64,000 nucleotides of DNA from Powellomyces hirtus. Taxonomy: Eukaryota; Chytridiomycota; Chytridiomycetes; Spizellomycetales; Powellomycetaceae. Shown here one piece after another: positions 1 through 64,000 of this stretch. Position 1 is the stretch's first letter; each line of letters opens with the position of its first letter. Made by a program: the position numbers and the translations under genes. The stretch covers positions 310,001 through 374,000 of the forward strand of contig JAHLKG010000025.1 in assembly GCA_025526995.1 (NCBI GenBank), read 5' to 3'. The notes under the pieces were generated by a model. It was not told the DNA's origin and searched no databases. It worked only from the letters and a program-made list of their open reading frames with translations.

Positions 1-180
1 CAGTACCACAATCTCATCGCTGTACTTGCCTTCTCATCGCTGTGCTCCCTTGAGCCTTATAGCATTTTGTATGCGTCCGCTGTGTCCAATGTCACTCGGC
101 TTTCTCCCGGCTATGGTGCTCATGGTAGATGCCCTGCATCACACTTCCCCGTTGGGAAGACCGCCCAGCGGTTCCCCGGC

Positions 181-910
181 CATCGTCCAACGATGCCGGT
201 ATCTCACCTAGTGAGGTCTACTGGCTCGCAGTCTTCGGCTCATTGCCCAGCGATCCCGGCATCTTGCCCAGCGAGGTATGTCACCCAGCGACCTTCGGCC
301 CATCGTCAAACGATGCCGGCATCTCACCTCGTGAGGTCTACTGCCTCGCAGTCTTCGGCTCATCGCCCAGCGATCCCGGCATCTTGCCCAGCGAGGTATG
401 TTGCCCAGCGACCTTCGGCCCATCGTCAAACGATGCCGGTATCTTGGCCGAAGCCCTTCTCTTCCCCTTCGCGTGGGTATGTACTACGGCCATGGTCCCC
501 GCGGGTCTCGAGGTACGCTGCCATGCAAATCTGGTGCCGGTCACCTTGCATCGGCAGCCGGTCGATACCCAGCATCACCCTTCTCACCCAGTGAGGTATG
601 CCACCCAGCGGCCTTTGGCCCATCGTCAAACAATGCCGGTATCTTGACTGAAGCCCTTCTCTTCCCCTTCCCGTAGGTATGTACCACGGCCATGGTCCCC
701 GCGGGTCTCGAGGTACGCCGCCATGCAAATCTGGTGCCAGTCACCTTGCATCGGCAAGCCGTCGGCTCATCCCCCAGCGATCCCGGCATCTCACACAGTG
801 AGGTATGCTGCCCAGCAGCCTTCGGCCATCGTCCAACGATGCCGGCATCTCGCCCAGCAAGGTATGCTGCCCAGCAGCCTTTGGCCATTGTCCAACGATG
901 CCGAGATCTC
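181..910. repeat. Nested tandem repeats at the 3' end of the gypsy element
   Basis: Two unit sizes are visible. Units of about 120 bp occur at 181-300 and 301-420. Two 200-bp units follow, beginning at 421 and 621. Shorter 60-bp iterations run from about 828. All are built on a core containing the palindrome GATGCCGGCATC and the phrase CCCAGCGAGGTATG. Several overlapping open frames cross the array in all phases because the units lack stops; I do not regard them as genes. The array lies just beyond the stop of the gypsy polyprotein, where a 3' untranslated region and 3' LTR would be expected. No LTR copy is visible before the window edge. Confidence 0.85.
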
Positions 911-973
911 GCGCTATAAGGTCCTCTACCTCAAGTAGCATATCTCTTGTTAATTTACGGTACAGCTCGCTAT

Positions 974-3900
974 CTAGGTTCTCTTACGTTGCCTGGCTGC
1001 TAGCCTTTGGCCGCGGTCCTCTCCGGGGTGCTCCAGGAGCCATTCTTCCAGTGCGGTCGTCCCCTTCACGTGTGCATACGGCTCCCATGTGTTCTGGGTG
1101 CTGTCGTAACCTGTCCACTTGACTAAGAACTGCTCGGTGTTCCTGTGCCATCTGGCATTTAGGATCTTGTCTACTTGGTGAGTCTCCTGACCGTCTTCGT
1201 CCTTTTCGGGCTCAGGCGGAGCGGTGACCTGTCTGTACGGGGTACCGCCTGGATCATGGTACCGTCCCAGAATGCCGACATTAAAAACTGGGTGCAACCC
1301 GGTGAACTCCTTGGGTAGTTCGAGCTCGTAGGTGTCAGGATGCGGCCCCTTGCCGCGTACTGTGAATGGCCCAATCCATTGCTCAGCCAGCTTTTTGTTC
1401 CTTGTGGTGACGCTGGTAATCGCGATACCCTCACAATGGAGTAAGACCTTGTCACCCTCTCGGTATGCTTCCGTGTGCTTCTTGCAGTCGTAGTACTTTG
1501 CCTGCTGGTCCTGTGCATCTCGGAGCCGTTGCTGCACAATGCAACTCACGTCGGCGAATTCCTTAACCCGTCTCTCCACGGCGGTTCGTGCCGATTGCCG
1601 TATCATCTCTCCGGGGTTAGGTGCTACCCATTGGTTCGGTACCCAGGGAACGCGGCCTAGGTCAATCTCGAAAGGGGATAGTCCCGTCGACGTCTGCGGC
1701 GTTCGGTTGTAGTTGTACTCGAGTGTGGGGAGTAAGCTCTTCCAGTTGGAGCCAGCATAGTCAAGAAAGGGGCCCATGAATCCCTTGATCGTCTTGATGG
1801 TGTTCTCCGCCTTGCCGTCGGTCTGTTGGTGTCGTGCCGACGAGAGTTCTTGCTTGACGTCGAGTGCCCGCATGAGGTAGCGCCAGAATTCTGATAGCCA
1901 CTTGGGGTCCCGATCGCTCACGATGGTGTGGGGTAACCCCGTGTGGCAAAATGTCTGTTCCAGAAAGAGTTGAGCCGTCTCCTGAGCTGTAGCGCGTGTG
2001 TTAGTAGGTAGGAGTATCACGCGGCATGAAAGGTAGTCGACGATGAGGAGTACGGCATCTGCCGTCTTGGTCAGTCTCTCGCCGGTGTGGTGCAGGGTTC
2101 TTCGTCACGTCGGGCTCTATCCGAGGTTCCCCCCCCCTTAGAGCCTGACGTGGGGAAGAATATATCCATGCCGATTTGTTGCCAACAAGCGTCGGGGATC
2201 AGTAAGCTGCGGAGGAAACCGATGGGCGCGGTTCGCTTGTGACGTTGGCAGGTAGGGCAGGTGCGGACATATTGGTACACATCACGTTCCATGTGGGGCC
2301 AGTAGTACGACTCCAGAAGTTTGGCGAGCGTCCCTTGGACACCAGAGTGACCACCGTTCGCAAGGGAGCCGTGATGAATTTGAAGGAGTGGCCCCTGCAA
2401 GCTGTCGGGGACGTACCGACGGTCATGGTACATCAAGAATCAGTGCGGAGGGGGGCCCACTGTCCGGAATCGGCGTGCATGGCCGGATAGGTTCTCCGGG
2501 GAACTGTTGATGGTTAGTAAGATGTTTTGGCCGAAATCATCCGATGCGAGCGCTTGGGTCCAGTCCGCATCGGTCGGCATGTGCGTCGTGATGGGCTTCT
2601 CCGTCTGCACAATGGCTGTGACCACGTTGATCTTGGCCTGGCAGGTTGCACACTTGGGGTCGTAAGTTGGGTCGTGACTGAGGAAGTCGGCAATCGAATT
2701 CCATGTGCCGGGGAGGTATTCCACTGAGAAATCAAACTGTTGGAGGAACTCGACCCAGCCTGCTTGGCGGCGTGACAGGTGGGGTTGTTCCTGGAGATAG
2801 ATCAGGGATTTGTGGTCAACAAACGCGCGGAATGGGCGGCCGATGAGGTAATGGCGGTTGGCGCGGATGGATTTGACTAGTCCCAGCAGTTCTTGTTCAT
2901 GCACGGGGTATTGGGTCTTGGCGGGTTGCATCTTGCGGGAGTAGTATGTCACTGGGCGAAGTTGTGGAAGGTTGGCTAAGCCCGATTTGGTGGTTGGTAG
3001 TGGGTGAGGGTAAGGGAAATCCCCTTTAGCCGGCTGTGCCAGCCATCTGCCGTAAGCGTAGCCCGATGCGTCTGTGAACAAGTAGGTGTCGAGCGCCGGG
3101 TCGAAGTACGCTAGGGTGGGTGCCGAGGAGCATAATTCCTTTAAGCGATTGAATGCTCGATCTTCCTCGTCACCCCACTGCCATGGGCGGTTGCCAGATT
3201 GCAAGTTCGTTAGTGGCAGGGCAATCTGTGCACACTCGGGAATGTATTCCTTGACGTAGTTGACGAGGCCCATGAAGCTAAGGAGCTCCAGGGGGTTGGT
3301 CGGGCGAGGCCGTTCCCGGACCGCGGTCACGTTGGAGGGGGCGATACTCAGGCCATCCTTGCCGACTCGGTGGCCGCAGAACTCGACTTCGTCAACAGCC
3401 CATTGACATTTACTGGGTTTGACGTGAAGGCGATGTTCCGCCAAGGTCTTGAGGATCTCGTCAACGTGCTGAATGTGCGAATTCATGTCGGTGCTGAATA
3501 TGAGAATGTCGTTGAGGTATGAGATCACGTAGGCGTCATACTTGTTGCCCAAGAGTTTGTTGGTGAGTCGCTGGAATGTAGCAGGTGCATTAGTTAAGCC
3601 GAAAGGTAGAACATTGTATTCGAAGTGTCCAAAACGTGTTCAGAACGCTGTTTTCTCCCTATCTTCCGGTCGAATCATGATGCAGTGATACACGTCACGG
3701 ATGTCGATCGCGGTAAATACCCGCATGTTGACAAGCCTGTCGCGCAGTTCCGAGAGGTTCGGAAGTGGCGTGGCATCCTTGTGGGTCATCTTGTTCAGTG
3801 CCCGGTAGTCAATGCAGCAGCGTAAGCCGCCGTCCTTCTTTGGGGCAAATAGGATGGGCGCGCCCCACGGGCTGCGAGAGTGTGAGATCCAACCCTTGTC

Positions 3901-4902
3901 CATTAAGCGCTGCATCTGCTGGCCGAGCTCGTCCAATTTGTCCGGGCTCAAATGTCGGAGTGGCTGCATTACGGGCTTCGAGCCGGGTTTGAGCCGAATG
4001 GTGAAATTGTCCTCGCCTTGATCCAGAGGCATGCCTGACTGCTCGGTGAATAACATTGTGACGTATTTCTCTAGGGTTGTTCAGAGTGGATGGTTGGCCG
4101 CCAGCGCCTCTAGCGGGTCCTCTTGATCTGCTGCCTTGGCTTTGGCGTTGGTGTGGCGTTGCTCCTCCAAGATTGCCCTCTTCTTGGCGTCGACCATCTG
4201 TACGAATTGAGCCTCTACGACTGGAATCGCATCTACGATGTGTACCTCAAAGACTCCGGTGATCTCGCCCTTCTTCATCAAGCGTTTCCATTGCTTGGTC
4301 GTGTAGATTCCCTCTGCATTGAGTGCTGGCTTCACTGGCTGGAATCTGCGGGGCCGTATCTCTTGTGGGGAGAGCAGGCGGGCGGTGCACGTGGACGGTG
4401 CTTCCCAATGGCGATTAGTTGATTTGGCTTGAAGGCTGAGGGTCTGGCCGTCGTGGTAAAATGTCATTGTTGGGAAGCCTTCTTAATTGAAAAGCCCTCG
4501 AACATCCAATCCCAATATGAACGGCAAGCCGAGTATGACATCGACCCTGATCGGTGCGACCACAAACGGTATGGTGCCTTCCCGGTAGGTAATCTTCTCC
4601 TCGGTGAACACCGAGAGGTCCCCACAGGTCATCTTCATTGCACCATAGTTTCCCGCTCTATCGCCCCATCGGACCTCCAGCGGAGTTGGAGAGGTGTAGG
4701 TCCGGAGGCCGTGCTTGGCTGCCCAAGTGTTGCTGATGATCAAGGTGTTACACCCGGTATCGATTAGGATGCGGGCAAAGTGCCCTTGTATCTTCCCGTG
4801 AACCGCAAATGTCTTCCTGTGGATGCGGGGTCCCGGCCTGTCCGTGGGGATCTTGTCTTGTATCCGGGGTTGGGGTACTGAGACGGTGCAAACGTTCAGC
4901 AC
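974..4902 (-). pseudogene. Gypsy Pol polyprotein (protease-RT-RNase H-integrase-chromodomain), broken
   Basis: One frame runs from 4902 to about 2130, interrupted by TAA at 4483 and TGA at 4081, 3640 and 2440; a second frame continues from about 2130 to 974. Protease has the DTG motif in ILIDTGCNTL. Reverse transcriptase carries QPLRHLSPDKLDEL-type N-terminal sequence, but its active site reads YLND instead of YLDD, so a catalytic Asp is lost. RNase H retains LFTDASG. Integrase has the H-H-C-C zinc finger (HHGSLANGGH, then CPTCQRH), the Asp in IVSDRDPKW and the Glu in QTDGKAEN. The C-terminal chromodomain reads HQVDKILNAR, then FLVKWTGYDS and NTWEP; the first cage aromatic is replaced by His. 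Three of four stops are TGA where CGA (Arg) is plausible, which fits C-to-T decay. Confidence 0.9.
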
Positions 4903-6152
4903 CCGGGGCGAAAATCCGAGCTGTTGACTGAGCCCCCGTCGCTGACCGCATCGTCCCCGGGCTCTTCGGTGATCTCTACAGGGGCGGCAAACGTTCTATG
5001 CTCACCATTCTTACCTTTACCTGCTGAGCTACCACGGGCATAGTGCCCCTTGCCTCCGCAGTTGAAACATTTGTTGTGTTCACGACGTTCGTTATAGACG
5101 ACGCGCTTGCGGTCTGAGATCCCTTGGTGGTTGTCGGTACCGCACATGGGACGACCAGAGCCATAGGGGGTGTGGCGACCCCTTTCTTGTGCTTGATAGT
5201 TCCCTCGATATACCTGAGCCGGCTGGACTGCAGCGTACTGACGTCTCCTTCCGTCGGGGGTTACCCGCGTGACATCGTCCGCATAGCCTCGAATCCTGTA
5301 GCATAGTAGGGCTTCGTTCTGTAGCTCGGTGATCGGGATCTCGGCGCCATTATTCCTCATGATTGCGGCATAGCAGTGGTCCCGAATGCGCTGGCCGACA
5401 TGGTTGGTCGCAAATCCCATCAAGAAATAGTCACGCTCTTGCCTTGGGGTAAGCCGCTCCTTGTCGTCGAGCGTCGCAATCTGGGCCCAAAGGGTATTGA
5501 ACTTGGCGATATACTCCAATATGCTATTAGTGAAAACCAGCCGCTTCATCTTTGCTTCTGCGGTGTTTCGTAAGTTGGCGGGGTAGAAGCGGATGCGAAG
5601 GATCCTCGTGAATTCTTCCAATATCGTGGGCTGGTCGCCGGCATCTCTGAGCATTTGCCACCATTTGTCGGCGGTTTCCTTGAGGTACCCCGAGATGTGG
5701 TCGACGTCCCGGTGGTCCGTCCTGAAGTCGGTTGCCTCAAGGTAGCGCGTGTGGGCCTTCAAGAACTCATCAACCTTTGACACCATTTTTTCACTGTTTC
5801 CTTTTCCTAACCCTAACCCTAACCCTAACCCTTTTCCTAACCCTAACCCTAACCCTAAGTGTGTCAGCTGCTTGCGAAGGTTCTCGCGGCGTTTTTTCTC
5901 GGCTTGCATTCGTGCGCAGTTTTCTTCCGCCAGGATGATATCGACGTGTGGTGTTGCAACCACTGCTTGGACTGGAGTCGGAATCATTGAGAGAAGGGCT
6001 TTGAAGCGGGCCTCTTCCATTGCGATCTGTTCCTGCAGTAGGCGTTGGGTCTCCGCCAGTTGTGCAGCCAACATTGAAACGGGGTTGTCGGTCGGTGTGT
6101 CGACTTCGGGTTCTCCTACTGCCATTGGGCTGTTCCTGGTGCTACGTGCCAT
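4896..6152 (-). CDS. Gypsy Gag with zinc knuckle and telomere-repeat-encoded Gly-Leu tract
   Basis: This 418-aa open frame starts at ATG 6152, 29 nt inside the 5' LTR. A Retrotrans_gag-type region covers the middle (WWQMLRDAGDQP to RLTPRQERDYFLMGF). A CCHC zinc knuckle, CFNCGGKGHYARG in sequence, lies near the C-terminus, except that the last expected Cys is not present at the usual spacing. Residues roughly 98-118 are an alternating Gly-Leu tract encoded by in-frame TTAGGG repeats. Gag is in a different frame from Pol and the two overlap by a few bases, so Pol would need ribosomal frameshifting or is displaced by decay. Unlike Pol, Gag has no internal stop. It would package element RNA in cytoplasmic particles. 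Confidence 0.88.
   Translation of the reverse strand: MARSTRNSPMAVGEPEVDTPTDNPVSMLAAQLAETQRLLQEQIAMEEARFKALLSMIPTPVQAVVATPHVDIILAEENCARMQAEKKRRENLRKQLTHLGLGLGLGKGLGLGLGLGKGNSEKMVSKVDEFLKAHTRYLEATDFRTDHRDVDHISGYLKETADKWWQMLRDAGDQPTILEEFTRILRIRFYPANLRNTAEAKMKRLVFTNSILEYIAKFNTLWAQIATLDDKERLTPRQERDYFLMGFATNHVGQRIRDHCYAAIMRNNGAEIPITELQNEALLCYRIRGYADDVTRVTPDGRRRQYAAVQPAQVYRGNYQAQERGRHTPYGSGRPMCGTDNHQGISDRKRVVYNERREHNKCFNCGGKGHYARGSSAGKGKNGEHRTFAAPVEITEEPGDDAVSDGGSVNSSDFRPGC
5804..5858 (-). repeat. In-frame telomere-type (TTAGGG)n tract inside gag
   Basis: On the plus strand this is four CCCTAA units, then CCCTTTT, then four more CCTAA/CCCTAA units. On the coding strand it is two copies of a roughly 30-bp unit, each four TTAGGG hexamers ending in TTAGGAAAAGG. 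TTAGGG translated in this phase gives Leu-Gly repeatedly, and each AAAAGG junction gives Gly-Lys-Gly. TTAGGG is the usual telomere repeat of most filamentous and early-diverging fungi. Confidence 0.95.
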
Positions 6153-6163
6153 TGTTGTCGTCT

Positions 6164-6180
6164 ACGGGGTGGTGCTACCA
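6164..6180 (-). promoter_or_regulatory. Gypsy primer-binding site (initiator tRNA-Met 3' end)
   Basis: Directly abutting the LTR, the minus strand reads TGGTAGCACCACCCCG. TGGTAGCGCC is complementary to the 3' end of fungal initiator tRNA-Met including its CCA; here nine of the first ten bases agree. The position with zero spacing is typical for LTR elements. Confidence 0.75.
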
Positions 6181-6455
6181 TGTAATAATACTAGGTCCGT
6201 TGCCAGAGTCTAGTCTTCTATTTGGGAATTCCCTATGGCTAATTCTACTGTAAGATCTCTAAGTCTTGAATACGCCCTCATTGAAGAATTCCTACTTTTT
6301 TTCTGGACCGTGGAGTGGTCCCGGTCACGTGATGGCCATCTGTGGCCATCCCTAATGTCTAGTACCCTTTGGGATGCTGACGCTAGCATCCATCCCGCGC
6401 GAGGCCCTTCCCAGCGCATATCTAGGCTTAGGCTGGTGAGCCACGCCTCATTACA
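6181..6455 (-). repeat. Gypsy 5' LTR (275 bp)
   Basis: Begins TGTAATAATA and ends CTCATTACA on the plus strand, giving TG..CA termini. It matches the solo LTR at 15069-15343 along its full 275 bp with scattered substitutions. It contains a CACGTG hexamer at 6326-6331. Because the element is on the minus strand this is its 5' LTR and should carry the element promoter. Confidence 0.93.
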
Positions 6456-8764
6456 CCTATTATAGATGGAATCACACTGCACCTATTGATATAGGCAATC
6501 CTGTGAGTACAGGCGTTCACTCCCAAGCTCAACATTTCCTTTTATTGAACTGCAGGAGCAGGAGTTCACAAACAACTATTGTTAAGTGTCTGCCAGTCAT
6601 GTAATGGATGAAATCTCCGCGCACCAGGTGGAGCAGCCATTATTTTTTCTTTTACCATAGATAGACAAGTTCTTTGCTGAACGTTTCATGGGCTTTTTGA
6701 ACTGCAGGAGTACATTCAACTTACGCTGCAAGAAGGGCCCGAGACCAACCAGATGAGGCTGTTGATTATTTTTTGTTGTACTATAGTCTTAGACCTCACG
6801 CTCACTTGTCTTTCTTTTTCCGTTTCGTTCCCAGAAACTGGTTGCAAAAACAGTTTCAAGCTGGCCAATGTTGTTTTTAAGGTCAGCATCACTCCCGAGG
6901 GCTATCACCCAGTTTACCACACCAGCATTCCAAAACAGGATCCTCAGTCTATCCAACATTCCACAAATCGCCACGCTCACTGACTCTGATGTCAATTTCC
7001 GGATTGATAACAAGCCTGCACAAGACAGGGCTACCCACTTCCTGGCACTGAACCTTTAGCAATCTTGCATGACTCTCAATCTCTGAGAGTAATCAAAATT
7101 CAGAATCTGCCAACATTTATCTGTCACAATTAGACGAATAATCGTTTATATCAAAATAATTGTATAAAAAATTTGTGTCAATTGCTTGTCTTGTTTTATA
7201 TTAACAAATGCTGTAACTTAGAGATCGAACTTCTCTACATATCTTCATTTTTTTTTTAAAGCAAATTATTTCTAATTTTAAAATATCAGAGTTCTATATA
7301 AACTTGTGCCCAGATGTCTCCTCCGCTGATTCATACAAAGACATTCGAAGGTTCAGCCAGGACCAACGGCAGTGTTCTGCTCAATACGCATCTGCGTCAA
7401 GACTCAAAGTGTTCTCACACTCAAGCGTGCATGAGTCAGCCATTCATTAATTAATTCATTTGTTCACTAAAGGAAGGGAGGGACGGAAGGCACGCGTGTA
7501 CGCGTCTCTCTTTGTCTTTTCTTTTACATCACACAAGCCCCCCCCCCTTTTTCTTCCTTCCCCCTTTTGAATTGATTGTCCATACCGCGTTCAGCGTTCT
7601 CGTAAAGAGCTCTTTCGGAAAAGGATCGCAGACAGTGGGCCATCATTCACTGTTCCGCACTGGGAAAGGCGAAGAACCCCCTGAGAAAGCAGAATTCCCA
7701 CACAGTCTGCCCCACCCCAAGCTTTTGTGCGCGTGCTCTCTTGATGCAGCGTTGTGAACTCTATTCGTAAGCACTCTCAAGGGAGGAGATACCGCAGATA
7801 AAGCAGATTGCATACGCAGGGCGTCCCGCTTCTGGCAGTCGCGCCAATGACGACTGGGCATTCTTCCATTCGCCCTGGGAACCATTGAGATTGCGCTTTA
7901 CTGCATCAGCCAGCATAGGCATCGGTGGATCCCAAAGAACGAAACGCAATTAGGACATACGGGCTCAAAGTGGCCGCCATTGATCATGCTGTATATATCC
8001 GCAGCACTGCACCGTCATTTCCTCCTTCATGAGTGCGTGACTCGAGGTAGTCTTGGTGAAGGTTTCGCTCCATCGCCATGCTCGACCAGCGTCGAGACGG
8101 GCAGAAACCGAGAGTGGTCTTTTCTCGGAAAGCGATTCCAAGATTTTCGAACCGGGATGTCATCTTCAATATGCTTGTGATCGTTAGATCACTCGTTTTG
8201 CAAGGAATAAACACTTCGACAACTGCCACACTTCACACATCGAGCAAATGTCCCTTGGCACGCCCGCTTCATCCGGCGGCAGCGGACTGGCAAGGGTAGC
8301 GGTAGGGTTGCAAGCACTCGAGAAGACACATATCGCATGGCTCGGCTATCACAGTGGCAAACGTCTTAAATCTATCGGTCTCGCTCAGAAGCCTGCACGA
8401 GGCAGTCTTGTCGCAATGCCGCGGAGGGCGGTCTTGTTCTCGGCCCGCGCTTTGTGCCCGAACTGTCCTTCTTTTCTCTCGGATGCTGGTCATCAACTTC
8501 TTTTCCCCCTTGGTTTCATGCCAGCACGGCCGTCTCTCTCTCGCTGGAGTTGTATCAAACAACGTGTCATGCCTCAGAAGAGTATCCGCCAAACACTCAT
8601 GCGAGCACAACCGTCCAAACAGATGTCTCATATGCTTCCTTTCTGTAGCCCCAATTGTCGGCCTACTCAGCTATTCAAAAAGAACTTGGTCTGTCGCAAA
8701 CCCCATAATATCATTGCGAACGTTGAATCGTTCGTTATGGTACACCTCTCAGCGTAACACAGCA
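6456..8764. other. No gene recognised; AT-rich spacer
   Basis: Only short, unconvincing frames occur. The stretch 7100-7300 is markedly AT-rich. A phrase GAACTGCAGGAG occurs twice (about 6547 and 6700), and a C/T-rich run lies at 7535-7565. I see no domain, tRNA or LTR here. Confidence 0.6.
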
Positions 8765-8959
8765 AAAAAGGGGGATTGTTATTTCCACCCCCCTCCGGTT
8801 AGTTCCACCCCCCCCCCGGTGGCACAGCGCGACACGTGACTTGTCGCCGCGTCGCGATGAAATTTAAATAATATATAAAGACCAGAATCATGAACGGCAT
8901 GCCCATTGTGACTTCCTGACCCAGAAAAATCGTTTAAGCACACCGTTCGCGATCCTGAC
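8765..8959. repeat. Promoter-like repeat module, copy A (empty Harbinger site)
   Basis: This module matches, in reverse orientation, the two flanks of the Harbinger element (15507-15588 and 19161-19318). It runs from a G/C-box-like segment (TTATTTCCACCCCCCTCCGG) through CACGTG at 8833-8838 and a TATA-like AATAATATATAAAG at 8867-8880 to GTTCGCGATCCTGAC. In this copy the TTA target at 8876-8878 is uninterrupted. A short ATG frame begins 5 nt beyond the shared segment. Confidence 0.85.
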
Positions 8960-8963
8960 TACT

Positions 8964-9283
8964 ATGGACAACTCTGCACCACACAGGACCCCACTTGAAG
9001 AGCACAAATTCCAGAGCATGATTGACAACATCTGCACACAAGTGGTCTCTCGCATTCTTTGACACCTACCAGCCTCCCGTGACATCAAAACCTTCAAAAA
9101 CACACCCTACTACGCATTTTTGGCTCTTCCCAAGAAGCTGGTCACTGACCTCTCGACTGGAGCTCATTTCGGCATCATCTCCAGCCAGCCTCTCCCTGCG
9201 CCAGGCGCAAACGCTAGTGGCATACTCCGATACACTCTTGTTCCAATTATGCTTCTCGATAACCTGATTGAACTTCCGGCTAA
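8964..9283 (+). pseudogene. Short unknown reading frame downstream of module A
   Basis: An ATG at 8964 opens a 32-codon frame (MDNSAPHRTPLEEHKFQSMI...) ending with TGA at 9060-9062. The same frame then stays open through NTPYYAFLALPKKLVTDLST to the edge of the copia LTR at 9284, where it is cut. I do not recognise the protein. The TGA and the LTR suggest a broken gene, but chance open sequence is possible. Its interest is that it starts right after the repeated promoter-like module. Confidence 0.3.
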
Positions 9284-9648
9284 AGTATTGGAATGTTGAG
9301 ACTTGCGTACTCAACGTTTGGTCCTTACATTAGATCCTTACTTGGATTCTCCGACTAGAACGCGTGACCGTCATACCGGTAACGCTAAGAGCTGAATTGG
9401 ATCACGTGTGATCACGTGATTGGAGAAAAAGTAGATTAGAACGCTCGAAGCGAGACATTACCGATAAGACTTTAAGACATAAAATACATTCACATACATT
9501 ACATCTCCGTGCATCTGACAACGCTACATTGTCAACTGCATCACAGAAGAGCTCTGTAAACCCCCTTTACAAAGTATACTGGAGGCCACATCGAATTCGG
9601 CCAATCCTCTGCATTTCCGATAAAGTACTGGAAACGACGATATCTCCA
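9284..9648 (+). repeat. Copia 5' LTR (365 bp)
   Basis: Starts (A)GTATTGGAATGTTGAG and ends ATATCTCCA. It matches 14592-14956 over 365 bp with only about nine differences by eye. The first base is A where the 3' LTR has T, so the canonical TG is lost here. Two overlapping ATCACGTG motifs lie at 9401-9420. Confidence 0.92.
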
Positions 9649-9667
9649 TTAGGTTATGAGCCCTGAG
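9649..9667 (+). promoter_or_regulatory. Copia primer-binding site (internal half of initiator tRNA-Met)
   Basis: The bases after the LTR read TTAGGTTATGAGCCCTGAG. The 14-mer at 9652-9665 is the complement of CAGGGCTCATAACC, the anticodon stem-loop of fungal initiator tRNA-Met. Drosophila copia is primed by the cleaved 5' half of the same tRNA, so a half-tRNA primer is the natural reading. Confidence 0.8.
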
Positions 9668-9766
9668 ACCGGTCGAATTCGAATCATTCTCCCTTCGTAA
9701 AACCTGCAAACTACAGGTCTTCCGTCGAAATTCAAGTGCCAAGAAAGTACCGAGCACACCGTCAAG

Positions 9767-11733
9767 ATGCCTACTGCAAGATCTCCCATTCAAGGAGTGC
9801 AGACCCGCCAACAAGCCCGTCAAGCCACACAAAAAGCCCAACGGGGTCCTGACGCTGAAGAAGACGTTAATATTGATGCCTCGATCTACCATGATTCCCA
9901 CGACGCAGATGCCGATGTGGATGGGATGAATCATGGAGAAATTCATGCAGACTCGGCGATAGTACCGTCCGAAGTACCGACTGACATTGTCATGGAAATT
10001 CTGCAGAGGTTCAAGATGGAAATCGACGAAAAGCTCGACCTTGGATGGACAGGTTGGAGAGGACTTTATTGACTAGTTCAAACCCTCTCGCTACATCAAC
10101 TTCCCATCAACAACCCGAGAAGCACGAAAAGCCTCATATCGGTGGTCATCCTATGGCCGTCTCACCGATGGGAAGCCCAAAAGCGGGCCTTGAGTACCCT
10201 TTTCTACATCAACACATTACTCACGGCGAAGTTGAAGCCCCAGTTGCCCCTCACTTTCGTCCATCTTCCCCAATGGAGAGCACAACAACTACGAGCAGCA
10301 GAAAGAGCGATGATCAAGACGCACAACGTACATCATTCGCATACTTCAAATCTGCAATTGATGCAGTATCTACATTCGACGGGACGGGAAATCTCTCAAA
10401 ACTTGCCAACTTCATCGATCAACTTACTCTAGTCTTTCGCCTAAAACCTGTATCTGAAGAAGAACAACTCTCATTCATCTTCACGAAGCTCTCTGGCGAA
10501 GCAAAACAATGGTATCGTAATCATCAGAAAGATGCCAAACAAGGGATGGTGGAGCCCATCACGGATTGGGAATCCTTCAAGCCTCCATTCCTCTAGCGTT
10601 ACCAACCAAGCGATCACAAAGAAACTTTGCTCACTCAACTTGAAAGACTCCAACAAGGAAGTCATTCCATCTCGCAGTACAATACCTCATTCACGAAGAT
10701 TACAAGTCAAATCCCCTTGAAGGTGCCGTTCGAAATCTACAAGTGGTTTTACCTTCGCGGAATGAATGAACATCATGCAGAGCTCGTCAGAACTCAAAGT
10801 TTCAAGGATCTCCATGGCCTCATGGCAGCTGCCAAGCGTCTGGATAACGGAAGTAACAAGAGTAACCAAAATAACCGGTTCGCCAAAAAGAGCGAAAACA
10901 TCGCGCTCGAAGCCCAACCTTCAAAGAAAGACGGCTCAGGTCCCAAGAAGACCGACGCGAAGAAGACCACAGACTCGAAGAAGAGACAGAACTTCCCCTG
11001 TTGGTTATGCAATTCGAATGAACATACCCCATTCAATTGTCCCCTCAAAGCCAAGGCAGTCGAAGCCTTAAAACCCGCTGCTAATGCCAACATTGCAGAA
11101 GCACATAACGCCACTACATTGGCTTACCTGGATTCGGGCTGCTCACAGCACATGACAAATGACATTTCCATTCTCGAATCCTACGAAGAGCACTCAACGA
11201 GCGTCAGATTTGGAAACAACGCCTTTCTTGATGCCAAAGCGAAAGGGAACGCTATCTTGAAGCTTCCAGATGGAGATGTACCTCTCACTGATGTTCTCTA
11301 CGTTCCGAAACTCGCCAAAACTCTCATCTCGGTCTCCGCTCTCGCCAAAGATGGAAAGAGAGTCACCTTTGAAGATGAGAGCGCCGTCATTCAAGACTGC
11401 AATGGCACTACAAATGACATCACCATACCTCTTGTTCGAGGAATGTACCACATCTCGCCAACTCCGATGGCTTTCGCTACTCAAACTTGCTCAAGGACAA
11501 ACGCGTCCAATGTACCGACACACGCGTCGAAAAATACATCTACCGAATTGACAAAATGGACAAACGCGTCCAATGTACCGACACACGCGTCTGATACATC
11601 GATTCAAGCGCTCAACCTGTCAACAGACGCTACCGGCATCTCGATCACGCGTTCTACTTCGATCCAAGCCACGTCGGAGGGGCCGGCCGCCCCAAATGGG
11701 GGGCCAGCCGGCCAGCCCCCCACTGGAGAGTGA
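9767..11733 (+). pseudogene. Copia Gag and protease region, broken
   Basis: Gag starts at ATG 9767 (MPTARSPIQGVQTRQQARQA). The frame shifts near 10040, where the sequence continues as MDRLERTLLTSSNP in the next phase. A Gag core follows (YFKSAIDAVSTFDGTGNLSK, EEEQLSFIFTKLSGEAKQWY). TAG at 10594 interrupts it in frame, and it resumes as LLTQLERLQQGSHSISQYN. A zinc knuckle CWLCNSNEHTPFNC lies near 11000. The aspartic protease motif AYLDSGCSQHMTND near 11120 is the copia-type DSG site and is intact. The frame ends at 11733 in GC-rich sequence after a duplicated segment (11498-11529 and 11561-11592). Confidence 0.88.
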
Positions 11734-11880
11734 GAGTTGTGGGTGCTGTGGTGGGGGGCAGGCTGCCCCAAAGGCATCGGATGATGCCAAGGATGGTGCC
11801 CCCTCGGGGGCACCATCCGCCGTTGCCGCCGCCACCGCTGTTTCGGCGGCTTCTTCTGGGGCTGGTTCTGGTCCCTCTTC
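11498..11880 (+). repeat. Duplicated and hairpin-rich insert between protease and integrase
   Basis: A 32-bp segment beginning ACAAACGCGTCCAATGTACC occurs at 11498-11529 and again at 11561-11592. It is followed by GC-rich sequence containing GGCCGGCC, GGGGGCAGGCTGCCCC and an inverted repeat in which GGATGGTGCCCCC is followed two bases later by GGGGGCACCATCC (11792-11819). Base composition here differs strongly from the rest of the element. It encodes Ala/Gly/Ser/Pro-rich linker in the pol frame. Confidence 0.75.
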
Positions 11881-14554
11881 TCCTGTCAACAAAGGAACCC
11901 TCTGGCATCACCGATTGGGCCATCCTGGCACTCACATCATGAAGCAACTCAAGCTCCCAATGACCAACGAAGTCTGCAAAGGTTGCGAGTTTGGTAAGCA
12001 CAAGCGCTCACCATTCAACGGTACGATGACACGGTCCAAGACGCCACTCGATCGCCTACATTTCGACCTGAACGGTCCGCACATACCCGCGGTTGGCAAT
12101 GAGAAATATGCCCTCGTTGTGATTGATGACTATTCACGCTTCACATGGATCTTCTTCTTGAAGACGAAGAGCGAATCTACTGCAAAATTGATTGAATTCA
12201 TCAATTTCATCGAAAAACAGACCAACAAAAGGGTCAGACAACTTCATTCCGTTCGAGGGGGGGAGTTTGTCAATCACGATCTGAAAGAATTCATTTCGAA
12301 AAAGGGCATCCTGCACGAACTCACCGCTGCAGATTCCCCACAGTCCAACAGTGTAGCTGAAAGGTTCAACCTCACCCTGTTCGACACCATTCGTTCATTG
12401 GAACACTCATACGGCATCCCAAAACAACTCTGGACCGAGTTAGCGGCTACATCAGTCTACTTACGGAATCGCCTACCCCACAAGTCCAATAACAACATTT
12501 CGCCGTACGAACGGCTCAACGGCGAAGAGCCCTCACTTTCTCACCTTCGTGTGATTTGGGCCGATGCCTTCGTGCATCTTGTCAAGAGAAAACAAGTCTC
12601 AAAGTTGGCACCGCGCGCCACACGTCTCAAACTCATCGGTTACGAATTTGACGGCGCTTACCGCTGTTGGGATGACAACCGTCAAGAAATAGTCATTTCT
12701 TGCAATGTAACGTTCGACGAAATCTCAGCACTCGAACTCGCGAAAGACTACATTCCGCCCGAAGAACTCTACGAAGTCGAAGAGATTCTCGACTCACGTG
12801 ATGGCCCGGAAGGCCCCGAATTCCTCTGCAAATGGCTAGGATTCGAAGACGAAGATAAGACATGGGAACCGCTCGAAAATGTCAATCATTTGACAGTCTT
12901 TGCTGACTACATCAACGAGAAGACGGCGATCGCTCTTTCGGCTGCAAGTACCAAAGAACCCCAAACCTACAAACAAGCGCTCTCATCAGACGACACGCCA
13001 AAGTGGACCGAGGCCATAAATGCTGAATTGAAGTCCCTTCATACCAATGAAACATGGGAAGTCATTAACCCCAAATCCTTATCGCACAATCAACGGCCCA
13101 TCCGCACTAAATGGGTATTTAAGATGAAGCGAGACCTGAATGGTCAACCCCAACGATACAAGGCCCGGCTTGTAGTGAAAGGCTTCGAACAATGCTACGG
13201 CATCGACTACAACGAAACCTACGCTCCGGTTGCCAAGATAGCTACCCAACGCGTCCTTCTCGCTCTTGCCGCCAGTCTAGGCTTGAAATGCCATCAAATG
13301 GATGTAGTAACCGCATTCCTGAATGGGATTGTTACCGAGACCATCCTAATCTACGCACCTGAAGGCTCTGGCTTTCCGCCCGGGACCATCCTTCGACTCC
13401 GAAAGGCCCTCTACGGTCTGAAACAAGCCCCGCGTGAATGGTACTCCCTACTTCACAAAGAACTGACTTCTTTGGGATTCAAGCGCCTGGCAAATGACAA
13501 TGCCGTCTACATCAGAACTCTACCTGAAAGTGACTCATCGCAGTACATCTCCGTCTACGTCGACGATCTCCTCATTTTCGCAAAGACCGAATCGGAAATC
13601 TCGTCAATCAAGACATCCCTGCACAACAAGTTCAACATGACAGACCTAGGCGAAGTCAACCACTACCTAGGAATGAGAGTTCGACGCAATTACTGAAGGC
13701 ACGTCATCTATCTCGATCAAGAGTCATATGTAAATGACATCCTCGAGCGCTTTGGTATGCAAGATTGCAAGCCCGTCAACACTCCGATGGACCAGACCAA
13801 GCTCGAACCCTACGAAGTCGAAAATACAAAGACTTCACCTAACCTGCAAGAAGGAGAATATCGCGAAATCGTTGGTTCTCTCATGTACCTGATGATATGC
13901 ACGCGTCCTGACATCGCTGTCGCAGTCAGTATGCTTTCTTGCTTTGCAAGCAATCCTTTGCCTCAACATCTGCAAGCTGCAAAGCGCGTTCTTCGCTACC
14001 TACGGGGAACATCAGATTACAGCCTCTGCATCGGCGGAAATAACGTCACCCTTCATGGCTACAGCGATGCCGATTGGGGAAACAACATCATTGATCGACG
14101 GTCAATCACTGGCTACCTTTTCTACATTGGAAATGCGGGCCCTGTTACTTGGGCTTCAAAGCGCCAACCCATCGTTGCTCTCTCATCTACCAAAGCTGAA
14201 TACATGGCACTTTCATTCGCCACTCAAGAGACAATCTGGCTTCGCTCACTTCTGCAAGAACTCCAAATCCCCAAATATCTCGATGAGAATGCTTGACCTA
14301 CAACGATCTACGAAGACAATCAGTCATGCATCTCGTTGGCAATGAATCCCGTGCATCACGCCCGTACCAAGCATGTCGACAAGGAGATTCATCTGGAGTA
14401 CTTACCCACCGCTGAAATGGTAGCCGACTCACTTACGAAGCCTTTACCGGCCCCGGCATTCAAATACCATCGCGAAAGCATGTGCATCAAGCACTGCAAC
14501 AGCACCATCACGCCAATGACGAAAGCGTCCATGACGGAGCTCCCGAATGAGTAA
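11573..14554 (+). pseudogene. Copia Pol (integrase-chromodomain-RT-RNase H), broken
   Basis: One frame runs from 11573 to 14554, with TGA stops at 13694-13696 and 14294-14296. The integrase zinc finger reads WHHRLGHPG then CKGCEFGK. The catalytic core has the first Asp (HFDLNGP) and Glu (NSVAERFN), but the motif usually RSDxGGEF reads HSVRGGEF, so the second catalytic Asp is Val. A chromodomain (12770-12922) follows. RT has TKWVFKMKRD, ARLVVKGFEQ, QMDVVTAFLNG and an intact YVDD at about 13556. RNase H continues after the first TGA (YSDADWGNN, LSSTKAEYMALS). KHVDKEIHLEYLPTAEMVAD lacks roughly a dozen residues normally found between KHID and the conserved E.EY.PT segment. Confidence 0.92.
12770..12922 (+). 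other. Chromodomain inside copia Pol
   Basis: Fifty-one codons in frame with integrase and RT read YEVEEILDSRDGPEG, then FLCKWLGFEDEDKTWEP, then LTVFADYINE. This follows the chromodomain pattern of HP1 and chromoviruses. The three cage positions are Tyr (YEVEEI), Trp (CKWLGF) and Phe (LGFEDE), so a methyl-lysine cage could form. Gypsy chromoviruses carry such a domain at the integrase C-terminus; copia elements normally do not. There is no stop or frame change between it and the flanking integrase and RT sequence, so it is part of the polyprotein rather than a later insertion. Confidence 0.9.
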
Positions 14555-14581
14555 AATCCCATCATTGCAGATCGATTGCTC

Positions 14582-14591
14582 GGACAGGGGG
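14582..14591 (+). promoter_or_regulatory. Copia polypurine tract
   Basis: GGACAGGGGG directly precedes the 3' LTR and is the expected plus-strand primer site. Confidence 0.7.
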
Positions 14592-14956
14592 TGTATTGGA
14601 ATGTTGAGACTTGCGTACTCAACGTTTGGTCCTTACATTAGATCCTTACTTGGATTCTCCAACTAGAACGCATGACCGTCATACCGGTAATGCTAAGAGC
14701 TGAATTGGATCACGTGTGATCACGTGATTGGAGAAAAAGTAGATTAGAACGCTCGAAGCGAGACATTACCGATAAGACTTTAAGACATAAAATACATTCA
14801 CATACATTACATCTCCGTGCATCTGACAACGCTACATTGTCAACTGCATCTCAGAAGAGCTCTGTAACCCCCCTTTACAAAGTATACTGGAGGCCACATC
14901 GAATTCGGCCAATCCTCTGCATTTCTGATAAAGTACTGGAAACGCCAATATCTCCA
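14592..14956 (+). repeat. Copia 3' LTR (365 bp)
   Basis: Begins TGTATTGGAATG and ends ATATCTCCA, with TG..CA ends intact. It pairs with 9284-9648; differences by eye include CCAACTAGAACGCATG against CCGACTAGAACGCGTG. CACGTG lies at 14711-14716 and 14721-14726. Confidence 0.93.
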
Positions 14957-14974
14957 ATATAAAGATGGTGATGG

Positions 14975-15068
14975 CAGTGAGATTGTGGAGATAGAGACAG
15001 ATGCAGAGACAGGGGCGGAGACAGAGACGGAGACAGAGACGGGGACAAAGATAGAGACAGAGACAGAC
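14975..15068 (+). repeat. (GAGACA)n-like microsatellite
   Basis: Imperfect GAGACA/GAGACG units run up to the solo LTR. The LTR inserted into this array, which supplies the CAGAC duplication on both sides. Confidence 0.85.
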
Positions 15069-15343
15069 TGTAATAATACTAGGTCCGTTGCCAGAGTCTA
15101 GTCTTCTATTTGGGAATTCCCTATGTCTAATTCTACTGTAAGATCTCTAAGTCTTGAATACGCCCTTGTCGGAGTATTCCTGCTTTTCTTCTGGACCGCG
15201 AGGCGGTCCTGGTCACGTGATGGCCATCCGTGGCCATCCCTGAGGTCTAGTACCCTTCAGGATGCTGACGCTAGCATCCATCTCGCGCAGGGCCCTTCCC
15301 AACGTGTATCTAGGCTTAGGCTGGTGAGCCACGCCTCATTACA
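15069..15343 (+). repeat. Solo LTR of the gypsy family
   Basis: This 275-bp LTR begins TGTAATAATA and ends CATTACA, homologous to 6181-6455. It is bounded by a perfect 5-bp duplication, CAGAC at 15064-15068 and 15344-15348, so it is a clean insertion reduced to one LTR by LTR-LTR recombination. It differs from the 5' LTR of the resident element at a number of sites, so it came from another copy. CACGTG is at 15214-15219. Confidence 0.93.
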
Positions 15344-15390
15344 CAGACTGGGACACCAAAGCAGATGCTTCTGCTATAGATTCTGATGAG

Positions 15391-15492
15391 TCAACTTTCT
15401 GCTGTTGCGGTACGGATTTGAGATCCGACAGTCTTGGCAGGAGTAGTAAGCTCGAAGCCGTTTATGCGTAGGCCATTTTTGGTGCAAGCCAT
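15391..15492 (-). other. Short unknown ORF after promoter-like module copy B
   Basis: On the minus strand an ATG at 15492, about 15 nt past the shared module, opens a 33-codon frame (MACTKNGLRINGFELTTPAK...) ending TGA. It is unrelated in sequence to the 32-codon frame after copy A but is similarly placed and sized. No domain recognised. Confidence 0.3.
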
Positions 15493-15506
15493 GGTGAGGA
15501 GAGGGT

Positions 15507-15588
15507 CAGGATCGCGAACGGTGTGCTTAAACGAGTTTTCTGGGTCAGGAAGTCACAATGGGCATGCCGTTCATGATTCTGGTCTTTA
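15507..15588 (-). repeat. Promoter-like module copy B, left part (split by Harbinger)
   Basis: GTCAGGATCGCGAACGG to GGTCTTTA matches the reverse complement of 8876-8959 almost perfectly. The module resumes at 19161 after the transposon. Confidence 0.88.
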
Positions 15589-15625
15589 GAGCATCTTTAA
15601 CGGCAGGCATTTAATTGTGGCACAG
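15589..15625 (+). repeat. Harbinger left terminal inverted repeat
   Basis: 37 bp, exact reverse complement of 19124-19160. CACGTG follows at 15630-15635. Confidence 0.95.
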
Positions 15626-15734
15626 CAGTCACGTGTGAAACCCCGAATTTTTAAAGTTCCCACTTGCCGACCTACACGTTGACGCTATTTCTTGCTTTAC
15701 TTTCTTGAGTAATGCCCAAATAGACCGGTCGAGA

Positions 15735-17138
15735 ATGCTTGACAAACTCTGGGCCAAGTACGATACAAGGCAGTGGGGTAGGCGCATTTTACAATGGAGA
15801 CTGGAACAAAAAGAAGATGTGGAAAGAAAAACAGCAAGAAAGCGCCTCCGCAATCGTGACCGCCTTAGGGCACTCGGACAAGAGCGTCTAATTCAAGACT
15901 ATTTCAGCGCTGATTGCATCTACAGTGAAAAGGATTTCAGGCGCCGCTTCCGAATGTCACGTCAGCTTTTCCTGCGTATCCAAGCAGATCTGTGCAAAAG
16001 TGACTGCTACTTTAAACCAGTAAGTACGCTACTAAGTACCCGTTGGCCACGCAGTACGTGGCCACGCAGTATGTTTGTATTAATCACAAATTCTGCAATA
16101 GCGTCGTGACTGTACAGGACTTACTGGTCTTTCATCCGAACAAAAGCTTACTGCCGCACTACGCATGTTCGCCTACGGTGTTGCAGCAGATGCTGTGGAT
16201 GAGTACGTTCGCTGCGCCGAAGCTACTGCAACAGTTGCATTACACCGCTTCTGTGCTGCCATTGTGCACATCTATGCCGCTACTTACCTGAGACCGCCAA
16301 ACCAAAATGACCTAAATCATATATTGCGGATCAACAGGCAACGTGGTTTTCCTGGACTGCTTGGTTCTCTGGACTGCATGCTCTGGGCATGGAAGAACTG
16401 TCCTCGAGCGTGGGCCGGTCAGTTTCAAGACAAGGAAAAGGTTCCGACAATTATTTTGGAAGCGGTTGCAACCTACGATTTACGAGTTTGGCATTGCTTT
16501 TTCGGCGTCCCCGGCGCTAACAATGACATTAATGTCTTGGACCACTCCCCTCTCTTTGATGACCAACTGGCTGGTCGCACACCAAACCTTGATTACGAGA
16601 TTAATGGACATCAATACACTCAAGGTGTGTTGCGTGATGCGTTGTGCGTACCTGCGCATTGCATGGTACAATACTGCATAGCATATACTCACGAAGAGCA
16701 TTACTAGGATATTATTTGGTGGATGGAATATACCCTCCTTGGACGATGTTTGTGCAGACGTTCTCACAGCCTGACTGCGAAAAAAAGAAGTTCTTCGCCC
16801 AAATGCAGGAGGCAGTGCGCAAAGACATAGAGCGTGCCTTTGGAGCATTACAAGTGCGGTGGCACATTATTCAACGGCCCGCTCGTGGATGGCATCGCGC
16901 GCAACTGGGAAATATCATGAAAACCTGTGTGATTTTGCACAACATGATTATTGAGGATCAAGGAGATGCGGCAATGGAAGATATAGCAGAGGATATTGCC
17001 GACATTAACATCTCTTTGGGCGGTTGCGAAGAAACATCGCAACAAATAAGGAGAAAAACATTGCGTGACTCTGTGCTTCATCATCAGTTGCGCGCAGACC
17101 TGATACAACATTTATGGGAATGGAAGGGTAGTCAATAA
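15735..17138 (+). CDS. PIF/Harbinger DDE transposase
   Basis: Three exons, 15735-16019, 16102-16624 and 16708-17138, join in phase to give 412 aa. The introns are 82 and 83 nt with GTAAGT..TAG and GTGTGT..TAG ends. ATG 15735 is the first in-frame Met. The N-terminal part is basic (RKTARKRLRNRDRLRALGQE) and includes the typical FRRRFRMSRQLFLRIQ. The DDE_Tnp_4-type core has D186 in GSLDCMLWAWKNCP, D237 in GANNDINVLDHSPL and E311 in RKDIERAFGALQVRW, so all three catalytic residues are present. GYYLVDGIYPPW is restored only after splicing the second intron. It would cut and paste the element in the nucleus, with the Myb/SANT partner at 17876-18949. Confidence 0.93.
16047..16073 (+). repeat. CCACGCAGTACG motif pair in transposase intron 1
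   Basis: CCACGCAGTACG at 16047-16058 and CCACGCAGTATG at 16062-16073 lie wholly in the first intron. Related copies lie in the intron of the convergent Myb-like gene. Confidence 0.85.
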
Positions 17139-17336
17139 ATTACACAAATCGTTTGCAATCCCTAAAACATGTCAGTGCGACTTAATGAGAGCATGCGAGC
17201 GTGCCACCCAAACTGGAACCTTTTGATATATCCCTTAAGGGTTAACTGTTTCTTTGACACATGTCAATATGTCTTAAAAGCGTTTTTATACTTATACTAT
17301 ACTAGGGTAGCAATGCCCCGCTGTTTCCTCATCACA

Positions 17337-17799
17337 ATGCCTCACCCCAAAAAGCCAAGAATCCAAACTGACGCTGAGCGTCAAGCTGAAGAGGATGCAG
17401 CAGCTCTTGTTAGATTTGTTGAGCTTCTATAGTACCTATGACATACCACTTAATTTCTTTGTATCAGGTTGCAAGACGCTCAGTGCAGCTTCGTCAGCTG
17501 CAGCGCCAGTACCCACGCCTCTACCAAGAGGCAATGAAGGAGTACCTTGACGAGGTAAACTGGGATATGGCCGCGGCAAAGGTAAGTGTAACATCATTTT
17601 TTGCTGACCCCGTTTGTACTAACTGCGGCAACTTGTAACTCAGACCAAGTTTGATCAAGTGACCGCATACGCGGAGAAATGGGTCCGTGCCTTTGCTTGG
17701 AGGGAAGGGGAGGGAAGAAGGAGGGGAGAAGAGGGGACGGGGCACAGAGGAAGTGGAGGAGGAGGCGCAGGAGCAAGTGGAGGAGGAGGAAGTGGGTGA
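17337..17799 (+). CDS. Possible third Harbinger ORF, small charged protein
   Basis: Three exons, 17337-17408, 17468-17581 and 17644-17799, give 113 aa. An in-frame ATG at 17313 would add eight residues. The second intron (62 nt) has strong GTAAGT..CTCAG ends. The first (59 nt) uses GTTAGA..TATCAG, a donor also used in the SH3-RA-RA gene. The product begins MPHPKKPRIQTDAERQAEED, has a helical middle (LRQLQRQYPRLYQEAMKEYL, AYAEKWVRAFAWRE) and ends in a Gly-rich tail. I recognise no family. It lies between the two known transposon genes. It may be an accessory protein or non-coding sequence that happens to splice open. Confidence 0.4.
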
Positions 17800-17875
17800 A
17801 AGTCCTGAGCAAAGCGACCGTTAAACTCAGTGGCTACCTTAACCGGTGGACAGTTTTTTTATTCACGCATGAATA

Positions 17876-18949
17876 CTAGCTGCTATCCTCATTTTGCAGC
17901 TCTTTGGCCAAGTCAAACAAGGCCTTTTGAGCAATGGAGCTTTCACGCCCAAAAAGCTGTACCAGTCTTTCTACTTTGCTAAGACGCTGCTCGTCCTCCT
18001 TCAATTGTAGCTCACGTTGCTGTATTTCCAGCTGTTGCTTCACAAGTTCCAACTCTTCATCCTTCGATAAGTCTTCATCTCGTCGGCGCTTTGCTTGTTT
18101 GATACCAATTGGACGGACCTCGTCCTCTTCTCCTGCTGCCTTTTGTGGCGTTTTCTCGCTGTCTGCCATAAATCTAAATGAAGTTGATGTTAAAGCATTT
18201 CTTTACCACGCAGTGCGCATCGCGCAGGTACGCACAACATGACCACGCAGTACGCAGGTATGCATCACACACTATGTTGCCACGCAGTACTTTCCCACGC
18301 AATTAATTGCTTACCTGGGGCAGTTCTGCAGTAGATTGTAGGCGTGCAGCAGGACAAACTTTTGCTTTTCCGCTCCGTAGTAAAAGTCTTCTCCTAGAAG
18401 AACGATTTGGTCTCTAGTGGCACCACTGGACAATGAAGCTGTGGCTGAGCATATATGTCCTGCGAATTTGGCAACTGCGCGAGACACAACCCCCCAGCGG
18501 TTTTTCAACGAGCTTCTGGTCCGCGCTTCGTCTGGTGGATTGTCGTTGAACACCTTATGGATTCGACTCCAAAATGCATCCGCTTTTTGCTCGTTGCCGG
18601 TGATGGGGTCCTCAGATATCTGAACCCAGACCACGCATAGGCGCTCGTCTTCTGTGCGAGAGAACCCTTTTCCTCTTGCACCACGCCACAAGAATGATTC
18701 TGAGGGAGGTGTGGCCTGCGCTTGCGGTGCAGGTGTTTGGCATGGAGTTAGCGGTGTGGCCTGTGGCGGAGCTGGCAAAGCCAAAGGGAGATGTATAGGC
18801 GGGACAAGTAGGCTGCTTTCTCCAGATTCTGTGTAGGTAGCTCCAGTATATGCGGCCGGGTTCTGTTTTAGCAAAGCTTGCGCAGCAACAGAATGCGGGT
18901 TTTGAGCAATCAACTGTGCAATTCGTGTTATAATATTGGGGTCTGCCAT
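17876..18949 (-). CDS. Harbinger Myb/SANT-like DNA-binding protein
   Basis: Two exons, 18315-18949 and 17876-18173, separated by a 141-nt GTAAGC..TTTAG intron, give 310 aa. The start is ATG 18949 (MADPNIITRIAQLIAQ). After a Pro/Ala-rich N-terminus comes a Myb/SANT-like segment (GFSRTEDERLCVVWVQISED, FWSRIHKVFN, SSLKNRWGVVSRAVAKFAG). The C-terminal exon begins near RPIGIKQAKRRR, as in NAM-associated proteins, and ends in a Glu/Gln-rich coiled coil. In PIF/Harbinger elements this protein brings the transposase to the nucleus and the terminal repeats. The gene is convergent with the transposase. Confidence 0.88.
18206..18306 (+). repeat. CCACGCAGTACG-type motifs in the Myb-like gene intron
   Basis: Copies start at 18206 (CCACGCAGTGCG), 18243 (CCACGCAGTACG), 18280 (CCACGCAGTACT) and 18295 (partial, CCACGCAATTA). 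All lie in the 18174-18314 intron and have the same plus-strand orientation as those in the transposase intron. Confidence 0.82.
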
Positions 18950-19123
18950 GACGAATGGCAACTTTACGGGACCGACTGTTCGGAGGCTTCATTTTAAAAG
19001 CTGGGAGCCAACCGGTTTCAAATATGAACTGTGGCGCAGGAAAGTAGCGACGCTTAGTACAAAATAGTGCCCCCGCGCCACACCTATAACAGTGCTTTCG
19101 GAACCACGGGCTTCAAATTCTGA

Positions 19124-19160
19124 CTGTGCCACAATTAAATGCCTGCCGTTAAAGATGCTC
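19124..19160 (-). repeat. Harbinger right terminal inverted repeat
   Basis: 37 bp, exact reverse complement of 15589-15625; followed by target duplication TTA. Confidence 0.95.
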
Positions 19161-19318
19161 TTATATATTATTTAAATTTCATCGCGACGCGGCGACAAGT
19201 CACGTGTGGCATTGCGTAATTATTTGAATTTCATTGCGATGTGTCACGTGTCGTGCTGTGCCACACTGGAGCGGGTGGAACTAACCGGAGGGGGGTGGAA
19301 ATAACAATCCCCCAAAAA
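19161..19318 (-). repeat. Promoter-like module copy B, right part
   Basis: TTATATATTATTTAAATTTC onwards matches the reverse complement of 8765-8878. This copy carries about 50 extra bases (from about 19207) that look like a diverged internal duplication of the ATTTCATCGCGA..CACGTG segment. Confidence 0.85.
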
Positions 19319-21567
19319 AGCGTGCAAATCTGTTTACATCATCAGCGACGCGGATCAGCTCCACCCCAACTCAATATCATCATTTTAATAACTTCTCCAT
19401 TCTTGATGGTGCAGATGGTGCGCCGGGGAGCCCTCCACACTCTCTGATGTGAGCCTCTTTGTTGTTCGTTGCTAACCACACGCCTTGAAATATGCAGAGA
19501 TGTTCTTACAGTCATAAGATGCGTGCAACTTGCGGTTATTAGGAGAATTTAGGATGGGTGTTCTGACGGGTGCTCTAGCGCAGGAGTCTCATGTACACCC
19601 TCCTCGGCACTATGCATAAGCAATTAAATGCAATGCATTTCCGCACTCCGTAGGATGGCTAGTGTCCACGGCTCTAAAGTCTTTGGAGAATCATTGTCAT
19701 TACCTTACTCAATTGAGTACATACAAAAATGCAAATAGCTTGAGTAATGGTCATAATTCTACATTAGCGTAAGTTGAGTTTGTCATCTTGTCTGACATTG
19801 ATTGGCACAGGCCAGAATCATGGAGCTTTCTGTCCTTTCTGCCTTCCTTGACGTGGTGCCTCCTGTCACGGTTGGCGGTGGACCAGCATCGGGCTGGAGG
19901 AACTTGCTGAAAGGAATAACATTTCTCATTTTGGGCGCTGAAGAGAGAGCTTGAACCACCCCGCATTGAAATCCCTCCAAGATGGCGGACCTGCAAATTG
20001 ATATGGAATGACGATAAACACGATGAGAAGCAAGAGTACATGTACGGAAAAACAGAGGGCACTCGCAGACCTTGTGAGAATCAGGAACTACTGCCATTCA
20101 ACTGACTCCCGGTGGTGAAAGTGCTGGTTTTGCAGGTGCACTGAAGGGGCTTCAAAGCGTGGTTGGTTTTGTCACTGTGTCCCGTACAGCGTTGTTAGCT
20201 ACCGAACGAGGTGCGTGGGTGGATTTGTTTGTTGGCCGCTGTCTGTGGTACTCTCTCGGGATGTGCGGTCCGCCCTTTCATACACACTGCTGGGTTGATC
20301 GCAGAGAACTTTGTTTGCCGAACGAATGACAACCCGCATGCCTTGAATACCAACGGTCGTATCCTGGAAACAGAGACGGGGAAAGGCTAAGTAAGCAAAC
20401 AAAGGGATATGTGACATTCAAGCTGGGCCGCATCGGACTCACAGAACCAAAGAAACCAATAGCAGAAACACAACACAATGCAGGCCAAGTTTGCCGGCGC
20501 TGCTGACGGCTCGGTGCTGGGAGTTAGCTTCCACTCGCAGACCTACCAAGAACCTGCCCTTGAAAGCGAAACAGGCCTCCAGCTCTCATTGTCTGTCCTT
20601 CTCGACCAGCCGTGTGTTACTCGTTCATCCACCCGGCGCACCGCACGCAGCAGCCCACCGAGCTCGTAGCCATACATGGGAATCGTCTCACCCTTGTATC
20701 TGTATCTATCACAACATGCCAAAAACAGAAACAAGGTTTCTGATCATTCATAGACATGCCACATGGAAACACAACTTTGAATACAATAACATGCCGATTC
20801 AAGATGGCTTGCCGTTCCATGATGCTTTGCTGGCATCCCGACAAAGTCGACACCCATCTGTACCTTCGAAACGCAACCAACCGCTCGTGCAGAAAATACG
20901 AGTTGCGTGTGCCACATTTCCCAACGTGACCATTGATGAGATATTTTGTACAGGACAAAATGAAATCATTACTGAAGATCATTGCCCACCCACGAGATGG
21001 TATCTGCACACCAACTAACCATTCCATGAAATCGCTCTAGTCACAAGATTATCGCCAAAAGGAAGCGTGACTATCGATAAGTATATATTTCTGATACACA
21101 TAAATCTTCATTGAGTACAGCTACTATGCCTATGTGATGGTGATGGACGATCGTTGAATCACTGAATATCTCAGTACCTATTGCTGGGTGAACTACGTGT
21201 GATTCGCATGCGTAAGGTGAGCTAGCTGAGGACCTCAAGAACCACTTCATTGGTTTCCCCTGAATACAGTGAGTGTCCGAAAGACCTCTAGAAGTGACCC
21301 CCCATGAAACTCGATCCATGCTACCTGCCAGACCCCACTGTATCAACGCAACCGAACCGCCGCCGCGACAGCGTGGGAGCGAACCCTCACTTGCAGGCGG
21401 ATACCAGGTGAGGGAGGTGTTAGGGAGAGAGGGGGGTTTCGGGAGAGTAAGCTGTCGGAAGAGTGCTGTATCGGAAAGAGCATCTTGCGGGGAGAGTGGT
21501 GTCGAGGGGATGTCGAGGTGGGAATCTTGAGATGTACAAGTCAGCTTTGCCAATGGAGTGCTCATCA

Positions 21568-21583
21568 CCCCCCCCCCCCCCCC
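21568..21583 (+). repeat. Poly-C tract (16 bases)
   Basis: Uninterrupted C run in the gene-poor stretch. Confidence 0.9.
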
Positions 21584-22180
21584 TATATTTGCGATCTATA
21601 CCAGGGCCGACCCGGCACAGTCAGGGAAGGACCAATATAGGGAGGGTCATGCTGATGGGAAGTCTTTCACCAGGTTCGTCAACGACCGAGGTCAAGCACA
21701 CAAATTGAACGTGTCGCATGGCTTATGGGTCAGTGTTTGAAAACTCCAGAAAAACGTTCAAGTCACAATATCATACGGTGAGTGTATTCCTGATAAATCT
21801 TTACTAGAAACATTCGTAAAAACACCATTGCCAAATCAAAAGGTGTACTTCGGACACGTCTCCATTGTATACACGAACTACATCTATGAGACGCGTAATC
21901 AAAATTGACCCTCACTGACGAAAGAAGAGAGAAGTCAGCACTCGGGGTGATGATGTGAGGTGTTATATCGGGTGTGCGTGGACTTACTCGAATGTCAGGT
22001 GTTGTTCGTATCGGGTGCACATGCACTTGCGCGCTCGGAGGTGGAGATGAACCTGAGGAGAAAAGAAAGGAAGAAACAACTACAGAAGCAAGACCACGAA
22101 TCGTGATGGTAGTGGTTGAATCACCGGATGACGCGCCTATTGCTAGGGGTCATACGACGGCGAGTTGCTTCCCCTCGAGG

Positions 22181-22420
22181 GAATCACCGTAATACGCATC
22201 CCATTGCTGGGAGCACATCGACAGTGATTTATATGAGGTATACGAGAGCAGGGTTGATGGTCCATCTGTACATGTGGAGCGGGGATCCCAGCCCGGTCTC
22301 GCCCGAATCACCGTAATACGCATCCTATTGCTAGGAGCAAATCAACAGTGATTCGGACGCAACTGCCTGATGAACCACCGGATTCCTTCTTATTGCTAAG
22401 CGGCATACGACAGTGATTCG
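22181..22420 (+). repeat. Short hairpin-ended repeats
   Basis: The clearest copy, 22304-22355 (52 bp), starts CGAATCAC and ends GTGATTCG, an 8-bp terminal inverted repeat. A second copy at 22181-22230 shares GAATCACCGTAATACGCATC and ATTGCT. A third, more diverged copy ends at 22420 with GACAGTGATTCG. Weaker relatives lie at 22118 and 21153. They resemble tiny non-autonomous elements or structured palindromic repeats. Confidence 0.7.
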
Positions 22421-23443
22421 GGCAGTTGGCAACCAAGCTGATCTCAAGAACCACTAAAAGTGATTCCCCATGAAACCGAATCCATGCTGCCTGCCAGACC
22501 TTGCAATCTCGCAACCCACTACCACCACGACTGTGGTTACTCACGACTACGTGGAACAATGAACGAGTGTATACCGCGTAGGGTGTCCAGGATCTTGGGA
22601 ATCTAGTGGTGGTCGAAGGAGAGAGAGGGTGTTGAGCGCGTGGCTATTCACGACCCATGGGACGATGAACGAGTGCATACCGCGTAAGGAGAGTGAGGTG
22701 TCGAGTGTTGAGAAGTCGAAGGGTGAGGAAAGAGAGGAAGCGGGGGGGATTTGGGACGGGGGCTATTTATATTAGACGCGAAAGCGAGGCCCGGGTCGGG
22801 CAGCAACGATTGGTCAGCATTGCGCAGTGCCACGCGAGGCGCGTTTTCCTATCGTATTAGCTGGGAAACTGATAACGAAAATGGTGGCCCCTATGGTTAA
22901 GCGTTGATCTTTCGTTATGCAGAGGTGTCCAATCAAACGACCTTTGCTTGACTGCCGCTGCCTGAGACAAGTGAGCCACTCAGAGACCCAGAATGACCTG
23001 TGATGCGTTTGCATCTGCGTTTGGAATTGACCGTTTTCGGAGGTTTTCTGTCTGCGCGAGTGACGGGTACACAGCCGTGTGTGTCAGTCACAAAATCTAA
23101 AGTGAAATGAGTTCGGCACGGGTCTCTGCGTCCAAACTACCACCATAACACCAAGGAGTCTCCTCCGTCCACATGCAGCGTCTCTCATTAATTAACCCAG
23201 TATGGTTGTTGCGGCCCTGCGCACGGGGCATTGTACCACCTTCGAGCCATGCTTACTTTTTGTCCTCCTGCGAATACTGAACAACAGGTGACTACTCGGG
23301 TCTCTCACTTCACAATAGGCGATAAGACATATCCTTGTTATGACATGCAATTCCCGAACAGACATGCCATCTCGTTCGCAGCCGCGCCAATTTCGTAAAG
23401 CATGAATAAACTATGTTTCCTATTAATGCGTGTTGCCCATCAG

Positions 23444-23526
23444 CCGGCCATAGCTCAGCTGGAAGAGCATCAGACTGTAAAACAATAGCTATCTGGGTGT
23501 CCCCAGTTCGATCCTGGGTGGCCGGA
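23444..23526 (+). tRNA. tRNA-Tyr (GTA), intron-containing
   Basis: The acceptor stem CCGGCCA/TGGCCGG pairs perfectly, with discriminator A. The D arm is TAGCTCAGCTGGAAGAGCA and the T arm CCCAG-TTCGATC-CTGGG. The anticodon loop CTGTAA places GTA at 34-36. A short intron of about 10 nt (AACAATAGCT) follows position 37, the canonical site, and removing it restores the TCAGA/TCTGG stem. A T-run follows (TATTTTTTC), as for RNA polymerase III. Confidence 0.93.
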
Positions 23527-24332
23527 TATTTTTTCACTTATGGCACCATAGTCATTATTGGTTTTGTCCTTCCGCCGTGGCGCAGTGCTGGACATGTGGC
23601 TGTGTCAGTTATGCGTATATCCCGTCAATCAGGTCATGTCATCTCTCTTTTCAGACTTCCCTACTACGAGCAGAACGACGACCATCAATACCACCGCGAT
23701 GATGACGACCATGACTTTTGGAAACACGGCACTGACACTTAGAGACCACTCAGACATTAGACATCATCGTAATAAAATACGAGATTGACGTTCCTGTCCT
23801 TGCAGAACCATTTCTTGAACATTGATCAAAATCAATCCTGCACGTACTAATAAAGTGCTGAGTAGAGTTGAAGCACGTTTTGCGAAAAAAAAAAACCAGC
23901 CGGAGGACGGGTTGTGTTTGAGATAGCTTGTAGTAGCATGGCTTCCGAACACTGCATCCCCATTGACAGTGGGAGCGCCTAACTTGATCTCGACGTACAT
24001 TTGCCACCAGTGAAGAGCAAAACAGTCTTGAATGGAGGATGATCATCCGCCGTATGCATCCCTAACAGTGGAACTATACAAGAGCAGGTCAAACCCGAAT
24101 CTAGTCTTGCCATATGCTAGCTCTCGCCTCCATAGCGCGTCGTTTTATTAACCCAATCAAGATATGGATTGTCTTCCAGGTCTCAATCAGTCAACCATTT
24201 TCTTTGTCTCTTTCTTTTCTCACCTTGCAGACATCAGGCACCCGTTCCGGCGCACTCAACTACAGCACGCAGAACTACGGGTAAATGTAAAGTCCAAAAA
24301 CCCATCACTAACGAGCAAGAAGCAAAAGAATA
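23527..24332. other. Spacer between inverted tRNA-Tyr genes; no gene seen
   Basis: About 800 bp with no recognisable coding region. A ten-base A run lies at about 23885. Confidence 0.6.
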
Positions 24333-24415
24333 TCCGGCCACCCAGGATCGAACTGGGGACACCCAGATAGCTATTGTTTTACAGTCTGATGCTCTTCCAG
24401 CTGAGCTATGGCCGG
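24333..24415 (-). tRNA. tRNA-Tyr (GTA), intron-containing, second copy
   Basis: Identical over 83 nt to 23444-23526, including the intron, but in inverted orientation. The flanks differ outside the gene. Confidence 0.93.
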
Positions 24416-24638
24416 CGGATGAGTTCAATATTTCTAAGCAAATAATAATGAATAAAAAGCCGCGCAATGTATGGCTTTTTCGGATCTCAATTTTTCCCTC
24501 GTTTTACCTTCTACAAAACGAGATTTCCGGTTTACGGTCAGTTTCGAAACTAAGCGGAAGACAAATCATTTAAAATTCACAAAAAAAAAGATAAGATAAC
24601 AAAGAAACGATATGCACAAAAGGTGAGTGACTATGTAT

Positions 24639-26626
24639 TCAGAGGTTGACTTTGACGAAACGGGAAATTTTGCCCATGTCGTGCCAGTACACAGCAACTT
24701 GCGTGTCCGAAAGGATGATGACTGACGAGAGGAAAGAAAAAGAACAAAGAGAGACGATAACACGCGTCAGAACCACTGGCGCAATAGCAGCTTATCAACT
24801 CTAAAGCGACTCACCATCATTCGGTATCTTGGTCGGATTTCTGTAACCCGACATGGCGACCGTCCCCACTCCGGGGAACGCACTCGCATTGGCAAACTCG
24901 GGTCCGAAGTCATTCGCATTTATCGCAATGCGAGTGTGGTTGTGAGTCGGTGGATTTTGGGCATCTCCATCATGCACGTCCTCGTCCTGGTCGACATCAT
25001 GTTCGCCCTGCCCGACGACCCGATGCGGTTTGCGAACATAAGGGTTGCCACGGCCGTCGTGGAGCGGTGCGCGACACGAGACTTCCCCGCGAGGTACGTT
25101 GACATCGCCCGTAATCTTGTAGAAGACGATGTCAAGAAGCTGGTGGTCATCGGACATAGAGTGAGCATTGCAATGAGGATGTTTTGATGTGCCGGTCGCT
25201 GTGAGTTGAAAGGCGGAGGGTTCGTAGCGGAGTAGGACAAACTCGATGCCATGAGCGCCGTAGGTCCCGGCCCATATTCCCTCCATTGGGCGGTTGGACA
25301 TGGCCGCGGGCAATGGCGGGCGGGATGGGGATGGTCTTGTCGCCAAACCGATGTTTACTTTGCTCCAAATGGTCTGGAAGCGACCTGGTCGGAATCGAAG
25401 TTCACCTGATGAGAAAACATTGGCGGAACCCCATGTTAAGCGCCATACAAAGCAGGATCATCGTATTCAGTCTTCTTACCTTCCGGTGCACGAAGCGTGA
25501 CGGTCCTCACACCATAGTCATGGCACTTCGTTCGACACATGAGCGACAAAAGGGCGGGGTATGCTTTCTGACGTACGGAGTCTGACGGCGGGCGCCGCCA
25601 AGCCGATTTCTCATTCAACAACGTCTCTGCTTCGTCACGATTGAAAGCCAGCGGTGGTTCGTTGGAATCGAACATAGTGATGAGGACGCCTTCGGTGCGA
25701 AGCACGCGGGAGCTCTCGGGGTATGGCCAGAGTCCCGTGTCGACTGACGGTCGAAACAGGGGAAAATGTTCCAGAGAGGTTTGGAAGACGCTAAATGAGT
25801 CCCAAGCATCAATAACTGTTCCGACATGCGATCGGAGAGTCGGAGTATTGATCTTTGCGCCGCAACATGTGGTGTAGCTCACGACACCTTCTTGATCGTA
25901 TGGGGATGCGGGAGGTGCGTCGACGTGGGTGAGGACAGGAGCCACAGTGCTGACCGTAACAGGAACGCCCGCGGCGGCAACGAAAGATGAGGATCCCGAG
26001 TCTCCACCATCGTCCGTATCGTCGTTGTCGTCCCATTCACCAAACAACATGTCACGGGTGCACAGTGGTGACTGTCCGGCGCCGGGCATCCTCTGGCTCC
26101 ACAGACTATTGAGGCTCGAGTCAACATGTTCAGCTTTCTCAAACCGGATCTCAAAGACGGCTTTCCGCTCCAGTTGCACGGCAAGTTTATCCATAGAGAC
26201 GCCGGGCAGAGGCGCGACGGGTGCGGCAGACGTTTCGTCGAGTCCAGAGATATCCACCGTGAGTTTCTCTCCGACGATTCGAGAATACAAAGGATCGACC
26301 CGGACATGCAACAGCTGCCCAGTGAAGAAGGGATAGTTTGCCTGCCACGCTCCCAGCGTCCATCCCCATTTTTGCAGCACTCCAACGTAGAAGCCTCTGA
26401 CGGTGGTGTAGGGAAACGCCGGAAGACAATGTCTCGCGTCGACGCCGTAGTCGATTTGACAGAGCCGCAGCCACAAGAGGTCGTCGGAGCTCGCGCGCTG
26501 GAGGAGGGCAGAACAGGCGGACAGGGTGGTGAGGGTTCGGGCGGGCAGGAGGGCACATATCTGAATCAAACACTCTTGCGGCAGAGTCGTCAAGGACACA
26601 GCACAGGCTGGGCGGCGCGGCAGCAT
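24639..26626 (-). CDS. F-box protein, FBXO31-like
   Basis: Three exons, 25480-26626, 24815-25405 and 24639-24721, join in phase to give about 606 aa. The introns are 74 nt (GTAAGA..TCAG) and 93 nt (GTGAGT..TCAG). The F-box is at the N-terminus (LTTLPQECLIQICALLPART, LLQRASSDDLLWLRLC). The C-terminal half has the FBXO31-like pattern: GIWAGTYGAHGIEFVLLRYE, then KITGDVNVPRGEVS, then GTVAMSGYRNPTKIPN and VIILSDTQVAVYWHDM across the last splice. Such proteins are substrate receptors of SCF ubiquitin ligases, bound to Skp1 through the F-box. An acidic D/S-rich linker lies mid-protein. ATG 26626 is the first Met; upstream alternatives in frame are GTG only. Confidence 0.85.
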
Positions 26627-27630
26627 GGGGAACACGTCCACTGTATGGCTTGTGTCCCCCCGACAGCTTTTTACTTGCTTTATGACTTACGGCTCTAGCG
26701 TTGCTGACGACGGAATTGCGAAGGAGCGAAGATGTTGGCGGTTGGTTTGCTGAGCTCGTCTTCAAGTTGTTGTTCCAGGGTTCAGGCTTCCAGGGTTCAC
26801 GCGCTTGCCTGGTGAATGGACTGCAACAGTAACGAGTTTGGGGATGAGAGACGGACGAGAGAGCGATGGGAGGAGGATGTCTGTGGGAAGCAGCTGCGTT
26901 GCGGAAGAAGTTGTTGTCGCGGAGAAAAAAATAAAAACAAAGATAAACTGTTGGAAATTGCCATTCTGGAAACGCAGCGGAGGGAAAATCAAGCACAGCA
27001 AGTGGACGAGGGAGCGGAACAACTATTGATGTTAATAGTACGTTAAAGGCTTAGCTACTTTACCAGCGAAACAGTCGTTACTTTGGAATTAAGCGTAACT
27101 GTCATTTCGTTCGCATCATCCATCATGCTACATATAGTTTTGCATTCTCCGCGCACAAGAAGAAACAAAGGAAAGCACAACAATATGACGGACAGAAATA
27201 TCCTGTCATTTTGCCGCATGAAATAATGTATGGTACAAAGGCGGCGGATGAATCGCCTCGCGTTCCCCTTGGATGTGGGTCCATATTCCAGAACCATGTT
27301 GCGGGAACGTCTCTGATCTTCCTTGTACAACCATCAGGTTCTCTCCCGAGTCTTTCCCGCTCCCCAGAGATTTTCGCTCGCGGGATAACTGTTCGGTGTA
27401 TCCTCATGAGCCCCCCGTGAAGAAAAAAGTATCGAACGTGTTTGTATGTACAACGACATCGCGGCGGAGACCTTCCGTGTTTTTATTGTACCTCCGTCTC
27501 CCTAGCCAAAGGTGGCAGATGGCCACGGCGTCGCGGAGTGGGGAATGGTAGTGTTGAGTGGTGGTGGTGGTGGTGGTGGTGGTGGTGGTTGTGCGGTTGT
27601 TGTTTTAGCCGTGCCCCAGGGTCCCAAGCC
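26627..27630. other. Intergenic between CTF18 stop and F-box start
   Basis: No gene seen. It should hold the F-box promoter and the CTF18 3' end. It includes an 11-unit GGT run at 27559-27591. Confidence 0.6.
27559..27591 (+). repeat. (GGT)n microsatellite
   Basis: About eleven uninterrupted GGT units just downstream of the CTF18 stop. Confidence 0.9.
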
Positions 27631-30600
27631 CTACATGAGTTCCCTTATCAAGACCGGCTTGCGCACGGCATTCGAGAATCCCTCGTTGAAGCGGAACGCG
27701 ATTCGACCCTTCTGCCGCAGGATTGGGGGCCGTGAACCATCGACAGCCATATCGCTGTGTACCACAGGGACAGCAGGTTCGGGAACGACCAATAATCGAC
27801 CAAAAAAGTCACGAGGCGCCTGTCCAAACAATAAGCACACACAAAAAACATCCAATCAGCAAACATGTTTTGTTTTTCCGCAAGCGCGAGAAGGTCATGT
27901 TGCTTCTTTGTGTCTTGTGCGTTTTTCTCTTACCATCTCCTTTTCGACCTCCACAGCCTTCAGCCCTTTGACAATTTGGGGTTTCGCAACGCCTTTCTTA
28001 CTTGGTTGCTTGTTGCCTGCTGTCGTTGCATTGGCTCGCTCAACCGCAGCAGCTTCAGCACGGCACATTATTTCTCGCTCAATCTCAAAAAACAGATGAG
28101 ATGTCAGTTGTGTCGTTTAGTCTTGCCGTTACGTTGCACGGCTTTGCAGAGTCTTTCCTACCTCATGCGCAACCATCTGCTTAACCGCATCCGCCGCGCC
28201 CAGCACTCTCTTGTTCGAGAACGCTAACGGCAGGGCCGAGTTGGTGCTGTCCAACTTGACCCCATTCGTGAGAGACTTCACAAGGATATCAATAGGTCTG
28301 CATAAAAAACAAATGAGATGTCAGCCAAATAGGTTCCCCACGGTGTTGTGTTTTAGTTTCTTGTGATTTTCGTAATGAACTTACGGATCGAGGTAAAAAT
28401 GATACACCCCATCTTCACCCTTGTCTTGTCGGTATCGGATGCCTAGATAGGTCATGACGTCGACCAGACGGGTCAGGGTCGCCGACTCTGCCTGTTTCGC
28501 TAGGCGGGCATTGACCTACACACCCACACAAACAAACAGTCATAAGATTGCATACGCGAAGGGAAGATTCTGATGTGTTTTTTTGACGTTTGTGACTTAC
28601 CGGTCGGAGTTCCGGGGAGAGTATCGAGACCAAATGTGACACCAGATGGACCATGATCTTTTCCGGATCCGTGTACGTCCGTCTGGCATGGGGCGGCAAT
28701 CCGTGGAGCACAGTGACTAGGACATTCCTCGTGGCTTGTTTGCCCACAAACAGGGCCGCATCTTGTCTCGGGTACTCCAACCGAACTCTGGCAGCGCTTG
28801 CAAACAGTCTGTGGAAGGAAACTGCGGCATAGGCCATATACGCGCCAACTTCATGGCCGTGTTTGACGGTGGCGGTGTGGTGGACCGTGTCAAAGAAGGC
28901 GAGCCAGTCGCAGGCTTGGTCGATCTTGGTGCGGGGCTTGTAGACGTCGCTGGGTATGACGGATACAGCGCACTTTTCGCCTGGTTTGGGCAGCGACGCC
29001 GTATCGAAGATTTTGGCGCGCAGGTAGTTTTCGTGACATCCTTTTACGAAGGGTAGGATGAGCAAATGTCAACACATCAGTCCCGAGGGACGCTATTGGG
29101 GGGTCGGCGAAATACCTTGTATGATTTTATCATATTCCCCGTTGCCCGCAATGAGGGTATGCAAGCGCTGGATGTAGCGGCCGGTATCGTCTTGATCTAC
29201 CAATGCAAGCAAAGGCGGGGTGTAAATGTCAATCTTTTCTAAACACCGTATGCAGCCACGCCCTCCTGGTCGCTGCCTTTTTGCTGACTCACCATCGCCT
29301 CGTTCCTTGACTACAACGACCTTCTTCTTGCCCCGCTGGACGAATCCTCCAAAGATCTCTTGCCAAATAACAAACAGTCCTCGGGCGACATCCTTCTGAC
29401 CGACATCAGCGCCTGTGATGGCGTCGAGAGTGAGAGTATTGGTTTTGCGTTTCAGGAACTGGAGGGAATTGAGACAGGACCGCATATCGCCGTCTGTGAG
29501 TTCGCAGAGATGAGTGAGAGTGCGCAGGTCGGCATGCAGAGCCTCCCATCGGCAAATCTCGTGCAGCCGCTTTGCGAGCAGTTTGGTGGGTGGAGGTCGG
29601 AAGTTGATGATGTGGGCAAGGTGCCGGAGCGGGCGGAGGACAGGGGCGTAGCTGTGTGCGCCGCGGTGGGGCAGGTTAGGGAACAAAATCATGACAATGT
29701 TTGGAATGCTGCTTAGATGCCAATTCTGAGACGTACGGGTCGTTGCAGATGCATATTATAGGCCTCAATAATGGTCTCCGCTTGGTCTGTTTCCTAGCCG
29801 CTCCTTCGGCACCCTTCCTGACACTCGCTTTTGCGTCTCCCGTGATGAAATCAATCAAGAGCTTGATGAAATTCTATAAACACACCACATTGATATCATG
29901 ATGAATACGCAAGAACCAAGAAAATGGGGTGAGAGGCACGCGAAACTGGTAACCATCTCGCACTGCGTGCTGCACTTCCAGTACCTGATCACCCTGTCCC
30001 GTGGAACTCGCGCCGTCAATTTCATCAATGACGACCAAGTGGGGTCGTTTGGCGCCTAGAACGGATTGGGTCTCGAGTGCGCCGACGAGGCGAGTTTTGA
30101 TCGAGTCCCCTGTGCGGTCATCACTAATTGCGCATGCAACAGCAAAGAAGGAGAGATATGTACAGATTGAGCACTTGGTGTGAGTTTCTCTCTGTGTTTT
30201 GTTTCTCTGCACCTCGCATTGATTTCCGAAACCGAGTACCCAGCATGTCGTGCAATGACATGAGCCAGAGTCGTTTTACCCAGTCCAGGGGGTCCAGTCA
30301 ACAACAGAACTTTCTTATCCGGTCGTTGCAACGGATCCTATTTGCGAATTGTGGACATGAGCATATGTCGAAAGACGGTGCGATGGGGGTAAGAAGCCGC
30401 AGTAGCAGAATAAGGGTGGTTACCTTGTTGAAGGACTCGGGCAACGATTCGAACTTCTTGTGCGCGGGGAGTTTGCGAGGTTTTTTGAAGACGCAAAAGT
30501 CCCATTCTTTAACCCAAGTAAGAACGTCCCGATTTATGCGCTACAAGGAACATAACAGAATAAAAGGTTTACTAAAAAGCCACAAGCGAAAGAGCGCGGG

Positions 30601-32442
30601 CATCGGAATCCAATCAAGTGAAACGGGGTGAGTCTTCATACCTCGTCACCTATCAGATCGATATACATTCTCGGGGAATACTTGTCGACCCATAGGCGAT
30701 CCTTCTTCCCTGCTTGTTTTATCTCGGTCTTCACAGGCTCACTCACTGTCCCGTTCTCGTTGAAGCTGAGTACAGATTGCCCTCGAAGTCTACACTGTTC
30801 AGCAATGAACTCGCTCGCACTCTCATCCTCCGCCTCCCTTGTTCGCTGCTTTTCCAGGTCCTCTAGCAGTGTGTAGATGGATGTGGATAGCAGCTTAGGT
30901 TTCTGAGTCAGGAGTTTCGCCGTGGTAGTGGTGGTGAGGTGCAGATTCTTTTTGAGGGGGAAGTAGAGTGAAGTGCCGGACGAGGCGGTGGCGAGGCGGA
31001 AGCGGTTGGTGTCGCGTGGAAGGTATGTGTAGTTTCGAATAGGGAGCTGAGGGAGTTTGCTAGTTGTGACGCGTTTGGCGGATCTGACGGTTGAGGAAAA
31101 AATATTGGTCGAGGAGGTATGAAGTTCCGTCGAACGTGCTATGGCCGACGACTGGTGTTCGATCGCACTGCTTCTCGCTGGCGATTTGCTGAATCGATCT
31201 TTGAATGGATTGTCATCCTCATCTTCTGATTGGGGGTACAGCAGTGGAGCACCGCTGTCGTCGTCATTATACACGGCCGATCTCCGAGATGGAGGGATCA
31301 GGACATCTCCCAGCTCGTTGAACAGACGCATCGCCTCATCAGGATCCCCATTCGCACCACCGGAAGAAAGTCTCTTCGCCGGTCTGCTGGGAATGTCGGT
31401 TTCGGAAGGATCTGATGCTCTCTTTTTATTGTTGCTGCTGCTGATGGAGGCGATGTCGGGGTTGTGGCGAGAAGCAAAGAGATTGTCGAAGATTTCTTTC
31501 CGTGCGTCCACAGTTGCAGCTACAGAATCTGCTGCCAGCCCTTTCCGGACCAAAAGCTCATCGATGTGGTTATTGTGGGACAAGACATCAAAGATCTCAG
31601 AATCTCGAGGCAGTGGCGGTTGTCGTGGTGGCAGATGTAGGAGATGGCCTTCTGCATCATCGTCATCCTGAAATGTCAACGCGCGCGACCTCTTCCTGCT
31701 CACCGCTGATCGCGCAGGCTTTATCGACTGTCCACGTGAACCCGCAGCACTTAAATTGGGTCTCGTATTCACGTCCACATCATCTCCCGAATCATCGGAA
31801 AACGTCAACGGGTTCCTGCGCATCGTTCTCCCAGCGCCACGTCTAATCGCAGCAGCCCCAAACGGATCACTTCCCACCAACCCACCAACCAACCCGCTCC
31901 CGACAGAATCATCCCAGCTTTCTCCTTCTCCAAAGCTCAGGGCCGTTTTCTGTGTTGTTGTTTCAGACAGCTCGATGGCGGGCGCAACCTTCTTTTTGTA
32001 TATGTCAAAGTCGCTAGGCATGGGTGACGGCTGGTCCATGCGGGATGTTGGGGAGGTGAATGTTGGCGGAGAAGAGGAAAAAGGTGTCCGTGTTTCGGCA
32101 TCTGATAGACAAAAGTATCTTCAGCACTCCAGAAATCAACAAGTCTCAACGTTCCCCAATGTGGTCGAACTCACCTTGGAGTTGTCGGGTGGAAAAGAAA
32201 TCTGGAACCCACCTGCGGGGCGCGGGAGGGGACTTGAGTGGTTTGGCTATTAAGCGGGAAATACAATCACGGATACAGTGAGTTCTCGCTTCAAGATTTA
32301 TTATATATATTTTACGGCTCCTAGTCGCTCTCCCACCTCGCTCTTCGGCCTGCATGGCTTCGAGGGCCTCAAACTCGTCACCATAGTCGTCATCCCATGC
32401 GTCCTCCAAATCCTGCTCGTTAGGAAAGTCTTCATCGTCCAT
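27631..32442 (-). CDS. CTF18: CTF18, large subunit of the alternative RFC clamp loader
   Basis: Thirteen exons: 32337-32442, 30642-32101, 30424-30540, 30213-30337, 29985-30123, 29737-29873, 29293-29651, 29116-29196, 28601-29040, 28385-28515, 28162-28297, 27934-28083 and 27631-27819. All phases agree and the product is about 1,189 aa. The AAA+ core has [17 protein letters not shown], Walker [10 protein letters not shown] (about 576), the NASDDR box and Walker [20 protein letters not shown] and the C-terminal [15 protein letters not shown] are Ctf18 signatures rather than RFC1. Ctf18-RFC loads PCNA at replication forks and supports sister-chromatid cohesion and checkpoint signalling. The 5' exon, an acidic [10 protein letters not shown] segment, is joined by phase only; otherwise translation would start at ATG 32039. 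Confidence 0.92.
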
Positions 32443-33497
32443 GTTCCCACGGAACAAGAACAAAAAAGGGTGGTGGAGAAAAGGAAGAAGGAATGCGTGG
32501 CTGGGAAAACTCACGAAATGCACGAAGAGGAACGAATGTCCGACTCGTTCAGACGCTCCGCGACTCATGCGCAGTCACTGCTTCACACCGTACAACTTTA
32601 TTATCGGAGGCACTCATTGACGAACGCTGAAATGGATATGTACAGGAATAGGAAGAAGGCTGCGACTGTACGGAATCTAAATGCTTTTGTATCGGCACTT
32701 CGTCTCTGGGTCCTATAGTCATCAAGAAGAGAAAACTGATGTTTCCAAGAACCTTTTCAATCCATCGTCTAGCAAGAACTTGGCATCTGGGAGCGCACTT
32801 GCGATAGTCAACTTCAAACGCCTCAATCACCAATTTTTGATGGTGCTTTCTGACGTGCGGATAAGCTCTCACATAGAACAGACAGTCCATTTGCCACCCA
32901 TCCGATACCATCCCCTCGAAGCCCTTTAAGCTTCTACTCTGAACAACATTTTGCATCTGGACCCCTTTGAGGCAATGCTGATGACTGGACGGCGGTGAGC
33001 CGATCGGCCAAGTTGTTGGCCTGGTCTTCTCATGGCAAGCGCTTTCCACGCATGTGATGTTCTCTTGTGGAAAAACGTTCCTTCACATAAACAATGTGTT
33101 TGTTTGGAAAACTATTGGCATAAGTCAATGAACGCATCCAGCATCTTCATGTTGAGCCGCATTTTTTCCTCTGGAGAACATTGCGGAGTTGTTCTAAAGC
33201 AAGTAGTGGCTCTAATAACAAGTGTGTGCTTGCCGGTAAGCTTTGGGTGAAGACATCTCCTAAAGTTATCGGAAGACCAAACTTTAACGACATTGCAAAG
33301 AATAATCATGCAGTATAAAACGACTGTCGTACAGCCAGCCACTCAGTTCACATGCAAGCCCTATTCCACGCCTTGTTTGGTAACTCGTTCATAGACTTGT
33401 GAGCATTATTCTTGCTGATGAACGTACCGTAGATACTGTAATTTTGAGACCATTATCGCCACACAAACGTCTGTAGACAAAAATGTGAAAAACATAA
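32443..33497. other. Intergenic, no gene seen
   Basis: About 1 kb upstream of CTF18 with only short frames of no recognised identity. Confidence 0.55.
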
Positions 33498-33580
33498 TCC
33501 GGCCACCCAGGATCGAACTGGGGACACCCAGATAGCTATTGTTTTACAGTCTGATGCTCTTCCAGCTGAGCTATGGCCGG
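33498..33580 (-). tRNA. tRNA-Tyr (GTA), intron-containing, third copy
   Basis: Identical over 83 nt to the copies at 23444 and 24333, including the short intron after position 37. It sits between the divergent CTF18 and m-AAA protease genes. Confidence 0.93.
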
Positions 33581-33955
33581 TAGTGTTATTCAGGGATTAT
33601 CATTACCATTAGATATATTATAAACCATTCTCGTTAAGGGTGTTGGCATGGAAGCGTGTGACTGACTCATATTCCATCCCCCACAATAAGACGCGATGGT
33701 GGAAATACTCACTCGAATATCAAATACGTAGGTTTTTCCTTGACAGTCCCCAGCTTTCTTCCTTGTGAGAGTGTGTGGATTTTTCTTTTCTTGTTAGAGG
33801 ACTTCATATCTGATATACACATACGCATATCCTACTCACTCATAGACAGACAGGTACAAGACAGGAAGTTTCAACCACCTCCTATATAACGCTGACTTTT
33901 GTTAACCGTCCAACAACAGCTACGACCCCGGACCACCAATCGTTGAACACACAAT

Positions 33956-36656
33956 ATGGCATTCCTTAACCGACGGATTGCGTCTAGACTGCAATCCACA
34001 CTTCGCAGCAGACCGTACCTTTCCCCTTCCATACCGGCCTCATGTCGGCTACTCGCCGCTGTGGCAGCCACCGCCACCAATTCACAAAGTCTGCGTGGCA
34101 TGGCTTCCAATAGCAACAACAACAAACCACAAAAGGACGATGATGACAGCAAGTCGAGAGTACCGAGAGGCTTTGAGCATTTCGGTAAAGCGCCACGGAG
34201 GAGGGAGCCGAAACAGCAGGACGAAGAGCCTACGTATCGGAGCAGTAGCAAAAGGCAGCCAAAGGATGAGGAAGAGTCAGAATCTTCTTCCAGGCAAGGC
34301 AACAGAGGGAGCAAGGAAGGTGGTGGAGACAAAGGTGAGCAGGAAGGGCCGGAAATTGAGTTCTCTTCGGCGGCGCAGAATGGTTGTTTCAGTGCCGGGC
34401 GAGACTTGTTGCCTTCAATTTGCATGTCATTTCTTCTGATTCCATTTTCCACAAATCTAGGCAAGATACCGAAACCCCCACCAGAAACGTTTCAAATGAA
34501 CCTTCAGCTTCTTCTCCTCGGCATTCCACTTTCCATCTTTGCATACCGCGCCTTCACCAACTACACGTCCGAGCAGCAAATCACGTGGCAGGAGTTCCAG
34601 GCCAACATGCTGGAAAAGGGCTATGTCGACCATCTGGAAGTTATCAACAAAAACATTGTCCGCGTCTACCTCCGCCCCGACGCTCCTCAGTTGCGGTCAT
34701 CTGCCGGGCCATTACCTGCCAACCTCCCGCACTTCTACTTTACCATCGGCAGCGTGGAGTCATTTGAACGAGCTCTCGACCAGGCTCAACGCGAGATGGG
34801 CATTCCGTCCCGTGAGCGGATCCCCGTCACCTTCGCCAACGAAATGAGCACCTTGTCCATCCTGATCAACCTCGCTCCGACGGCTCTAATAATCGGTGCT
34901 TTGATATGGCTCTCACGGAGGGCTGGTGGCGCCGGTGGAGGTGCTGGCCCTGGAGGCATCTTCAGCATTGGCAAGTCCCGAGCCAAGCTTTTCAATCAGG
35001 AAACCGAAGTCAAGGTTAAGTTCAAGGATGTGGCTGGAATGGACGAAGCGAAAGAAGAAATCATGGAATTTGTCAAGTTCTTGAAAGACCCTAAAATGTA
35101 TGAGCGACTTGGTGCCAAAATTCCAAAGGGTGCCATTCTTTCCGGACCTCCCGGAACCGGAAAGACTCTCTTGGCTAAGGCCACTGCGGGTGAAGCGGGT
35201 ACTCCTTTCCTCAGCGTTTCCGGATCCGAGTTTGTGGAGATGTTTGTCGGAGGTGAGTATAGAACACATATTACGGCGTTTGGCGAATATACTAATTGTT
35301 GCCTTTCTGTTTCTTACAGTTGGTTCATCTCGAGTTCGTGATCTGTTTGCTAATGCCAAAAAAAATGCCCCGTGCATTATTTTCATTGACGAAATTGACG
35401 CCATCGGCAAGGCTCGTGGAAAAGGCGGCATGGCGGGCGGAAATGATGAGCGGGAAAGCACACTGAACCAACTTCTGGTCGAAATGGACGGTTTTGGCTC
35501 CAGCGAACATGTGGTGGTTTTGGCGGGTACCAACAGGCCCGACGTCCTCGACCCCGCCCTTCTCCGCCCCGGTCGTTTCGATCGACACATCAACATTGAT
35601 CGTCCCGATATCAAGGGACGCGTTGAAATCTTCAAGGTGCACCTGAAACCCATCAAAACCACGGCAGACATCGAGAAGTTGTCCCGCAAGCTTGCTGCCC
35701 TCACCCCTGGGTTCTCTGGTGCGGACGTGCACAACGTCTGCAATGAAGCTGCCCTCATCGCCGCCCGGCACCTCGCCGACTCGGTCACGGAGAAGCACTT
35801 TGAGATGGCCATCGAGCGAGTCATTGCTGGACTCGAAAAGAAGTCGCGCGTGCTTTCCCCGGAAGAAAAGAAGATTGTCGCGCACCATGAAGCCGGCCAT
35901 GCCGTCGCTGGTTGGTTCCTCCAGCACGCCCATCCGTTACTCAAAGTCTCGATCATCCCGCGCGGCGTCGGCGCCCTAGGTTATGCCCAGTACCTGCCCA
36001 AAGAAGAATACCTGAACTCGACCGAACAGATGCTAGACATGATGTGCATGACTCTCGGCGGACGTGCTTCCGAAAAAATCTTTTTTGAGTCCATTACGAC
36101 CGGCGCTTCCGACGATCTCCAAAAAGTCACCAAGATGGCGTATGCTCAAGTGATGACTTACGGTATGACCCAGAAACTCGGCAACATCTCATACGGAGAC
36201 CCCAGCGGACAACAGGAGTCGTTTCAGAAACCGTATTCGGAAGAAACGGGCAAAATGATTGACCAGGAAGTGCGCAGCATCATTGCCAATGCGTATGAAC
36301 GCACTCTCCGGCTGTTGACGGACAGAAGCGAGGAGGTCAAGAAGGTGGCCAGCCTGTTGCTCGAGAAAGAGGTCATTGGACGCGAGGATATGATTCGGCT
36401 CTTGGGTCCTCGGTAAGCGTCTGATTTCAACACCCGTGCAAAAAGTGCTCGATTGTATTCAAGTGTATTCTGATCTTTTGGCACTTCTCTTCTCTGCCAT
36501 AGACAATGGAAGGATTCCGGCAACTACGTTGAGTATCTTGGGACCGCCGAGGGACAGGAAGTTGCACATGAGGTTGTCGAGGAGCTCAAGAAGGATCAGA
36601 AGGAACAAGCCAAAGATGATGAGAAGAGGGCGGATGCAGAAATCAAACAATCTTAG
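33956..36656 (+). CDS. Mitochondrial m-AAA protease (AFG3/YTA12 family)
   Basis: Four exons, 33956-34334, 34461-35252, 35320-36412 and 36503-36656, give 805 aa. The N-terminus ([20 protein letters not shown]) is an Arg/Ser-rich mitochondrial presequence. Two membrane segments follow ([18 protein letters not shown] and [16 protein letters not shown]). The AAA module has Walker A GPPGTGKT at 355-362, Walker [10 protein letters not shown] and the second region of homology [13 protein letters not shown]. The zinc protease site HEAGH is at 580-584. The enzyme sits in the inner membrane and degrades or matures matrix-side proteins. The first intron is 126 nt, a multiple of three without stops, so unspliced reading adds 42 residues. 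I cannot decide between the AFG3 and YTA12 paralogues from sequence alone. Confidence 0.95.
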
Positions 36657-37154
36657 AGCGAACCGCTTCTTTTTCGCACGCCATTTTTGATAGGGTTTAC
36701 TTTCTCTCTTTCTCTCTGTCCCTCATCATCTCATCATCTCATCATCTCTGTCACCACACCGCGTGTTTGTTTGGATCTAGATGGGGATGTTTTCATTTGC
36801 GATTAGTGGGCTATTTATCTGATACAATTGATATATATGTCTTTTTCTCTTATCGCATATCCCAAACGACTTTCTGGTTTGCGTACGTGCGTTTGTGCTT
36901 GTGAACCGAAGGCGAAACGCGCAGCAAAACAAGCCATGCCGCCTCGACTATGTGTTGAACCAAGCTGGCCTGCTCAGCGACTTTGACATCGTCAATCGCC
37001 TCTGACATTTTGCCTTCTTTCCTCTGTGGGGTGTGTCCCATACATCAACTGCTGCTTCTCCATTCTGCTGTCAGCAGCTGCCGCTTTCCCAATCCCCTCT
37101 CGTTTCTCCTTCGTATTACACCGGGTTCACCCCCCGAAAACTCCACCTTCGGTA

Positions 37155-38364
37155 ATGATGGGAAGCGGACCGCCCGCCGTAACCGATGAGGTGTTCCACC
37201 AGGATGACAGCAAGGAACCCCCGACGCCGACCTCGGAGGCATCTACCTTCCCTGACAGCAGCAGTGGCAACAATGGTGGGCGCGGCTACGATTTCGCTGG
37301 CGCGGTGGGCGTCTGGGTCCGAGTTGAAACGTTCGGCAACGATGTCTATGAGGGCCTCGTCTATGCCTACGACACTATCTTTGGCGTGTTGGTCCTGCAG
37401 AGCATTTCGAAGGCGGATAGTGTCGGTGCCAATGCGGAGGTGCTGGATGCCAATGCGGCGTCGACCATTGAACCACGGAGCCGCCCAAGCACCCCTCCTG
37501 CTGCTGCTCTTGCACCTGTCGAACCCACTGCTACTGCTGCGACCGCTTCGAAAGCGAACGGCGCTGCTAAGCCCATGAGCTTTGCAGCAGCTGCTGCCGC
37601 AGCAGCGTTCCGGTCTTCTGCTTCGTCCCCATCGGCATCCAAAAAGTCCTCTGCCCCTTCATCTCCTGGCCCATCTCCCAGCAACGGAACCAGCAGTCCC
37701 AACACCACACATACCACCACCAACACGATCACCACACCCTCCACCACATCTGCCACAGCTACCACTACCACCAACACACATACCAATATCCCCAACAGCG
37801 CCGCAGGCGGCGGCAACACGGCAACGAAGTCTGATTTCCACATCATAAAGCTGGATTTCATCAGGGACCTGCACGGGCTCGCACGGATCAGCGAGGAGGG
37901 CGAGGAGATGGCGACGGATACGAAGCGCAAAAGCAAATTGTACAAGGTGCCTCGCCCGCTGCCGCAATTGGTCCCCTTCGGCCATGTCTACCTCGACAAA
38001 GCCGCGGCTCGCGAAGCTGCTGCCGTAGCACGAATCGGAGTGGGAGTTTCGCCTGAGGCACAGGTAGAGTACTTCAGGACATTCCGGTTTCCTTAATCAG
38101 AAGCTCTTGCATCGTTTTCCAATTCCCACTCGTTACTCATGTCCTTAATCTCGTTTTGCATAGACCATCTTTGACCACCTCGCCAAAACACTCCCCACCC
38201 GCTGGCGGAAGACCTCGATCCTGATTATGGACGAAATTGAAATTCTGCCTCCTTACACTCCTGATGAATGCCGCGTCGCCGCCGGTCGCTCCAATGCCGA
38301 AAATTCGCTTGCCCGCGTCAAAAAAGTCCTCGAGGGCGTGAGGACGAGATTGGGAATGAAATGA
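37155..38364 (+). CDS. LSM12: LSM12 homologue with long low-complexity linker
   Basis: Two exons, 37155-38063 and 38164-38364 (100-nt intron, GTAGAG..CATAG), give about 369 aa. An N-terminal LSm-like domain (GVWVRVETFGNDVYEGLVYAYDTIFGVLVLQ region) is followed by an Ala/Ser/Thr-rich linker of about 150 residues. The C-terminal anticodon-binding-like domain starts at DFHIIKLDFIRDL and continues across the splice as TIFDHLAKTLPTRWRK and ILIMDEIEILPPYTPDEC. LSM12 is usually about 200 aa; the extra length is all linker. It is an RNA-associated protein that partners ataxin-2-type complexes. ATG 37155 is followed at once by another ATG; either may be used. Confidence 0.9.
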
Positions 38365-40216
38365 TATATGGCGATAAGTACCGACAAAACCGAGTTAGCG
38401 ATGGCTAGGCAAATGCAAAATGATAAAACCAATATATATATCAGAAAACTTTGAGAAGAGACGAGGATTGACGTGTTGAGGGTGGCAGTCATGAAACTGC
38501 ATTTTAGAGATGGACAAAAGAAAACGCCATAGATTGTAGAATTGGGCGTACATTAAGGCGAATGCTTCCCGTCCTCCCGAACTGCCAAAACCTTCATGAA
38601 CATCAAATGTCAATTGACCAACACTCATGAATAGACATCGCATGCCTGTAATTGAATTTGTTCGATTCTTTTGATTCTTGAAGGAGTCGCATGGTGTGTG
38701 GCCGACTCGCGACTTGAAAGTGAAGCCAACATCGCTTATTGCATTTTTGGCCTATTCCTGCTTGTGTCTGTCTCGCACATACTTTCTCTGTCTAAATAGA
38801 CAATCTGCTCTCTCATCTGGCTAATTTTCTCTCAAAACGCCCTTGCCATCGTTGGGATGCTGGACTAGCAACGCCGTGGACTCCTACTATCCCGCGGGTT
38901 CAAAGATGTTGTCCGAGCAGTTAAGAGTTGTCGATTTGATGTGAGATCGGGCAACCCCACCGCCTCCGCTTCATGCTTCTGCTTCGGTTCCTCGTCAGTT
39001 AGCGATGTTGGCTTCCTCTATCTCGACGTATGATTTACCTCCATTTTTTTCATATGCTCTGGGACGTTCCGGAGGAAAACGGGCTAGAGAGGCGCTCTTC
39101 ATGCATTCAGTGTTGTATGGGTATAGGTCGCACACCCAGGTTCTTTGCTGAAGGGCTCGACCATTTTACATATTGTGATTGCAGATTGAGGAAATCCAGT
39201 CTTTTGCGCTTCAAGATGAGGCTGCCGATACTGCACTTGTAAGCGATGCTCTCTCTGCGACCCGACTCGTCGAGCAGCAGCACCGCTAGCATTCTCATCA
39301 GCACTGCCAGCACCACATCTGGCAGCAACACCACAACCGTTCGTATTAGTCCCTTCTTTGTGATAATGCTCCTCTGATCACCACAACATTATGACCGCAC
39401 AAGAGTGCCTCCAACCACACTCCACTGCTGCTGCTATGCCGGTGCTTCCGGCGGGAAGTGACGACAGCCGTTTTCGGTTGAACAGGAGCCGCTTTGTTTG
39501 TTTTTTCTGAATTTCCGCATTGTGCAGGGCTGTCGGCGACATCCATAGATCATCGAGTGAGGTCTCCACTCAGTCAAGCGGTTAGAACGTAGAAGGCAAC
39601 CCCGTCAGGAATGCCACTGATGGATCTTCTTCGGCTTGTAGATGAAGATCCCGCCCGACCGGGATTTTCCCAAAATGCTATTGGACGGGTTGCAGTGTAT
39701 CAGGCAGATGAGTCTGCGAACAAGCGCTTCAATAAAATGAATCTGGCATAATGTCAGCTGGCTTTAATGAAAATGATGGAACCGCACAAGAGGTTCGCAG
39801 GTGTGCAATTGCATCCTACAGCACAGTACAATGTACAGAAGCGCATCTGTTGCCATTTTACTTTTCAAGTTGCAGGTTATTGGCTAATGATTTCTGAACA
39901 AAATGTGTTCACAAATTATAACAGGGTGAATACAACCATTTCAATTCATATCCGCCACTACTTTTCTATTTACTCCCAACGACGCGCCCCGCGGAGGTGC
40001 CGGAAGGAGGCGCGCTTCGAGCGAGGTCCCAAAACCCCAGGAAAGAAGACAGGAGATGTGAAGTGGGAATGTCAGTCATGGCGCTAGTAGAATACCGGGG
40101 TTGTGTTGGCGAAGAGGGGATATGAGGTGTTCGAAGTAGCGAATCAAAAGGTGGATCTGGTAGTTTATGCCACATGTGTGTTGTGCGTGTAAGGTGTTGA
40201 AGACATGTTGGGTCTT
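38365..40216. other. Convergent intergenic region, no gene seen
   Basis: 1.85 kb between the LSM12 stop and the next minus-strand stop. Frames are short and without recognised domains. I looked for tRNA and found none. Confidence 0.6.
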
Positions 40217-42769
40217 CTACATCCCATAATATCGGACGGTGTTGTAGTCCATTTTGGGAATGATGGTGTCCCTGTTTGATTTATCTTTCTTGCTTTTCGC
40301 TTTTTTCTTGATGGTTGCTTCTGCTTGATTGTCGACAACTAACTTGTCTATTGCCAGCGCAGATTGATTCGAGTGCGCTGTGGAGTAAACGGAGGCGGTG
40401 GTGGTGGCCAGTGGTTGTTCCTGCTGCGGTGTAGTGAGCAACAGCACGCTTGCCGGCCGTTGCTGCAACTGCATATGGATTCCACTGAGTGTGTTTTCAA
40501 GGCGATGCAGCGCGGTAGAGAGATTAGTTGATCTTGTAGTGATGGCGGCCTTGTTGGTGATGGAAGTGTTTTTGACCCGTTTGTGTTTCGTAGGTCGGAG
40601 GGTGCGTGTGCGTGGTTGTTGTGGTGGTGGTGGTGAGGATGAGTTAAGCGGTGGAGGGGAGGAAGGTGGAGGTGTGTCTGGGGAATTTGTGATGAGGATG
40701 TTGTTGGGGAGAATGACCTTGCGGGTGGGATGGGTGGAGGCGGAGGAGTGTTGGGAGGATGTGGTTGAGGAAGAACGGGTGACGGTTGATTGTCGGGTTG
40801 CTGTTGGTGTGCGGTGGGTCTGCGGGAGTGGGAGCATGTGCGGAATGTCAGGTAAATCCTTTGACGATGTGGTGGTCGATCTGAAAATGGAGCGTCCGGT
40901 TTGTCGTGATGACGAGCTCGTGCTCCGTCGGTTCTGGGATGTGGAAGAAGTGAAAGTGGAAGGAGAGTCTTCGCAGTCTTCCCAGAGAGAATCGTTTTCT
41001 TGTTCAGCGTCTGTGTTCGTTGTTGGTGCGTGGAGCGTGGTGGTGGACGAGGACCGGTCAGAAGGTGTTGGCGATTGTGCTGGTCGAGGATTGAGAACAT
41101 GTTCGAAATCGGTGATGTTGTCGCTGTCAAAGTTTAGATCGGGGAGGACAGGGACAGGTAAGGGTGGTAGCACGGCGGCGGTGGGCGGGGACCTGGCCTC
41201 CACCTGGTCGTCGTTGCTGCGAACATCGGTTTCACTGTCATTGCAATCGTAAGCAGTGCCATTATCGTTCTCATTATCGTTCTCGTGCTCGCGAAATGAG
41301 TTTGCTACACTTGTGATGACCTCGAGATGTTCCCAAATGGCTGTCAAGTCAGCATCGTCGACAAACATTCCTCTATTGACAAGGTCCTTGGCGACGGCTG
41401 AAATGTTTAGGAGAGCCGCGCGGACTTTGCGGGCATCTTCTCTGTTGTTTGCGGCCCGCTGTTGTTGCTGCCTGCGTCTTCTGCTGGATGCTCTGCGGCG
41501 GATGGAGGAGTGTTTGAGGTTGGAGTTCGAAGCGGTTTTGATTCTGGGAACAGCAGGGTTCCGAGCGCGGCGCGACGACTGACGCGTAGAAGATCTGGAC
41601 AAGTTACTATTATGGTTGTCCTTGTTTGTGTCGCTGTGGAGGGAGTGGGTGGTTGTTCCCGAGTTACGTCTGGACCGTGAGGAGGAATTGAACGTAACGT
41701 TTGTGCGCTGGGAAGATGTGCGGGTGAGGTAGAAACTCGTTCGTGAGCGTCGTTGCAGGCGAGCGATGCTGTTGTTACGGGTCAGTGTTGCGTCAGGATC
41801 TACGGCAGCGGTGGGGACGATGGGGGGGACCGTTGCCAAAGTATGTGGTTGGCGGGGAGCGTCTGCGGGAGACGGGATGACCAAGAAGGGCTCCTCGCTA
41901 TCTTCCGCGATGGTCTCTGGTGTTCCCGTATGCGAACTCCTGTTATTGTTGTTGTTGCAGTCGTTTCCAGGGGCGCTTGAACTCTCGCTTGTTCTGGGGG
42001 ACGCATTGGAAGCGGATGGGGCCGCACCGGTAGCCCAAATTCCCGTCACAGGGTCCTGGTAGCATAGCACGCGTTCCTGCATGCGTTTCATCTGGGACAT
42101 TGGGACACCTTCCGAAGTGAATGGCATCGAGCTTTTGGAGCTGGAGCTGCGTCCGCCAGCTGACGTGCGGACGGACGAATGATGATTGTGGGTGTTGTTG
42201 TTGCTCTTGCGGTGAGTGTCCTGCGACCCGCTACAATAGCCGGAGGGGGAAGAGGAATGGGAGGACGACGGCGGGGAGGGTTGCTGGTGCAGGAGGATGG
42301 GGTGCGGGACAAACACTGCGTGGTCATCGGAGGAGCTGCCGCGCCCCAAGCCCAACGATGGGGAGGAAGCGTATTGCGAAAGTCTGGACAATGAGCCAAG
42401 AGGAGCGTTATCGTTCCTGATGTGGACATTGGTGGTAGCCGTGGTCGCCGTCGTGTCCGACCCCACGATATTCTCGTTCGGGGGTCTCAGCGACGACACT
42501 CTGGCGGGCAGACCGGCAGCACGGGATAACGCAGAAGGTACATGTACGAAACCCATGGGTCTTGCTGAGTAATAATTGTTGTTGTGATCGTCTTGCGAGA
42601 TGCGGGGTCTGCGCCGGAGCGGGCCCGATGACTTTTCTGCTGCGGACGTCGGGAACGAGGCAGAAGGAGGGACGGTACTGGAGGATTTCCCCGGGCGGAA
42701 GAAGGAGGAAACGGATTTGCGGAGCGAGCGGAACAGATCGGGCCGCTTTTCCTGGTGATGGTAATCCAT
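40217..42769 (-). CDS. Large Ser/Thr/Asn/Arg-rich protein of unknown function
   Basis: A single uninterrupted frame from ATG 42769 to TAG gives 850 aa. The N-terminus reads MDYHHQEKRPDLFRSLRKSV, then RPMGFVHVPSALSRA. A short ordered-looking phrase, CYQDPVTGIWATGAAP, lies near residue 250, and a predicted helical segment (ARKVRAALLNISAVAKDLVN, DLTAIWEHLEVITSVANSF) near residue 480-525. The rest is Ser/Thr/Pro/Asn-rich. It is probably intrinsically disordered and heavily phosphorylatable. I recognise no family. The long open frame in all-sense codons against a GC-rich antisense frame supports reality. Confidence 0.7.
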   Translation of the reverse strand: MDYHHQEKRPDLFRSLRKSVSSFFRPGKSSSTVPPSASFPTSAAEKSSGPLRRRPRISQDDHNNNYYSARPMGFVHVPSALSRAAGLPARVSSLRPPNENIVGSDTTATTATTNVHIRNDNAPLGSLSRLSQYASSPSLGLGRGSSSDDHAVFVPHPILLHQQPSPPSSSHSSSPSGYCSGSQDTHRKSNNNTHNHHSSVRTSAGGRSSSSKSSMPFTSEGVPMSQMKRMQERVLCYQDPVTGIWATGAAPSASNASPRTSESSSAPGNDCNNNNNRSSHTGTPETIAEDSEEPFLVIPSPADAPRQPHTLATVPPIVPTAAVDPDATLTRNNSIARLQRRSRTSFYLTRTSSQRTNVTFNSSSRSRRNSGTTTHSLHSDTNKDNHNSNLSRSSTRQSSRRARNPAVPRIKTASNSNLKHSSIRRRASSRRRRQQQQRAANNREDARKVRAALLNISAVAKDLVNRGMFVDDADLTAIWEHLEVITSVANSFREHENDNENDNGTAYDCNDSETDVRSNDDQVEARSPPTAAVLPPLPVPVLPDLNFDSDNITDFEHVLNPRPAQSPTPSDRSSSTTTLHAPTTNTDAEQENDSLWEDCEDSPSTFTSSTSQNRRSTSSSSRQTGRSIFRSTTTSSKDLPDIPHMLPLPQTHRTPTATRQSTVTRSSSTTSSQHSSASTHPTRKVILPNNILITNSPDTPPPSSPPPLNSSSPPPPQQPRTRTLRPTKHKRVKNTSITNKAAITTRSTNLSTALHRLENTLSGIHMQLQQRPASVLLLTTPQQEQPLATTTASVYSTAHSNQSALAIDKLVVDNQAEATIKKKAKSKKDKSNRDTIIPKMDYNTVRYYGM

Positions 42770-45700
42770 TGTTTTGGCAGAAATCAAGTTGGTTAGGTTA
42801 GGGAGAGATGACCGAGTGCTAGGGGTAAGATCGTGCGGGTTCCTTTGACCAGCTTGTGTTTTGTCGCGGTGTCGATTAGTGCAGGGGGAAAGTGCGGTGC
42901 GAGGAGCAACTCGCAATTGATGGGTATCGGAAAAGAAAGAACAGATAATGTGGTTCTGCGTGCCTCTCGTCTCAGAACAAGTCAGCTCGAGGTCGGTGTG
43001 CCTTGCTTGCTGCGTCGGGGAGGCCAGGGAGGGGGACCGGTCGATGACTTTTGTTCTAAGGATCTAAGATCGGGTCTCGGATGGGGAAAGACGCTGTCTG
43101 TGCGCTGTGCAGTGAAGGGCGGGGCGCCAGATACGTTTTCCGTCGCAGGGTCCGAGTGGAGGTCCAGCTTGATAACAAACCAGGGTTCAATACCAGGTGG
43201 AGTTATTGATGCGCGGGGATGCGGTGAGTGTCTATGGTATGTGCCCGCCTTTCGGGGAGGTTACGAAAGGGTTCAAGTTGTTGCGATCGGTTGAGAAAAT
43301 GATGGGATTGTCCTCGGTGCGCCAGTGTGATTGAGATGCGCGAGTACTACAATTGTAGTAATAATCGGCGTCCCGACAATGGTGGGGAAGTGTGCCTTTG
43401 TTTTGTGGTGTTTGAGGGTGTATGGATACTGCTCCAAGTTTATGGGTCCTGTATGAGGTGAGGGGGAGGTTGGTGTGTACTTCCGCTGATATGTTTGGTG
43501 GACAACAAAACGGACCCGCGTGCTTCCGCACTGTGAAGCTTATGTGGTCGTGGGGCAGGGGCGGAGTCGTTGTTCGCAGGAATGCACCGATATGAACTGA
43601 TGATATTTGTACTGAGCAGGAATATCGATGATGTGGGTGTTGACATGTGCCAGGTTCCAACTGTGGTGGACCGGATGACGATGTGTCAGAGAGCTACGGG
43701 GGATGGCGGCAACACTGCGTCTTTAGCGGCAGTTTTTTTCGCGGCACAGCCGTATTGACTTTCTAAAACGAGCTAATTGGGGAGCACTGAATTGCGGTCT
43801 TGCAACACCCGCGAGGACGAGAAGCTGCGGGGCAGAAGAGAGCGATCCAAAGAGTGTCAAAACAACAGAAACCTCGCTGCCTGAAAGTCCAACACTTTCT
43901 TTCAAATTGAAAACGAGGAAAATGTCGCCAACTTTTTACATCGGCCCACAATTGTATGTCTCCCAACGCCCGCTGTCTGTTCCAGCAACCTTTATTCATC
44001 CCACTCAGCCTTGCCCACTCGCTCCATTGAACGCAGTTTGTGTTTGTCACACAGCAGTAGTGTGCGTGTGTGTGCATAATGTGTTTCTGTAAGAGCTGGA
44101 ATGACTCGCACGCTGTGAGACTCGGAGTCATCACCATAGAAGGCCGCTGGGTACTAGTAGTAGTGTGTAGAGCGTACAGTACATATACTGTATTGGCGAT
44201 ACAAAGCGCGGGCTGTACCACAGCTGTTTTTCTCCTTGTGCGCCGCGCACATCTGCTGTTTCTCTCACTCGCTGATCCCGCCACAACCCACGTGTACTAA
44301 GTCGTACCATAGAGCGAGCCTCCGAAGTGTGTTGTAGTAGTAGTAGCTGGGCGGGGGTTGGGGCTGTCACGGTCAGTCACTGGCAGAAGACTGAAAAAAC
44401 TTGTAGTCGGCCTCGGATAGGTGTGCTAAACGCGTAAAAAAGTTCGCGACTGTGTGTGTGGCTTGGCTCTTTTTCACGCGTCGTCCGAAATATCGAAATA
44501 GAGAGGCTGGTGGTATATGATCGACAGACTGGGAACTGACATGTGTCAATAGGAGAGACCAGCAGATGAGAAGAGGATGGTGATTTCACCAATGGAGTTA
44601 AGATGAGAATAGATGGTTGTGCATAAGGCAGGAGTTTAGAGCAAAGCAGTTATCTCAATCGGGAAGTTTCCATAGCGCCGCCGCCGAGAAAAAGAAAAAT
44701 TTGTCCGAGACATGCGGTGGAGAACAATGGGAAAAACTTCCAGTTGAGAGGGATGGTAGATACTGGTACAACGTACTCGGGCGTGGACATTTGAAAAATA
44801 TACGGTAGATCGGCCTGCTACTAGTGTGGCCATCAAGTCTTACCCCAAGACATACCTCAGTGGTTAAAGGGATACGGTCGATTTTGGCATCACAGCCGCG
44901 AAATTGGTGTCTATGAATGAGTTGCCATCAAGAGTTTTTCAGAAGGGCAAACTCTATATGGTGATATGTCATACTCAATCATACCCCACAACCGCCGCTA
45001 CGTACTTCACATCAAGGATTGGATGCCGGATGGGCCTCAACGGCTGCGAGTCCTGCTCACGACAACACTTGGGCTGAGCTGACGTGGGTGCACAAACATA
45101 TTATGCAGACCATGATATTTGGTGGTGGCAGCAGAAAGGTACGCAAGGGAGTCCACGTTTGAAATCCCTTGAATCCGAGAAAACTGGGCTTTGGAATGTC
45201 GGCCTCGTATCTGTACGCATCGCATGTTCCTTTACAACGTGCGGTCATCAGAAGGCCCTGGGTGCGCTTCAAATCAGCAGAGACAAGGAGACCTCACGCC
45301 CTCGGCGCAACCGCAACGCTTTTGACGGGGGGCTCAAGAGACGTTGTCACTTTGGCTTCTGCTGAACTGAACTTCACCTTGCTGTTCGGTTGTTTATGAG
45401 CCTTCCCGGTGGGGAGAAGCAAGCATAAGTAGGAACGGCGCTGGCTGGATTGAGAAGCGCAGACCATCACCGTCCCCAAAACCGGACACCTCGTCGTGGA
45501 TCCAGCACCAGTACGATAAGAAATGACATGCAGAGAGCGACAGACATCGGTCGATAGGTTACCGCGATCACTGACGCTGCATGCGAGACATTCTTTTCCT
45601 TTGTTCGAGCAAGATGCCAGTCGGGCCCCACCCTCTGACGTACTAAAGAACAGCAGGGGTTGAGGTCCAGGACGGGAGGATAAAGATGCTGTAGCAGTTT

Positions 45701-45999
45701 GTAGTTTGTGGGAGGGTTTTGCCGGTCTGCAAAAAAGCAACCGCGCTCTGGACTGTGCGTGAGTGAAAAGAAAAATACTGTAATACGGTAATCTCTGACG
45801 AACAGACACACATTTCCTACCATCCAACCGTCGTCAGCACATATCTGTCAGCAACCCATAAAGCATCGATAGCGCACAGAAGGACTCTTCCCTCCTTCCT
45901 GTTTCTTGGCTGCATCTTACGTCACTCAACCTGTCGCACACTTGGGCGCTATCGCATTTCCAACAGAATTCAACAACCACAGTACAACTGTAAAATACC
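42770..45999. other. 3.2 kb intergenic, no gene recognised
   Basis: Several frames of 60-180 codons exist on both strands but none has a domain, good start context or consistent splicing. There is a GT-rich stretch at 44055-44085. It should hold the divergent promoters of the 850-aa gene and the peroxiredoxin gene. Confidence 0.55.
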
Positions 46000-46847
46000 A
46001 TGGGTTTAAGACTCGGCGACGAAGCGCCAAACTTCAAGACAGAAACCACAAAGGGCGAAATCGAGTTTCATAAATGGAAGCAGGGCGCATGGACCATTCT
46101 ATTCTCACACCCCGAGGACTTTAGTAAGCCGTCGCAAATTCTGCTCCGTAGCATTGTGCTATGTTTTGTAGCGTGAGAAGATTAATGGATATGCTTTCGT
46201 TTCTTTCGTTGTTTGTCAACTCCAGCACCCGTATGCACGACTGAACTTGGCGCTGTGGCGAGGCTGGCGCCCGAGTGGGAATCCCGGAATGTCAAAGTCC
46301 TTGGATTATCGTGTAACGACCTGCGGAGTCACGGTGCTTGGATCAGTGACATCCAGGAAACCCAGGTGCGTTTCAGACAGGATATCGTCAAATGCCAAGA
46401 ACCATAATTGGAACATTTTCCTCAAATGTTAGTTCTGTGTGTGGGATGATTGTTTAGGCCTGTTCTGTCGACTTCCCCATTATCGCGGACGCCGACCGTA
46501 AAGTCGCAACTCTTTACGACATGCTGGACTACCAAGACGCCTCAAACGTCGACCGCAACGGAATGCCACTGACCGTTCGTTCCGTGTTTATCATAGACAC
46601 CAACAATAAAATCCGACTCACCATGACCTACCCCGCGGTCACTGGCCGCAACTTTACGGAAATTCTACGAGCAGTCGATTCCCTGCAGCTCGGAGACGCC
46701 AGACGGATCGCTACACCTGCTGATTGGACAGGCAAAGGAGACGAAGTGATCATTCACAATGGTGTCAGCAATGAGGAAGCCGCGAAACTCTTTCCAGGGT
46801 TCAAAACAGTGTTACCGTATCTGCGTACGACCAAGCTTCATGACTAG
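46000..46847 (+). CDS. 1-Cys peroxiredoxin (PRX1/PRDX6 type)
   Basis: Three exons, 46000-46123, 46226-46365 and 46458-46847, give 217 aa, the usual family length. The start MGLRLGDEAPNFKTETTKGE is typical. The peroxidatic Cys45 lies in PVCTTE, restored by the first splice (FT|PVCTTE). GLSCNDLRSHGAWISDI and the C-terminal dimerisation part (TPADWTGKGDEVII) are the 1-Cys class features; no resolving Cys is seen at the 2-Cys C-terminal position. It reduces peroxides using thioredoxin or glutathione. No mitochondrial presequence is present, so a cytosolic location is likely. Confidence 0.94.
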
Positions 46848-47658
46848 CAAGAATTGGAAACACATACACACATCATGAATTTTCAGGCAACACGCATTAC
46901 GGAAGGGCTGTCCGACATTGTATGGAGGACTGGAGGAATTAATACGCAACACGATGGCACTGACTATCACACAACACATTCTGCTCGAAGTATGCACACA
47001 CTCAAGCCCAACTTCCACTGCGGCGTTTAGTTGACCGTGTGTCTCCGGTATGAGCGATTTTCTGGGACCCTGTTGCTGTCGGAAGTTGATGGATGGCGGA
47101 ACAACACAGATGCGTTTGTAGGCTCAGGGATCATAAATGTCAGGGCGGGGACCCTTACCCATCTGCATGCGATGAGGGAACAGGTCGCAATGGAGATTTT
47201 TCTCAAAAACACAAAATAGAACTGTTCGTCACGCTCATTGCTTTACCGTGCTTGAGACTTCGCTAACGCATGCAGAGTCGATCGTCATATTCGTGTTCAA
47301 GTGGCGTCCGTTTGTTGGTATGATTTGCATCCCTGCTGCGTTTCTTTGGACGTGTGAAAACAAACACGTCCCTATGGTCGTGGCCGTAAGATAAATAGAT
47401 ACATATGCACGAACTGGAATCTTGTGCACGGCTGTGCTTAGCTTGTAACAGACGTAGGTATCGGTGTGCGTATCGGTGTGCGTAGGCAGTCCGCTCGATA
47501 TATACGCGCCAATGAAGACACGCTAGTCGAGGACTGCATACAGTTCAGCGTCCATGTTCACGTTTTGCCACAAGGGTCCGAATTTTGCCGTACCCGGATG
47601 AGGGGCCAGGATCCCAACACGTTGCGGGGTTTGTTGTTTCGTTTTCGGGCTCTCTTAA
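46848..47658. other. Convergent intergenic, no gene seen
   Basis: About 800 bp between two 3' ends; nothing recognised. Confidence 0.55.
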
Positions 47659-48702
47659 TTACGTTGGTGCCTCAACAACAAACAAAAAGCTGCTCCCGAA
47701 TTCTGGCGTGCTGCGTCCATTGCTACGACCAGCATCACCAGTGCTGCTTCCACCCGTCTGCTGTCCTCCTGCCAATCCACCCACAGCCTCCGCAACTTTC
47801 GGCAACGTTCCCATATGCATCGAGTTGCTCATTTTTCCACGTCCTGCAACCACACTCTGCTGCACCGTTATGTGCTTTTCCCTTTCCGGTGGGGTTTCTC
47901 CTCCCAGCCCGGCATTGTTGCTGCGATCGTCTTCATCGGCACACAAGCTGCTTGAGCTCCTCTGCATCATCAGGGGGGCCAGTGGTGAGGATCTCTGCGG
48001 TTGTTGTGGGTGTCCGCCTTGCGGAGCCATCATTCCAGATCGAAGGTTGAGATGTAGCCCGCGTTTGAAGGCGGTTGCGACGGGGTGGTGTTTGTAGTTG
48101 CTGTTGGTTGCGGTGGTGGTCGTGGTGGGTTCGGGAATGGAGGCGCGCGAGGAGGAGTAACGTCCGGCAAAGCTGGACAGGGAGCTGAGGGAGGACAAGT
48201 CGTTATTTGCATTGATGCTGTGCTCGTAAAATGCAGAACGGATCTGCGTTAGTTCGTGGTGGAGTTTGAAGAGGTCCTTCAGAACCGCTTCAGTCTAGCA
48301 GACATGCCAAGCAAAAAAATGTAGATTCAATACGCTTGAACTCCCGCACTCCCCCCTCATATTCGATTTTCCACCCGAACGTACCGCGCCCCTTCGTTGT
48401 CTGCACTCTCCGACTTTCTGTTCCAACCGGACAATCTCCTTTCCTTTCTCGATGATCTGTGCCGCCACAAACTGCCCTTCCTTTTCTTTATGCTGAATCT
48501 TTTTCGCCAAGCGGTGTTTTTCAGCCAGGGTGCGCGCGGCGTTTTTTTCCCAAACGAGTTGCGGCCGGCGCGCCGAGGCCAGGATCGAGGCCGAGGTGAG
48601 CGAGCTGATGTAGGTGCTGATGAGAGTGTTGCTGGTGGTCCCGCCGCCACCTTCCGTTTTCTTAGTGGTATCTACAGTGTGTGCAGCTGTCTCGCTCGAC
48701 AT
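47659..48702 (-). CDS. Coiled-coil protein of unknown function
   Basis: Two exons, 48385-48702 and 47659-48294 (90-nt intron, GTACGT..GCTAG), give 317 aa. An in-frame ATG at 48750 would add 16 residues. The N-terminal half has a Ser/Thr linker, then a long helical segment (WEKNAARTLAEKHRLAKKIQ, IIEKGKEIVRLEQKVGECRQ) that continues across the splice as TEAVLKDLFKLHHELTQIRS. The C-terminal half is Ser/Gly/Pro-rich and likely disordered. The coiled coil suggests a subunit of a complex. I recognise no family. Confidence 0.65.
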
Positions 48703-48750
48703 GGTTTTTTGTGGCTGGTGCAAGGAACCCGGACTGGATCGGGCGGACAT

Positions 48751-49737
48751 GATGAGAACTGCGGGAAACGCCAGGTGTGGCTTGGGAGCGGAGACGGCGA
48801 TTACGTCAGCGGGGCGCCTTCTTGTCCCACCTGCTTCGGGGCGGATGGTTCCCCTCCATGAACGGGAATGTTTGGTGGCATGAAGATCTGATGTGGACAA
48901 GGCAGCAGCATCGATGTTATTCAATGCAACGCACCACGATATCAACGCATTGAATTAGCATATTACGACGCCGACCACCTGATCAAAAGCAGCCGAGGTC
49001 ATCATCCAGTGATGTCGCACTAGGGCCATGAATTCGAGGTGGGAAGTGCTGTAGACGACATTTTTTGCATCTTGTTCTACGTTGGCTGTGGGATGCTGAG
49101 ATGACGACCAAACAAGCAAACAACAACACGCGGGGAATGTCGTTAAGGGGCGCCCCCACGACCAAAGAATGGATTGATGACTTATACACACACTGGCGGC
49201 GGGTGTTTTCCATGCCCAACAATTTCGGTATCGGTGAATCCATCAAATTGGCATAGAACGAGATTCCTGCAGAGCAATCAGATAAATGTCGATGCGTTCC
49301 TTGAAATCGCCTGACTTCTCTGCATACAATGACCCCCCCCCCCCCCCCCCCCCGCGGTCTTGTCGCCACAAGAACGTGACTCGGTGGCTTCCGGCATTGT
49401 ACCAGTAGGGTTAGCGCTAATCATACACCATTCAAACAAAGGCGGCTGACCCGACCAAACAGAAACGCGTGTGTTCATTGTTCTGATGTAAGCAGTCGGA
49501 GCTAGAAATGGAGGGAGGGTCCAGAGAAGCGCGTCATTTCCACCTCATTTCGGAAACGTCCGTCGAGGTCACGAACGTAGACAGTATAAATAAACGTCTA
49601 AACCCATCCACAGCCGGAGGGCCCCCTCTCTCTTTCTTTTCACGTCATATTTCTTCAGTCGCCCTGCGCATTTCACAAGAACTGCACAAAAATCTACTTT
49701 TTCTTCCACGTTCTTTAGTACCCCCGCTCATTTTATT
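48751..49737. other. Intergenic with 21-base poly-C
   Basis: No gene seen. A 21-C run lies at 49333-49353. The J-protein promoter must lie here. Confidence 0.6.
49333..49353 (+). repeat. Poly-C tract (21 bases)
   Basis: Uninterrupted C run upstream of the J-protein gene. Confidence 0.93.
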
Positions 49738-50955
49738 ATGCCACCCACCGATCCCACCGCCAGCCAGGCTCGTTCTTCTTTGGCGTCCCCACCCACGACC
49801 GCGACTCCGACGCAGTCAGCCGAAATCAAGCGCATTCTGCGGCTCCATGCGTCGAGATCCACGCCGTCCCTCTTCAGCAACCCCGCCGGCCACGAGACAG
49901 CGCACCAGATCCTCCAACAACCGTGCACGGCCACGCCCGCGCAACTCACGTCCGCGTTCCGTGCCAAATCCCTCCTCGTCCACCCTGATCGATGTGGAGG
50001 CGACCGCGACGCGACCGCCGCGTTCACGGCCTTGGCGACAGCGTACGATGACGCGCGCAACTACGTCCCGACCGGTCCCGCGTTCCCGTCCCACCCACCA
50101 CCACCCTTCAGCAGCGGGAGCAGTCGCAGTTGCAGCGCGACCAACAACAGCAGCTCCATGTTTGACACGACGACCAATGCGCCCGCCGAATCATCGGACG
50201 ATCTCTTTTTCCGCGTCTTCTCGACGCACGTCCCGCGCTTCTCGACCCGCGTTGCGCGCGCGGCCATGAAAGCCGCCATGGCCGAGGACCACGTTGCGTT
50301 CCTCGCCCAACTCGCGCGTGACAAATCCCACGACCGCCAACGTCGCGCCGCCGCCGCCGACCGCCTCCACCGCGCCGAACTCGCCGCCGAGCGCGACCGC
50401 AGACGCAGAGAGCGGATCGTCCAACGCTTCCATTCGCTCGATGGCCTGTTTGAGCAGCAGTTTGAACAACAACAAAATGGACCGCCGAAAAAATGTACGA
50501 CTACTACTACTACTACCGCCGATACGTTTGCGACAACGACCCCACCACCCGCGCCGTTTGTGAGGTCCCGCTCGGATACGGACGCTGCCATTGCACGCTC
50601 GCTCTCGGCCGCAGCCGAGCGGGATTTTGACGCGGCCTTGCTGGCGCGCTCGCGCTCGGCGCAAGTCGATAGCGAAAACGTCGCGTGGCGCAAAGAAGCC
50701 GCCACCTTCTTGAGCAGCAGCAGCAGCAGCCCCAAGAGCCACACATCCACCAAAAGCAAAACCGAAATCAACAGTGAAGCGGCTCAAGGCCACGCGAGCG
50801 ATACCGAGAAAGAGACCACCACCGCAGCCCACACGCGCGACCAAAAGGCGAGGAAAGAACGCAGGAAAACCCGGCACCGCAAAAAGGCCACCCGCCAGAT
50901 GGAGCAGGACTACGCTTCCATCGTCCTGCCGCAGTTGGCAAGTCTGGGCTTGTGA
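49738..50955 (+). CDS. J-domain (DnaJ-like) protein
   Basis: A single exon encodes 405 aa. The J domain occupies about residues 53-109, with the HPD motif at 82-84 (LLVHPDRCGGDRD) and preceding helix PAQLTSAFRAKSLL. The following region has a very basic helix (AADRLHRAELAAERDRRRRE), a poly-Thr tract encoded by ACT repeats, poly-Ser, and a Lys/Arg-rich C-terminus (RKERRKTRHRKKATR). No zinc-finger or standard substrate-binding domain of class I or II DnaJ is visible, so it is a class III J protein that would stimulate an Hsp70 ATPase. The basic tail could direct it to the nucleus or to ribosomes. Confidence 0.85.
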   Translation: MPPTDPTASQARSSLASPPTTATPTQSAEIKRILRLHASRSTPSLFSNPAGHETAHQILQQPCTATPAQLTSAFRAKSLLVHPDRCGGDRDATAAFTALATAYDDARNYVPTGPAFPSHPPPPFSSGSSRSCSATNNSSSMFDTTTNAPAESSDDLFFRVFSTHVPRFSTRVARAAMKAAMAEDHVAFLAQLARDKSHDRQRRAAAADRLHRAELAAERDRRRRERIVQRFHSLDGLFEQQFEQQQNGPPKKCTTTTTTTADTFATTTPPPAPFVRSRSDTDAAIARSLSAAAERDFDAALLARSRSAQVDSENVAWRKEAATFLSSSSSSPKSHTSTKSKTEINSEAAQGHASDTEKETTTAAHTRDQKARKERRKTRHRKKATRQMEQDYASIVLPQLASLGL

Positions 50956-51024
50956 GACAACACACAAAAAAAAAACCCCCCCCGTACAACTCATCTCTCT
51001 CTCCGTGCTTTCTTCGCTTTTCGA

Positions 51025-51057
<33 letters not shown>

Positions 51058-52254
51058 TTATACCCCAGACATTACTTACATGCCCGCGTTCTCCTGTCGT
51101 GTCTTTTCACGTCCCGTCGTTCTCGCACAGCCACATCCCCACGCCGCGTCAATGAGCCAAAACTTCGCCTATATGTACTGTACGCGGGCCCGTAGTCCTA
51201 GGTGCAATCTAGCCCAGCTATCTAATCTACAGTAGCCAAGCGTCGTAGTCCTACGTGGTGAGAAAACCAATAAAAACAATGAAATAAGAATGCACCACAC
51301 CCGCGTGTGAGCTCGACTGCTCCCCCGGCTTTGCTTTCCCGATGCAGTATCGTCGGTTTATTTTATTTTATTTTATTTTATTACCATTTCTCCCACTCCG
51401 ATAAAGCTGTACGACCGTAGTACGGTCTCTATCTATCCATCTATCTATCTATGTAGCAAGATGCAAGGCACAATGACTGGGATATATTTCTCATCCGTGT
51501 TATGGTGAGCGGGTTTGGAAAAAAGAGTGAGCGCGAGCCGTTCTTTGCGAAAACAAAAAAAAAAAAAACGAAAAAGGCTCGTTTCCGTCCCGCTCCTTCC
51601 CCTGCACCGCCCTCTCAAGGGCAGGAAAGAGAAAGAAACAAAAAAGAAAAAAACAGAAAAACAAGAACAAGAACAAAAAATGTCTCCCCATCGGTTCTCT
51701 TCCCTTCTTCTTCTCAACCCAAAGTCAAGCATCGAGTACAGTACATACCCGGGGCCAGGAGCGTTCCAAAGTGCATGACTCGGGGGGAACATCCTATCCC
51801 GGGCACGGGGCGATCAAGCAACGAACCGTCCAGCCCCGCTTTCCCCCACGCTCATCCCTCGGGGGCGTCTCACATGTGGGGGTGTGTGTGTGAATAAACC
51901 CTCCTCCCAACCGCCTACTCTGCATCCGCCGTAGCGTTTCAGTTCTCATAACCGGATAAGGAACCCCGCTCTCCAAAGAGCTCGTTCGCCAAAAACAAGC
52001 GAGATGGGGAAACAACCCAAAACCCAACACCCTAACCAAATGCCTAAATATTCCAGAGCCACTAAATATCCACCACTCTAGGTATCCACCGTTTACACCA
52101 ATAAATATATGGAAAAAAATAATTACAACCCGACTACAGTAGTAACTGTCCTGCGACAATGTGGCGTACTGGTACAGCGCGCGCGGGGGGTGGGACAGGT
52201 GTGGATGTGTTGTTGCGGGGGTCAATGCAACGGGGGGAGGGGGGGCAGCAACTG
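50956..52254. other. Convergent intergenic, homopolymer-rich
   Basis: Contains a 31-base C run (51026-51056), a TTTTA array (51357-51382), TCTA repeats (51430-51452) and A-rich runs (51550-51680). No gene seen. Confidence 0.65.
51026..51056 (+). repeat. Poly-C tract (31 bases)
   Basis: Uninterrupted C run 71 bp after the J-protein stop. Confidence 0.95.
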
Positions 52255-55200
52255 CTACTGGGTCGGTGATGGGCGTTGCGGGGTGAGGGCCAGGGCGTCC
52301 AGGTCCTACGCAAAAAAAAAGAAAAAAGAAAAAAGACTCAATCAACACGCAGCTCTCTCTCAGAGGAAGGGGCAAAAACGTATGGACAGCCTCGCTCGGG
52401 CGCTCGCAAAAGCACAGGAATATTTACCCTCTGCATATCCGTAAACAGATCCTCCACAAACTGCTGCTTGCCTCCCACGTCGTTGTTTCTCTCTCGGGGC
52501 GCAACGACGCCTGGCTCCGCGGTCGCATCCGCATCACCGCTCGCATTCGGGCGGTACTCGAACGCCGCGCTCGTGACAGCCGAGAGGCTGGCCTCGATTT
52601 TCTGCGGTGAGCGCGGACTGCTTCTCGCGGGACTTGTCGTCGCGGGGGGTACGGGTGGAGGGGCTGCTCCTCCTCCTCCTACGGCGAGACCTTTGCGCTC
52701 TTCCTGCTCGCGCAGTGTTCGCTGCTGGTATTGCTGATACTGCAGTGCATGGTGCTGCGGGGAACTGGAGGTTGAGTTCGAATTCGAGTTGTGCGAACTG
52801 CGGTCCGACGAGTAGGCCGAGTTGTTGGTCCGGGGTCGATCTCGGTCGCGTTCTCGTTCTCTGACGGGCGAGTAGGTTTGCGGCGTATGGTACTGCGAGG
52901 TTCCTGGACTCACGTTGCTATGGTCGTCATCGTAATGGGTTCGCACGCCGTTTCGCACCGACGAGGAGCGGGACATGCCTCCTTCATTTGGCAGCGGCGG
53001 CGACGGATGCACTTGGTTGTGCTGCTGTTGCTGATGATGGTACGACGGGTACTGATACGGCTGGGTTTCCAACGCGCTCGGTCTCCTCGACAACAAGATG
53101 CGTTCCTCGAGATCAGCTTCGAGGTCGCTGTACACTGAATTGAGTGCTATGGAAGCCGTCGAATATTTGCGGGGCGAATAACCAGCAGCCGCAGCACCGG
53201 CACTCGGGGGTCGTCGTTGTTGCAGGGGCGATGTCGGGGAGGTGATGGAGCTGCTTCGATAAGCATGGCGTTGTGTGTTGTCAATGTTGGCGTTGGTACC
53301 AAGGATATCGCGCAGTCCCGAATCGTCGTACCGCGCCGATAGCGGCTGGAGAGTCGACGTGGCCGATGCTGATCTCGTCGCTGGGGGTGGAGGTATTATC
53401 GGGCTCGATCTGCCATTAATCTGTTGCTGATATTCACGCTGTTGTTGCTGCTGGGGTAATGTGATCGCATCCCTCATTTTCGCCTCCAACGACCTCAACT
53501 TGCCGACGTCCGCTTCTCCGCTGAGAATTTCCTCAAGGTACTGTTCCATGGTTTCGAAATTTACCCTGCTGGATCGTTGGTTCGTTTTGCGCGCCGCGGC
53601 GGTGGCTTCGGCTGATATTGTTGCTATGGACGGATGTGGTGGTGCTGTATGGGAGGCGGTTCCGTTGGGGCCAACATATGCCCGTTGGACTTGATGGGCG
53701 ATGGGGCGGTCCAAATTGGAGGGCTTGTTATTGTTGGGATCGGGCGACGTGGCTGCCGAGGTAGCGGTTCGTGGTTGCTGAAGATGGTGATGTTGTTGTT
53801 GCCATCCTTCTGACGCTGCAGAGCGTGGCGGGGGTATGATGACTGGTGTGACCGAGGGTTCGTGTTGCTGCGGCGGTGGCTGCTGGGATGATGCTGATTG
53901 TTGGGACGACGATTGGTATGTTGCGGTTGGGGGTGACGTTTGTTGTGTAGATCGCGAGGCCGAGTCCGGTTGCGGAGATGCGCGGTATTGCTGCTGTTGT
54001 TGTTGTTGTTGTTGTTGTTGCTGCTGATAAGGCGGTCTACTATTGCTACTACTGCCGTTACTGCTCCCGCCGGTATTCGCGCGAGCAGCACTGAACGAGG
54101 CCACCGAGTTGTTGCTCACACTTCTCGACATGGGGGAAGGCTGGGGGTCGTTGTATCTTAACGAAGAGGCTCTAGATGTGACTGAGGGAGTTCTGGAAGC
54201 CGTTCGCTCAGGGGCCACATCGGGGGGCAGCGGTACTTCGCTCAACATCTGTCCAATGGTGGTGGGTGGTGCTTCGTAGGGGGCGCCACGGTGGCTTTGG
54301 TGTTGATGGTAAATATCATTGTGGCCGTTTTCTCGACTGCCCGCGCCTTGTTGCGTTTGTCCAAACAAGCTATCATAGCTCTCGTTCCTCGACGGTGCGT
54401 TGCTATTCGCATTGCTATTGCTGGCGGTAGAAGTGGTCGCGGGATAATCGCCAGGACTCGTAGCAGACGCGGGCAACTCTTCCAAAAAGGCTGGCTTGAG
54501 AGTCAGAATGTCCTGGATGTTGTCCATGAGGGAGCTGCGCGAGCCATTGCCTGCGGTCAGGTCTGCGGAAAACTCGGTCGAGGGTGACAAAGGCGGGGCA
54601 GGCCCATGTCCGATCCATACTCGTCGGAGCACAAAGTCGATTTCTTCGGCAGATCCTTCGGCCATCATGAGGATCGGGTGGATGCGTTCATCGTCGTCTC
54701 GCGGTTTTTCTTTCGGGACAAAAAGGATGTGATGCAATGGAAGCGAGCGGTGATGAGAAATCCACACAAAAAGAAAAAGAAAAAAAAAAGAGCAAGCGCC
54801 GTGCGCTTCAGCCCCTGGTGCGCTTACCTTGTCCCTTGAAGATGGAATTGAGCGTAAAAGTCCAACCCGGCTTCGCCACGGCCAACTTGAATTTCTTGTA
54901 GGCCGTCTCCTTGATGGCGCTGACAGTGGTATTGCTGTCGACCCCGATCGTCTTGTACGTTCTCATCTGCTGCTGCTGATTTCCACTGCCCACTTGATTG
55001 TTGCTGTTGCTTTGCTGCTGCTGCTGGTGATGATGATCATCGTACATGAAGATACGGATGAGATGATAGTTTTTCTCAAACAGGTTGAGCTTTTTGTTGA
55101 TGAGGACTTTGATGATGTTCTCGTCAGTGATGCGGACGGACGAGACACCGCCAGACGATTTGACGACCTTGGAGATAGAGGAAGCCGCCGAGTCGCCGAC

Positions 55201-56837
55201 GCCGGGAAGCGATTTGTGCCGCAGGTTTTCCAGCACGTCGGTGATTTTGTCGTGTTCGCCCAACCGCCGTTCCTCTTGAACCCGCCGCAAGGAAAGAAAA
55301 ATGAATGCGTGTCCCGTCCCAACGGAAAAACAGGCGGCGGAGAGGGACTACTTACGCGCATCCATGTGCAACACACTGACATAGAACTCGTTCGGGGTTG
55401 CGTTCGGCACGCGGAACCTTCTCAGAGCGACTTCGAGAAGTTCCGTAGCCGTCAGTGTGGGCGTCAGGGCGACGGTTTTGAAGGTTGCTTTGAGATCCAC
55501 GTTGCCGGCATATATCCGCAGCACGCTGATCGGTTCCTAAGAGCAAGCAAATCGGGACGGAGGAACGAGGGGGTGAGAATGTTGAGGACCAGGCAGAGCG
55601 TTCGTCATTTGTTTCTTTTCTAACCTTGAGCATCTCTTGTGAAGCAGTGACGGGCGTGCTGTGTGCAGACCGGTCCACGGTCGACCGCGACAACGTATCT
55701 TGTTTCTTTTTCGAACCGCTGCGGGTCAAGAGTTTCTACAAAGGGGCCCGTGCACATACATACACATACGATGGATCAGAGATTTCAAGTCCAACTCAAA
55801 TCCATCCCCACCTTGTTCATCTCCAAAACTCACCGACAGAAACCCTCTAGACAAACTAGCCGTGTTCAGCTTCTTCTCCCCTCGCCCCCCATCTGGCGGA
55901 TACTCGTCCTCCTCCTCGCTGTCCTCCTCATCGTCGGAATGGAAGATGTATTCAGTAAAGTTTTCGGGGAAGAAGATGTTGCGTCGCGGCGTCGCGGCTG
56001 GATCGATGGGTTGTGGGAGGAGGTCCGCGTCCTGCACGGAGGTGATGGTGACGTTGCGGGATTTGTTGAGACGGGCGAGGCGTTCAAACGGCGTCTGGGA
56101 AAAAACAAGGCGGAGGACGTTCGTTAGAAAGAAAGAGCTGGGGGCAATTTGAACGCTTCTGTCTCTTCCCGGCACGTAAGCAGTCCGCTTGTACTTTTAT
56201 TGGACCTGATTTCTTGCGTTTTCTGCTTGTTTCTGACGCTCACCTCGACGTTCTCAGCGGGTATGTATCCGATCTGGATTCATCACGAAAGTCGGCCACG
56301 AAAAGAGGGGAAAGATATTCAATCAGCATTCGGTTCGCGTATTCATGGATCGTTCAGTTCACCCTGCCATTTCCTTGTACAATGCGCTGCGCGTTCGCAT
56401 AGCTCATTACATCTCTTTGGGGTATGGCATTTCAGTTCTCCCATTCCTACCTCGTCAGTCTTCAAGCACTTTACAAGCCACCAATAACTGTTGCTATCAT
56501 CCAACAGATCCAACGAATCTCCTTTCAGCACACAGACTTGGCCTTCCAGGTTCGCCACAAACGTATGCAGGGCATAGACGAGTCCAAAGTCGATTGGTTC
56601 GGTAATATCGTCGCCATCGTCTTCGTCTTCGCTTCCACTAGCATCACCGTCGTCGTCGTCCTCGGGGTGGTTAGAATAGGAGGCTTTGTTGTTGTTGTTG
56701 TTGTTGTTGCTGCTGGGCTCGTCATCTTCGGGGTTGTGCTCGTAGGTTGTGCGCGGTGGGTCCGAGTCGTGGCGGTGGTCATGCTGGTAATTGGAGTTGC
56801 TGGAGGAAGAGCGAGATATTGGGGCGTTGTTGAGCAT
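52255..56837 (-). CDS. SH3-RA-RA cortical/signalling scaffold
   Basis: Eight exons, 56451-56837, 56244-56273, 55834-56094, 55625-55735, 55356-55536, 54828-55274, 52428-54709 and 52255-52305, join in phase to give 1,249 aa. The SH3 domain (about 87-145) reads VYALHTFVANLEGQ, DDSNSYWWLVKC and, from a 30-nt exon, IGYIPAENVE. Two Ras-association-like folds follow: about 264-323 (VLRIYAGNVDLKATFKTVAL) and about 395-470 (LIRIFMYDD, then RTYKTIGVDSNTTVSAIKET). The last 760 residues are Ser/Gln/Asn-rich with a polyQ run and a conserved-looking start (HPILMMAEGSAEEIDFVLRR). The layout suggests a Ras-family effector scaffold at the cell cortex. I cannot assign a named orthologue. Confidence 0.85.
53984..54026 (-). 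repeat. PolyQ-encoding CAA/CAG repeat
   Basis: About 13 Gln codons within the SH3-RA-RA gene; likely length-polymorphic. Confidence 0.9.
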
Positions 56838-57258
56838 GGTATTTTGTTATGAATGCGGTTTTAAGAGGACCGCGGTGAGAGGACAAAGGAGGAAGACGGA
56901 GGGACAGCAAAGACTGGAATGAGAACTAGTACTGGGATCTTTGGGTGAGGGAAAGTGCGGGGTTTCCGTTGGGCAAAGTGAGTGTTCAGCGGCGGGCGGT
57001 TGTGGTCGCGCGCAGCAAGCAACTTTACAGTGTCACGGTAAAGAGATTCCCATTCGCCAACAACAAAAACGGCGCGTACCCGTTCCGCGTTTGTCCCATC
57101 CCCCTCATCAGTATTCCATTACGATTTCGTTCCTTGACGGTTTGCCGATTCGCCGCAACAGGGTTACTGAATTCCCAAATCCTGATCGCCGTGGGTAGTA
57201 GTATTGTAGTAGTATTATATGTACATTGGAAAAAACAAAAAAATGTGAAAACAAGTGG
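56838..57258. other. Intergenic, SH3-RA-RA promoter region
   Basis: 420 bp between the INSIG stop and the SH3-RA-RA start; no gene seen. Confidence 0.6.
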
Positions 57259-58201
57259 CTAAGAAACACGCACGTTCGGCTTTGCCGTTGACGGTGCGGC
57301 GGCTGCTGCGTCTGCTTTTGCTGATGGGTAATACTCGTCGGGGACAATAGTCAGTTGTCGCCCGATGGATCCAAACATGACTGCAGCGGAATACAGCATG
57401 CAGGGGAACCAGGACCGCACACCGAAAAAGTCTGCTTTTGTAAAGCTGCGGCACAGAGAGGGAACTGATCAGCGGCCAACAGCAAGAGGACACATTTGTC
57501 GCGCGGTTTTTTACCTGTACATTCCGCTGTGAACAAACATCTGGGCAATCCATGTGCCAACGATGGCGACGGTCGAGGAGAGCAAGAATCCATGCAGGGT
57601 GCGATCAAACATCAACCATAGCCAGACTGCCGAGAGAGACAAGACGAGGGAGACCTGCATGCTGCTGGTCCATGGCAGTTTTGCCGCAGCATAATTGACG
57701 CCAATGAAGCCGCCGCAGCATCTTGCGTGGGGAAAGAGAGGAAGAATGGTTTAGGGCCAACTTTGCGGGATGTATCTCGCCGTAGGTACACACTTACCGC
57801 AATACATTGGGCCAATCTCGCTTGTACTTGTGCGGGCGGCCAAATATTCGATAGTCGAGGACGGGATAGAGGGTTCCGACGAGACAAGCGCCAAAGCCGC
57901 AATTGAGGGGGACCCAAAAGACCGTGTCAAACAGTTGGCTGACGTTTCTTGGATAGCGGGTAATGTCGTGTTCCTGTTGAAAGTGGTCGATGATGACCGA
58001 GAAGATGAAGCCGAGGGCAAACAGAGCGACGGCTTTGGGCGGGTACTGCAGGAGTGGAGAAGCGGCGGCAGCAGACGGGGGTTTCGGCATTGCGGGTCGT
58101 TTTGCGGTTGTTTTTGTGGTTTGCGGCGGGGGCGGCGGCGGGAAGAAGAGCGAGTTTGCGGTGGAAAAGGAGTTGTGGTGGTGTGTCAACGTTGCGGTCA
58201 T
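57259..58201 (-). CDS. INSIG homologue (sterol-regulated ER membrane protein)
   Basis: Three exons, 57798-58201, 57515-57721 and 57259-57445 (introns 76 and 69 nt), give 265 aa. After a disordered, His/Pro-rich N-terminus come the INSIG landmarks: a first membrane helix (VALFALGFIFSVIIDHF), WVPLNCGFGACLVGTLYP, then PHKYKRDWPNVLRCCGGFIG across the first splice, WLWLMFDRTLHG, and FFGVRSWFPCMLYSAAVMFG with GSIGRQL. The length and the six predicted membrane segments fit. INSIG proteins bind oxysterol in the ER membrane and restrain SCAP/SREBP or HMG-CoA reductase. The Asp in FDRT matches the conserved FDRS position in animals. Confidence 0.92.
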
Positions 58202-59486
58202 AGTTGAGGGGCGGGGGGGGAGGGGGGGTGGAGAGGAGCAATGGAGACGACGCCGACGACCTGTCAGTCGGGAGTCGGTTGGTCAGTGGGTTCAGACCCG
58301 TTGGTCCAGTCCGGTAGTGCGCTAGTGGAATGTGTTAGTGGGGTCAAGTGTCGGAGGCACACGCAGGTTGTGGGGAATGAGAGAAAGCGCAATGGGCTCG
58401 ACGGCAGACACGAGTGAAGATGGATGGGGCTTTACGTATGGCTTTCGCAATTTAGGCGGGCTAATCAAATCAGCACAGATGAACTGCGCGCGTGAGTGAG
58501 TGAGTGTGTGAGTGAGTGACTATCCTAGTGACAGAAGACACTCGTGGCCTCAGTGCTTTCTTTTGACTGACTGACTGACTGACGGACTGACTGATTGAGT
58601 TGTCTGTCTATCCTACTGACTATATCTATCCCTCCCACAGTGTCAATTAATCATCCACTCACTACTCACTCAGTCACTCACTCAGTCACTCAGGCATTTT
58701 GAGTCTCAACGGACAAGTCTCAATCACTCTCATGGTTGATAGGATGGATAGTCTGTCTTGTCTCATCACAGTCACTCACTCGATCGTGCAAGTCGAATGT
58801 CATGCATGATGCTAGGAATAGGATGTCTACTACTTTCACATGCCAATCCATCCCATTCACTCAATCACGCACTCACTCACTCACTCACTCACTCACTCCA
58901 GAGTATCGATACATCGTCCCACCCACTCGCCTGTTTGCCTGCCTGCCTTCCTTCCTTGGCCTCACGCCATCCATCCATCCATCCCATCCACTCCCCATCC
59001 TATATCTATATCAATATCCTACATGTATCATCACCCCTACATTCAGTCTAACGCTCACGTGCATAACCACCCCTCCCCACACTCCAATCCCATAGCCAGG
59101 ATCCAGTCAATCATTATTCAGTTCAATTCCCTTGTCATGCGGTAATGCAAGAAGAATAATATCGATAATGCTTTTCATATCACAGAGCCGACCGCCCCAC
59201 TTGTGAGTGACTGAGTTGAATTAAGCGATGTGAAATGGACATGACTGAGTGAATTCCCAACTTGTGTTTGATATATGGTATTACAACGCGACCAAACTCC
59301 TTCCCGCCGCGTGGCTTTTACCAACTCGACTCTACTCACTCAACTCACGTCTAAAGCTCACAAACGTTCCATTCCTTCCTTCCACTCCTCCCCACGCATG
59401 CCAAACTATTAGACAGAGAGACCCAGAGAGAGAGAGTGCCTCAGACCTCCTCCCCTCCTTCACTCCATATATACCCCCCTTCCCAA
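58202..59486. other. Divergent promoter region INSIG/DP with tetranucleotide repeats
   Basis: 1.3 kb between the divergent INSIG and DP starts. It is rich in GAGT/ACTC and GACT repeats (58494-58520, 58558-58595, 58660-58690, 58858-58898). No gene seen. Confidence 0.7.
58494..58898 (+). repeat. GAGT/ACTC and GACT tetranucleotide arrays
   Basis: GAGT arrays near 58494-58520 and ACTC arrays near 58660-58690 and 58858-58898 are complementary, so single strands could fold into long hairpins. Confidence 0.8.
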
Positions 59487-62274
59487 ATGAGGCGTGCCAA
59501 TACCCCCCCTCCACCTCCCACAACCCTGCCACTCCAACCCTCCGTCTCGGCCACTGCGGCTGCTGCCAAGACTGACCCCACCCACCCGTCTCCACAATCT
59601 CCCTCCCTCAACCCCAATGTCGCCGCTCCACCCCAGAGTCGCAAGCGGCTCGTCCCAGACTCCTTTGAAGCCCTCATTCCCGCTTCACAAAGGCCACGCC
59701 CTTCCGTGATCGACCAACTCTCCGCGAGGTGAGCCAACTACTAGTCAGCAAAACACTCCCAAAACTTTATGGGGGCCTGTTGGACCATGACCTCGACTCT
59801 CAGATTTTAATCTCTCTTTTTATTCTTGTCTTCCTTAGCGATCCGTTTCGCACGTATTCCACTATGCAGCAACAGCAGCAGCAGCAGCAGATGCAGTATG
59901 CTGTCGTCCCCCATACGCAGTCCTATCAAAGCGTCAACAATCCCCATCTACGCCACCAACAGCAGCGGCAGCAACAGTCACAGCACCATCATCATTCCTT
60001 TGCCAATCCTCCTGCCGACCCACAGACGCGTCTGCTCCCGCAACTTAGCTTTGGAACCCAGCGCCATGGGAGCTCCAGCGCCAGCGGCGGCCGAGTCTAC
60101 CCGGGTCCGCCCCAACAGCAGCAGCAGCAGCATCAGCCGCAGAGCCTACACTTTCACCCGTCTCCCTTTGACACTCGCCAATTTCACCAAGAGCAACAGC
60201 AGCGGCAACAACCACAACAACAGCAATCGATGGCCCACTCTTATGCAGCATCACAATCTCACTCGCAACATCTCCATCAGCAGCAAGCTCAGAAAGGCGA
60301 TAGGTTGGCCATGACCGATGACAATACCACAGCTCTGGCAGCAGAGGCAGACGCGGCAGATTCGAGCGCGGCACTCACCCACGACTCTCCCGACGCCGAT
60401 CCGAGCAAACGCGTCAAGGGTCTGCGGCACTTTAGCCGATGCGTCGCGGAAAAGGTGCAACTGAAGGGCGCCACTACATACAATGAGGTAAGCCTCTCGG
60501 AAGATGAAGAAAAACAACAGGCCGCGGCTTGCTCTCCCACCATGACTCTACCCTCGACAATGGATGTCACACTCTTTTGTGCGTCAGACCACGCCGTGTG
60601 ACGATCATGATCAGAGTGCTCAAACCTTCTTGCTGTTCTTACGCTTGCACTCCCTGCTTGTCGAAAGTCCGTCTCTTTACACTGATTTCATCACCGCATC
60701 TTTTTTAGGTTGCCGATGAGTTGGTGGATGAGTTTACTATTCAAGCTCGCAATGCCGACTCGGTAGGTGTTGTCCGTTTCTGGCTTCCCACAATGACTAG
60801 CACTCACGCACACCTTACAATTCCAGTTTGATCACAAGAACATTCGGCGACGCGTTTACGATGCGCTCAATGTTTTGATGGCCATGGGGATCATTGCGAA
60901 AGCCAAAAAAGAGATCAGATGGATCGGGCTCCCCACCGAAGGCGCTTACCAGCGCGACCTGGAAGTGCTGCAGGTATGTTTTATGCAGTTAATCGCCCAG
61001 GATTCTCCCTCGTGGTGACTTATGGCGCTTTTTTTTTTTTTTTTTGCATTGTAACTTTTAGCGACGGAACAAGGAGTTACGTGACTTGACAGCTACCGAA
61101 CGCGAAGCGGTCAATGTTAGAGTGAGAAAGGTAAGCATCGTTTCTCGTTTATTCGAGACAGGCTCGGGGGGGGGCCCCACCCTTACAACGCTGTTGAACC
61201 AAAAATCTCACCTTTTCCGTCTCATTTTGGTCATTGGTTTTTGCCTTATGAAGCAGCAACGACTGTTGAAGAATCTCGTAGAGCGCAACGCCCAGACACA
61301 GAATCAAGCCGCCACCGCAGAAGGTGGTTTGGGTATGACCAAGGCCGGCGGACAGGGCAGCACCGCGAAGGATGAGGTCCTCCGACTGCCGTTCCTCCTC
61401 CTTCGCTCCGGGCAAGACGCTAGAGTCAAAGTCGAGAGCAACGAAGATGGCTCGCAGTTTGTCATCAGCTTCACCAGACCTTTCGTCATCGTGGAAGACA
61501 TGGAAGTTCTCACCATGCTGTGTGACACCAGGCTGGACGAACAGTCAAGGGAACCGCAGTTGGATGCGGATGGAGACCCGATTGTGGGGACCTCGCCGAT
61601 GCGGGACGACACCACCGCCACCACCCACACTGGGAGCAACAAGAGCATCAGCGATCACAACTTGAACACCCATCGAGTTCCCGACATCTCGTCGCCGTTT
61701 GACCCGTTCATCATGAGAGCACGCTCGGACAGGAGTGCACACGCTGCGGAACACCAAGGAACAACGGGCCATTCGCAACATCACTATGCGCTGCATCACC
61801 AACAGGAACAACAGCAGCAGCAGCAGATGGACTCTTTGCACAACTTGCGGGTGCCTACAGGTAGGTACCCTGCTGTGACGTGATCCGTCGTGGATCAAAT
61901 GTGCATGCGCACGACAGTTGTGCCCCTTAACCGTTCAGAATGCTAACTGAAAAACTCGTTTAGGCGCAGATGTCGTGGGTACCCGCGACGGTAGTAGCAA
62001 CCGCATGCTATCAGTCTCACCTGGCGCACCCACAGAACCCACACCCCAGCTGGCTCATCGAACCGCGTCTCCTTTCGATCTCCCTTTACCCACGCTACCT
62101 CCAACCAGCTCCTCCTCCTCCTCCTCCTCCTCCTCCTCCTTCTCCTCCTCTATTGCATATCCCGGTAGCGGCGGCGGCAGCAGCGCAAACTTGACTCACC
62201 ACCTCCATGACCATAGATCGAGGCAAGGCCCACCCGCATCGCAACCCGCGACCCCGACCTTTTTCTCCACTTGA
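59487..62274 (+). CDS. DP transcription factor (E2F dimerisation partner)
   Basis: Seven exons, 59487-59728, 59839-60487, 60709-60762, 60827-60973, 61062-61130, 61254-61860 and 61964-62274, join in phase to give 692 aa. The DNA-binding domain (about 272-351) reads [52 protein letters not shown] and [10 protein letters not shown], which is diagnostic of DP rather than E2F. A dimerisation coiled coil ([12 protein letters not shown]) and the DP C-terminal fold ([30 protein letters not shown]) follow. The N-terminus is polyQ-rich and the C-terminus has a poly-Ser run. With an E2F partner it would control G1/S genes in the nucleus. No E2F gene is in the window. Confidence 0.93.
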
Positions 62275-64000
62275 CAAAGAGGGATACCCAGCATATATAC
62301 CCCCCGTCGACCGAATCGTCGACTCTTCACTGCGCGTCCACAAACGAGGGCCGCGCAAGAGTTTCTTTCCACATACCGCGTTTGGAGGATGAGTATAATC
62401 CATCTCCCCCTCCACCTCACGACGTTCATTTGATACCCAATCACTTCTTATAGCCTTGCGCTCGATACCCCCCAACCATTTGATACCCCCTTCACGCCAC
62501 CCCTCTGATGGCGTTTTTCTTCACCCCCTCACTCCTCACAATCCCACCCTGGCGTCTTTGCTTTTGACATTTGCGTTTACGGACGGCGGACACGTGGGGG
62601 GCATATTTTTCCTTTTGTTTTGCTTTTCTGTTTGATTTTATCTTTTGACAGCTTTCTGAGCGGTGACATATTGACCCTTGCTCTGTTGTCCTTATCTATC
62701 GTAGCGACTGGATCTTTGCGCGATCCTTGTAGCCCCCCCCCCCATATCTTATATTGTCCATCGCTGGCCCCGCGTTATATATTTCTGATATCCTTATCCA
62801 TTTCTTTCCTTTTTCTTTGTTTTCCTCGTTTTCATGCGCAGCTTGTATATATATATATATATATATATATAAGTCATAGTCATATACTCATGTACATTTT
62901 TTCCTGTAGCATGATGTCGGCGAATCATTTGGGTGTTATCTCTGTGAGAGAGAGAGGGGTGCCTCCGACCGCAGCAGGCGCACACGACGGACGCGAAAGC
63001 GCAAGCCCCAACCGCAATCTCGTCATTTGAACTTTTCGTTTTTTTTTTTGTTTTTTTTTTTTTTTTCTTGACGTTTGAATATCGGGCCTCCGTCCACTCC
63101 CTCCCAACCCAACAAACTCAACCAACGGTTACAAGAACCCCTCCTAAACAGTTTTATTCTAGACACTATCAATTATTATTTCTATTCAAACTCCCCACGC
63201 TACTTGATTTACGGGTACCATTGTTATTGTTACGACTCGGTAGACACACCTGTACGCACAACCCCGTGAACCTGCTTGATTGAACCTCTGTTGCTTGCAT
63301 GTGTGTGTGTGGGTGATGGGAGTGAGTGGGGTATACTGAGAATGGTGAGAATGGTGGTGAAGGCGGTTGTGGTCATGCAATAGGCTCTCGGGATGCGTAC
63401 TGTGGTTTGAATTTGAATTCACCCCGCGGGTTGGAGATGCGGCTGGGTTCGGGTAGTTTGTAATTACTATGCTACGGTTATGATATTTTTGCATGTTTTT
63501 TTTTTCTTTTGGGGGGGTTTTTTTTTGGGTCGGTGCACGTACAGTAAAACATACGTCAATTCCTGCTACACCACGCAAAACGTGGCTAGGATTTTTTTTT
63601 GCAGAGAAAGGATATCCGCCTGCGTTGTGAGGAAATCTGCTCTTCCGCGTGGTAGTGGGCGTTTTCGGTGGGATGCAAATAAAATGTTCGGGGAGGAGGA
63701 GGGTTTCCACTACGCCAAGTTGGGGCGATCGCGCTTACGTGGGGCCGCAAACTCCGACGTGCGGGGGACGCGTTCTGTTTTATTCACACAAACTGTCGCG
63801 CGTGGACGTTGACCCATTAACATTAACTCTAAACTGCACGTCACAGCGGGTAGTGGTGTACCGTCGGTACACTTTCCAATGCGTACGTAACGAGGTACAG
63901 TATCGTACCTTGGTCCTGCAAAAACACAGTTTGACAGGTTTTGCTGCATTACTGTTACTTTTCTCGCGCTGATTGACTTTTTCTCCAGCTTTTTTTTTTG
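62275..64000. other. Window end, no gene seen
   Basis: Contains a TA array (62845-62871), T-rich runs (63040-63067, 63491-63530) and no recognised gene. Short frames on both strands look spurious. Confidence 0.6.
62845..62871 (+). repeat. (TA)n microsatellite
   Basis: About 13 TA units. Confidence 0.92.

Follow-up and report, generated by a model that had tools for sequence, protein, structure and literature searches.

A chromodomain-bearing Ty1/copia lineage with a gypsy-type Gag in a chytrid-like fungal genome

Described chromodomain retrotransposons and the element in the window

Among Ty1/copia retrotransposons, the CoDi-A elements of diatoms were described in 2009 as having a putative chromodomain at the C-terminal end of the integrase, and no other copia was at that time seen to have one, according to the accessible sections of that paper (Llorens, PMC2774666). 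The available portions of two later papers, from 2017 (PMC5348765) and 2024 (PMC11541908), name only CoDi for copia chromodomains, and an excerpt of Maumus 2009 (PMC2806351) presents CoDiI as a lineage confined to diatoms, with Ty1 and Copia as distant relatives. Chromodomains outside the chromoviruses are also described, in excerpts of PMC5348765, PMC11541908, and PMC12477816, for Chronos of oomycetes, ECR-1, and other brown-algal gypsy elements; all of these lineages are gypsy, whereas the element reported here is copia. The accessible part of a fungal LTR survey covering one chytrid mentions chromodomains for gypsy (PMC3248453). No report of a fungal copia with a chromodomain was found in literature that leaves out most subscription journals, and there is no such case in the available text of PMC6875170, PMC11797018, PMC12477816, PMC10817607, or PMC4007536. 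Given the diatom precedent, as far as the accessible text of PMC2774666 and PMC5348765 describes it, a chytrid copia of this kind is therefore not the first.

The window, the whole 64,000-nucleotide stretch of DNA that was analysed, contains an element, here assigned to family A, with the following features:

9284..9648, +, 5' LTR (first base set by eye)
9652..9665, +, primer-binding site (by eye; 14 bases complementary to the anticodon arm of host tRNA-Met(CAT))
9985..10593, +, first part of gag, gypsy-type (Ty3_capsid, PF19259, 6.5e-8, 32.7 bits, above cut-off)
10597..11733, +, remainder of gag and copia protease region (Pfam)
11882..12001, +, gag_pre-integrs, the integrase N-terminal region (Pfam)
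12053..12340, +, integrase catalytic core (rve, PF00665; Pfam)
12521..12721, +, integrase SH3-like domain (PF25597; Pfam)
12761..12922, +, chromodomain with Tyr/Trp/Phe cage (Pfam match 12770-12892, structure matches, predicted fold)
13046..13684, +, copia reverse transcriptase (RVT_2, PF07727; Pfam)
13697..14551, +, end of reverse transcriptase and presumed RNase H region, with an in-frame stop inside (open reading frame list)
14582..14591, +, candidate polypurine tract (by eye)
14592..14956, +, 3' LTR (LTR alignment)

The first-pass annotation had placed an integrase, a complete chromodomain, and a copia reverse transcriptase in one frame, and this is borne out by the Pfam order gag_pre-integrs, rve (E = 7.9e-11), SH3_retrovirus (E = 3.9e-18), Chromo, and RVT_2 (E = 3.7e-56) in the frame 11552-13693 (+), where PF00665, PF00385, and PF07727 all appear in the sequence proposed. 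The frame is a single open one as stated, with a length of 714 amino acids from stop to stop rather than 707. Upstream of it, the remainder of gag matches Ty3_capsid (5.2e-5) and Retrotrans_gag (7e-5), both below the Pfam cut-off, and the copia protease region is marked by Pol_BBD (4.1e-20, about 11125-11355). The RNase H label is one that we take from the usual copia order; no Pfam match to RNase H was obtained in 13697..14551 of the window copy. The two LTRs differ by 8 mismatches over 364 aligned bases (97.8% identity). Decay is evident: stops lie at 10594-10596, 13694-13696, and 14294-14296, and the reading frame changes between 11552 and 11733. Inspection by eye revealed no target-site duplication for the window copy. 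The primer-binding site is complementary to tRNA-Met(CAT) genes found in this genome, and ARAGORN confirmed four of these genes; a primer site on the tRNA-Met anticodon arm corresponds to priming of the half-tRNA type, as in the Hemivirus-type copias. The element is like those copias in this site and unlike them in its chromodomain and gypsy-type Gag.

The order protease, integrase, and RVT_2 reverse transcriptase, together with two LTRs and a primer site, is that of Ty1/copia, and the polymerase is clearly copia and not gypsy. We identify the element as a Ty1/copia LTR retrotransposon in a decayed state. The copia-type Gag PF14223, which is common in Ty1/copia and not strictly defining, is missing, and Pfam matches to Ty3_capsid and Retrotrans_gag are present instead. 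With Ty3/gypsy chromoviruses the element shares a chromodomain behind the integrase, an aromatic cage, and a gypsy-type Gag, but it has a copia polymerase in the order PR-IN-RT-RH and not a gypsy reverse transcriptase in the order PR-RT-RH-IN. The copia order likewise sets it apart from Chronos, a gypsy element with aRNH and a chromodomain. It resembles CoDi-A/CoDiI in having a copia integrase with a C-terminal chromodomain (for the CoDi side, as given in the accessible part of PMC2774666), and differs in its chytrid-like fungal host, which is not a diatom, in its half-tRNA-Met primer, and probably in its gypsy-type Gag.

Other repeats are found in and around this element. Inverted arms of 96 bases, 94% complementary, flank it at 8864-8959 and 15505-15600, and a direct repeat of 276 bases begins at 6181 and again at 15069. 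Ty3/gypsy pieces (so labelled by our reading) occupy 974-6161 (-) and have a different chromodomain of their own at about 1040-1177. A Harbinger-like transposase (Plant_tran, Pfam) in two overlapping frames adjoins the copia element at 16102-17135 (+) and occurs at 21 loci in the genome. Three equal-scoring tRNA matches were obtained with Rfam (23444-23526, 24333-24415, and 33498-33580), and ARAGORN called no tRNA in the window, these three matches included.

Sequence, predicted fold, and conservation of the chromodomain

The chromodomain match (PF00385, 2.1e-11, 44 bits against a cut-off of 25.1) covers residues 407-447 of the frame, or 12770-12892, and a search of solved structures returned the chromodomain of CBX1/HP1beta at 1.7e-10. 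The Tyr/Trp/Phe cage that had been claimed for the domain holds up in this alignment, in which its letters Y, W, and F are paired with the Y, W, and F of CBX1. Because the first 50 Foldseek rows for the whole predicted model consisted only of retroviral integrases and one transposase, the chromodomain piece was folded alone. It is predicted to form three strands and a C-terminal helix, and its best Foldseek match is CBX1 with an H3K9me3 peptide; the whole model has a pTM of 0.48, and the relative placement of its domains is therefore unsure. Three aromatic cage residues in the alignment and a predicted b-b-b-helix fold are the characters of the HP1 type, and the domain is accordingly best described as resembling HP1 both in sequence and in predicted fold, and its cage is intact. 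It takes the place of the variable tail that separates the SH3-like domain from the reverse transcriptase in other aligned copias, and would stay on the integrase after protease cleavage.

All three cage positions are aromatic in 34 of the 35 chromodomain rows aligned from related elements, and the cage is unchanged in each of 30 family A copies compared. Ratios of dN/dS within family A are 0.22 for the chromodomain, 0.31 for the SH3 part of the integrase, 0.15 for the start of the reverse transcriptase, and 0.42 for the tail behind the chromodomain. Judged by these ratios, the chromodomain is under purifying selection.

Readers of H3K9me and H3K27me are not distinguishable from the cage residues, and a real and conserved chromodomain might have another role, such as reading of H3K27me or H3K4me, binding of a host protein, or tethering of particles or of silenced copies. 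The H3K27me readers LHP1, CBX7, and CDYL2 have the same fold and are found among the matches; however, the best sequence and fold matches include mainly H3K9me readers, and H3K9me3 complexes of CBX1, Rhino, Oxpecker, CDY1, Chp1, and MPP8 are among the nearest solved chromodomain structures. The slot at the integrase end is also the one used by gypsy chromoviruses, and Pre-SET and HP1-like matches in the host argue in the same direction. The host genome contains one Pre-SET match and a frame with both chromodomain and chromoshadow matches, which show it to have predicted genes for H3K9 methylation and for an HP1-like reader. We regard another role as a minority possibility of some weight, and consider it reasonably probable that the window element is a family A copy within a clade of copias with an HP1-type chromodomain, whose integration is docked on H3K9me.

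Families in the host genome and their relatives

The host genome was searched with a family A query of 218 amino acids spanning the integrase end, the chromodomain, and the start of the reverse transcriptase. At least 99 near-complete copies were found, the window copy included, covering at least 210 of the 218 residues at 79-100% identity (among the best 150 of 711 candidates), and some of them lie in open frames of 1600-1657 amino acids. That no other copy carries the chromodomain, an outcome that would have told against the first-pass annotation, is overturned by these copies. Matches of a second tier in the same search, 42% identical, revealed family B, which has open frames of 912 amino acids with a chromodomain in the same slot as in A, and occurs in at least 37 places with fragments counted (best 50 of 1107 candidates). 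Over some 880 amino acids, A and B share 43% identity, and their chromodomains share 47%; with the chromodomain of the gypsy element in this genome, both chromodomains share only 31-44%. The proposed chromodomain copia lineage is thereby substantiated, with the module between integrase and reverse transcriptase throughout family A and in B as well.

Family C is a third, abundant copia with frames of about 1368 amino acids and an acidic-repeat tail in the chromodomain slot. Like A it is a copia of high copy number in the same host; unlike A it has a copia-type Gag (PF14223, in the one copy tested), forms tight clusters, and lacks a chromodomain where its linker was read, which was possible in whole for 7 of the 11 fetched copies (L048-L058). 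The gypsy element of 974-6161 occurs in at least 95 places, the window one included (among the best 109 of 604 candidates). A further repeated frame with a chromodomain, of the YEVEKIMQHRHRRGKLQFYIKWKGY type and up to about 1050 amino acids long, was seen at loci L001, L002, L003, L006, L008, L062, and L064. One family A copy (G000:C25:464680-465333) lies within about 1 kb of the TTAGGG-repeat end (465937) of the window's own contig. The inner stops of decayed A, B, and gypsy copies seem to be mostly TGA (an uncounted impression), as expected from C-to-T decay of CGA codons, which is a hint of cytosine methylation.

A single chimeric pseudogene or an assembly join could have produced one such frame, and the window copy is decayed and has no matching target-site duplication by eye. 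Yet the same arrangement is present in at least 99 genome copies and in Powellomyces hirtus and other contigs, so it is neither chance nor an assembly join, an explanation that we rule out as having next to no probability.

The recurrence of the domain order in related copias, in P. hirtus (a chytrid of the Spizellomycetales) and in further contigs, was established by three protein searches. The first returned 10 proteins, 5 of them with PF00385, and its first six were all from P. hirtus at 54-87% identity. With a family B query, 11 proteins with PF00385 (ranks 1-10 and 12) were among the best 120 of 1271; with a family A frame, there were 20 among the best 120 of 4567, 17 of them within the first 22. 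The named chromodomain relatives are P. hirtus except for one row labelled as a bacterial MAG, which by our reading is a mis-binned contig. Judged by this similarity of transposons, the window most probably derives from the same group of chytrids, close to Powellomyces. Among the best 120 of 4567 in the third search, the gypsy-type PF03732 is present in all 14 chromodomain rows longer than 1200 amino acids and the copia Gag PF14223 in none of the 20 chromodomain rows. Five proteins of 1595-2078 amino acids (P0131, P0132, P0142, P0144, and P0146) are within the first 22 of that search without a chromodomain, and the three of them placed in the tree all fall outside the chromodomain clade. Copia polyproteins with a Ty3/gypsy-type Gag (PF03732, often PF19259) were seen in P0133-P0150, P0172, and P0119; this Gag swap across superfamilies may deserve a study of its own.

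Trees were built from integrase, reverse transcriptase, and RNase H, with the chromodomain and linker columns removed. A first tree, sampled around B and with two short rows dropped (P0002 and P0006), placed A apart from B. The second alignment had 88 rows, including 35 chromodomain rows, among them near-copies of A and of B, and non-chromodomain rows from a hand-picked sample of 50 proteins from searches 2 and 3; P0050 was dropped for its long branch, and a later tree also omitted P0202 and P0132. All 35 chromodomain rows lie on one side of one branch, with an SH-aLRT of 78, or 85 without the two further long rows. P0119 joins them at a support of 98-99; this copia carries Retrotrans_gag and an integrase tail of the ordinary kind, and no chromodomain was matched in it. 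Support for a single chromodomain clade is thus moderate, and the simplest reading of the tree suggests that the Gag was swapped first and that one chromodomain capture followed.

Separate captures by A and B would account for their separation in the first tree, for chromodomains only 47% identical, and for a one-clade support of 78-85 that is not starred. That tree, however, was sampled by similarity to B and set A beside a long branch, and A and B join once A's own relatives are added. The insertion point is also the same in both families, and gypsy-type Gag traces occur in both (the one in P0022 is weak). Two captures are on this evidence unlikely, and a copia that took up a gypsy-type Gag and then a chromodomain, once, would have spread into A, B, and their relatives. 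In a tree of 39 chromodomains and 51 columns, 27 of the 36 inner branches are open, and no chromodomain donor can therefore be named.

The same architecture of copia polymerase and integrase-end chromodomain in diatoms (from the available part of PMC2774666) would also fit descent from, or a capture shared with, CoDi-A/CoDiI, by horizontal transfer or loss elsewhere. Against this, no diatom-named row is among the matches listed (120 + 120), most of which are rows without a host name. The chytrid clade lies among other copias in the tree, CoDi being compared by description only. We consider such common descent improbable and independence from CoDi-A likely.

Copy distribution and possible heterochromatin targeting

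The chromodomain at the integrase end would dock the integration complex on methylated H3, probably H3K9me2/3, and this docking would favour insertion in heterochromatin, a mechanism already proposed for gypsy chromoviruses, for which work of Gao in 2008 is said to be the experimental case of chromodomain targeting. The distribution of copies was compared among families, with the Harbinger-like element, a DNA transposon free of a chromodomain, as control. For each list only the top-scoring candidates were taken (150 of 711 for A, 150 of 630 for C, 50 of 1107 for B, and 109 of 604 for gypsy), which tilts all of the lists towards well-kept copies. For A, 18 of 150 rows were dropped (4 of family B and 14 that were the second piece of a split copy), leaving 132; for C, 15 of 150 (12 B and 3 A), leaving 135 provisionally called C; for B, 15 of 52 (12 A and 3 second pieces), leaving 37; and for gypsy, 14 of 109 (10 of a 40% identical gypsy family and 4 second pieces), leaving 95. 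The 42 Harbinger rows were counted as 21 loci. Copies on contigs shorter than 300 kb (A 13, B 7, C 8, gypsy 9, Harbinger 2) were left out of the distribution counts.

Family C forms 28 clusters, five of them a single copy, on 27 contigs, which include 23 of the 30 contigs longer than 300 kb; contig C7 has two clusters and the other cluster-bearing contigs one each. Examples are C28:3-64 kb, C8:380-446 kb, C12:337-402 kb, and C16:513-603 kb. These clusters are candidate centromeres. Within 50 kb outside them, an area share of 8.6%, lie 56 of 119 A copies, 16 of 30 B, 32 of 86 of the gypsy chromovirus, and 3 of 19 Harbinger; inside them (3.2% of the area) are 7 A, 3 gypsy, and no B or Harbinger copies, and the score of C itself is circular there, since C defines the clusters. 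The flanks of clusters of a chromodomain-free copia are thus shared by two unrelated kinds of chromodomain-bearing element. No enrichment was found in the last 100 kb of contigs (A 19/119, 0.9-fold; B 2/30; gypsy 14/86; area 18.8%).

In the arms, a distance of 20 kb or less to another chromodomain family was seen for 27 of 52 A copies, 9 of 11 B, and 27 of 41 gypsy (random, 7-10%); for the Harbinger control, 8 of 14 copies were this close to A, B, or gypsy, versus 10% at random. The control thus shares these islands of transposable elements, and the clustering is therefore not specific to chromodomain elements. Near the C clusters, long-frame and probably young copies are less concentrated than the others in family A (7/20 vs 49/99) and gypsy (3/9 vs 29/77), as are intact copies in family B (1/7 vs 15/23), and retention is therefore part of the cause. 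Crowding of A near the clusters might then reflect the survival of old copies in gene-poor DNA and not targeting, a reading that fits both the presence of the control in the same islands and the stronger enrichment of the other copies. On the other hand, long-frame A copies are still over-represented near the clusters (7/20 vs 8.4% of random places), and Harbinger is there in only 3 of 19 cases, a small sample. We give survival an even chance, and general islands plus retention account for part or all of the copy pattern. Of the heterochromatin-targeting copia lineage that had been proposed, the crowding around C clusters is compatible with targeting, and part of the evidence favours mere retention; targeting remains plausible.

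The lineage is confirmed as real and diverse, and the class of arrangement as having a diatom precedent; the independence of the capture and targeting to heterochromatin are good hypotheses rather than results, and histone binding and a single capture are likewise inferred. The most complete version, which we put forward tentatively and hold to be somewhat doubtful in its entirety, is an undescribed, chytrid-rooted chimeric clade with a gypsy-type Gag, a copia polymerase, half-tRNA priming, and an integrase-fused HP1-type chromodomain, captured independently of CoDi-A and of gypsy chromoviruses and inserting into H3K9-methylated chromatin around C clusters that may mark centromeres. If the capture was independent, LTR retrotransposons would again have taken a chromatin reader into the same slot, now in a fungal copia. 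The combination of a chromodomain with a swapped Gag bears on the exchange of modules between LTR superfamilies, and a single genome that holds copias with and without a chromodomain beside a gypsy element with one offers a natural contrast in which the targeting hypothesis is testable.
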